A stretch of 37,466 bases of DNA, from NCBI GenBank assembly GCA_025357545.1, contig JANXPB010000166.1, forward strand, positions 1-37,466. Direction: 5' to 3'. The DNA comes from Holophagaceae bacterium. Its GTDB lineage: Bacteria > Acidobacteriota > Holophagae > Holophagales > Holophagaceae. Positions within the stretch are counted from its first letter, which is position 1. Each line of letters begins with the position of its first letter. The notes beneath the pieces are model-generated. The model was not told the DNA's origin. It was given only the letters and a program-made list of their open reading frames with translations, and did no database searches. This document shows, in pieces, positions 1 through 37,466 of this stretch. Position numbers and translations under genes: made by a program.

Positions 1-129
1 CGTCCCATGAGCGCCCAGGACGCCGCCGACCCAGCGGAAGTACGCCGCGAAATGATGCGGGCGCTGGCCCACAACATCCGCTTGGACCTAGGCAAGAAGA
101 CCGGCTGGGGGGAACCGGAGGAAAACTGA
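1..129 (+). CDS. 3' end of an unidentified protein
   Basis: An open frame runs from the first base to a TGA at 127-129 and encodes about 42 residues. It may enter from outside the window or start at the ATG at position 7, which would give a 40-residue protein. The peptide is charged and partly helical, with an Arg-Glu-Met-Met-Arg stretch and a Lys-Lys-Thr-Gly-Trp-Gly near the end. I do not recognise a family. It is followed by the 307-bp repeat element and lies tail-to-tail with the M20 peptidase gene. Being truncated by the window edge, nothing firm can be said of its function. Confidence 0.45.
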   Translation, partial: RPMSAQDAADPAEVRREMMRALAHNIRLDLGKKTGWGEPEEN

Positions 130-140
130 GTCAGGGCCTG

Positions 141-148
141 CTATTTCT
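141..148. repeat. left 8-bp target-site duplication
   Basis: CTATTTCT immediately outside the left inverted repeat of the 149-455 element. It is identical and in the same orientation to 456-463. Removing one copy plus the element restores a continuous sequence running from the intergenic DNA into the 3' end of the peptidase gene. Confidence 0.75.
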
Positions 149-455
149 GGTTCTTCACGGATTTGCGGGAACTGTCCTGTGGCTACGCGGTTTCAGGGGG
201 AAACAACACCGTAGCGCCCCCCAAAAAAACCACGCGGAGGGAAGCGGAGGAATCAGTAGGCAGGATCGATCCGTATTTCGTCATTTTTGGGATCGCCGTG
301 GGTCGCGATTCCAGCAATAGCATCCAAATGCCCGGGCTCACCAGCGGCACCTAAGCGGGCTTTCGAGCAAGAAATCCAGGATCTTTTCTCCGCGACCCTC
401 CGCGCCTCCGCTGCCCTCCGCGTGGTTGGCTTTTCGCTCAATTCCGTGAAGAACC
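149..455. mobile_element. MITE-like element with terminal inverted repeats and target duplication
   Basis: A 307-bp non-coding element. Its ends are perfect 13-bp inverted repeats, GGTTCTTCACGGA at 149-161 and its reverse complement at 443-455. With mismatches the similarity extends to about 23 bp. The 8 bases just outside each end are identical (CTATTTCT at 141-148 and 456-463), as expected of a target-site duplication. Inside is a second long inverted repeat, 228-250 against 405-427, matching at 22 of 23 positions. No transposase-sized ORF is present, so it would have to be mobilised in trans. The GG-T-TCTTC end and 8-bp duplication resemble the ISL3 family from memory; that assignment is tentative. 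This also accounts for the only gene-free stretch above 300 bases in the window. Confidence 0.8.
228..427. repeat. internal long inverted repeat of the MITE-like element
   Basis: The arms at 228-250 and 405-427 are inverted copies of 23 bp with one mismatch (position 413). They are rich in CTCCGCG/CGCGGAG words. They lie nested within the terminal repeats, so a transcript of the element could fold into a long hairpin. Confidence 0.7.
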
Positions 456-463
456 CTATTTCT
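456..463. repeat. right 8-bp target-site duplication
   Basis: CTATTTCT immediately outside the right inverted repeat of the 149-455 element. On the minus strand it contains the TAG stop codon and the last lysine codon of the M20 peptidase, so the insertion abuts the stop codon without changing the protein. Confidence 0.75.
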
Positions 464-1832
464 TGATGCCACTCACGGTCTGGAAGTAGTGCGCAAAGGC
501 CACCATGCCGCCGCCGGCCTGTTCCCAATCATAGTTCTCGTTGGGCGCGTGGTAGCCGTGGCTGGGCAGACTCAGGCCCAGGAAATAGACTTCGCAGCCC
601 AGGAGGTCCTCCATGGTCTTCACGGCGCCGATGCTGCCGCCTTCGCGGGTGAAGGTGCAGGCCGCGCCGAAGGCGAACTGATAGGCATCACGGATGGCCT
701 CGGCATAAGGCCCGGTGACATGGCCCTTGAAGGGCGCCAGGCCGTGCTCTTCGTGGACTTCCACATCGGGATTGTGCTTCTTCACGAATTTCTTGATGCG
801 ATCCATGGTCTTGCGCTCATCCATGTCCGGCACCAGGCGGCAGCTCAGCTTGATTTCAGCCCGGGGCGGCACGGCGCTCTTGATGCCGGGGCCGGTGTAG
901 CCGCCCACGACGCCGTGGACTTCCATGGTGGGCCGTCCCCACACGCGCTTGAGGATGCCGATGGGATCCTTGGTGCGGAGGCCCTTCAGCATGTGGTCCT
1001 GCATGAAGGTCTCGGTGGTGAACCCGGACGTGGCCCAACCAGCCAGTTCCTGCTTGGAGGGCTTCACTACCTCTTTATAAAAGCCGGGGATCTTCACCTT
1101 GCCGCTATTGCCATCCATCATCTTGCTCACCAGTTCGATGAGTTCCGCGAGTGGATTGCGGGCCGCGCCGCCCACCACGCCGCTGTGCAGGTCATGGTCG
1201 GCGGTTTCAAGGGTGAGCCGGAACCCTTTCAATCCGCGCAGGCCCGCCGGAGTGCTGGGCTTGCCGCGGGTGATCCAGACCGTGTCGCTCACCACGATGG
1301 CGTCGGTCTTGAACCGGTCCTTATGCAGGGCGAGGCCGCCTTCGAAATTCGGCGATCCGATTTCCTCTTCCAGCTCCCACAGGAAATGGATGTTCATGGG
1401 CACGCCCGCTTTTCGCGCCGCCAGGGCGCCGAAGAAGGCTGTCACGGCGGGACCCTTGTCGTCGGTGCTGCCGCGGCCGCGGTAGGTGTCGCCCTCCACC
1501 ACGAAATTGAAGGGCTCGGCGGTCCATTCCGGTTCATTGGCGGGCTGCACATCCATGTGGTTGTAGACCATTACCGTGGGCAGCGCGGGGTCATCCCCCA
1601 GCCACCCGTGGATGAAGGGATTGCCTGCCGTCTCCAGGATCTCCGCCTGGCCGCCGTGCCGCTCGAAGAGGCCCTTGGCGGCTTCGGCGCAGCGCCGCAC
1701 GTCTCCGGCTCGGGCTGGGTCGGCGCTGATGGAGGGAATCTCGACGAGCAACCGCAGCTCGGCTTCAAAAGCCTCGCGGTGGTCTGCGGCGAAGGAGGCG
1801 AGGGCTTCGCGGGTCAGCAAATCGGGATTCAT
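456..1832 (-). CDS. M20 family metallopeptidase (dipeptidase-like)
   Basis: Predicted cytoplasmic two-zinc peptidase of 458 residues, close to the CNDP/PepV-like dipeptidases of family M20. Visible family motifs are H92-M-D94, the GRGSTDDKGP segment with bridging Asp near 124, the catalytic and metal Glu pair in WELEEEIGS (about 156-157), and a C-terminal His in LPSHGYHAPNENY. The HSGVVGG segment fits the dimerisation domain. The start at 1832 is preferred over an in-frame ATG at 2018 because it has an AGGAG five bases upstream and begins where the family's helix begins; the longer version would also abut the divergent gene at 2019. It stops exactly at the MITE-like insertion. The exact substrate cannot be told from sequence. 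Confidence 0.88.
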   Translation of the reverse strand: MNPDLLTREALASFAADHREAFEAELRLLVEIPSISADPARAGDVRRCAEAAKGLFERHGGQAEILETAGNPFIHGWLGDDPALPTVMVYNHMDVQPANEPEWTAEPFNFVVEGDTYRGRGSTDDKGPAVTAFFGALAARKAGVPMNIHFLWELEEEIGSPNFEGGLALHKDRFKTDAIVVSDTVWITRGKPSTPAGLRGLKGFRLTLETADHDLHSGVVGGAARNPLAELIELVSKMMDGNSGKVKIPGFYKEVVKPSKQELAGWATSGFTTETFMQDHMLKGLRTKDPIGILKRVWGRPTMEVHGVVGGYTGPGIKSAVPPRAEIKLSCRLVPDMDERKTMDRIKKFVKKHNPDVEVHEEHGLAPFKGHVTGPYAEAIRDAYQFAFGAACTFTREGGSIGAVKTMEDLLGCEVYFLGLSLPSHGYHAPNENYDWEQAGGGMVAFAHYFQTVSGIKK

Positions 1833-2018
1833 GGCGGCTCCTGTCCGGAACCTCCACCTTACCGCCCGCAGAACCCTAGATGAAGCCACACTAGCGAAAC
1901 CCGCCCCCAAACCAGGGACCGCCAGCCCTACAAACCGCTCCAGCCCTGGCTGACCCGCGACTCGATCCAGGCCTTTCGAGGCCAGTACACTAGGCTGGTA
2001 CAACTTGACGGGAGTCAC

Positions 2019-2771
2019 ATGGATCGTTTCGGTAGTTCGCGGCTGCGCATTGTCTGGGCCTGCGTGTTCCTGTTGCTGACGGGACTGGTGCTGGCGGGCA
2101 TCCGTTCAGACGGGAACAACCTGCTGGTGTTCGGCGGGGTCCTGCCCAAGGGCGACGAGACCATCAATACCTACGCCACCTCCAACCTGGGCGTGCTTGT
2201 GTACTGGGTGGTGCCCTTCGTGATTCTAATGGGTGGCTTCATGGGCCTCTCCGGCGCGCTGGCTGCCACCACCTTCGGTGAGCGGCTCAAAGGCCTGTTC
2301 CTGGCCACGGGTCTGGCCTTCACCCATGGGGTCTTCCTGAGCCAGGTGGCGCTAATCCCCCTCTGGGCCGCGGCCTGGAAACTGCTGGGGACGCCCTTCC
2401 CCGCCGAGCTGCTCCAGGCGGACCTGCTGGGCCTGCTGCTGGGCCTGCAGCTGCTGCTCTGGTCCGCCATCCTCATGCGCATTGTGCAAAGCAACGCAGG
2501 TTTGGCGGTGCTCTTGGCGCTGCTGCTTAAAGAAGTCGGCTCCAAGCTGGTCTACGTGGTGGATTTCGGCGAGCAGATGGGCTTCAGCGCCGGCGGCGTC
2601 AAAGCCATCAACGCCCTGGTCCGCATGCTGCCATCGGGCCAGTTGCCAAGCGACCCCTTCGCGCCTTCTGCCCTGCCCCTGTCCATTGGCGGCCCCCTGC
2701 TGCTGGCGGCCCTGCTCTGCGCGCTCCCGTCTGCCCAATCCGCCCAATCAGCCCGGGGCCGGCGCGCTTGA
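2019..2771 (+). CDS. polytopic membrane protein of unknown function
   Basis: 250 residues with about six hydrophobic segments: near 10-28, 58-82, 88-112, 132-155, 158-175 and 222-240. A GGGAG lies four bases before the ATG. A short non-membrane stretch after the first segment contains an LLVFGGVLPKGDE segment. I do not recognise the family. Its stop overlaps the TTG start of the EnvC-like gene (TTGA at 2768-2771), so the two are probably translated together. That raises the possibility that it anchors or regulates the periplasmic factor, the role FtsX plays for EnvC elsewhere. It lacks the large FtsX extracellular loop, so it is not FtsX itself. Partnership is inference. Confidence 0.7.
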   Translation: MDRFGSSRLRIVWACVFLLLTGLVLAGIRSDGNNLLVFGGVLPKGDETINTYATSNLGVLVYWVVPFVILMGGFMGLSGALAATTFGERLKGLFLATGLAFTHGVFLSQVALIPLWAAAWKLLGTPFPAELLQADLLGLLLGLQLLLWSAILMRIVQSNAGLAVLLALLLKEVGSKLVYVVDFGEQMGFSAGGVKAINALVRMLPSGQLPSDPFAPSALPLSIGGPLLLAALLCALPSAQSAQSARGRRA

Positions 2772-3928
2772 AGGCTTTGGCGGCCCTTCTGCTGCTGGTC
2801 CCCGGCGGGTTCGGGGACGCCCAGGCGCCGCTTCAGGGCACCGCGGATTCCAATCAGTTGAAGCAGCGCCTCGCGGCCCTGCAAGCACGGTTGGGCCAGG
2901 TGGACCAGCAATTGGAGGGCCTGAAGAAGCGCCGCAAGGGGGTGATGGTGGAATTGCAGGGCATCTCCCTGCAACGGGACCGGGTGCGGGCCCAGCTGGA
3001 GGGCGCGCGGTTGAAGCAGGATGAAGCCCAGGCAGAGGTTCAGCGGATCACGGCGGACCAGGCCAAAATCCACAGCGAAATCGAGAAACTGCGGAAGGAC
3101 CTTCGGAAGCAGGTCCGGCTGATCCAGGCCCAAGGGGAGCTTGGCGAACTGGCCTTCCTCCCCAGCCCCACGGGCTTCGGCACCTACCTTGCGGAGACCC
3201 GCTACCTGGACTGGTGGCGCCTGCAGGAGCGCAAACGCATCAGCCAGATCCAGCGGCTCCAGGGGGACCTCGCCCTGCGGGAGACCGAATTGAAAGCGGT
3301 GCTCGCACGCCTGGCCACCGAGGAACAGGAGGCCGCGCGCTTCCAATCCGGACTGAGCTTGAACGAGGAGAAACTCCAGACCTTTCTGGGGGGCCTTCAG
3401 CAGGATGAGCAGGCGCAGAAACAGGTACAGGCGGAGCTGGCCGAAGAATCCATCCAGCTCGAACGGATGCTCGGCAACCTCATCGGCAAATCCAAGAGCG
3501 AAGCCTTTGAGGCCCCCGTAGGCTTCGCAAGCCTGCGCGGGGAGCTGCCGGACCCGGTGGATGGTTCCCTGGCGCAGGGCTTCGGAGAGCACCTGCACCC
3601 CCGCTTCCATACCAAGACCTTCCAGAGCGGGCTGCTTATCGAGGCCTACATCGGCGCCCGGGTCTCGGCGGTGGCGGCCGGCCGGGTCATCCTTGCGGAG
3701 CCTTACCAGAGCTATGGCCCCATCGTGATCATGGACCACGGCGGCGGTTGGTTCACCCTCTACACCCACCTTCAGGGCACCGCAGTCACCAAAGGCCAGA
3801 CCTTGCGCCAGGGCGACGCCGTGGGCACCGTCGGTGAAACCCTGGATGGCCCGCGGTTGGGCTTCGAAGTCCGTTACCAGACCAAGCCTGAGGACCCGAA
3901 CAAGTGGCTCAAGAAAAAATACAGGTGA
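2768..3928 (+). CDS. EnvC-like periplasmic factor with degenerate LytM (M23) domain
   Basis: 386 residues: a signal peptide (about 1-20, ending in GDAQA), a long coiled coil (about 25-245), then a C-terminal M23/LytM fold (about 260-380). In active M23 enzymes zinc is held by an H-x3-D and an H-x-H. Here the first site reads around Q-S-G-L-L-I-E-A and the last around P-R-L-G-F-E-V, so the expected His and Asp ligands are absent, although Y-T-H-L is kept. This is the pattern of E. coli EnvC, an amidase activator and not a hydrolase, so a role in septal peptidoglycan splitting is likely. The start is a TTG overlapping the previous stop; the signal peptide begins exactly there. No ftsEX is adjacent. 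Confidence 0.82.
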   Translation: MKALAALLLLVPGGFGDAQAPLQGTADSNQLKQRLAALQARLGQVDQQLEGLKKRRKGVMVELQGISLQRDRVRAQLEGARLKQDEAQAEVQRITADQAKIHSEIEKLRKDLRKQVRLIQAQGELGELAFLPSPTGFGTYLAETRYLDWWRLQERKRISQIQRLQGDLALRETELKAVLARLATEEQEAARFQSGLSLNEEKLQTFLGGLQQDEQAQKQVQAELAEESIQLERMLGNLIGKSKSEAFEAPVGFASLRGELPDPVDGSLAQGFGEHLHPRFHTKTFQSGLLIEAYIGARVSAVAAGRVILAEPYQSYGPIVIMDHGGGWFTLYTHLQGTAVTKGQTLRQGDAVGTVGETLDGPRLGFEVRYQTKPEDPNKWLKKKYR

Positions 3929-3934
3929 AGAGGT

Positions 3935-3955
3935 TCCCGGGTTCTTGACCCGGGA
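3935..3955. terminator. hairpin between convergent genes
   Basis: Perfect 8-bp stem TCCCGGGT / ACCCGGGA with a 5-base loop, between the EnvC-like gene and the convergent pilC-like gene. There is no clear T run on either strand, so it is a plausible but not textbook bidirectional terminator. Confidence 0.5.
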
Positions 3956-3967
3956 CTCGAACCACCT

Positions 3968-5155
3968 TCAACGAATCGCGTTGCCCGCGTTGAAGAGGGG
4001 CACATAGACGGCGAGCAGCAGGCCCAGCACCGTGACGCCCATGAACAGGATGAGGACCGGACCGATGAGGCTGGTGACAGCGGTGGTGGCCTTCTCCACT
4101 TCCTGGTCGAAGAAGTCCGCGACGTGGTTGAGCATCTCCGGCAGAGCCGAGGCGCTTTCGCCCACGCGGCACATTTCCACCGCCAGCGGATCCAGAAGTT
4201 TGGCCTGGTCCAACGCCAGATGCAGGCTGGACCCGGCGCGCACCTGCTCCGCCACGATATTGAGCCGCAGCTTCATGCGCTCGGAGGCAGTGGTGCGCTG
4301 GATGACCTCGATGGACTGCAGCACCGGCATGCCACCCGCGATCAGCACGCTCAGGGTGCGCGAGAACACCGAAGAGTTGTACATGCGGTACAGGGTGCCG
4401 AGCCTGGGGAGGGCCAGCAGAATGCGCTCGTTGAGCCGTCGGCCCGCATCGGTTGTCACGGTCCACCGCACGAAGACCAGGAAGGCGGCCAGCAGGATGC
4501 CCTGCAGCCACAGGGTGGAACGCATGAAGGTCCCCATGCTGAGGAGGATCCGGGTGGCGGTGGGCATCTCGGCGCCGCCGCTGGAGTACAGTTCGCCGAA
4601 TTTGGGCAGCACGACATTGAAGAGCACCGCTAGGCTGATGAGCAGGACCAGCACCAGGAAGGTAGGGTAGATCAGGGCCTCCACGATGCGGCGGCGGCTC
4701 ACCTGGGCGAATTTCTGGAAGGAGAGCCAGCGGAAGATCACTTCCGTCAAGGTGCCGCTGCGCTCGCCGGCCACCACGTTGGCGCGATAGACCGCCGGAA
4801 AGGTGCCCGTCTGCTCCAGCGCTTCGGAAAAGGCCATGCCCTCCTTCACCAGCTCCACCACCCGGTCCAGGCTGCTCCGCAGGAGCGGGTCTTTACCATG
4901 CCCCTTCAGCAGTTCCAGGGATTGAAGCAGTGGAATGCCCGCCCGCAAGAGGGCCAGAAACTCCTGATTGAAGAGAATGAGCGTCTCAGTCTTCAGTTGC
5001 TTGGTGCTGCGGAAGGCGCTTGAAGCCCGGGATATGTCAATGGGGAAGCCGCCCTCGGACAGGACCCGGCTGCGGACTTCATCGGCAGAGGCTGCCTCGA
5101 AATCCCGCGTGAGGATATCGCCGTTGGGGGTGGTCAGTTTGACGGTGAAACGCAT
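3968..5155 (-). CDS. type II secretion / type IV pilus inner-membrane platform protein (PilC/GspF family)
   Basis: 395 residues, usual for the family. It has an N-terminal cytoplasmic part, two tandem T2SSF domains (about 65-190 and 265-390) with the family segments around L-L-R-A-G-I-P and L-I-A-G-G-M-P-V, and three membrane segments (about 160-188, 215-235 and 360-388). The protein forms the inner-membrane platform on which the assembly ATPase acts to build pili or pseudopili. No pilB, pilT or gsp gene is near, so it is an isolated copy here and its machine cannot be named. ATG at 5155. It is transcribed divergently from the large exported protein. Confidence 0.88.
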   Translation of the reverse strand: MRFTVKLTTPNGDILTRDFEAASADEVRSRVLSEGGFPIDISRASSAFRSTKQLKTETLILFNQEFLALLRAGIPLLQSLELLKGHGKDPLLRSSLDRVVELVKEGMAFSEALEQTGTFPAVYRANVVAGERSGTLTEVIFRWLSFQKFAQVSRRRIVEALIYPTFLVLVLLISLAVLFNVVLPKFGELYSSGGAEMPTATRILLSMGTFMRSTLWLQGILLAAFLVFVRWTVTTDAGRRLNERILLALPRLGTLYRMYNSSVFSRTLSVLIAGGMPVLQSIEVIQRTTASERMKLRLNIVAEQVRAGSSLHLALDQAKLLDPLAVEMCRVGESASALPEMLNHVADFFDQEVEKATTAVTSLIGPVLILFMGVTVLGLLLAVYVPLFNAGNAIR

Positions 5156-5269
5156 GAGGCTCGCTCTGAAGAAGGCAGGAAACCTTGAGAATAACCGCTC
5201 GTCGCGCTGGGTCCGTACAATGGGGCCTTCGGAATCATTTGTTTCTCAGGTTGCAGCTTTGGAGTTGTG

Positions 5270-7753
5270 GTGGCGCATCCCAGAAGAATTCCAGCGATCC
5301 TGGTGGCGAGCCTGGCCGCCCCACTCCCGCTGGCAGCCCAGACGCCCATTCAGGTAGCGACCCCCGAGCCAGTGCAGCTGGACTTGAGGGATGCCGACGC
5401 CCGGGCTCTGGTTCCCGTGGATCCCCGGGATCCCGCCCAGGTCGAAGCCACGCGCACCGCCTGGCAGGCGCGGCTCTTTGAGCTTCGACCGGCGCCCTCG
5501 GTCTGCATCCGGCTGCCCCGGGCCGGCCCCAGGCTGCCCTTGCTGCTGGCCGCTTGCCAGGCTCTTCGCGCCGCGCAGCCCGACCGGATGATTTTCCTCG
5601 CCTTCGACCCGGAGGCTCCCGCCTTGCTCGACGAAACGGCTTGGGGCGCTGTGGATGGCGGGGCCTTGCGCAGCGCTGATTTGGGCCACGATCCCGCCCA
5701 ATGGAGAGGCTTGCTGGTGAAGGCTCAGGAGAGTTTTCCGGGGAGACCCTGGTTCCTCTGGCTGCCGGTGGATCCAAGGGCTGCCGCGGCCACGCTCCTG
5801 GGTGACGGCGGCCGTCTCGTGGTGCCCGCTGGGGGCAGTACTGCCCGGCTCGCGGCTACCCTGCCGCCGGGCTACAGCGAAATCGAAGGCGGCGAGGGCG
5901 ATCTCATGCTGCGCCGCCGTGGCGGCCATGACGCCCGGCGCTGGCGTTATGCAGCCGGGGAATGGGTGGCCGCAGAACTGCCCAAGGAACGCACCGAAAT
6001 CACCGTCTCCGAGGCCGATACCTACGACGTGGGCGCCCTGCTGGCGAAGATGCGGGCCGAACAGCTGCGCAGCCGCGCCGCGGAGCGGAATCTCCAGGCC
6101 CGGCTGGAGGTGGATCTGCACCTGCAGGGCACCCGTAGCATGGGGGTGGACCTGGGTTTCACCTTTCGGTATTTCGAGGCCGCGGGTGAAACCCCTGAAA
6201 TGCTCCAGGAGCAGGTGCGTTTCAACGGTGTAAAGGCCAACATCAAGGGTGAAGTGCAGTTGCCCATCGTGGAGAGCCGCACCAGCCTGGCGGCGCCGGT
6301 GGCCCTCAGCCTCACTGAACGCTACCGCTACCGCGACGGCGGCGCGGCGGGGCAAGGGCGGCGCACCCTGCGCTTCGAGCCCGTGGATGCCGACGCCACC
6401 CTCTTCCGCGGGGAATTGGTCGTGGAAGAGAGCACGGGCCGCGTGCTCGAAGAGCGAAGTGAAAGGTCGGACCTGCCAGGCACGGTGAAATCCGAGCGCC
6501 GCATCCTCAGCTACGGCGAGGCGGCCCCGGGGGTCTGGCGCATCCTGAAAACCCAGACCTTCGAGCGATGGGTGAGCCCTGGCGGCGTGGCCCAGGTCCA
6601 GCGGCGCCTGTCCCTGACGGCCCTCATGGTGAACGGGCCGGACTTCGAGGCCCAGCGCGCCGCCGCCCGGAATTCGGAACAGACCATGCTGAAGCAGAGT
6701 CCCGAAGGCCTCCGCTACTTCACGCGGCAGGCCGACGGCACCCGGCGCCTGGAGGAAAAGGCGCGCACGGCGGGCCGCGCCCTGGGCGGCGTCATCGTGG
6801 TGGACCCGGGCCTCAAGCCCCCGGTGTTGCCGCTGGCGGGGCTCGTCTATTATGACTTCAACGCCTTCGACCGCGGCATTCAGGTGAACGCCCTGACGGC
6901 CCTCCTCTTCAACACCGTATCGGTGGCGGTACCCCATCTACCGGGCGGTTTCGATCTCAACCTGGATTCCGCGCTGCTCCTTTATCCCAGTAGCGAACGG
7001 CCCGTCCTCAAGGGGCGCCTGGCGGACCGGGACGCAGTGGCCCGGCGCTTCGGCACCCTCAACTTGAACCTGGGCCACGATCTTGGAAAGGGGTTCCGCT
7101 TCGAGGCCATGGGGCGATTCCAATACGACCGCTACTCCGAAACCAAGGATGATGCGACCCGCACGCCGGATTTCGCCCTGCCGCCCTCGGGGCTGACGCG
7201 GGAACTCCGCGGCGAGCTGAGCTGGCTCTACCGGGGCTTCCAGGTGCAGGGCTTCTATGGGAAGGGTCAGCGGCCCGAAGGCGCCTATGGCACGGCCACG
7301 GCTCCCCAGTCCGTACCCCTGAACGGCGGGTTCACGCGCTGGGGCGGCAACCTGGGCTACGACCGACAGCTGGCCAACGGCCTCTGGCTCCATGGCAGCG
7401 TGGGGCTGGTGGGGGGGACCGGCTTCGACCGCTTCAAGGCCCTGGACCTGAATGGCATCGTCAGCGGCATCCGCAGCAACGCCATCACCGCCGACCGCAT
7501 CGCCTACGCCCGCATCGGCACGGTGCTGCCCGCGGGCCCAAACCTGCGGCTCTCAGTCTTCCTGGACCACGGCGAGGCCCGGGGCCTGGACGACCAAAAG
7601 ACCTACGGCCTGTCGGGCCTCGGCATCGCCGGGGATCTGCCCGGTTTCGGCTGGTTCACCGCCGTGCGCCTGAATCTCGGTATCGGCTTGCAGAGCGACA
7701 TCGCGGGCGTGAAGACCGTGAACGGATTCATTGCGCTGCTGCGGGTGTTCTAA
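5270..7753 (+). CDS. large exported protein with probable outer-membrane beta-rich C-terminus
   Basis: About 827 residues. Two adjacent GTG codons (5267, 5270) could start it; 5270 has GGAG at a proper distance of five bases. A signal peptide follows (Arg-Arg, then a hydrophobic run ending in PLAAQT). The first ~220 residues look soluble and globular. The middle is rich in strands with repeated Arg/Glu-rich segments. The last ~250 residues alternate polar and hydrophobic positions with many Gly/Tyr/Phe and end in L-L-R-V-F, the terminal Phe typical of barrels inserted by BamA. I do not recognise the family. A TACAAT -10-like box lies at 5216-5221 with no good -35. It is 21 bases ahead of the glycosyltransferase, so the two may share a transcript. 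Confidence 0.72.
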   Translation: MAHPRRIPAILVASLAAPLPLAAQTPIQVATPEPVQLDLRDADARALVPVDPRDPAQVEATRTAWQARLFELRPAPSVCIRLPRAGPRLPLLLAACQALRAAQPDRMIFLAFDPEAPALLDETAWGAVDGGALRSADLGHDPAQWRGLLVKAQESFPGRPWFLWLPVDPRAAAATLLGDGGRLVVPAGGSTARLAATLPPGYSEIEGGEGDLMLRRRGGHDARRWRYAAGEWVAAELPKERTEITVSEADTYDVGALLAKMRAEQLRSRAAERNLQARLEVDLHLQGTRSMGVDLGFTFRYFEAAGETPEMLQEQVRFNGVKANIKGEVQLPIVESRTSLAAPVALSLTERYRYRDGGAAGQGRRTLRFEPVDADATLFRGELVVEESTGRVLEERSERSDLPGTVKSERRILSYGEAAPGVWRILKTQTFERWVSPGGVAQVQRRLSLTALMVNGPDFEAQRAAARNSEQTMLKQSPEGLRYFTRQADGTRRLEEKARTAGRALGGVIVVDPGLKPPVLPLAGLVYYDFNAFDRGIQVNALTALLFNTVSVAVPHLPGGFDLNLDSALLLYPSSERPVLKGRLADRDAVARRFGTLNLNLGHDLGKGFRFEAMGRFQYDRYSETKDDATRTPDFALPPSGLTRELRGELSWLYRGFQVQGFYGKGQRPEGAYGTATAPQSVPLNGGFTRWGGNLGYDRQLANGLWLHGSVGLVGGTGFDRFKALDLNGIVSGIRSNAITADRIAYARIGTVLPAGPNLRLSVFLDHGEARGLDDQKTYGLSGLGIAGDLPGFGWFTAVRLNLGIGLQSDIAGVKTVNGFIALLRVF

Positions 7754-7774
7754 ACTGAGGTCGGGCCCCCGACC

Positions 7775-9526
7775 ATGAAAAGCACCACCCCCCCCATCGA
7801 CACCTCGCGCCTGCGCGCCGCCGAGACCATCAAGGTCTCCGGAATGCGCATCGCCGGATGGCAGACTCTGGCCTGGACGCTCTCGGCGACGACACTGCTG
7901 TTTCTGGTGGGACTCGGGAACCACGGCCTCTGGGGCTTCCATGAACCCTACGTGGGCGGCATCATCCGGGAAATGGCCTCCAGCGGCGACTGGGTGGTAC
8001 CTACTTTGAACGGCCATCCCTACCTGGAAAAACCGCCGCTCTACTACGCCCTGGGGGCCCTGGCCTGCCGCCTGTCCGGCAGCTACGACGTGTTCTGGCT
8101 GCGCCTGCCGGCGGCGCTCACCGCCATCGCCACCATCGCCTGGATGAGCTTCCTGGGCTGGCGCCTGAGCAGCGCGCGCGCCGGGGGCTGGGCCGGTTTC
8201 ATGGTGGGCACCTCGGAACTGTTCTTCCGCACCGGCCACTCGGCGGTGGTGGACATGGGGCTCACCGCCGCCGTGAGCTTCGGCCTGGGTTTGGGTTTCC
8301 TGGTGTGGGTGGAGCCCCATTACCGACGCCGATGGGCGCCACTGTTCTGGGTGGCGGTGGGCTGTTCCTTCATGGCCAAAAGCTTCATCGGACCTGTGCT
8401 GATCCTGCTGCCCATGGGCCTTTCCCTATTGCTGAAGCGGGACCGCACCGTGGCCGCCGCCCTCTTCCGCCCCAACTGGGGCATGGCCCTAGGTCTCGCG
8501 GTGCCGCTCTACTGGCTGGTCCTGCTCTACCAGCGAGGGGGCGGCAGCTTCATGGCCGAGGTCATCCTGCGCAACACCCTGGGCCGCTTCCTGGAAGATC
8601 CCGAGCTGGTGCCGGCCACCGGCCGTTTGAACGAACACAGCAATCCCTTCTCATTCTACTTCTCCCATGCTCCCAGCAGCGCCCTGCCCTGGGTGGCCAT
8701 GTGGGGGGCGGGGCTCTGGTCCGCCTTCCCGAAGCGGCGGCGCCACCCCCTGTCCATGCGGAGCCTCTTCCTGCCGCTGGCCTTCGCCGCGGATCTGCTG
8801 CTGCTATCGCTGTCCGATGCGAAGCGTGGAGTCTACCTGCTGCCGGTGCTCCCCATCACCCTGCTGCAGGCCGCGCTCTGGCTGGATCTCCAGGTTCCAA
8901 AAGCCAAGGCGCGCATTGAGCGCGGGCTCACCTGGGTCATCGGGTTTTCGGTGATGGCGGTGGGCCTCCTCGGCATCGGTTTCCCTTGGTTCGTGCTGCC
9001 CCTGGCCGGGCCGCAATGGATCTTCCCGCTGGTGGCCTCCCTCATCGCCACCACCCTTTCGGCCCTGGCTCTCCGCCTGCTCTGGCAGCGACGTTTCCAC
9101 GCAGCCCTGGACTGGATCATGGCCCAGTGGACCGGAGTCCTGCTGCTTTTCCTCCTGGTTGGCGTGCCGCTGCGGGACAAGGCCGACGAGCTGCCGCTCC
9201 GCACACCGTACAACCTCGCACTGGACCTCGAACATAAGGGCGCCCGCGTGCTGGAGGCCCACCTCACCGAGACCCAGCTGGGCTTTTCGAGCCTCGCTTT
9301 CCTGCACTCGGTGCCTTCCCTCAAGACCGAAGCCGAACTCCGCACGGCCCTGGCGAGCGCAGAGCCTGTGGTGGTGCTTGCGGACGCGCTCTGGTGCGAC
9401 CAGCACCCGGGGCTCGTAGAGCCGGAAGCGGAGTTGCCCACGGAGGCCTCGCGCCGACCCAAAATGCGCAGCCGCGTTCCCTTGGTGCTGGTCAACCGGG
9501 CTGCAGCAGTGCTTTCAAAAGCTTGA
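7775..9526 (+). CDS. ArnT-like membrane glycosyltransferase (GT83/PMT superfamily)
   Basis: 583 residues with about twelve membrane segments. The N-terminal loop carries the signature of lipid-phosphate-linked sugar transferases: LWGFHEP with the acidic residue, then SGDWVVPTLNGHPYLEKPPLYY. These enzymes sit in the inner membrane and transfer a sugar from a polyprenyl-phosphate donor to an acceptor on the periplasmic face, such as lipid A or a protein. The acceptor here is unknown. ATG at 7775 lacks a strong Shine-Dalgarno; Met25 (GMRIAGW) is an alternative start just before the first membrane helix. The 3' end overlaps the convergent kinase gene by 35 bases. Confidence 0.85.
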   Translation: MKSTTPPIDTSRLRAAETIKVSGMRIAGWQTLAWTLSATTLLFLVGLGNHGLWGFHEPYVGGIIREMASSGDWVVPTLNGHPYLEKPPLYYALGALACRLSGSYDVFWLRLPAALTAIATIAWMSFLGWRLSSARAGGWAGFMVGTSELFFRTGHSAVVDMGLTAAVSFGLGLGFLVWVEPHYRRRWAPLFWVAVGCSFMAKSFIGPVLILLPMGLSLLLKRDRTVAAALFRPNWGMALGLAVPLYWLVLLYQRGGGSFMAEVILRNTLGRFLEDPELVPATGRLNEHSNPFSFYFSHAPSSALPWVAMWGAGLWSAFPKRRRHPLSMRSLFLPLAFAADLLLLSLSDAKRGVYLLPVLPITLLQAALWLDLQVPKAKARIERGLTWVIGFSVMAVGLLGIGFPWFVLPLAGPQWIFPLVASLIATTLSALALRLLWQRRFHAALDWIMAQWTGVLLLFLLVGVPLRDKADELPLRTPYNLALDLEHKGARVLEAHLTETQLGFSSLAFLHSVPSLKTEAELRTALASAEPVVVLADALWCDQHPGLVEPEAELPTEASRRPKMRSRVPLVLVNRAAAVLSKA

Positions 9527-11093
9527 CCACCTCGAGGTCTTCGGGCCGGAGGTCGGGATCCTTCTGGGCCAGCCGTTCCACCAGCCGGACCAGGCCCGGC
9601 GGGGCGTCCTTTCGCAGGAAGCGGAGCTCTGGCAGGGGATGCGCGCGGTGGCGGTCCAGCACATCGAAAGGGGTTTCACCCGTGAAGGGCGGTGCGCCCG
9701 TGAGCATTTCGAAGAGGATGATGCCGAGGGCGTAGCGGTCTGCCGCAGGTCCAACGTGGGTGCGCTTCTGCGCTTCAGGGGCCGCATAGGCGGGTGTGCC
9801 CAGAAAGGAATAGGTGCTGGTCACGGTTGCGGAATCCAGCACCCGCGCGATGCCCAGATCCATCACCAGGGCGCAACCCTGCTTCAACATCACGTTGGCG
9901 GGTTTGAGGTCGCGGTGCACCACTCCGAAAGTGTGCGCATGGGCCAGGGCCTCCGCCAGGTCTAGCGCGATGCTCAGGCACTCCTCGATCCGCAAAGCGC
10001 CGCTGGTATTCAGGTGCGCGGCCAGGGTCTCGCCTTCCACATAGGTCATGGCGATCCACGGCGGGTCAGAGCGGCTCTCGCCACCCGGATAGGCATCCAG
10101 GATCGGAACGATGTTGGGGTGCTGCAGCATCGCGCCCACCTTGGCCTCCTGACGGAACCTCGCCAGCATCTCCTCATCGTCCCAGCGATGGGTGTGGAGC
10201 ACTTTGAGGGCCACGGCCTCCCCGGTCTTCGAATGAACGGCGAGGTAGGTGTTGGCGAACCCGCCCCGCCCCAGCAGTCGTTCGACGCGGTAGGGCCCTA
10301 GGGTGGCAGGATGGATGGCGAAGGGCTGAGTATCGGTGGGGTCACCATCACGGTGGCGGCGGCGCAGGAAGAATCCGCCCGCGGCCCCGCCGAGCAGCAA
10401 GAAAGGCGGTAGGATCCAGAGCCAATTGGACAATGGCTTCGGCGCAGCAGGGCCCGGTTGTGGAATGGGCGACTTGGCGGCAGGCTCGGTGGGGGCCGGG
10501 ACAAGCCGCTGTGGCGCACTGGAAGCTGACGGCGGCTGAACCAGCTTCTCCACAGGCAGGCGTACCGGCGGGAGAACCGGCGGAGTCTGCAATGGCTCGC
10601 GCCGAACGGGTGTGGGCAGCGTGATCTCCGGGGGGGCCTCCGCCACCGGTGAACTCTTCGGCACGGACTTGGATTCCGGTTCTGGTTCCTTCGGCGCAAG
10701 GAGGTTGGGTTCGGCCTCCTTCAGCCGCCTGGTGATGGGGTCGCGCAGCGCTGCCGGTTCGCCTTTGGCCTCAGATTCCCTAAGGCGGGCGGCGGCGGAT
10801 TTCAAGTCCCCCAGTTCCACCTCGCAACGGGCCAGATGGGCGTAGGGATAGTAGGCATGGAGGCGGTTGTTGCCATAGGTGAAGACCGCCACCGCCGGCG
10901 CAGGATGCAGTTCCACGGCCCGCTGGAAGGCGCCCAGCGCGGTTCGCCAATGCCCCTGCCGCTCCGCATCCAAGCCATCTTCGAAGGCCGAATAGAACGT
11001 GGCTTGGGTTTGAGCCGGAGCGGGTGGACCAGACCCTGCCAAGGTCAGCACTCCGGCCAACGGAAAGCCCCAGCGTCCGCAGTGCCGCAGCAC
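9492..11093 (-). CDS. membrane-spanning serine/threonine protein kinase with N-terminal periplasmic domain
   Basis: 533 residues from a GTG at 11093, chosen because GGGGA lies six bases upstream and a signal-like hydrophobic stretch (about 9-20) follows. A TTG at 11099 overlaps the previous stop but has no spacing for a ribosome site. Order: signal or anchor; TPR-like helical pairs (about 32-110) with a Tyr-rich segment; a long Pro-rich linker (135-220); a membrane helix (223-242) followed by Arg-rich residues; then a C-terminal Hanks-type kinase domain (268-533). Kinase landmarks are GRGGFA, the Lys of VALK (297), Glu316, H-R-D-L-K-P-A-N (Asp395) and M-D-L-G (Asp412), where most have D-F-G, plus G-T-P-A-Y-A-A-P-E. 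Topology is the reverse of PknB: sensor outside at the N-terminus, kinase inside at the C-terminus. It lies two bases after the outer-membrane protein gene. Confidence 0.87.
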   Translation of the reverse strand: MLRHCGRWGFPLAGVLTLAGSGPPAPAQTQATFYSAFEDGLDAERQGHWRTALGAFQRAVELHPAPAVAVFTYGNNRLHAYYPYAHLARCEVELGDLKSAAARLRESEAKGEPAALRDPITRRLKEAEPNLLAPKEPEPESKSVPKSSPVAEAPPEITLPTPVRREPLQTPPVLPPVRLPVEKLVQPPSASSAPQRLVPAPTEPAAKSPIPQPGPAAPKPLSNWLWILPPFLLLGGAAGGFFLRRRHRDGDPTDTQPFAIHPATLGPYRVERLLGRGGFANTYLAVHSKTGEAVALKVLHTHRWDDEEMLARFRQEAKVGAMLQHPNIVPILDAYPGGESRSDPPWIAMTYVEGETLAAHLNTSGALRIEECLSIALDLAEALAHAHTFGVVHRDLKPANVMLKQGCALVMDLGIARVLDSATVTSTYSFLGTPAYAAPEAQKRTHVGPAADRYALGIILFEMLTGAPPFTGETPFDVLDRHRAHPLPELRFLRKDAPPGLVRLVERLAQKDPDLRPEDLEVVKLLKALLQPG

Positions 11094-11095
11094 GC

Positions 11096-12475
11096 TCAAT
11101 CCCCGATGAAGAGGTAGCGCAGCCAGCGTTCCAGGGGCTGCCGTTCGAACTGGTAGATGAAGGAGATGTCGAGGCGGTGCAGGTCCAGCCGCTCGCGGCC
11201 CCGGGAGCGGACCGTAGAGGCCCGCAGGAGCTGGTCCACATCCAGGAACTGGGAGGCATCCCGCCGGTCCCAGCCGTAGCGGTAGGCGATGTCCAGCGTG
11301 GTATTGCCCCGCTTGATGCCGGTGCCCACCGCCAGGTTCAAGATCACCCGCTGATCTCCGGTCACGCGATCCACCACGGGCTGAGGTTCCCGTGAAAGCC
11401 CGAAACGCAAGGGCACCACACTGCCACCTTTGGTCAACAGCAGGTACTCGGTTCCCATGTGGAAAGACGTGACATTGGGAGTGCGGTTGGCCCGGTCCAG
11501 GTCGAAAAAACTCAGGTTGTTCAGGGCTGCCACCGGGGTCATGTAGCGGGCGTCGGACCAGAGCGTGTGCTGCAGGTCCGCGGTCACGAGCCACCTCTCC
11601 CTGGGGCGCCAGGCGTATCCGAAGCCAGTGCTGGCGGGCCAGTGGAGCCCATAGTTGGCGTGTGGGCTGCCTTTGAAGGTCGCACCGGTGGCATTGGTAT
11701 CGACCGTGCTGCCGAAAGCGTAGTCCGCATGGAAGGGTGTGCGCCTCACCAGCCCGAAGCTCCAGGTGGGCCAGCGCCAGATCAGGCCCAGGTTGAAGTT
11801 CTGGCCGTCCAGGGTGTTGGTTTGGCCGTAATTCACAAAGGTGGTGGCGGTGCCCAACGTTTTGGAACTGTTCGAATTCAGATCCCAGCGGCCGCGCCAT
11901 TGGTTGTAGCTGGCACCCACCAGGATGCGCGCGGACACTTCGTAGGCCATGGAAAAGGAGTAGACGTCGATCTGCCCGCTCTGGTCGATACGTTGCTTGA
12001 GCAGGGCCGGAGCGCCCCCGTTCGTATCGCTTTCCGTCAGGTCCCGGGCGCTGGCTTCCGCCAGGGCAAACTGCCGTTGAGCCGCAAGCTGCAACACCAG
12101 GCTGTGCCCCTTGATGCGGATCGGGATGGTGCCCGAAAGGAAGAGCGGATCGAAGCGGGTCTGGCTGTTGAGCGAGTCGCTCACCGCCAGCTGCCGCCCC
12201 TTGCTGGTGGTCTCGAAATCCTGGAAGGACAAGCGCTTGGAGAGTCCGCGGCCCACGAAGCTCACTTCGGGTTTCAGTAGTTGCGCCAGTCCCGCCGGAT
12301 TGAACGAGACCGCGGTGGCATCATCGGCCACGGCGATGAAGGCGCCGCCCAAGCCCATGGCCCGGGCCCCGGCCCCTTGCACATCGAAGGTCGCCCGCGA
12401 CTGTTCGGAAATCAGGGTGCCGATGGGCGATTGGGCCGCAAGCGTCGAGGCCGCTGCAAGCAGCAGCGGCCTCAG
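11096..12475 (-). CDS. outer-membrane beta-barrel protein (PorV/FadL-like), CTG start
   Basis: The mature N-terminus matches the PorV/UPF0164 type: RATFDVQGAGARAMGLGGAF, then VADDATAVSFNPAGLAQL. The rest is strand-rich and barrel-like. A GTG at 12382 would begin inside this conserved block and leave no signal peptide. Reading further upstream in frame gives a good signal peptide (R-P-L-L-L-A-A-A-S-T-L-A-A-Q), but the frame contains no ATG, GTG or TTG between that point and an upstream TGA. CTG at 12475 has GAAGG seven bases before it and begins the signal peptide exactly, giving 459 residues. I therefore call CTG as the start; a sequence error is the alternative. It lies 19 bases after gdh and two bases before the kinase. 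Confidence 0.75.
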   Translation of the reverse strand: MRPLLLAAASTLAAQSPIGTLISEQSRATFDVQGAGARAMGLGGAFIAVADDATAVSFNPAGLAQLLKPEVSFVGRGLSKRLSFQDFETTSKGRQLAVSDSLNSQTRFDPLFLSGTIPIRIKGHSLVLQLAAQRQFALAEASARDLTESDTNGGAPALLKQRIDQSGQIDVYSFSMAYEVSARILVGASYNQWRGRWDLNSNSSKTLGTATTFVNYGQTNTLDGQNFNLGLIWRWPTWSFGLVRRTPFHADYAFGSTVDTNATGATFKGSPHANYGLHWPASTGFGYAWRPRERWLVTADLQHTLWSDARYMTPVAALNNLSFFDLDRANRTPNVTSFHMGTEYLLLTKGGSVVPLRFGLSREPQPVVDRVTGDQRVILNLAVGTGIKRGNTTLDIAYRYGWDRRDASQFLDVDQLLRASTVRSRGRERLDLHRLDISFIYQFERQPLERWLRYLFIGD

Positions 12476-12494
12476 GCGCGAGGCCTTCGGGAGG

Positions 12495-13751
12495 CTAGGC
12501 GTAGAAACCCCGGTAGTGCATGGCCTGGCTCACGCGGTCCAGCGCCAGGATGTAGGCGCCGAGGCGCGGGTTGGTCTTGTATTTGTCGGTGGCGGCGAAC
12601 ACCGCATGGAAGGCATGGGTCATATACTCCACCAGGCGTTCATTCACTTCCCGCTCGCGCCAGTAGAAGCCCAGTCGGTTCTGCACCCACTCGAAGTAGG
12701 AGACCGTCACGCCGCCCGCGTTGGCGAGGATGTCCGGCACCACCAGGACGCCGTTCTCGAGCAGGATCGGGTCCGCTTCGGGAGTGGTGGGACCATTGGC
12801 GCCCTCGACGACCACCTTGGCGCGGATCTTCGCGGCGTTCAGTTCGGTGATCTGGTTCTCCATGGCGGCGGGCACCAGGATGTCCACGGCCATGGTGAGC
12901 AGGTCCTGGGGGTCGAAGGCTTCGCCGCCCTTGAAACCTGTCACGCTCTTGGTTTCGGCCACGTGCTTCATGAGCGCATGGATGTCCAGGCCCCGGTCGT
13001 TCTTGATGGCGCCGTTGATGTCACTCACGGCGATGATGCGGGCGCCGGCCTCGTGCAGCAGTCGTGCGCTCTGGGAGCCTACGTTGCCAAAACCCTGGAC
13101 GGCCACGGTGGCCCCAGCCAGGGGCTTGCCCAGGCGCTGCATGGCCTCCCGCGCCACGATGAGCACGCCGCGGCCGGTGGCCTCGTTGCGGCCCAGGGAG
13201 CCCCCCAGGCCCACGGGTTTGCCGGTCACCACCGCATTTTCGGTGTGGCGCACGTGCATGGAGTAGGTATCCAGCACCCAGGCCATGGTCTGGGCGTCGG
13301 TGCCCATGTCCGGCGCGGGCACGTCGCGGTCAGGGCCGATGACGTCCATGATCTCCGCGATGTAGCGGCGGGTCAGCCGCTCCAGCTCGGCCTTGCTCAT
13401 CTTTTTCGGGTCGCAGATGATGCCGCCCTTGCCGCCGCCGAAGGGCACGTCCACCACCGCGCACTTCCAGGTCATCCAGGCCGAAAGCGCCTTCACTTCA
13501 TCCAGGTTCACGTTCATGTCGTAGCGGATGCCGCCCTTCGCGGGGCCCCGGGCGATGTTGTGCTGGACGCGGTAGCCGGTGAAGACCTCCCAGCGGCCGT
13601 CGTCCATGCAGACCGGTAGGCTCACGATCATGGACCGGGTGGGGGCCATGAACACCTTGAACAGCGTGTCGTCCAGGCCGTAGAGCTGGGCCGCAGCGCG
13701 GAGGCGGGCCTGCATGGCCTCGAAGGGGTTGTGGTTGTGCACGTCGGTCAT
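12495..13751 (-). CDS. gdhA: glutamate dehydrogenase (Glu/Leu/Phe/Val dehydrogenase family)
   Basis: 418 residues, the length of hexameric class I-type bacterial GDH. It catalyses reversible oxidative deamination of glutamate to 2-oxoglutarate and ammonia, linking nitrogen and carbon metabolism. The substrate/catalytic Lys segment is clear: GPAKGGIRYD, then WKCAVVDVPFGGGKGGI with the catalytic Asp region at VPAPDMGTD. The Rossmann nucleotide-binding motif is VQGFGNVG, followed about 20 residues later by SDINGAI, whose Asp suggests a preference for NAD. ATG at 13751 has GGAG six bases upstream. It sits in the rplU-rpmA-obg-nadD-rsfS cluster, an unusual neighbour for a catabolic enzyme. Confidence 0.95.
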   Translation of the reverse strand: MTDVHNHNPFEAMQARLRAAAQLYGLDDTLFKVFMAPTRSMIVSLPVCMDDGRWEVFTGYRVQHNIARGPAKGGIRYDMNVNLDEVKALSAWMTWKCAVVDVPFGGGKGGIICDPKKMSKAELERLTRRYIAEIMDVIGPDRDVPAPDMGTDAQTMAWVLDTYSMHVRHTENAVVTGKPVGLGGSLGRNEATGRGVLIVAREAMQRLGKPLAGATVAVQGFGNVGSQSARLLHEAGARIIAVSDINGAIKNDRGLDIHALMKHVAETKSVTGFKGGEAFDPQDLLTMAVDILVPAAMENQITELNAAKIRAKVVVEGANGPTTPEADPILLENGVLVVPDILANAGGVTVSYFEWVQNRLGFYWREREVNERLVEYMTHAFHAVFAATDKYKTNPRLGAYILALDRVSQAMHYRGFYA

Positions 13752-13770
13752 GGAGAGCTCCAGGATTCGA

Positions 13771-14133
13771 TCAGAGGGCCGGAGAAGGCTCCGCGGGCAG
13801 TTCCAATTCGCGGCCCTCCTTCCAGAGTTCTTCGAGGTTGTAGTGGCGGCGGGTTTCCTCGTCCATCACATGGATGATGAAATCGCCGAAATCCAGCAGG
13901 ATCCAATTCCCCAGCTGCTCGCCTTCCCTGGAGGAGACGCGGGTCCCGTCAGCGCGCAATCGCGTCACCACCTCGTCGGCGATGGCACGGTTCTGCCGGT
14001 CGCTGCCGCCGCTCATGAATGCGAAGGTATCCGTAAAACTCGCGAGGCCTGAAACATCAAGAAGCCGGATATTGAAGGCCTTCTTGGAGCGGGCTGCTTC
14101 CACTACCGCCGACAGGCGTTCTGACAATGCCAT
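13771..14133 (-). CDS. rsfS: ribosome silencing factor RsfS (Iojap/YbeB)
   Basis: 120 residues, the usual length. It binds ribosomal protein L14 (uL14) and blocks joining of the 30S and 50S subunits, slowing translation under starvation. Family features include DVSGLASFTDTFAFMSGGSDRQ near the N-terminus and WILLDFGDFIIHVMDEETRRHYNLEELW toward the C-terminus (quoted as spans at about residues 23-45 and 75-105). GGAG lies five bases before the ATG. It directly follows nadD (14-base gap), the standard bacterial order nadD-rsfS. Confidence 0.94.
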   Translation of the reverse strand: MALSERLSAVVEAARSKKAFNIRLLDVSGLASFTDTFAFMSGGSDRQNRAIADEVVTRLRADGTRVSSREGEQLGNWILLDFGDFIIHVMDEETRRHYNLEELWKEGRELELPAEPSPAL

Positions 14134-14147
14134 GCAAACTCCAAACG

Positions 14148-14762
14148 CTAACTAAGGTAAAGGTTTTCGGCTCTGATCGCAGCCATTACTTGCGGAGAGA
14201 GGCCGTCTGCGGCGGTGCCACGCTCCAGACGCTGCCGGATCAGCGAGGAGGCATAGGGAAGTTCGGTGCCAGGCAATCGCACGATTTCCCCAGGGGCGCC
14301 GGACCAGCGGGCTCTCTCCCGCGCCTTCAGCGATTCCGACAGGGTGAGGTCAACACCTGGCCGGGGGGCCACGGCCAAGGATGCCAATTCGAGCACCCGG
14401 TCCCACCGATGCCAGGAGGGGAAGCCCGCCACCTGATCGCTGCCCAGCACCAGAATCCAATGACACGAGGGTTCCCGTTGGACAAGGGTTTCCAAGGTTT
14501 CCGCGGTGTAGCTGGTGCCACCTCTTTGCAGCTCGGCCAGTTCGATCTTCACAGGGCCGGGAAATCCTCGCAGCGCGGCCTCCAATAAATGCAGCCTAGG
14601 CAAGGCCCCCGCCCCGGGGCCCGAGGGTTTATGCGGCGAGAGGGCCGTCGGCACCAAGCACAACTCGTCCAGTTCCAAGTGGGCCAGCGCCAGTTCCGCG
14701 AGTTTGAGGTGGCCCAGGTGGGGGGGGTTGAAGGCTCCGCCAAGCAATCCGACGCGCCTCAT
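14148..14762 (-). CDS. nadD: nicotinate-nucleotide adenylyltransferase NadD
   Basis: 204 residues. It adenylates nicotinate mononucleotide to deamido-NAD, the penultimate step of NAD synthesis, in the cytoplasm. The nucleotidyltransferase signature is G-G-A-F-N-P-P-H-L-G-H at residues 8-18, and the C-terminal motif reads Y-A-S-S-L-I-R, in place of the more usual I-S-S-T-x-I-R. The frame stays open upstream as far as 15014, into obg, but the start at 14762 begins at the conserved MRRVGLLGG and has GAAGG four bases upstream. It is separated from obg by 112 bases containing a strong palindrome. Confidence 0.94.
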   Translation of the reverse strand: MRRVGLLGGAFNPPHLGHLKLAELALAHLELDELCLVPTALSPHKPSGPGAGALPRLHLLEAALRGFPGPVKIELAELQRGGTSYTAETLETLVQREPSCHWILVLGSDQVAGFPSWHRWDRVLELASLAVAPRPGVDLTLSESLKARERARWSGAPGEIVRLPGTELPYASSLIRQRLERGTAADGLSPQVMAAIRAENLYLS

Positions 14763-14805
14763 CCGACCTTCATCCCAGCGATCGAACTGTCCACAGGACT
14801 GCCCT

Positions 14806-14839
14806 TCCACTTCCGAAGCCGGCCGGCTTCGATCGTGGA
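14806..14839. repeat. perfect 18-bp palindrome with flanking arms between obg and nadD
   Basis: CGAAGCCGG/CCGGCTTCG at 14814-14831 is a perfect palindrome with no spacer. After three unpaired bases on each side the stem resumes with TCCAC (14806-14810) and GTGGA (14835-14839). It could be an RNA hairpin processing or attenuating the obg-nadD transcript, or a protein site. There is no T run, so it is not a standard terminator. Confidence 0.6.
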
Positions 14840-14874
14840 GATGGGAACCCTCCGCCCATGCAATCCGCCGCGCA

Positions 14875-15922
<1,048 letters not shown>

Positions 15923-15943
15923 CCCGGAAATGCGGTGTGCGAT

Positions 15944-16204
15944 TCAGGCCTCGAGGGGATCCACGTGGATGAAGCGGCCGTGCTGGCCTCGGTCCTGGAA
16001 GCGGACTTTGCCTTCAATCGTGGCGAAGATCGTGTGGTCCACGCCGATGCCCACGCCCTTGCCGGGGTGGAACTGAGTGCCGCGCTGGCGGACGATGATC
16101 GCGCCGGCCTTGGCGAGCTGGCCGCCGAAGAGTTTGGTGCCGAGACGCTGGGAATGGGAATCGCGGCCGTTACGGGAAGAGCCGACGCCTTTTTTATGTG
16201 CCAT
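15944..16204 (-). CDS. rpmA: 50S ribosomal protein L27
   Basis: 86 residues, the usual length. It starts [16 protein letters not shown], the mobile N-terminal arm that reaches the peptidyl-transferase centre, and continues with the conserved R-Q-R-G-T-x-F-H-P-G-x-x-V-G-x-G-x-D-H-T-I-F. No Firmicutes-type cleavable N-terminal extension is present. A GAGG precedes the ATG by about eight bases. It lies 62 bases after rplU and is followed by a strong terminator. Confidence 0.98.
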
Positions 16205-16266
16205 GGGAATACCTCGTGGATGCTTTGGGTCCTGAGTCGAGAGTCAAAGGTCGAGCGTACAAAAGC

Positions 16267-16578
16267 CTAGGCCGTGATGCTCTTGATGCGGACTTCCGTG
16301 AAGCCCTGGCGATGGCCCTGGGTGCGCTGATAGGTAGTGGTGCGCTTCTTCTTGAAGATGATCACCTTCTTGGCGCGGTCATGGCGGATGACCTCGGCCT
16401 CGACGGTGGCGCCCGCCACGATGGGCTGGCCCACGGTGATGGCATCGCCATTCTCCACGAGCAGCACCTTGTCGAAACTGACGGCCTGCTTGGGCTCTTT
16501 CTCCAGCAACTCCACGCGGAGGACATCGCCCTCGGTTACGCGGTACTGCTTGCCACCGGTCTGGATGACTGCGTACAT
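16267..16578 (-). CDS. rplU: 50S ribosomal protein L21
   Basis: 103 residues. M-Y-A-V-I-Q-T-G-G-K-Q-Y-R-V begins the protein and the K-K-R-T-T-T-Y-Q-R-T-Q-G-H-R-Q motif near the end binds 23S rRNA. The start at 16578 is fixed by homology and a GAGG six bases upstream; an upstream in-frame ATG at 16668 would add an unrelated 30 residues. It is the first gene of the minus-strand cluster. Confidence 0.97.
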   Translation of the reverse strand: MYAVIQTGGKQYRVTEGDVLRVELLEKEPKQAVSFDKVLLVENGDAITVGQPIVAGATVEAEVIRHDRAKKVIIFKKKRTTTYQRTQGHRQGFTEVRIKSITA

Positions 16579-16664
16579 GAAAACCTCGAAATTTAGACTG
16601 GCATGAGGGCGGCGTTCCACAGGAAGCACTTGAAGGCCCGGTACCAAGCAGGTCATTAAGAATG

Positions 16665-16696
16665 CCAAGGAAGCCCTTGGGACTCAAGGATTTTTT
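16665..16696 (+). promoter_or_regulatory. attenuator-like overlapping hairpins upstream of ubiD
   Basis: Three short segments can pair in two exclusive ways on the plus strand. CCAAGG (16665-16670) pairs with CCTTGG (16675-16680), or CCTTG (16675-16679) pairs with CAAGG (16685-16689). The second hairpin is followed by A and six T residues (16691-16696), a short terminator-like form. It lies about 70 bases before the ubiD start. Stems are only 5-6 bp, so this is a candidate only. Confidence 0.35.
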
Positions 16697-16763
16697 CCAG
16701 AATTGAACCTTCGTGGCCGCATCGGGCGAACCCGGGGAGTTTGGAGGATGGGATGATGGAACC

Positions 16764-18233
16764 ATGAGCCGTGATTTTCAGACCTTCCTCCACCAGCTTG
16801 AGGCCGCCGGGGAGCTCCTGCGGATATCCGCTGAAGTGGACCCCTACCTCGAAATGGGCGCCATCGCTGACCGGGTATCGAAGCAGCCCGGGGGCGGCAA
16901 AGCCTTGCTCTTCGAGCGGCCCAAGGGCCAGACCATGCCCGTGGCGATGAATGTGTATGGGTCTGCTAAGCGGATGGCCATGGCCCTGGGAGTCGAACGG
17001 GAAGTCCGCGGCCTCGATGCCATCGCGGACCGCATCGAAAAGCTCATCCTGGAGGCCATGCCCAAGCCGGGCCTAGGCTTTTTCGACAAGCTGGCCAAGC
17101 TGCCCATGCTCGCCGAAGTGGGCAACTGGATGCCCAAGACCGTGCGCAAGGCCAGCTGCCAGGAGATCATCCTCCGGGGCGATGACGTCCGCCTTTCAAA
17201 ACTTCCAGTGCTCACCACCTGGCCCGAGGACGGCGGCCCCTTCATCACCTTCGGCTTGAGCCATACCCGCAACAAAGAGACTGGCCACCGCAACGTGGGC
17301 CTATACCGTCTCCAGGTCTTCGACGACCGCACTCTTGGTTTCCACACCCAACTCCACCACGACGGGGCGCGCAACCGCCACGGCTACGGTGAGGACGAAA
17401 AAATGCCCGTGGCCGTAAGCTTCGGGGGCGATCCCAACCTCACCTACTGCGCCACGGCGCCCCTGCCGCCATTCGTTTCAGAGCTGATGTTCGCGGGGTT
17501 CCTGCGCGGCAGCGGCATCGAGATGGTGAAGTGCATCTCCAACGAGCTGGAGGTTCCAGAAGATTCTGAAATTGTCATCGAAGGTTATGTAAACCCCCGT
17601 GAGTTGCGGCGCGAAGGCCCCTTCGGCGACCACACCGGCTACTACTCCCTGGCGGACGACTACCCGGTGCTCCACGTGGAAGCCATCACCATGCGGAGGG
17701 ACGCGGTGTATCCCGCGACCATCGTCGGTCGACCGCCCCAGGAGGACGCCTACCTGGGCCTGGCGACCGAGCGCATCTTCCTGCCGCTGCTGCGGATGGT
17801 GCTGCCGGAGATCCGGGACATGCACCTGCCCGCCGCCGGTGGCTTCCACAACCTAGTGATCGTAAGCCTCAAAAAGGAATACCCCGGCCACGCGCAAAAG
17901 GTGATGAGCGCGATCTGGGGCACCGGCCAGATCATGTTCAGCAAGTGCGTGGTGGTGGTGGACGAGGATATCGACCCCCACGACATGAACGAGGTCCTGT
18001 TCCGCATCACGAGCAATGTGGATCCCCGCCGGGACCTTCTCTTCACCGAAGGCCCCCTGGACGTCCTGGACCATTCCTCGGATCGCTTCGCCTTCGGCAG
18101 CAAAGTGGGCATCGATGCCACGCGCAAGAATAAATCCTTCGATGGCTTCAAACGGGAATGGCCGAGGGATCTGGTATTCCCGAAGGCTCTGCTGGCGCAG
18201 CTCGAGGCCCGCTGGAAGGAATACGGCCTATGA
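16764..18233 (+). CDS. UbiD family prenylated-FMN-dependent decarboxylase
   Basis: 489 residues, the normal length. UbiD enzymes reversibly decarboxylate aromatic or unsaturated acids with prenylated FMN. The central segment has the cofactor-binding pattern (TFGLSHTRNKETGHRNVGLYR-like at about 168-190), and the active-site region E-G-Y-V-N-P-x-x-x-R-x-E-G-P-F-G-D-H-T-G-Y-Y carries the conserved Glu and Asp residues. The start at 16764 begins MSRDFQTFL as in relatives; an in-frame ATG at 16713 adds an unrelated tail. It might act in ubiquinone or menaquinone-type synthesis (4-hydroxybenzoate decarboxylase) or in aromatic acid catabolism; no ubiX or pathway gene is adjacent, so the substrate is open. 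Confidence 0.92.
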   Translation: MSRDFQTFLHQLEAAGELLRISAEVDPYLEMGAIADRVSKQPGGGKALLFERPKGQTMPVAMNVYGSAKRMAMALGVEREVRGLDAIADRIEKLILEAMPKPGLGFFDKLAKLPMLAEVGNWMPKTVRKASCQEIILRGDDVRLSKLPVLTTWPEDGGPFITFGLSHTRNKETGHRNVGLYRLQVFDDRTLGFHTQLHHDGARNRHGYGEDEKMPVAVSFGGDPNLTYCATAPLPPFVSELMFAGFLRGSGIEMVKCISNELEVPEDSEIVIEGYVNPRELRREGPFGDHTGYYSLADDYPVLHVEAITMRRDAVYPATIVGRPPQEDAYLGLATERIFLPLLRMVLPEIRDMHLPAAGGFHNLVIVSLKKEYPGHAQKVMSAIWGTGQIMFSKCVVVVDEDIDPHDMNEVLFRITSNVDPRRDLLFTEGPLDVLDHSSDRFAFGSKVGIDATRKNKSFDGFKREWPRDLVFPKALLAQLEARWKEYGL

Positions 18234-18265
18234 GCAGGGCCCCATTCGGGGCCCTGCTCATAGGC
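18226..18265. terminator. 18-bp perfect hairpin including the ubiD stop codon
   Basis: Positions 18226-18243 and 18248-18265 are perfect inverted copies of 18 bp with a 4-base loop (ATTC). The TGA of ubiD (18231-18233) lies inside the left arm. The next gene is convergent, so it can serve both strands. No T run follows on the plus strand. Confidence 0.8.
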
Positions 18266-18277
18266 TTGAGTGATTCG

Positions 18278-18880
18278 TCAGAACCGGTACAGTGCGGCCA
18301 GCTGGATCGATCCCGCGGTCCGGTCCTCATTCCCTTGGGCGAATTTAGTGGCCACGTAGCGGGCCTCGACACCGAAACTCGGATTGAAGTTGAACCCCGC
18401 GCCCGCCGCGAAACCCACTTTGCTGCTGGTGCTGTTGGAAGTGCCGCTGAGGGTGACCGCGCCGACCTTCACGGAATAGTCGTACTCTGCCTTCCAGCGG
18501 TGCCAAGCGAGGCCCGCCGTCAGGTAGAAGCCCCCCTCTTTGCCACCGAAATCATAAACGTAGTCCATGCCCAGGGAGGCATCGCTGACCTTGTTCTTGC
18601 CGGTGGCCGAGGCCCCAAGGGAGAGGTCCGCAAAGGAGCTGTTTTCGGGATAGACCACATAGTCGAGGCGCGGCCGCAGCATGTGGCCATCACCCAGGTC
18701 GATGGTCATGTGCGCGCCGCCGCCGATGCCGGGCTTGCTATCGGTGGCTACCTTCAAGTCACCCATGGGGAGATTGCCGTGGAGTTGGAGCCCGAAGCGC
18801 ACATCCTGCGCGCCGAGCGGAGTCAGGGAGGCGGCTAGGGCCAACAGGGCGCCCAAGGTCAGACTGGAAACAGGCTTCAT
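18278..18880 (-). CDS. small outer-membrane beta-barrel protein
   Basis: 200 residues with a clear signal peptide (MKPVSSLTLGALLALAAS, cleavage after G-A-Q). The mature part shows alternating strand patterns (LQLHGNLPMGDL, GGGAHMTIDLGDG, SLGMDYVYDFG, AAGAGFNFNPSFGVEARY) and ends in A-L-Y-R-F with the C-terminal Phe of BAM substrates. It resembles the eight-strand OmpA-barrel/OmpW-like families in general design; the exact family is not identified. No peptidoglycan-binding domain follows the barrel. It stands alone between the ubiD hairpin and the rplS terminator. Confidence 0.82.
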   Translation of the reverse strand: MKPVSSLTLGALLALAASLTPLGAQDVRFGLQLHGNLPMGDLKVATDSKPGIGGGAHMTIDLGDGHMLRPRLDYVVYPENSSFADLSLGASATGKNKVSDASLGMDYVYDFGGKEGGFYLTAGLAWHRWKAEYDYSVKVGAVTLSGTSNSTSSKVGFAAGAGFNFNPSFGVEARYVATKFAQGNEDRTAGSIQLAALYRF

Positions 18881-18953
18881 GGAATCTCCAAATAGGTGGC
18901 CGCACGAGCGCGGATTCTTACTTTAAGGAATGGCCGCAAATCCCGATTTGTTC

Positions 18954-18984
18954 AAATGAAAACGCCCCGCAGGAGCGGGGCGTT
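18954..18984 (-). terminator. intrinsic terminator after rplS
   Basis: On the minus strand a perfect 10-bp stem AACGCCCCGC / GCGGGGCGTT (18984-18975 with 18970-18961, loop TCCT) is followed by TTCATTT. It closes the yacG-exoD-trmD-rplS transcript. Confidence 0.88.
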
Positions 18985-19002
18985 GGCAAATTTCACGACC
19001 AG

Positions 19003-19359
19003 TTACTTGGCGGCCTGGTGGGAACGTTCCTTGAGGCGGCCGGCCTTGCCGAGCTTGGCCCGCAGGAAGTAGAGTTTCGCGCGGCGGACCTTGCCGCTGC
19101 GGACGATTTCGAGCTTGTCGACGGTAGGGCTGTTCAGTGGGAACACGCGCTCCACGCCCACGCCGCTGGAGATCTTGCGCACCGTGAAGCTGGTGCGCAT
19201 GCCGCCGCCCTTGATGCCGATGACCACGCCCTGGAAGATCTGGATGCGCTCTTTCTCGCCTTCCTTGACCTTCACGTGCACCTTCACGGTGTCGCCGGGG
19301 GTGATCTTCGGGAGATCCTTGCGAACAAGGCCCGCTTCGAGTTTGTCGATGATGTTCAT
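19003..19359 (-). CDS. rplS: 50S ribosomal protein L19
   Basis: 118 residues. It begins M-N-I-I-D-K-L-E-A and contains the conserved [11 protein letters not shown]-x-F-Q-G-V-V-I-G and [18 protein letters not shown]-x-S-P. It lies at the 30S-50S interface. AGGAG sits five bases before the ATG, settling the start against a longer open frame reaching 19500. It follows trmD, the conserved order, with a 116-base gap that has a small hairpin (about 19426-19438). The usual rpsP and rimM are not upstream here. Confidence 0.97.
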
Positions 19360-19475
19360 ACCTGCTCCTTGGAGGTCCAGCGGTCCAGTTCCATTCAGGA
19401 AGCAGCGGACATGGCACACGAAAGTTCCGCAGTGCGGAGTCATCCAGTCTAGCGAACCCGCAAGGGAATGAAAGC

Positions 19476-20267
19476 TTAAATCCCCGGAATTCCCTTCCAT
19501 CCCTTAGGTTTGGGCTGGTCCCAGGCCTCCGGATGCTCCACTTGCCAAGCGCACCACTGCCCAGGGCGGTCCAGGACTGCCAGCGGGCCCTTGAGGAAGG
19601 ACTCCCACAGGTCCGGCCGCAGGGCCTTGGTGCGGGCCATGGCCTCCCTTAGGCGCCAGAGCCGGATGGCCTCGTGGTTCCCGCCCTGGAGAACCGCCGG
19701 CACTTCGTGTCCTGCGAAGACCGCCGGCCGGGTGAAATGGGGATGGTCCAGCAGACCACTGGCGAAACTGTCCTCGGCGGCGGACCCGGCGTTCCCGAGC
19801 ACGCCCGGCAGCCAGCGGCAGACAGCGTCGATGAGGACCAGGGCCGGCAATTCCCCCCCGCTGAGGACCGCCTCGCCCACCTGCAACTCTTCATCCACGA
19901 AGAGGTCCACGGCGCGCTGATCCAAACCTTCAAATCGGGTGCACACGAGAATCAATTGATCAAAACGGGCCAGCTCCAGCACTTTCGCGTGGTCCAAGGG
20001 GGGTGCGGCAGGGCTGAAGTGGATGACCCGGGCTGCCCCCTGCCGGGGTACGGCGGCGAGGGTATCCCGCAGCACTTCAGGGCGCAGTATCATGCCTGGC
20101 CCGCCGCCAAAGGGGGTGTCATCCACGTGGCCGAAGGCGTTGCCCGCAAAGGGACGGTAGTCGTGGGTCGTAAGGGTGTGACCCAGTTCCCGGAAGGCCC
20201 GGCCCGTGACCCCCAGGCGGGCCGCCTCGAAATAGGCGGGAAGGAGGGTCAGGGCATCAAAGCGCAT
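19476..20267 (-). CDS. trmD: tRNA (guanine-N1)-methyltransferase TrmD with variant motifs
   Basis: 263 residues, usual length. TrmD methylates G37 next to the anticodon using S-adenosylmethionine and a trefoil-knot fold, preventing +1 frameshifting. The family frame is clear: P-F-G-G-G-P-G-M, then [23 protein letters not shown]-x-V-L-Q-G-G-N-H and W-R. Two highly conserved stretches differ: C-G-R-Y-E-G reads C-T-R-F-E-G, and the I-G-D-Y-V-L-S-G-G-E type motif reads [10 protein letters not shown], with Glu for Asp. The nearby D-E-E is kept. It overlaps the exoD end by 11 bases. Confidence 0.93.
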
Positions 20268-20850
20268 GGAGGTAGTGTAGGAGCCGATGCAGGCTCTTCA
20301 GGATGAGGTCGAACGAAAAACTGAAATACACCGTGACGCCCAGGCTCCCCGCGATGCCGAGCCACCCCCAGAGGGGCCGTTCTTCCATTAGGGCCGCTCC
20401 CAGCAGGCAGAGCACGGCCGCCGGAAAGATGTTCCCGAAAGGCAGCAGCACTGGGATGAACAATAAGAAAGCTGTCCAGGCCACCCAAAGTCCCATCCAT
20501 CGCCGCGGCAAGGGGCGTCGCGGGCCGCTGGGCAGCCGGTCCAGTTGGCGCTCGAACGTGGCCAGGGCCTCCTTGATCTTGCCTTTGTGGATGCGTTGGC
20601 GTTTGAGGCGGGCCGGGAGGGCCGGCTTCCCGGATCCCACGGCCATCTGCAACCCGAGGCCGATGGTCGCCAACCCTCCCAGCAGCGCCATGGGCACGTT
20701 CAAGCCGGGGATCAGGCTTGGCAAGGAGAGGAGCAGCACCATCAGACCGAAGGTCTGATCCCCGGCCTCCTCCACGAAGATGCCCAAGGTCAGGCCCTCC
20801 TCCGCGTCGAGCCGGAGGTGGAGCTTTTCGAAAAAGGAGCGATCGCTCAT
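20257..20850 (-). CDS. ExoD family membrane protein
   Basis: 197 residues of the ExoD (exopolysaccharide synthesis) family. It has the family's N-terminal helix, then L-P-S-L-I-P-G-L-N-V-P within the first hydrophobic pair (about 36-70), a basic linker (80-115), and hydrophobic segments at about 120-152 and 160-182. ExoD affects exopolysaccharide production and alkali tolerance in rhizobia; its biochemical role is not settled. ATG at 20850. It is 12 bases after yacG and overlaps the trmD start, so all are probably one transcript. Confidence 0.85.
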   Translation of the reverse strand: MSDRSFFEKLHLRLDAEEGLTLGIFVEEAGDQTFGLMVLLLSLPSLIPGLNVPMALLGGLATIGLGLQMAVGSGKPALPARLKRQRIHKGKIKEALATFERQLDRLPSGPRRPLPRRWMGLWVAWTAFLLFIPVLLPFGNIFPAAVLCLLGAALMEERPLWGWLGIAGSLGVTVYFSFSFDLILKSLHRLLHYLHAL

Positions 20851-20862
20851 GGACTCATAGAC

Positions 20863-21057
20863 TCAGAATTCCATTCCATCTTCGGAATTCCAGCCTTCGC
20901 CCATCCCCTCCTCAGGTTGGGCAGGCACCCGGTAGCTTTCGGTGCTCCAGGCCGCCAGATCCCGTGTCTGGCAACGCTCGGAGCAGAAGGGCTTCCAAGG
21001 ATTGCCCTCCCATGCGGTGGGGGTCCGGCAGACAGGACAGGGGCGGGGGGCAGTCAT
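20863..21057 (-). CDS. yacG: DNA gyrase inhibitor YacG (zinc finger)
   Basis: 64 residues. A four-Cys zinc site is visible (Cys7, Cys10, Cys25, Cys29) in C-P-V-C and F-C-S-E-R-C-Q-x-x-D-L-A-A-W, the YacG signature. E. coli YacG binds GyrB and inhibits gyrase. The acidic C-terminal tail is typical. It begins the yacG-exoD-trmD-rplS group and is divergent from dnaK, sharing a 170-base intergenic region. Confidence 0.9.
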   Translation of the reverse strand: MTAPRPCPVCRTPTAWEGNPWKPFCSERCQTRDLAAWSTESYRVPAQPEEGMGEGWNSEDGMEF

Positions 21058-21148
21058 GGAACCCAGTGTAGACTAGGCCTGGAGCAGGCCAGAATATAAT
21101 TCGATGAAAAACGATTCAAAAAATATGCAATATTTTATGAAGATTTTG

Positions 21149-21176
21149 TTGACACCGAGTATCTACTCCATACACT
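21149..21176 (+). promoter_or_regulatory. dnaK promoter with internal palindrome (candidate HspR operator)
   Basis: A perfect -35 TTGACA (21149-21154), a 16-bp spacer and TACACT (21171-21176, 4 of 6) form a sigma-70-type promoter about 50 bases before dnaK. The spacer contains the palindrome GAGTA-TC-TACTC (21157-21168). The HspR site HAIR is CTTGAGT-N7-ACTCAAG; this shares the GAGT/ACTC core but with a shorter spacer of four. A second palindrome TGGAA-GT-TTCCA lies at 21184-21195, and an AT-rich inverted repeat (21120-21136) lies upstream like an UP element. No CIRCE element is seen. Confidence 0.6.
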
Positions 21177-21227
21177 GAGACCTTGGAAGTTTCCACTCCC
21201 CGACCCGACCACCGAAGGAGAACTGAC

Positions 21228-23108
<1,881 letters not shown>

Positions 23109-23123
23109 CGTCATTCAAACAGG

Positions 23124-23152
23124 AGAGGCCAGGCCACCCCTGGCCTCTTTTT
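23124..23152 (+). terminator. intrinsic terminator between dnaK and dnaJ
   Basis: A 10-bp stem AGAGGCCAGG / CCTGGCCTCT (23124-23133 with 23139-23148), loop CCACC, ending in five T residues. It should reduce transcription from dnaK into dnaJ-hspR, giving more DnaK than DnaJ and HspR. Confidence 0.88.
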
Positions 23153-23205
23153 CTGTCTGCCCAAAACCTGAGTGTTGGACGCGCAAATCATGCTAGCGTG
23201 AAGCC

Positions 23206-24276
23206 ATGGCCCATCCTGATTTCTATGCGGTGCTTGGGGTTTCCAAGAACGCCTCCGACGAGGAGATCAAGAAGGCCTACCGCAAGCTAGCGCGGAAACA
23301 TCACCCGGACCTGAACCCCGGCAATACGGCCTCCGAAGGAAAGTTCAAGGAGATCACCGCGGCCCATGATGTGCTGGCGGATCCAGAAAAACGCCGCAAT
23401 TACGATCAGTACGGAGATCCCAGCGGGGCCCAGGCCGGGATGCACCCTGGGCCCGGCGGGGCTGGCCAGGGTTTTGATTTTGGCAGCATGTTTGGCGAAT
23501 TCTTCACCGGCGGTGAGCGGCACCGACCGGGCCCGGTAAAAGGGGAGAGCCTCAATCACACGGTCCGGATCCCCTTCAAGGATGCTTTCGCCGGCAGCAA
23601 GGTCGCGTTGAACCTCCATCGTACCGAGACGTGCAAAACCTGCCATGGGAGTGGAGAGGGCATCGGCGCGAAGGCCACCTGTCCCACCTGCAGCGGGCGC
23701 GGGCAGTTCGAACAGGGGTCGGGATTTTTCAAAACCCGCCAGCCCTGCCCGGACTGCGGCGGCTCAGGCAAAAAGGCGCCCGCCTGCCCGGCCTGTGAAG
23801 GTCGCGGCCGGAACCCAAAAAATGAGTCCATCACCGTGGCGATCCCGCCTGGCGTCGAGGACGGCACCAAACTGCGGGTGGGCGGCAAGGGCGAAGCGGG
23901 CCGCCGGGGCGGAGGGCCTGGCGACTTCTACCTGGAAGTGCAGGTGGATTCCGACCCGCGGTTCGAACGCCGCGGCCCCAACCTTTATGTGCGGCTGCCC
24001 ATCAGCTTCTCTGAAGCCGCGCTGGGGGCCAAGGTGGAGGTCCCGACGCCGGAATCCAACGCCACCATCAAGGTGCCGCCCGGCACCCAAAGCGGCGCCA
24101 AGCTGCGGCTCAAAGGACGGGGCATGCCCATTCCGAAAAGCGACCAGCGCGGCGATCTCTTCGCGGAGATCCTGGTGATCACGCCTGAGATCCAGGACGA
24201 ACGCAGCAAGGAGCTGCTGCGGGAGCTGGGCGAAATCAACGACGGCGCCATCCGCGCAAAGGCCTGGAGAAACTGA
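23206..24276 (+). CDS. dnaJ: chaperone DnaJ (Hsp40)
   Basis: 356 residues. The J domain (5-70) carries the H-P-D needed to stimulate DnaK ATPase. A short Gly-rich segment with G-F-D-F-G-S follows, then four C-x-x-C-x-G-x-G zinc repeats ([32 protein letters not shown]) and the two-part substrate-binding C-terminal domain. This is a full type I DnaJ. It follows a terminator after dnaK, and its stop overlaps the hspR start by one base, so DnaJ and HspR translation are coupled. No strong ribosome site is visible. Confidence 0.97.
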
Positions 24277-24671
24277 TGCGCCGCGATCCGAAACAGGGCG
24301 TGTACATGATCGGCGTGGTGGCCACCCGCTACAACATCCACCCGCAAACCCTGAGGCTCTACGAGCGCGAAGGTCTGCTGCGGCCCAGCCGCACCGAAGG
24401 GAAGACCCGCCTCTACAGCGACGAGGACCTGGAGCGTCTGGAATTCATCCTGAGCCTGGTGCGCGACCTTGGTGTGAACCTCGCGGGAGTGGAGGTCGTG
24501 CTGGATCTGCGGGGGCGCCTCCACCAGATGCAGGATGAGATGAACCGCACCCTGGAAGCCATGAGCCAGCGCATGCGCGCAGCGGGAATGGATCCAGGCG
24601 AATCACGCACTCCCGCCACCTCCACCGGCCTCGTGAAACTGGCCCACAAGGGACTCGTGAAGCGGAACTGA
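24276..24671 (+). CDS. hspR: MerR-family heat-shock repressor HspR
   Basis: 131 residues. The N-terminal winged helix of MerR type (11-60) has the HspR signature H-P-Q-T-L-R-L-Y-E-R-E-G-L-L-x-P-S-R-T-x-G-x-T-R-L-Y-S, then the D-L-G-V-N-L-A-G-V-E motif (68-78) and a short coiled coil. Known HspR proteins repress dnaK and other heat-shock genes, using DnaK as co-repressor. The start overlaps the dnaJ stop (TGATG). The C-terminus is Ser/Thr-rich and ends in Lys-Arg-Asn. Location next to its predicted targets supports the call. Confidence 0.92.
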   Translation: MRRDPKQGVYMIGVVATRYNIHPQTLRLYEREGLLRPSRTEGKTRLYSDEDLERLEFILSLVRDLGVNLAGVEVVLDLRGRLHQMQDEMNRTLEAMSQRMRAAGMDPGESRTPATSTGLVKLAHKGLVKRN

Positions 24672-24813
24672 CGCGTTCCTGATCACACGAGTGAGGTCCG
24701 ACCGCAATCCTTCGGGGTCGACCACCCTGAGAAAAGGAGAATTCCACGGCTGTGGGGACAGTGCCTTCTGGATGTCGAAAAAACGCCGATCGGAATTCCC
24801 CGGCGCTCCCTTG

Positions 24814-24840
24814 TATGCTGGAGCTTCCTGTCAGGAATCC
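24814..24840 (+). promoter_or_regulatory. promoter-like box and hairpin covering the sigma gene ribosome site
   Basis: TATGCT (24814-24819) is a -10-like box without a clear -35. Just after it, GGA (24820-24822) and TTCCT (24825-24829) can pair with AGGAATCC (24833-24840), a stem of eight pairs with a 2-base bulge and a 3-base loop. The right arm contains the AGGA ribosome site of the GTG start at 24843. If transcription began from TATGCT the left arm would be lost, so the hairpin needs a promoter further upstream. Confidence 0.35.
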
Positions 24841-24842
24841 CT

Positions 24843-25706
24843 GTGCCCCTTAGGCATCTCGAAGAGCGCGCGCTCGATAAATACTTCGATTCGATCCGCC
24901 ACCTCCCGCTGCTCACCGCCGAGGAGGAGCGGTTCTACGGGCATATGTGGCAGGACGACCGCAACGCCGATGGCCTTCGGAAACTGGTGGAAGGCAACCT
25001 GCGCTTCGTGGTGAAAGAGGCGCGGAAATTCGAAGGCATGGGCCTGGATCTGCTGGACCTCATCAGCGAAGGCAACCTTGGACTCATCGAAGCCGCCAAG
25101 CGCTTCGACCCCTTGCGCGAGAATAAATTCCTCACCTACGCCTCCTGGTGGGTGCGCCAGGCCATCTTCCACGCCCTGGCCGAACACGGCACCAAGATCC
25201 GGCTGCCCCAGAAGGTGGCGGGCCATCTGGTGCAACTCAACCGGCACACCGGCAAACTCTCCCAGGCCTTGGGCCGTTCCCCCACGGTGGCTGAAATCGC
25301 CGAGGCCAGCAAATTCTCCCAGGAAGAAGTCACGCGGCTGCAGGTGCTGCAGCAGACCACCAACACCATCTCCACCGAGCAGGGCATGGGCGACACGGAC
25401 CTGACCGTGGGCGACAGCCTGGAGCAGGAGGTGCAGCCCAGCGCCATGCAGGCCCTGGACCACGAAGCCTTTCTCAACCAGTTGCAGAAGTGCCTCGACA
25501 GCCTCACTGAAAAGGAGCGCCGCATCCTCTCCCTGCACTTCGGCTTGAACGCGCACGAGCCCATGACGCTGGAACAGATCGGCCGCAGTTTCGACCCGCC
25601 CATCTCCCGGGAGCGCGTGCGTCAGATCGAAGAGCGCGCCTTCAACAAGATCCGCGAGCGGCGCCGTGAAGTGCTGGGGGATTTCCTCCGGGGAGAGGTG
25701 CCTTGA
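24843..25706 (+). CDS. RNA polymerase sigma factor, sigma-70 family (RpoD-like, group 2/3)
   Basis: 287 residues from a GTG with AGGA six bases upstream. It has no region 1.1. Regions 1.2-2 (about 10-115) include G-N-L-R-F-V-V, D-L-I-S-E-G-N-L-G-L-I-E-A and T-Y-A-S-W-W-V-R-Q-A-I, for core binding and -10 recognition. Region 3 spans about 120-195, and region 4 (205-275) ends with S-R-E-R-V-R-Q-I-E-E-R-A, which reads the -35 box. It is the primary-sigma type, not an ECF factor. The neighbourhood (dnaK-dnaJ-hspR) suggests a stress role, but it lacks an obvious RpoH box, so I do not call it RpoH. Its stop overlaps the TTG start of the ATPase gene. Confidence 0.92.
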   Translation: MPLRHLEERALDKYFDSIRHLPLLTAEEERFYGHMWQDDRNADGLRKLVEGNLRFVVKEARKFEGMGLDLLDLISEGNLGLIEAAKRFDPLRENKFLTYASWWVRQAIFHALAEHGTKIRLPQKVAGHLVQLNRHTGKLSQALGRSPTVAEIAEASKFSQEEVTRLQVLQQTTNTISTEQGMGDTDLTVGDSLEQEVQPSAMQALDHEAFLNQLQKCLDSLTEKERRILSLHFGLNAHEPMTLEQIGRSFDPPISRERVRQIEERAFNKIRERRREVLGDFLRGEVP

Positions 25707-26599
25707 AGCCGGAGCCGGGATGTCCGCTTTGTGGTGGCAAGGGCTTCATCCTCGACGTTGATCTGATGAAGCCCGCCCTGGCCTGCGGCTGCGCGGAGGC
25801 GGAAGCCCCAGGTGGCGAGCTCGGCATCCCTGAACGCTATTCGGGCGCCAGCTTCGAGAGTTTCTGGGAATGGTGGAAGGACCGCTATCCTCGGGCCTCG
25901 GTGCTCGTGAGCCTGGCCAAGGCGCAGGAACTGCTCGGCCATCCGGTGGGCCGCGAATCGCTGGTGCCGGACATCCGTTCAAAACTGGACCACATCCTGC
26001 ACAAATGCGGTCCCCATGAATCCGAACTCAACGCCGACATCACCTGGAAGACCATCCGCCCGGCCCAGGAACCCTGGGGCTTCCAGCCCCTCCAGGCCTG
26101 GGCGCAGCGGGACCGCACCCTTTCTGATCTGTGGTGGATCGACGGCCCCACGGGTAGCGGCCGGTCCAGCCTGGCGGCCGCGGCCCTGCAGGCCTGGTGC
26201 GCGCGCACGGGCCGCGGAGGCCGCTTCATTTCCGTGCGGGCCTTCAGTCAGGAACTGAAGGACACCTATTACGACGTGCGCAGTTTCCAGAACCAGGATT
26301 TCCGCTCGGAACGGGATCGCATGGCCGCGCTGCTGGACGCGCCCTGCCTCGTGCTGGATGATCTCGACCGGCTGGACACGGATCTCCGCGTGGCCCGCGC
26401 CGTGGCGCAGTTACTGGACTTCCGCTACTCGGCGCTGCGGCCGACCATCATCACCGCTTCCCGGTGGGCCGAGAATCTCGAGAACGACGAGACCTACGCC
26501 TTCGGCCGCCTGAACGACCCGAGCCTGCTCCGGCGCCTGGGCCAGAGCCAGCGTGTGGTGCTGCACCCCACCCTGGACCGGCTGCTGGGAAGGGCGTGA
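25703..26599 (+). CDS. DnaC/IstB-like AAA+ ATPase with N-terminal Cys cluster and Arg Walker A
   Basis: 298 residues. The N-terminus holds C-P-L-C (7, 10) and C-G-C (28, 30), a likely zinc site. The ATPase core (about 140-290) has Walker A GPTGSGRSS with Arg154 in place of the usual Lys, Walker B LVLDDLD (216-222), and a sensor-1-like I-I-T-A-S (about 254). The overall design resembles helicase loaders such as DnaC/DnaI. TTG start overlapping the sigma factor stop (TTGA), preceded by GGAGAGG. Co-expression with a sigma factor is unusual for a loader. Function is not established; the Lys-to-Arg change may weaken ATP binding. Confidence 0.72.
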   Translation: MKPEPGCPLCGGKGFILDVDLMKPALACGCAEAEAPGGELGIPERYSGASFESFWEWWKDRYPRASVLVSLAKAQELLGHPVGRESLVPDIRSKLDHILHKCGPHESELNADITWKTIRPAQEPWGFQPLQAWAQRDRTLSDLWWIDGPTGSGRSSLAAAALQAWCARTGRGGRFISVRAFSQELKDTYYDVRSFQNQDFRSERDRMAALLDAPCLVLDDLDRLDTDLRVARAVAQLLDFRYSALRPTIITASRWAENLENDETYAFGRLNDPSLLRRLGQSQRVVLHPTLDRLLGRA

Positions 26600-26606
26600 G
26601 CGGTCC

Positions 26607-29174
26607 ATGCTGAGCCGCCTGCTCCGGGCCCTGCTGAAGCTACAGCTGCGGCATCCCCGGCGCATCCTGGCGTGCTCGATGCTGGTAACCGCGCTGCTGG
26701 GCTGGGGCGTGCTGCGGGTGGAACGTCGGTTGGATCTCATGAGCCTGCTGCCAACGGACCATCCGGTGGTGCGCGCCAGCCTCGAGGCCGGCGTGGGCCA
26801 GCAGGAGCTCTTGTGGCTGGTGGCCGAGGGCGATGCGGCGAATCTGGCAGCCCGGGGTGACTGGGCCGAGAGCCTGGTCGGACGCATCCTGGATCGCGGC
26901 ACCCTGCCCTTGAATGGGCTGAACGGCGCGGGCAGGCTCTCGGGGCCCCAGCCTGTGACAGGACCTCAGGGCGTCTCCCTATGGCCGCCCCTCCTGGCCG
27001 CCGGCAGCCTGGTGGATGGGGATGCGGCGGTGGGCCGCCTGGTGACGGAACAGTTCTATGCGCTGGCCCCTGCCCTCCTGGGCGGCCGCCTTGCGCCCCT
27101 GCGCGACCCCGCCGAGGTCAAGCGCCGGCTCCAGGCCACCGCCAAGGCCCTGGCCTCGCCAAGCCCGATGCAGGCCCGCCTCGCCCAGCTCGACCCCTTG
27201 GGCCTGCGCGATCTCATCCCCGCGGACCAGGAGACGCTGCTGCGGGCCACCGCGGCCGGACGGAATTTCCCCTTGCTCATGAGGACCGGCTACCTGGAAA
27301 CCAAGGATGGTCGCTATGTGCTGGTGCCGCTGGTGGTGGACTTCCCCAGCGCCGACGCCAAGGCCACCGCCCGCATCATCCAATGGCTCGGAGGTGGCGC
27401 CCAGGGCGCATTGCCCGCCCCCCGGAATTTCACCGCCATGGCTGCCGTCGAATCCGCCCTCGCCCCCCATGGAGACCGCTCGTTCCCACTGCAAGTCACC
27501 GGCGCCCACGCGGTGGCCTTCTGGGAATCCCAACGTCTTACCAAGGAAGTGCTGTTGAGCCTGTCCCTCAGCTTCTTCCTCATCGGCCTGGTGTATTGGA
27601 TCGGGTTCCGCACGCTTTCGGGTTTCGGCTTCGTGGTGGGGCCTTTGCTCGTCGGCATGGTGTGGGCCCTGGGTTTGGTGGGCTGGGCTTTGGGCGAGCT
27701 GAACATGATGAGCGCAGGCTTCGGTGCGGTGCTGCTGGGCATCGGGGACGATGTGGGGATAATGCTCTTCAGCCGCTATCGCGATGAGCGGCGCGCGGGC
27801 CGGGCCAAGCCCCTGGCGCTGCGGGCGGCCCTGCTGAGCACGGGCCCCGGGGTGGTGGCGGGCTGCCTGGCCACTTCCCTCGCCTTCCTGGCGGGCATCG
27901 TGGCGCCCTTTCCCGGCTTCCGGGATCTAGGCGTCACCGCAGGCCTGGGCCTGCTGGCCTGCCTGCTTTCCAGTTTCCTGTTGCTACCCCCTTTACTGCT
28001 GGCCCTGGACCGGGGCCGGGGCACCTTCGCGCCTGCCGTCCAAGAGCCTGTGCCTCCCCGCCGCCTTTCCCCTTGGAAACCCGTCGTGGCGGTCAGCTTG
28101 CTGGCCTTTGCGCTGCTGGGCACCTATCGGCTCCATTGGGAGGAGGACCTGCGGCGCTTCAGGATCGGCGGCAATCCCGCACTCCTGCTCCAGGAGAGCC
28201 TCGGCAAGGTGCTGGGCTCGAGCCTGCAACCCCTCGCCCTGCAGATCAACCTGGAGGACGCAGCACCGCTGCCCGAAAGGTGGAATCGCGTGACTAAGCT
28301 GGTGGGCCAGGAGGGTATTCCCCTGCCGGCCTGGGAACAGGCCGACCCTGAAATGCGACGGGTGCTGGGCTCGGAAACATGGCGCATGCACACGCTGGAT
28401 TCGGCTTTCCAGGCAGGCCTGGACCCGTCGGCTTTGGAACATCCACTGGCTGCGCTCCGCCGCAGTCTGGAGGATCCCCTCGCGGTGCCCGCTTCCTTGA
28501 TGCAGCTCTTCCCACCCGCCAAAACTTCCCTCGTGAAGGGCCGGTGGACCCTGGCCCAACTTCTCAAACCCAAGTCGGGAGCAGCGCCCGAAGCGCCCAC
28601 GGTCACTCTGCCCATCCGCCTGCCGGAAGACGCCCAGTTGCGCCTGGCGCCCAAGCTGGAACCCGAAGGGGCCCGCCTGGTAGGTACGCGCCCGCTCTTC
28701 ACCGCGGTCAAAGAGGTGGCCCGGCAGGCCGCGCGGGATTGCGTGCTGGTGGCCCTGGCCCTGGTGCTCGCCATGGTGTCTTTTTTCGGCCGCAGCCTCC
28801 GGTTTGTGTTGCTGGCGCTGGTGCCGATCGCTGCAGGCCAGATCGGCCTCCTGGGGATCCTGGCCTGGAGCCATGAGCCCTTCAGTTTCCTCTCGCTCAT
28901 GGCCCTCCCCATCACTTTGGGGGTGAGCGTGGACACAGCGATGAACCTGCTGCACCGGGCCCGCTTGGATGCCGGCGCCGCCGCCAAGGTCGCGCGGGTG
29001 AACGCAGTCTGCGCGGGCACCACCCTGGCGGGGTTCGGTGGCCTCATCTTCAGCAGTTACCGGGGCCTCAGCAGCCTCGGCCTGGCTTGCGTCGGCGGCG
29101 TGGCCATGGCGCTGATCATAACCCAGTGGTTGCTGCCCTGGATGCTGGATAGGTGGCCGCTGCCAGCTCGCTGA
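26607..29174 (+). CDS. MMPL/RND family transporter (HpnN-like)
   Basis: 855 residues with about twelve membrane helices in two repeats. Each repeat is one helix, a large periplasmic loop, then five helices. TM1 is near 19-37, the first loop runs to about 320, and TM2-6 follow. The conserved G-I-G-D-D-V-G-I-M-L-F-S-R-Y-R-D-E of TM4 and the matching L-G-V-S-V-D-T-A-M-N-L-L-H-R of TM10 carry the acidic residues of MMPL proton-driven pumps. Relatives export lipids such as hopanoids or mycolates; the cargo here is not known. The start at 26607 is eight bases after the previous stop. It converges with the hybrid kinase gene, six bases away. Confidence 0.87.
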   Translation: MLSRLLRALLKLQLRHPRRILACSMLVTALLGWGVLRVERRLDLMSLLPTDHPVVRASLEAGVGQQELLWLVAEGDAANLAARGDWAESLVGRILDRGTLPLNGLNGAGRLSGPQPVTGPQGVSLWPPLLAAGSLVDGDAAVGRLVTEQFYALAPALLGGRLAPLRDPAEVKRRLQATAKALASPSPMQARLAQLDPLGLRDLIPADQETLLRATAAGRNFPLLMRTGYLETKDGRYVLVPLVVDFPSADAKATARIIQWLGGGAQGALPAPRNFTAMAAVESALAPHGDRSFPLQVTGAHAVAFWESQRLTKEVLLSLSLSFFLIGLVYWIGFRTLSGFGFVVGPLLVGMVWALGLVGWALGELNMMSAGFGAVLLGIGDDVGIMLFSRYRDERRAGRAKPLALRAALLSTGPGVVAGCLATSLAFLAGIVAPFPGFRDLGVTAGLGLLACLLSSFLLLPPLLLALDRGRGTFAPAVQEPVPPRRLSPWKPVVAVSLLAFALLGTYRLHWEEDLRRFRIGGNPALLLQESLGKVLGSSLQPLALQINLEDAAPLPERWNRVTKLVGQEGIPLPAWEQADPEMRRVLGSETWRMHTLDSAFQAGLDPSALEHPLAALRRSLEDPLAVPASLMQLFPPAKTSLVKGRWTLAQLLKPKSGAAPEAPTVTLPIRLPEDAQLRLAPKLEPEGARLVGTRPLFTAVKEVARQAARDCVLVALALVLAMVSFFGRSLRFVLLALVPIAAGQIGLLGILAWSHEPFSFLSLMALPITLGVSVDTAMNLLHRARLDAGAAAKVARVNAVCAGTTLAGFGGLIFSSYRGLSSLGLACVGGVAMALIITQWLLPWMLDRWPLPAR

Positions 29175-29180
29175 GGGACC

Positions 29181-31970
29181 TCAAGGCCGAGCCTTCTCCA
29201 ACCTGGCCAGTGCCGCATGGAGTCGGCTGATCAGAACGGCCGCTGCATTCCAATCGCCGCTCACGGCGGATTTCTCCAGCCGCTCGGCGGCCTGGGCCAG
29301 CTCATCGGCGCCGACCATCCGGCTGGCGCCCTTGATGCGGTGCGCCTGCCGGGCGAGATCCGGACTGTCCTTGACCGCCTGGGCCCTGGCGACCGCTTCC
29401 AGATCCTTATGGGTGGTCGCGATGAAATCCACCAGGATGCTGGCTTCTCCCTCGGGGCTCCCACTTGCCAGACCGTTCAGGACGTCCTGGTTCAAGGCTC
29501 TGGCCTCCGCCTGGGCCTCCACTGGGTTCCACACAAGGTCAGGGAACCAGGGCCGCAACCTCGCGACCAGCTCCGGAATCGATACCGGTTTGATCAGGCA
29601 GTCGTCCATGCCCGAGTTCAGACAGCGTTGCGGCTCATCCTGCAACGCATTCGCGGTGAGCGCCAGGATGGGAATCCGCCCCATACCCCGTTGGGACTCA
29701 TGGAAGCGGATGGCCGAGGCCAACTGATACCCGTTCATGTGGGGCATGTTGATGTCCGTGAGAATCAGGGAGAAACGCCCGCTCTCCCAGCAATCCAGCG
29801 CCTCTTCTCCATTGGCGGCGGTCTCCACCGCGAAGCCCGCCAGCTCCAGTTGCCGGACTAGGATCTGCCGGTTGATGGGGTGGTCCTCCACGAGCAGGAT
29901 CAGGCTGCCTTCCCGCTCGGCCTCCTCCCCCGTCGGGGCGGTGCGGGGCACACCAACAGCCCGGAAACTGAGATCTTCGGTGGAATCGCCGTCCTGTGCG
30001 CGGCCAATGCCGAACGAGGCGGTGAAGGTCATGGTGGTACCCAGGCCCTCGGTGCTCTCCATGCGGATGCTCCCACCCATGAGCTGCGCCAATCGCAGGC
30101 TGATGGCCAGTCCGAGTCCGGTGCCGCCGAACCGACGGGTGGTCGTGGTCTCCGCCTGCATGAAGGGCCTGAAAAGACTGATCTGATGTTCCTTGGAGAT
30201 TCCGATCCCCGTGTCCTTCACCTGGAAGGCCAAGGTCTGCCGATCGCCGTCCTGATCCAGCATGGAGACCGTCAGGTCCACCGAGCCACGATCGGTGAAC
30301 TTCAGCGAATTGCTCAGGAAATTCCGGAGGATCTCTCCCACCCGCATCCCATCGGCAAGGTGGGCCTCCGCCACCTGCGGATGGACCTTCCAGGTAAGTC
30401 GAAGGCCTCGGACTCCAGCGGTGGAGGCAAGGCCCGAAATCTCCTCCTCCACCAGCCGGCGGAGCGCGACGGTATGGAGGGACAACTCCAGCTTCCCCGA
30501 TTCGATCTTGGAGAAGTCGAGGATGTCTCCGATGATCCGCATCAAGGCGTTGGCCGATTGGCGCAGGATCCCGGTGTAGGCCAGTTGCTCGTCGTTGAGC
30601 GACGTGTGGGACAGGACTTCCAGGGTGCCCAGGATGCCGATGAGGGGCGTCCGTACCTCGTGGGTCATCGTGGCCAGAAAATCGGACTTGGCGCGGTTCG
30701 CCTCCTGGGCCTCCGCCTCCCGGAGCCGGAGTTCCCGCTCCAGGAGTTTCAACAACGTGGGGTCCGTGGCCACACCCATGCGGCCGATTTTGCGACTGTC
30801 GGCATCGTGGACGTCCGAGAGGGCCAGCATCACCGGGATGCGGGTCCCGTCCTTGCGGATGTAGGTCCATTCCCGCGGTTTCGGGGGCGTCTTCTCCCAG
30901 ACGGTGAAGACTTCGAGGCCTGGCTCCACCTGCTCTCCAAGCTGTTCCGTCATCTCAGCGGCGATCGCGGCGATTTCCTGAGGGTCGTGCCACAGCAGCG
31001 GCGTGTGCTGTCCCACCACTTCCGAGGCCTCATAGCCCAGGATGCGTTCTGCGAAGGGATTCATGCCCGTGACGATGCCCTCCAGATCCACCGACACGAT
31101 GGATACCAGGGCCGCGTCGAGGAGGGCCTGCTGGATGCCCTCGTTCCGCCCCAAAGACTCCTTGGCCGTCTGCAGATCCAAAGCGTACCGCTGCACCGCT
31201 TTCCGGATCTGGGCCAACGCTTGCGCCACCTCGCCCAGCTCCCCCCGGGGCGCAGGCGGCAGTGCCGAGGTGAAGTCCATCTTCTCAACAATGCGGGCCG
31301 TGGCCATCAGATCCTCAACCCGCGCCGCGACGTTGCGCGCGATGGCCGCCAACAGAATGAGAAGGGCCAGGAAGAAGCCGGCCACCAACAGGAACCGCGC
31401 GTTCCTAAGGCTTGAGAGCGTGGCCGTGCGGTCCAGATTGGCCGCCTCGAGATGCTGCAGCTGCGCCGTGGCCAGGGAATCCACCCGCCGTGTGGCTGCG
31501 TACAAAGCCGGATAAAGGTCGTGGTCCGCCAGGTGTCCAACGGCGGCGGCATCCCCCGCCCCCAGGGCCGCCTCCAGTCCATCGAGTGCCTGGTCGGCCC
31601 GTTGCTTGGCGCGTTCCGCGTCAGCGTACAGGGCAGCCAAGCCAGGATCGATGCCCACCCCTTGCAGGCCCGCCCAGGCCTGCTGAATCTGGGTCCGGCG
31701 CTGCCGCACGGAGTCAAGGCCCTCAGGCAAGGTGGTGAACCCATGCCGCACCTGGTAGACCTCATGCACCAGGTCTGCGGAATAGATGCCCGAGAGGGTT
31801 CTCATCTGCTCCTGCAGCCCCATCGCGGTTTGGTAGGCGCGCAGGTTTTGATCCGCCACCCTAAACACGCGCAGCGTGATTGGCATGGCTGCCACACCCG
31901 CCGTCAGGAGCAGCAGCACCACCAGCACCAGCTGGTTCCGGATGCTTAGGCGATCGAGAAAAGCCTTCAT
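29181..31970 (-). CDS. hybrid sensor histidine kinase/response regulator with HPt domain
   Basis: 929 residues. Two membrane helices (13-30 and 191-211) flank a helical periplasmic sensor domain. A HAMP-like linker (212-265), a PAS domain (280-405), then HisKA with His437 in M-T-H-E-V-R-T-P follow. The HATPase domain (545-655) shows N-S-L-K-F-T, D-T-G-I-G-I-S and G-G-T-G-L-G-L. A REC domain (688-808) has Asp739 and Lys794, and an HPt domain carries His877 in A-H-R-I-K-G-A-S. This is a complete four-step phosphorelay of BvgS/ArcB type up to the HPt. No partner response regulator is adjacent. ATG at 31970 has AAGGA upstream; a TATAAA box lies further up on this strand. Confidence 0.96.
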   Translation of the reverse strand: MKAFLDRLSIRNQLVLVVLLLLTAGVAAMPITLRVFRVADQNLRAYQTAMGLQEQMRTLSGIYSADLVHEVYQVRHGFTTLPEGLDSVRQRRTQIQQAWAGLQGVGIDPGLAALYADAERAKQRADQALDGLEAALGAGDAAAVGHLADHDLYPALYAATRRVDSLATAQLQHLEAANLDRTATLSSLRNARFLLVAGFFLALLILLAAIARNVAARVEDLMATARIVEKMDFTSALPPAPRGELGEVAQALAQIRKAVQRYALDLQTAKESLGRNEGIQQALLDAALVSIVSVDLEGIVTGMNPFAERILGYEASEVVGQHTPLLWHDPQEIAAIAAEMTEQLGEQVEPGLEVFTVWEKTPPKPREWTYIRKDGTRIPVMLALSDVHDADSRKIGRMGVATDPTLLKLLERELRLREAEAQEANRAKSDFLATMTHEVRTPLIGILGTLEVLSHTSLNDEQLAYTGILRQSANALMRIIGDILDFSKIESGKLELSLHTVALRRLVEEEISGLASTAGVRGLRLTWKVHPQVAEAHLADGMRVGEILRNFLSNSLKFTDRGSVDLTVSMLDQDGDRQTLAFQVKDTGIGISKEHQISLFRPFMQAETTTTRRFGGTGLGLAISLRLAQLMGGSIRMESTEGLGTTMTFTASFGIGRAQDGDSTEDLSFRAVGVPRTAPTGEEAEREGSLILLVEDHPINRQILVRQLELAGFAVETAANGEEALDCWESGRFSLILTDINMPHMNGYQLASAIRFHESQRGMGRIPILALTANALQDEPQRCLNSGMDDCLIKPVSIPELVARLRPWFPDLVWNPVEAQAEARALNQDVLNGLASGSPEGEASILVDFIATTHKDLEAVARAQAVKDSPDLARQAHRIKGASRMVGADELAQAAERLEKSAVSGDWNAAAVLISRLHAALARLEKARP

Positions 31971-32073
31971 GGGTTTCCTTGGTGGTCCAACACACTGGCG
32001 CTTCCCCTCGCCCGCATGCCCAGGGATTTTATAGCCTTATCCTAGCCACAAGGAGCGTAGGCAGGAGCTGCCC

Positions 32074-32175
32074 ATGGACCCGAACACCCACGACCGTCGC
32101 CGTGGCATCCCACCTCCGCCAGGTACACCAAGCCTTCTTCCCCGATTCCGAGCACTCGACCCAAGGACCCCATGA
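32074..32175 (+). CDS. 33-residue proline-rich upstream ORF
   Basis: ATG at 32074 with a strong AGGAG seven bases upstream opens a 33-codon frame whose TGA overlaps the ATG of the MidA-family gene (ATGA at 32172-32175). The peptide is basic and proline-rich, with Arg-Arg-Arg-Gly-Ile followed by four consecutive prolines. The ribosome site sits in a small hairpin GGCAG-GAG-CTGCC (about 32060-32072). It may be a leader peptide coupling translation to the next gene; the Pro run could pause ribosomes in an EF-P-dependent way. Function is inference, and it could be fortuitous. Confidence 0.4.
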   Translation: MDPNTHDRRRGIPPPPGTPSLLPRFRALDPRTP

Positions 32176-33248
32176 CGCCTCTCGATGACCAGATCCGCAC
32201 CGCTTTGTTGCAGGGTCCCCTCCCGGCAGCCGAAATCATGGCGCTGGCGCTCTATGCTCCCCAGCACGGGTACTACCGCCAAGCTGCTGGACCCTGGGGG
32301 TTCGCTGGCAAGGACTATTACACGGCATTGGATCTCGGCCCCCTGCTGGGACAAACCCTGGCCTTGCGCCTGGAAAGAGTTTGGCAGGACTTGGGGCGCC
32401 CGGCGGCCTTCACCGTGCTCGAAGCCGGGGCCGGGCGGGGCTGGCTGGGACGGGACATTCTCCAGGCCGCCACCGACCCTTTCGCGCAGGCGCTGCGGTA
32501 TCTCCACCGGGACGACAATCCGGCGGCACGCGGGGCCGCGGCAGAAGCCCTGGCGCCCTATATCGCCGACGGCCGGGTGGAGTTCCTGCCGGAATCCGAG
32601 CCCATCGCGCCCTTCGTGGGCGCAGTCCTGAGCAATGAGCTCTTCGATGCTCTGCCCGCCCAACCATGGCGTTGGGACGGTGAGCGATGGGTGCAAGAAG
32701 TGCTCACAGCTACAGGACCCCAGTGGCAGGCCCATGAGGACCCGGAAAGTGCCGCTTGGTTCTCGGCCCAGAGCGATGGCCTGGAACAAGGGGACGGCAG
32801 CGTGTGGTGCGCGGCGCTCCCGGCGGTGGCCTCGACCCTGGCCGGAGCGCTCCAGGCGGGGCTGTTCCTCACCATCGACTACGGCGAACCCGCCGCGCAG
32901 CTGCTGGCCAAAAGCGCGGATCTACGCCGCTACCAAGGCCACACCGTGGATGGCCGGTGGTGGGAAGAGCTGGGTGCCTGCGATCTCACCGCGGATGTCG
33001 ATTTCACAAGGCTCGTGAACATACTGGAAGACTCCGGCCTCCAGAATGTCGCCCACCAGCACCTGAGCAAGTGGGTCCGGACCCACGCCCCCCTGGTCCA
33101 ATGGGAAGCCCAATGGCAGGAACTCGACACCGCCACCCGCCTCAAACGCATGGAGAATCTGTTGCAGCTCACCATGCCCGGCCTGATGGGCGAGCGCTTC
33201 CGCGTGCTGGAAGGGTGGAAGGGTGCCGGAAGCGGGCCCAAACCATGA
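32172..33248 (+). CDS. MidA/NDUFAF7-family SAM-dependent methyltransferase (DUF185)
   Basis: 358 residues, usual length. The N-terminal block E-I-M-A-L-A-L-Y-A-P-Q-H-G-Y-Y and D-Y-Y-T-A-L-D-L-G-P-L-L-G is the family signature. The SAM motif I is V-L-E-A-G-A-G-R-G (about 82-90), and the active-site region N-E-L-F-D-A-L-P-A (about 155) is conserved. In mitochondria the family member NDUFAF7 dimethylates an arginine of complex I subunit NDUFS2; bacterial substrates are mostly untested. An AAGGA lies upstream of the ATG. Its stop overlaps the DoxX-like start (ATGA). Confidence 0.9.
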   Translation: MTPLDDQIRTALLQGPLPAAEIMALALYAPQHGYYRQAAGPWGFAGKDYYTALDLGPLLGQTLALRLERVWQDLGRPAAFTVLEAGAGRGWLGRDILQAATDPFAQALRYLHRDDNPAARGAAAEALAPYIADGRVEFLPESEPIAPFVGAVLSNELFDALPAQPWRWDGERWVQEVLTATGPQWQAHEDPESAAWFSAQSDGLEQGDGSVWCAALPAVASTLAGALQAGLFLTIDYGEPAAQLLAKSADLRRYQGHTVDGRWWEELGACDLTADVDFTRLVNILEDSGLQNVAHQHLSKWVRTHAPLVQWEAQWQELDTATRLKRMENLLQLTMPGLMGERFRVLEGWKGAGSGPKP

Positions 33249-33667
33249 GATGCCCAAAATTCCACGCGGCGTGGTTGCGGTGGGTCATCGCCTCGGTCTG
33301 GCTCTTCCATGGGTTGTTCAGTAAGGTGCTCGATGGCATTCCGCGGCACCGGCAAATCGTGGCGCGGGTCGTGGGGAATGAGTGGGCCCTGGCGGTCACC
33401 CTTGCGGTGGGTGGAGTGGAGATCCTGATTGGGATTTGGGTACTCAGCCGGCGCTCCCCCCGAGCGTGCGCCGCCGCCCAGACTGCTCTGCTGGCAGCCA
33501 TGAATTTTCTGGAGCTCTGGCTTGCGCGGGATTTGCTCCTGGCTCCATTCGCCATGGTGGTGGCGAATCTTCTGTTCCTCGCCATCGGCTGGACCCTGGC
33601 ATTGCAAGCCAACGAGTCCGCCAAGCTTGGTCACGAATCTGGCCCATCACCTTCCAAAGGGACCTAG
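33245..33667 (+). CDS. DoxX-like family membrane protein
   Basis: 140 residues with four membrane segments. The N-terminus W-L-R-W-V-I-A-S-V-W-L-F-H-G-L-F-S-K-V-L, then P-R-H-R-Q-I-V-A-R-V-V-G, fits the DoxX_3 branch of the DoxX superfamily. The ATG overlaps the stop of the MidA-family gene, which decides the start against a much longer open frame beginning inside that gene. The following gene starts directly after its TAG. The molecular role of this branch is not known; DoxX relatives interact with quinone or redox systems in some bacteria. Confidence 0.8.
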   Translation: MRCPKFHAAWLRWVIASVWLFHGLFSKVLDGIPRHRQIVARVVGNEWALAVTLAVGGVEILIGIWVLSRRSPRACAAAQTALLAAMNFLELWLARDLLLAPFAMVVANLLFLAIGWTLALQANESAKLGHESGPSPSKGT

Positions 33668-34441
33668 ATGCTCGCCTCGATCCAGCGCCACCCCGTGCCC
33701 ATCGAAGCCTTCTTCCGGTATTCGCTGGTGCTCACTTACGCTTTTCCCGAAGCTGTCCTCAAGCCCCTGCTGCCATCAGGCCTGATGCTGGATACCTATG
33801 AGGGTGATGGATTCCTCGCGATTGCCTTGGTCCAAACAGAACAGTTGAGGCCCGCAGGCCTACCGGCCTTCCTCGGACGGAATTTCTTTCTTTCGGGGTA
33901 CCGGATCTTCTGCCGATTCCAGCGCACGGATGGAAAGGTCTTACGCGGGTTGCGGATCTTGCGCAGCGATACGGATAGCGGATTGATGGCGTTCGTCGGA
34001 AACCTACTCACCCATTACCACTACCGGAAGTGCCTCGTCGAGACGCGGCGGACCCAAACCGAGCTGGCGATCAACATCCGCACGCCCCGCGGCGAAGCAG
34101 ACTTGTCCTTGTTCGCAGATCTTGGTTCGATCCTCAATTCGCCCCCTGCGGGCTCGCCATTTCCTGACCTGCCCACCGCCCGGCATTTTGCAGGACCCCT
34201 GCCCTACACTTTCGATTTCGAACCCGAGTCAGGGTCCATGGTCATCATCGAAGGCGTCCGCCAACACTGGCTGCCAAAGCCGATCTCGGTTCGCGTGGAC
34301 CACTGTGGCTTCCTGGACCGGCCTCCCTTCCAAGGAACAGTGCCGCGCTTGGCCAACTCCTTTCTCGTCGAAAATGTCCCATATCGATGGAAACGCGGCG
34401 TGCTCGAGCACCTGACGCCTGGGATCCAGGGAGCTTCGTGA
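33668..34441 (+). CDS. DUF2071 (YqjF-like) protein
   Basis: 257 residues. The family layout is visible: L-V-L-T-Y-A-F-P-E and L-L-P-S-G-L-M-L-D near the N-terminus, G-F-L-A-I-A-L-V, and a later V-D-H-C-G-F-L motif. The DUF2071 fold resembles acetoacetate decarboxylase, but a catalytic role has not been shown. No signal peptide or membrane segment is seen. It starts immediately after the DoxX-like stop and its own stop overlaps the next start by one base (TGATG), so it belongs to one translationally coupled operon. Confidence 0.82.
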   Translation: MLASIQRHPVPIEAFFRYSLVLTYAFPEAVLKPLLPSGLMLDTYEGDGFLAIALVQTEQLRPAGLPAFLGRNFFLSGYRIFCRFQRTDGKVLRGLRILRSDTDSGLMAFVGNLLTHYHYRKCLVETRRTQTELAINIRTPRGEADLSLFADLGSILNSPPAGSPFPDLPTARHFAGPLPYTFDFEPESGSMVIIEGVRQHWLPKPISVRVDHCGFLDRPPFQGTVPRLANSFLVENVPYRWKRGVLEHLTPGIQGAS

Positions 34442-35211
34442 TGGCGCCCATCCCGCCCAAACGCGACCCCTTTCACGGCGTCGGGCAGATCGTCCGGTTC
34501 AATTGGCCCTGGTATGCCCTCGCTGCGGCTGGAAATCTCATCACGATACCGGCTCTGAGGGTCGGCCTGATTCGGCAACCCCTCTCGATGTGGATCATCT
34601 TATGCGTGGGCCTCGCGGATTTTTGGCTGCTCGCATCCTTGGCCGTTTCGAACTACATTTACGACCACTCCAGCGTCGCGCGGTCAGGTTGGTTGGACGA
34701 TCTGCCACGAGGAACCATTCAAGAGGCCGCCACCTTCCATGCGGGACAGGATGAGGCCTCCCAGGGGGTGGCGCAGCGGTTCCCAGGGTCGGTGCTGCAT
34801 GTTTTCGATTTCTTCGATCCCCAGCTCAATACCGAACCGTCCATTGTCCGCGCACGCCGGTCTGCCCAGGTTGCTGAAGGAACCATTCCGGTCACCCTAG
34901 CGGCGATCCCTCTCGAAGATGCGCGCCTTGACTTGGCCTGCGTGGTGTTCGCGGCCCATGAGATCCGCAGAGCAGATGACCGGGCGGTTTTCTTCAGTGA
35001 GGTACGCCGTGTGCTGCGCTCCGATGGACGCGTGATCGTGGTGGAGCATCTGCGGGATGGCTGGAATGGGTTGGCCTATGGGCCCGGAGCCTTTCATTTC
35101 CTGCCCCGCCGAGCTTGGTTGGATGCTTTCACCTCCTCAGGACTGTTCCTGGAGCGGGAACTTCCCTGCACCCCTTTTGTCAGAGTCTTTCATCTCAAGA
35201 GGGGACAATGA
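34441..35211 (+). CDS. membrane-anchored methyltransferase-like protein with degenerate SAM motif
   Basis: 256 residues. Two membrane helices (about 22-39 and 49-68) come first, followed by a class I methyltransferase-like domain. The late motifs are typical (A-A-I-P-L-E-D-A-R-L-D-L-A-C-V-V-F-A-A-H-E-I, F-F-S-E-V-R-R-V-L-R-S-D-G-R-V-I-V-V-E-H). Motif I, normally a Gly-rich loop after the first strand, reads V-L-H-V-F-D-F-F (118-125) with no glycines, so SAM binding is doubtful. The start at 34441 overlaps the DUF2071 stop. It may be an inactive or structurally adapted relative. The stop overlaps the next start (ATGA). Confidence 0.72.
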   Translation: MAPIPPKRDPFHGVGQIVRFNWPWYALAAAGNLITIPALRVGLIRQPLSMWIILCVGLADFWLLASLAVSNYIYDHSSVARSGWLDDLPRGTIQEAATFHAGQDEASQGVAQRFPGSVLHVFDFFDPQLNTEPSIVRARRSAQVAEGTIPVTLAAIPLEDARLDLACVVFAAHEIRRADDRAVFFSEVRRVLRSDGRVIVVEHLRDGWNGLAYGPGAFHFLPRRAWLDAFTSSGLFLERELPCTPFVRVFHLKRGQ

Positions 35212-35636
35212 ATCCAGTCTTCCACCTGCGCCTCGCCGGCGGGCTTCTGATTTTCCTGGCGGCGATGCATCTATTCCTGCCACGCCGGTTCCATTGGCGG
35301 GAGGAGTTGGGTCGGCTCTCGCTTTTTAATCGGCAAGTGTTTTATGTGCACACATTTTTCATCTGTTTGGTGCTGGTCATGATGGGCGCACTCTCGGCCT
35401 TCGCGGCCGACAGCCTGATGCAACCCACCCACCTCGGCTGCCTGGTTCTCGGGGCTTTTGCCGTGTTCTGGCTGATTCGTTTGGCTGTCCAACTATTCGT
35501 GTTCGACCCGAGATTGTGGCGGGGCCAGCGGTTCAACACCGCGATGCATTGTCTGCTGACCTTGCTCTGGACTTACTTCACGACCGTCTATGCTGGGGCT
35601 GCCTGGCTGCAATCCCAGGGCCTCGCGGCTCGATGA
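35208..35636 (+). CDS. small four-helix membrane protein of unknown function
   Basis: 142 residues with four predicted membrane helices (about 8-24, 45-66, 76-98 and 112-130). It has His and Trp residues at helix ends (A-M-H-L-F-L-P, Y-V-H-T-F-F-I, M-H-C-L-L-T). A cytochrome-like role is imaginable from the paired His, but no family was recognised. The ATG overlaps the stop of the methyltransferase-like gene, choosing this start over an upstream in-frame ATG at 35115. It is the last gene of the 32074-35636 operon. Confidence 0.7.
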   Translation: MNPVFHLRLAGGLLIFLAAMHLFLPRRFHWREELGRLSLFNRQVFYVHTFFICLVLVMMGALSAFAADSLMQPTHLGCLVLGAFAVFWLIRLAVQLFVFDPRLWRGQRFNTAMHCLLTLLWTYFTTVYAGAAWLQSQGLAAR

Positions 35637-35711
35637 AGGCTGTTTTGAGAGGCCGCGGAGCCAGGTCCATTCGCCACGCAGCCGGGTCCAGAAACCATTG
35701 GACAGGTTTGC

Positions 35712-36350
35712 CTAATTCCCACCCACCTGGGAGGGCTGATAGTCCTCGGCGTAGGTGACGGGGACCTTCTCCTTCAGTTCCTTGAAAAACTCTGTCTTGA
35801 GGCGGTCGTTGTTCTGTTTTTGGAGCTGCTGCTGCTCGGGCGACTGGGCCCACATCTGCGCCAGGGTGGACTTCACCGTTTCGAAGGGCGGCGGATCCTG
35901 GGTGACGCCCGCGGCCTTCTGCCGGGCTACCACTTCATCGTAGAGCTTCCGCAGTTCAGTTTCCGTGGGCGAAGGCTGCGCGCTGCGCTTCTCCAGGATG
36001 GCGGAGCCATAGGCGTTGGCCAGGGCGCTGTCCACGGCGATGCGGACTTTCGGATCCTGGTCGAGCCCTTCGAGCCGAGCCAGTTCCAAAATGGCCTTCT
36101 GCTCGGCGATGGCCTTCAGCATCTGGTTGCGCTCGCCGCGCATCTTGTCGCTGTGCAGCAGCGCATCGGCGGCGGCTTTGTCAGGATAAAAGCTGCGGAC
36201 CACGTCCTCGAATTCCTTCTGCGTGAGCTTCTGCCCGCCCACGTTGGCCACAACGGGACTGGCATCCTGGGCCGACTTGTTGCAGCCGAGCCCGAAGATC
36301 AGGGCGGGCGCAAAAATCAGGGCCGGGGCGCTCTGGGTCACCTTCCTCAT
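35712..36350 (-). CDS. SurA-N-like periplasmic lipoprotein
   Basis: 212 residues. The N-terminus has Arg-Lys, a hydrophobic stretch and F-G-L-G-C (Cys 23), a near-consensus lipobox. The mature part fits the SurA/PrsA N-terminal chaperone fold: V-V-A-N-V-G-G-Q-K-L-T-Q-K-E-F-E, then long helices (I-L-E-L-A-R-L-E-G-L-D-Q-D-P-K-V). There is no parvulin PPIase domain, so it would act as a holdase, if at all. AGGAG five bases before the ATG sets the start at 36350; the frame stays open upstream to 36449. It stands alone, facing the small membrane protein gene. Confidence 0.78.
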   Translation of the reverse strand: MRKVTQSAPALIFAPALIFGLGCNKSAQDASPVVANVGGQKLTQKEFEDVVRSFYPDKAAADALLHSDKMRGERNQMLKAIAEQKAILELARLEGLDQDPKVRIAVDSALANAYGSAILEKRSAQPSPTETELRKLYDEVVARQKAAGVTQDPPPFETVKSTLAQMWAQSPEQQQLQKQNNDRLKTEFFKELKEKVPVTYAEDYQPSQVGGN

Positions 36351-36424
36351 GTGTTCTCCTAGTGAATGATCCAGAATGATGGAGGAAGCCCGGCACCGCA
36401 ACGGTGCGGGATGGAGTGCAGCTA

Positions 36425-36718
36425 ATGACGGACCCGCGGGAACTCGCAAACCTGGACCTGCAAATCTATTCAGCGCCCTGGTGCGGCGATTGCCGCCGCC
36501 TGGACCGCTGGCTCGCCGAGCACGGACTGCACTTCCCCAAGGTGGACATCGGCACCGTGGTGGGCGCCGCAGAACGGTTGGAAGCCGCCACGGGGAAGCA
36601 GGGCATCCCCTATTTCCTGGTTAATGGCCAACGCTTCGTCCGGGGCTACCATCGGGAACTACCCCAGGGGCTGGATGGCGAACTGCTGGTCCAGGAGTTG
36701 CTCGCGGCAGCCAAGTAA
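36425..36718 (+). CDS. glutaredoxin-like protein
   Basis: 97 residues with a thioredoxin fold. The redox motif is A-P-W-C-G-D-C (Cys20 and Cys23), and I-P-Y-F-L-V-N-G provides the cis-Pro. The C-terminal helices fit small glutaredoxin/NrdH-like proteins. GGAG lies eight bases before the ATG; a GTG at 36404 in frame is a less likely start. It probably reduces disulfides in cytoplasmic proteins. It is followed after 66 bases by mreB. Confidence 0.82.
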   Translation: MTDPRELANLDLQIYSAPWCGDCRRLDRWLAEHGLHFPKVDIGTVVGAAERLEAATGKQGIPYFLVNGQRFVRGYHRELPQGLDGELLVQELLAAAK

Positions 36719-36784
36719 TCCGAGCCATTTCCTGGAAAATCAGGGGTCCCCGTGGCATCCTAGGGGGTTCCTTTGGAGTACGCT

Positions 36785-37466
36785 GTGGCGTCCATTTTTT
36801 CGGCCGAGTTCTGGTCCAACCTTTTCACCTCGGACCTCGCCATCGACTTGGGCACAGCTTCGGTCCTGATCCATACCAAGCAGGCGGGGCGCATCGTCGT
36901 CTATGAGCCCTCCATCGTGGCCATCAACACCCAGACCGGGGAAGTGGAGGCCGTGGGCGACGAGGCCAAGCAGCTGCTGGGACGGACGCCCCAGGGCGTC
37001 AAGACCGTGCGGCCCATGAAGGACGGCATGATTTTCGAAGTGGACGCCGCCGAAAAAATGCTCGCCATGTTCATCCTGAAGGCGAGGCCCAACAAGGGCC
37101 TGGCCCGCACCCGCATCGTCGTCAGCGTGCCCCCCCGGGCCCATCAAGTGGCGCGCCGCGCGGTGAAGCAGGTCTGCTATGACGCCAAGGCCGGCGAGGT
37201 CTTCCTGGTGGACCAGACCATGGTGGCGGCCATCGGTGCGGGCCTGTCGATCAACGAAAAGCGTGGCTGCATGATCGTGGATGTGGGCGGCGGTACCACG
37301 GACGTCGCCGTAATCTCCTACAACGGCAAAGTGTTCTCTGACTCGATCACGGTCGCCGGCGACGAAATGGATGAGGCGATCATCAAATTCACCCGCTCGG
37401 CGCTCGATTCGGAGATGAGCACGTTGTATTTTTCGCGGATGAATTTGATGATCGCCTCATCCATTT
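36785..37466 (+). CDS. mreB: rod-shape protein MreB, partial, with chimeric 3' end
   Basis: GTG at 36785 with GGAG six bases upstream. The actin-fold motifs are clear: phosphate-1 A-I-D-L-G-T-A-S-V, then Y-E-P-S-I-V-A, M-K-D-G-M-I and phosphate-2 I-V-D-V-G-G-G-T-T-D-V-A. MreB filaments direct cell-wall synthesis along the cell length. The frame is genuine to about 37390 (D-E-A-I-I-K-F). After that the plus-strand translation no longer looks like MreB; the expected I-R-E-K-Y-N-V-L-I-S-E-S-S-A-E-R is instead encoded on the minus strand, because the last bases are an inverted foldback. The annotated tail is therefore an artefact. Confidence 0.93.
   Translation, partial: MASIFSAEFWSNLFTSDLAIDLGTASVLIHTKQAGRIVVYEPSIVAINTQTGEVEAVGDEAKQLLGRTPQGVKTVRPMKDGMIFEVDAAEKMLAMFILKARPNKGLARTRIVVSVPPRAHQVARRAVKQVCYDAKAGEVFLVDQTMVAAIGAGLSINEKRGCMIVDVGGGTTDVAVISYNGKVFSDSITVAGDEMDEAIIKFTRSALDSEMSTLYFSRMNLMIASSI
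37365..37466. repeat. terminal inverted foldback in mreB
   Basis: 37365-37391 and 37440-37466 are perfect 27-bp inverted copies. The segment between them is also mreB sequence on the minus strand, giving the continuation expected after D-E-A-I-I-K-F. The junction lies near a shared TTCA (37388-37391). This looks like a chimeric contig end. Confidence 0.85.

Follow-up and report, generated by a model that had tools for sequence, protein, structure and literature searches.

The 307-bp segment at positions 149 to 455 of the sequence analysed here is very probably (we would put it at about 0.9) a MITE. Comparison with related genomes indicates that it is related to insertion sequences (IS) of the ISL3 family, from which it differs by an internal deletion, and that an ISL3 transposase acting in trans inserted it between two convergent genes, at the A+T-rich sequence CTATTTCT. 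The sequence, called 'the window' throughout, is the whole stretch of 37,466 bp that was analysed; it is contig C169 of the 3.27-Mb, 239-contig genome of the host (G000). In the proposed route an ISL3-family IS would have undergone internal deletion to give the MITE, and an ISL3 transposase acting in trans would have inserted this at CTATTTCT, duplicating 8 bp. The segment is a new example of an already known kind of element, parasitic and mobile in origin.

Structure of the element

The features of the element and of its surroundings are collected in Table 1. The terminal inverted repeats are perfect over 13 bp (GGTTCTTCACGGA at 149-161 and its exact complement at 443-455) and remain 87% complementary when extended to 23 bp (149-171 and 433-455). 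An earlier sequence-only reading of the window had described these perfect repeats, the identical 8-bp flanks, a nested 23-bp inverted repeat and the lack of an ORF, and was right to the base. Within the whole 37,466 bp this is the single pair of perfect 13-bp inverted repeats lying 60 to 1000 bp apart with identical 8-bp flanks. None of 200 shuffles of the first 1200 bp yielded an inverted repeat of even 10 bp between identical 8-bp flanks.

No coding capacity of interest is present. Stop-free runs within it reach at most 67 codons in any frame, and a tblastn comparison of the transposase with the element returned only a 10-residue chance match. Nor does a PF13366 gene, of the type described below, lie between the inner arms, where there is no ORF of such a size. 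Since the element does not encode an ISL3 transposase, it is not an ISL3 IS proper and is filed only as an ISL3-type MITE. Its predicted fold is very stable on both strands (-139 kcal/mol, with z values of -6.2 and -5.5). An Rfam scan of positions 1-1500 with E values up to 1 gave no match, and a scan for intrinsic terminators found none in the MITE and one site at 101-118, which falls within the range of shuffled sequences. A search with the MITE against 72,556 plasmids was also without a match.

Table 1 Coordinates of the element, its parts and the adjoining genes in the window
Feature	Position	Strand	Evidence or remark
Target duplication, left copy, 8 bp, CTATTTCT	141..148		Identical to 456-463
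Non-autonomous element (MITE), 307 bp	149..455		Sequence; second full copy G000:C21:19557-19854, 92% identical
Terminal inverted repeat, left, GGTTCTTCACGGATTTGCGGGAA, first 13 bp perfect	149..171	+	Matches each end of the G025 1563-bp ISL3 IS at 19 of 20 positions
Inner arm, left, AACCACGCGGAGGGAAGCGGAGG	228..250	+	Also standing alone and beside GxxExxY genes
Middle between inner arms, without ORF or detectable transposase remnant; partly common to decayed copies (GATTCCaGCAATaGCATCC)	251..404		Alignment
Inner arm, right; 96% complementary to 228-250	405..427	-	
Terminal inverted repeat, right, GGTTCTTCACGGAATTGAGCGAA on the minus strand	433..455	-	
Target duplication, right copy	456..463		Includes CTA (456-458), the M20 stop codon TAG
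M20-family peptidase gene, intact, ends in the target duplication	456..2018	-	Pfam M20; relatives in all same-genus genomes
Convergent neighbour gene, 3' end (...RPMSAQDAADPAEVRREMMRALAHNIRLDLGKKTGWGEPEEN-stop)	1..129	+	Common to G003, where the MITE is absent

Insertion site

The closest relatives of the M20 gene are in Holophagaceae MAGs and in Geothrix, which places the host, an uncultured bacterium, in that acidobacterial family. The gene ends in ...SGIKK-TAG. Reading its end on the minus strand, where the 8-bp duplication has the sequence AGAAATAG, bears out the earlier description of a TAG inside it and of an intact protein. Because this TAG is part of the duplication, the M20 protein is unchanged; the element is harmless at its landing site since duplication of the target restores the stop codon. 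At the orthologous place no insert follows the M20 stop in 4 of the 4 other genomes of the genus. In one of these (G003; also JANYJQ010000084.1, locus L171) an empty site was found between the same two convergent genes, and the alignment of the joined flanks spans it. The M20 gene and its neighbour were thus approximately 11 bp apart before insertion. A transcript running through the MITE would form a long hairpin and could in this way influence both convergent genes at their 3' ends.

Other copies in the host genome and genus

Further copies were searched for in the source genome and its relatives, and were found. The second full copy (on contig C21 of the host genome) has a perfect 8-bp duplication of its own (AAACTTTT). 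It lies between ilvE-like and ilvC-like genes (named by sequence), 24 bp past the ilvC stop, so that both young copies, this one and that in the window, are located directly 3' of the stop codon of a gene. Truncated copies are present in the host genome on contigs C65 and C114 and older, decayed copies on C152, C67, C83, C191, C190 and C185, with one more in the same-genus genome G003. The copy number in the host genome is low (two full copies and about eight partial or decayed). Eight copies, from the host genome and G003, can be aligned end to end or partly and share one layout: an end, approximately 75 bp, an inner arm, a variable middle, an inner arm and an end.

A search of the host genome with the pattern of the ends gave 12 sites compared with 0 for the reversed control pattern. 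One end-like match (C212:8021) looks like the end of a decayed copy; another (C9:4874) appears inside coding sequence and was taken as chance. Some decayed copies of the MITE carry an insertion of a third palindromic module (CCGGGGACACACGGGGATGAACGGGGACAAA), which also occurs elsewhere in the genome (L005:1330-1420, L009:1350-1450, L019:1690-1820 and L240:1300-1420).

ISL3 insertion sequences with matching ends

ISL3 transposase genes (PF01610) were searched for in 36 relatives and the borders of the corresponding ISs were worked out. Intact ISs with ends matching those of the MITE are found in sister genera of the family, and none in the five genomes of the host genus. The IS in G025 (1563 bp) has ends, GGTTCTTCACGGATTTGAGG and GGTTCTTCACGGATTTCCGG, that are each identical to the left end of the MITE at 19 of 20 positions, and is flanked by 8-bp duplications (AAAAAAAG, GAAAATAT and others). 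In G013, also from a sister genus, the IS is 1323 bp long, and the five copies that were read have perfect A+T-rich 8-bp duplications that all differ (TTTTGTAG, ATTTTTTT, CTTTTTGT, AAAAAAGA and TTTTTTCA). The transposases of the two score 332 to 337 bits against the NF033550 ISL3 model (NCBIfam cut-off 180); a PDB search with the G025 transposase gave no match. Mobilisation by an ISL3-type transposase, which the sequence-only reading had suggested, is supported by these NF033550-positive enzymes, whose ISs share the ends and the 8-bp duplications. These ISs resemble the MITE in their terminal GGTTCTTCACGGAnTT.CGGGG and in the A+T-rich nature of their 8-bp target duplications, but they come from a different genus of the family and the MITE includes neither a transposase gene nor a recognisable remnant of one.

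A transposase of the G025/G013 type is the best candidate for the moving enzyme and would have moved the copy in the window, although it is not seen in the host-genus genomes examined, which are incomplete. No autonomous IS with MITE-type ends was found in five genomes of the host genus, an absence that is weak in such fragmented MAGs; the source IS may since have been lost from the genus or may be missing in its assemblies. This absence and the lack of a transposase remnant in the interior of the MITE both count against the explanation that we prefer.

G025 also contains a shortened element of 367 bp (L218:306-672), which retains both ends and the last transposase codons but has lost most of the gene. 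It matches positions 11-285 (82%) and 1483-1571 (92%) of the IS stretch with which it was compared; its flanks are CTTATTTT, the left one with an additional T. Judged by its sequence, this derivative directly links an ISL3 IS with a MITE as an intermediate stage, in a lineage other than that of the window.

Two copies of the G025 IS (L211:187-4166 and L212:229-4210) are split by approximately 2.4 kb with a tyrosine-recombinase-like ORF and a transposase-like ORF.

The inner arms as a separate repeat

The nested inverted repeat had been regarded as a feature of the MITE. It is certainly present, but is not private to it. With two mismatches or fewer allowed, the host genome contains 24 matches to the inner arm (CCACGCGGAGGGNAGCGGAG). 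Arms are found alone, without ISL3-type ends and mostly just past gene ends (L230, L235, L239, L243 and L246), as well as around GxxExxY genes. The inner inverted repeat is a second, separate repeat carried within the MITE.

Modules of like design are carried by other elements of the family. The leader of the G025 IS, between the left end and the transposase start (L209:319-408), includes one with other letters (GCCGAGG words), whereas the related G013 IS has no such leader. G025 contains 56 matches to the GCCGAGG word pair in all, several of them in the repeat described next. An inverted module of the same words is found in a 1.87-kb repeat of this genome, together with an IS630-like DDE transposase (DDE_3) and a GxxExxY (PF13366) gene; copies are located at L264:291-2160, L268, L275, L277 and L279, and the five compared are approximately 99% identical or more. 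An ISL3-ended element in G014 carries the words CACAGAGGACACAGAGG, which are repeated across G014 and its sister and are absent from G000 and G025. A given word type recurs across one genome, both alone and inside different transposons (the ISL3 leader and the IS630-like element of G025). The words are not constant among genera, or even from one locus to another (GCGGAGGGtA, ACGCGAATG, CACGGATTA, CGCCGAGG and CACAGAGGA).

GxxExxY genes bracketed by inverted arms

In two genomes of the host genus, G003 (L319:498-963) and G001 (L340:1448-1908), and in G022 (L341:1445-1908), inverted arms bracket a PF13366 gene that neighbours a purL-like gene. These arms contain runs of 18 to 21 bp that match the inner arm of the MITE with at most one mismatch. 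The frequency of such arrangements was assessed by local alignment of the 330-bp upstream flank with the reverse complement of the 330-bp downstream flank, a score above 12 being counted as arms. Arms were present at 21 of 30 PF13366 genes from ten genomes and at 0 of 59 controls (25 distal controls from those loci, 14 flank pairs of M20 genes and 20 window genes). The corresponding Fisher p of approximately 1e-13 is too small because some loci (the four from G025, and L319, L340 and L341) are related to each other as orthologues or as copies. The cut was fixed after the controls had been seen; for random pairs from all the repeat-rich loci fetched, the 99th percentile is 14. Some arms are of other kinds than word repeats (those in G013, and a CCCCGG type in G001 and G002). 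The host's own GxxExxY gene (L318:1080-2020, on contig C60) lies among many copies of another word type, CCACGGATTACACGGATT.

REP/BIME palindromes are short, G+C-rich and intergenic, and some are associated with a RAYT transposase gene that they bracket. The inner arms, though not the MITE as a whole, resemble them as short, G+C-rich, palindromic intergenic repeats, some with a bracketed gene. They differ in that their words are short and periodic and vary between genera, and the gene is of the GxxExxY PD-(D/E)XK type rather than a Y1 transposase. The literature searched contains essentially nothing on GxxExxY genes, and no known role for them was found there.

Arm-bracketed GxxExxY genes may form a separate, apparently undescribed system. 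More tentatively, and with the odds somewhat against it, we suggest that the inner repeat of the MITE could be a gene-less remnant of such a system, in which the nuclease gene is bracketed by inverted arms of periodic words and its product would behave as if it helped to copy or convert the arms. As to function, the inner arms may serve as a terminator-like spacer, or else belong to a repeat system that depends on GxxExxY.

Alternative explanations

The host genus has ISL3 transposases of its own, in G000, G002 and G004, and these might have moved the MITE. They belong to other clades (36 to 41% identity at best) and their ISs have GTGTGGGT-type ends, with those seen in G000 beginning GGCTCTTC, GGTTCTTC or GGTTCCTC. 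Only the outermost GG.TCTTC is common to these and the MITE. An example of such ends, L021, is identical to the MITE end at 12 of 20 positions, compared with 19 of 20 for the G025 IS, and the sub-terminal CACGGA.TTG.GG is missing from ends of this type. We consider this source unlikely.

Two other readings concern the nature of the element itself. That it is encoded by the host as a structured element (a bidirectional terminator or a stabiliser of mRNA 3' ends) selected at convergent gene ends would agree with the very stable fold on both strands and with the position of both young copies directly past a stop codon. Any inverted-repeat element is expected to fold, however, and the terminator scan was empty within the MITE; none of the four relatives in the genus has the element behind its M20 stop. 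We judge this origin very unlikely; a terminator role could be a side effect of the insertion. Alternatively, the inner word-repeat module, with its GxxExxY-type arms, could be the primary mobile unit and the ISL3 ends secondary: the host genome has the arms at more sites than it has the intact MITE, some of them standing alone, and they bracket GxxExxY genes. In both young copies, however, the 8-bp duplications directly adjoin the ISL3-type ends and not the inner arms, so that the copy in the window was inserted by its outer ends. This makes a primary role for the inner module very improbable.

Relation to known elements and significance

Prokaryotic MITEs have been reviewed without mention of ISL3 (PMC10969869), and no description of an ISL3-derived MITE was found in the literature searched. 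The 307-bp element resembles those in the review in being short, without an ORF, with terminal inverted repeats, target duplications, several copies and a stable hairpin; it differs in its low copy number. It also resembles TIMEs, miniature elements derived from Tn3 (PMC4133298), which are likewise moved in trans, of low copy number and predicted to form strong hairpins, but which have Tn3-type ends instead of the ISL3-type ends and 8-bp duplication found here.

The element provides a clean case of an ISL3-type MITE: one bacterial family offers young copies and an empty site, and also the type of IS that is the parent and a deletion derivative at an intermediate stage. With all of these stages in a single family, one can trace stepwise how such an element originates. 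The larger gain is a lead: the inner repeats also bracket GxxExxY genes, which leads to a testable proposal linking these genes with short 'word' palindromes.
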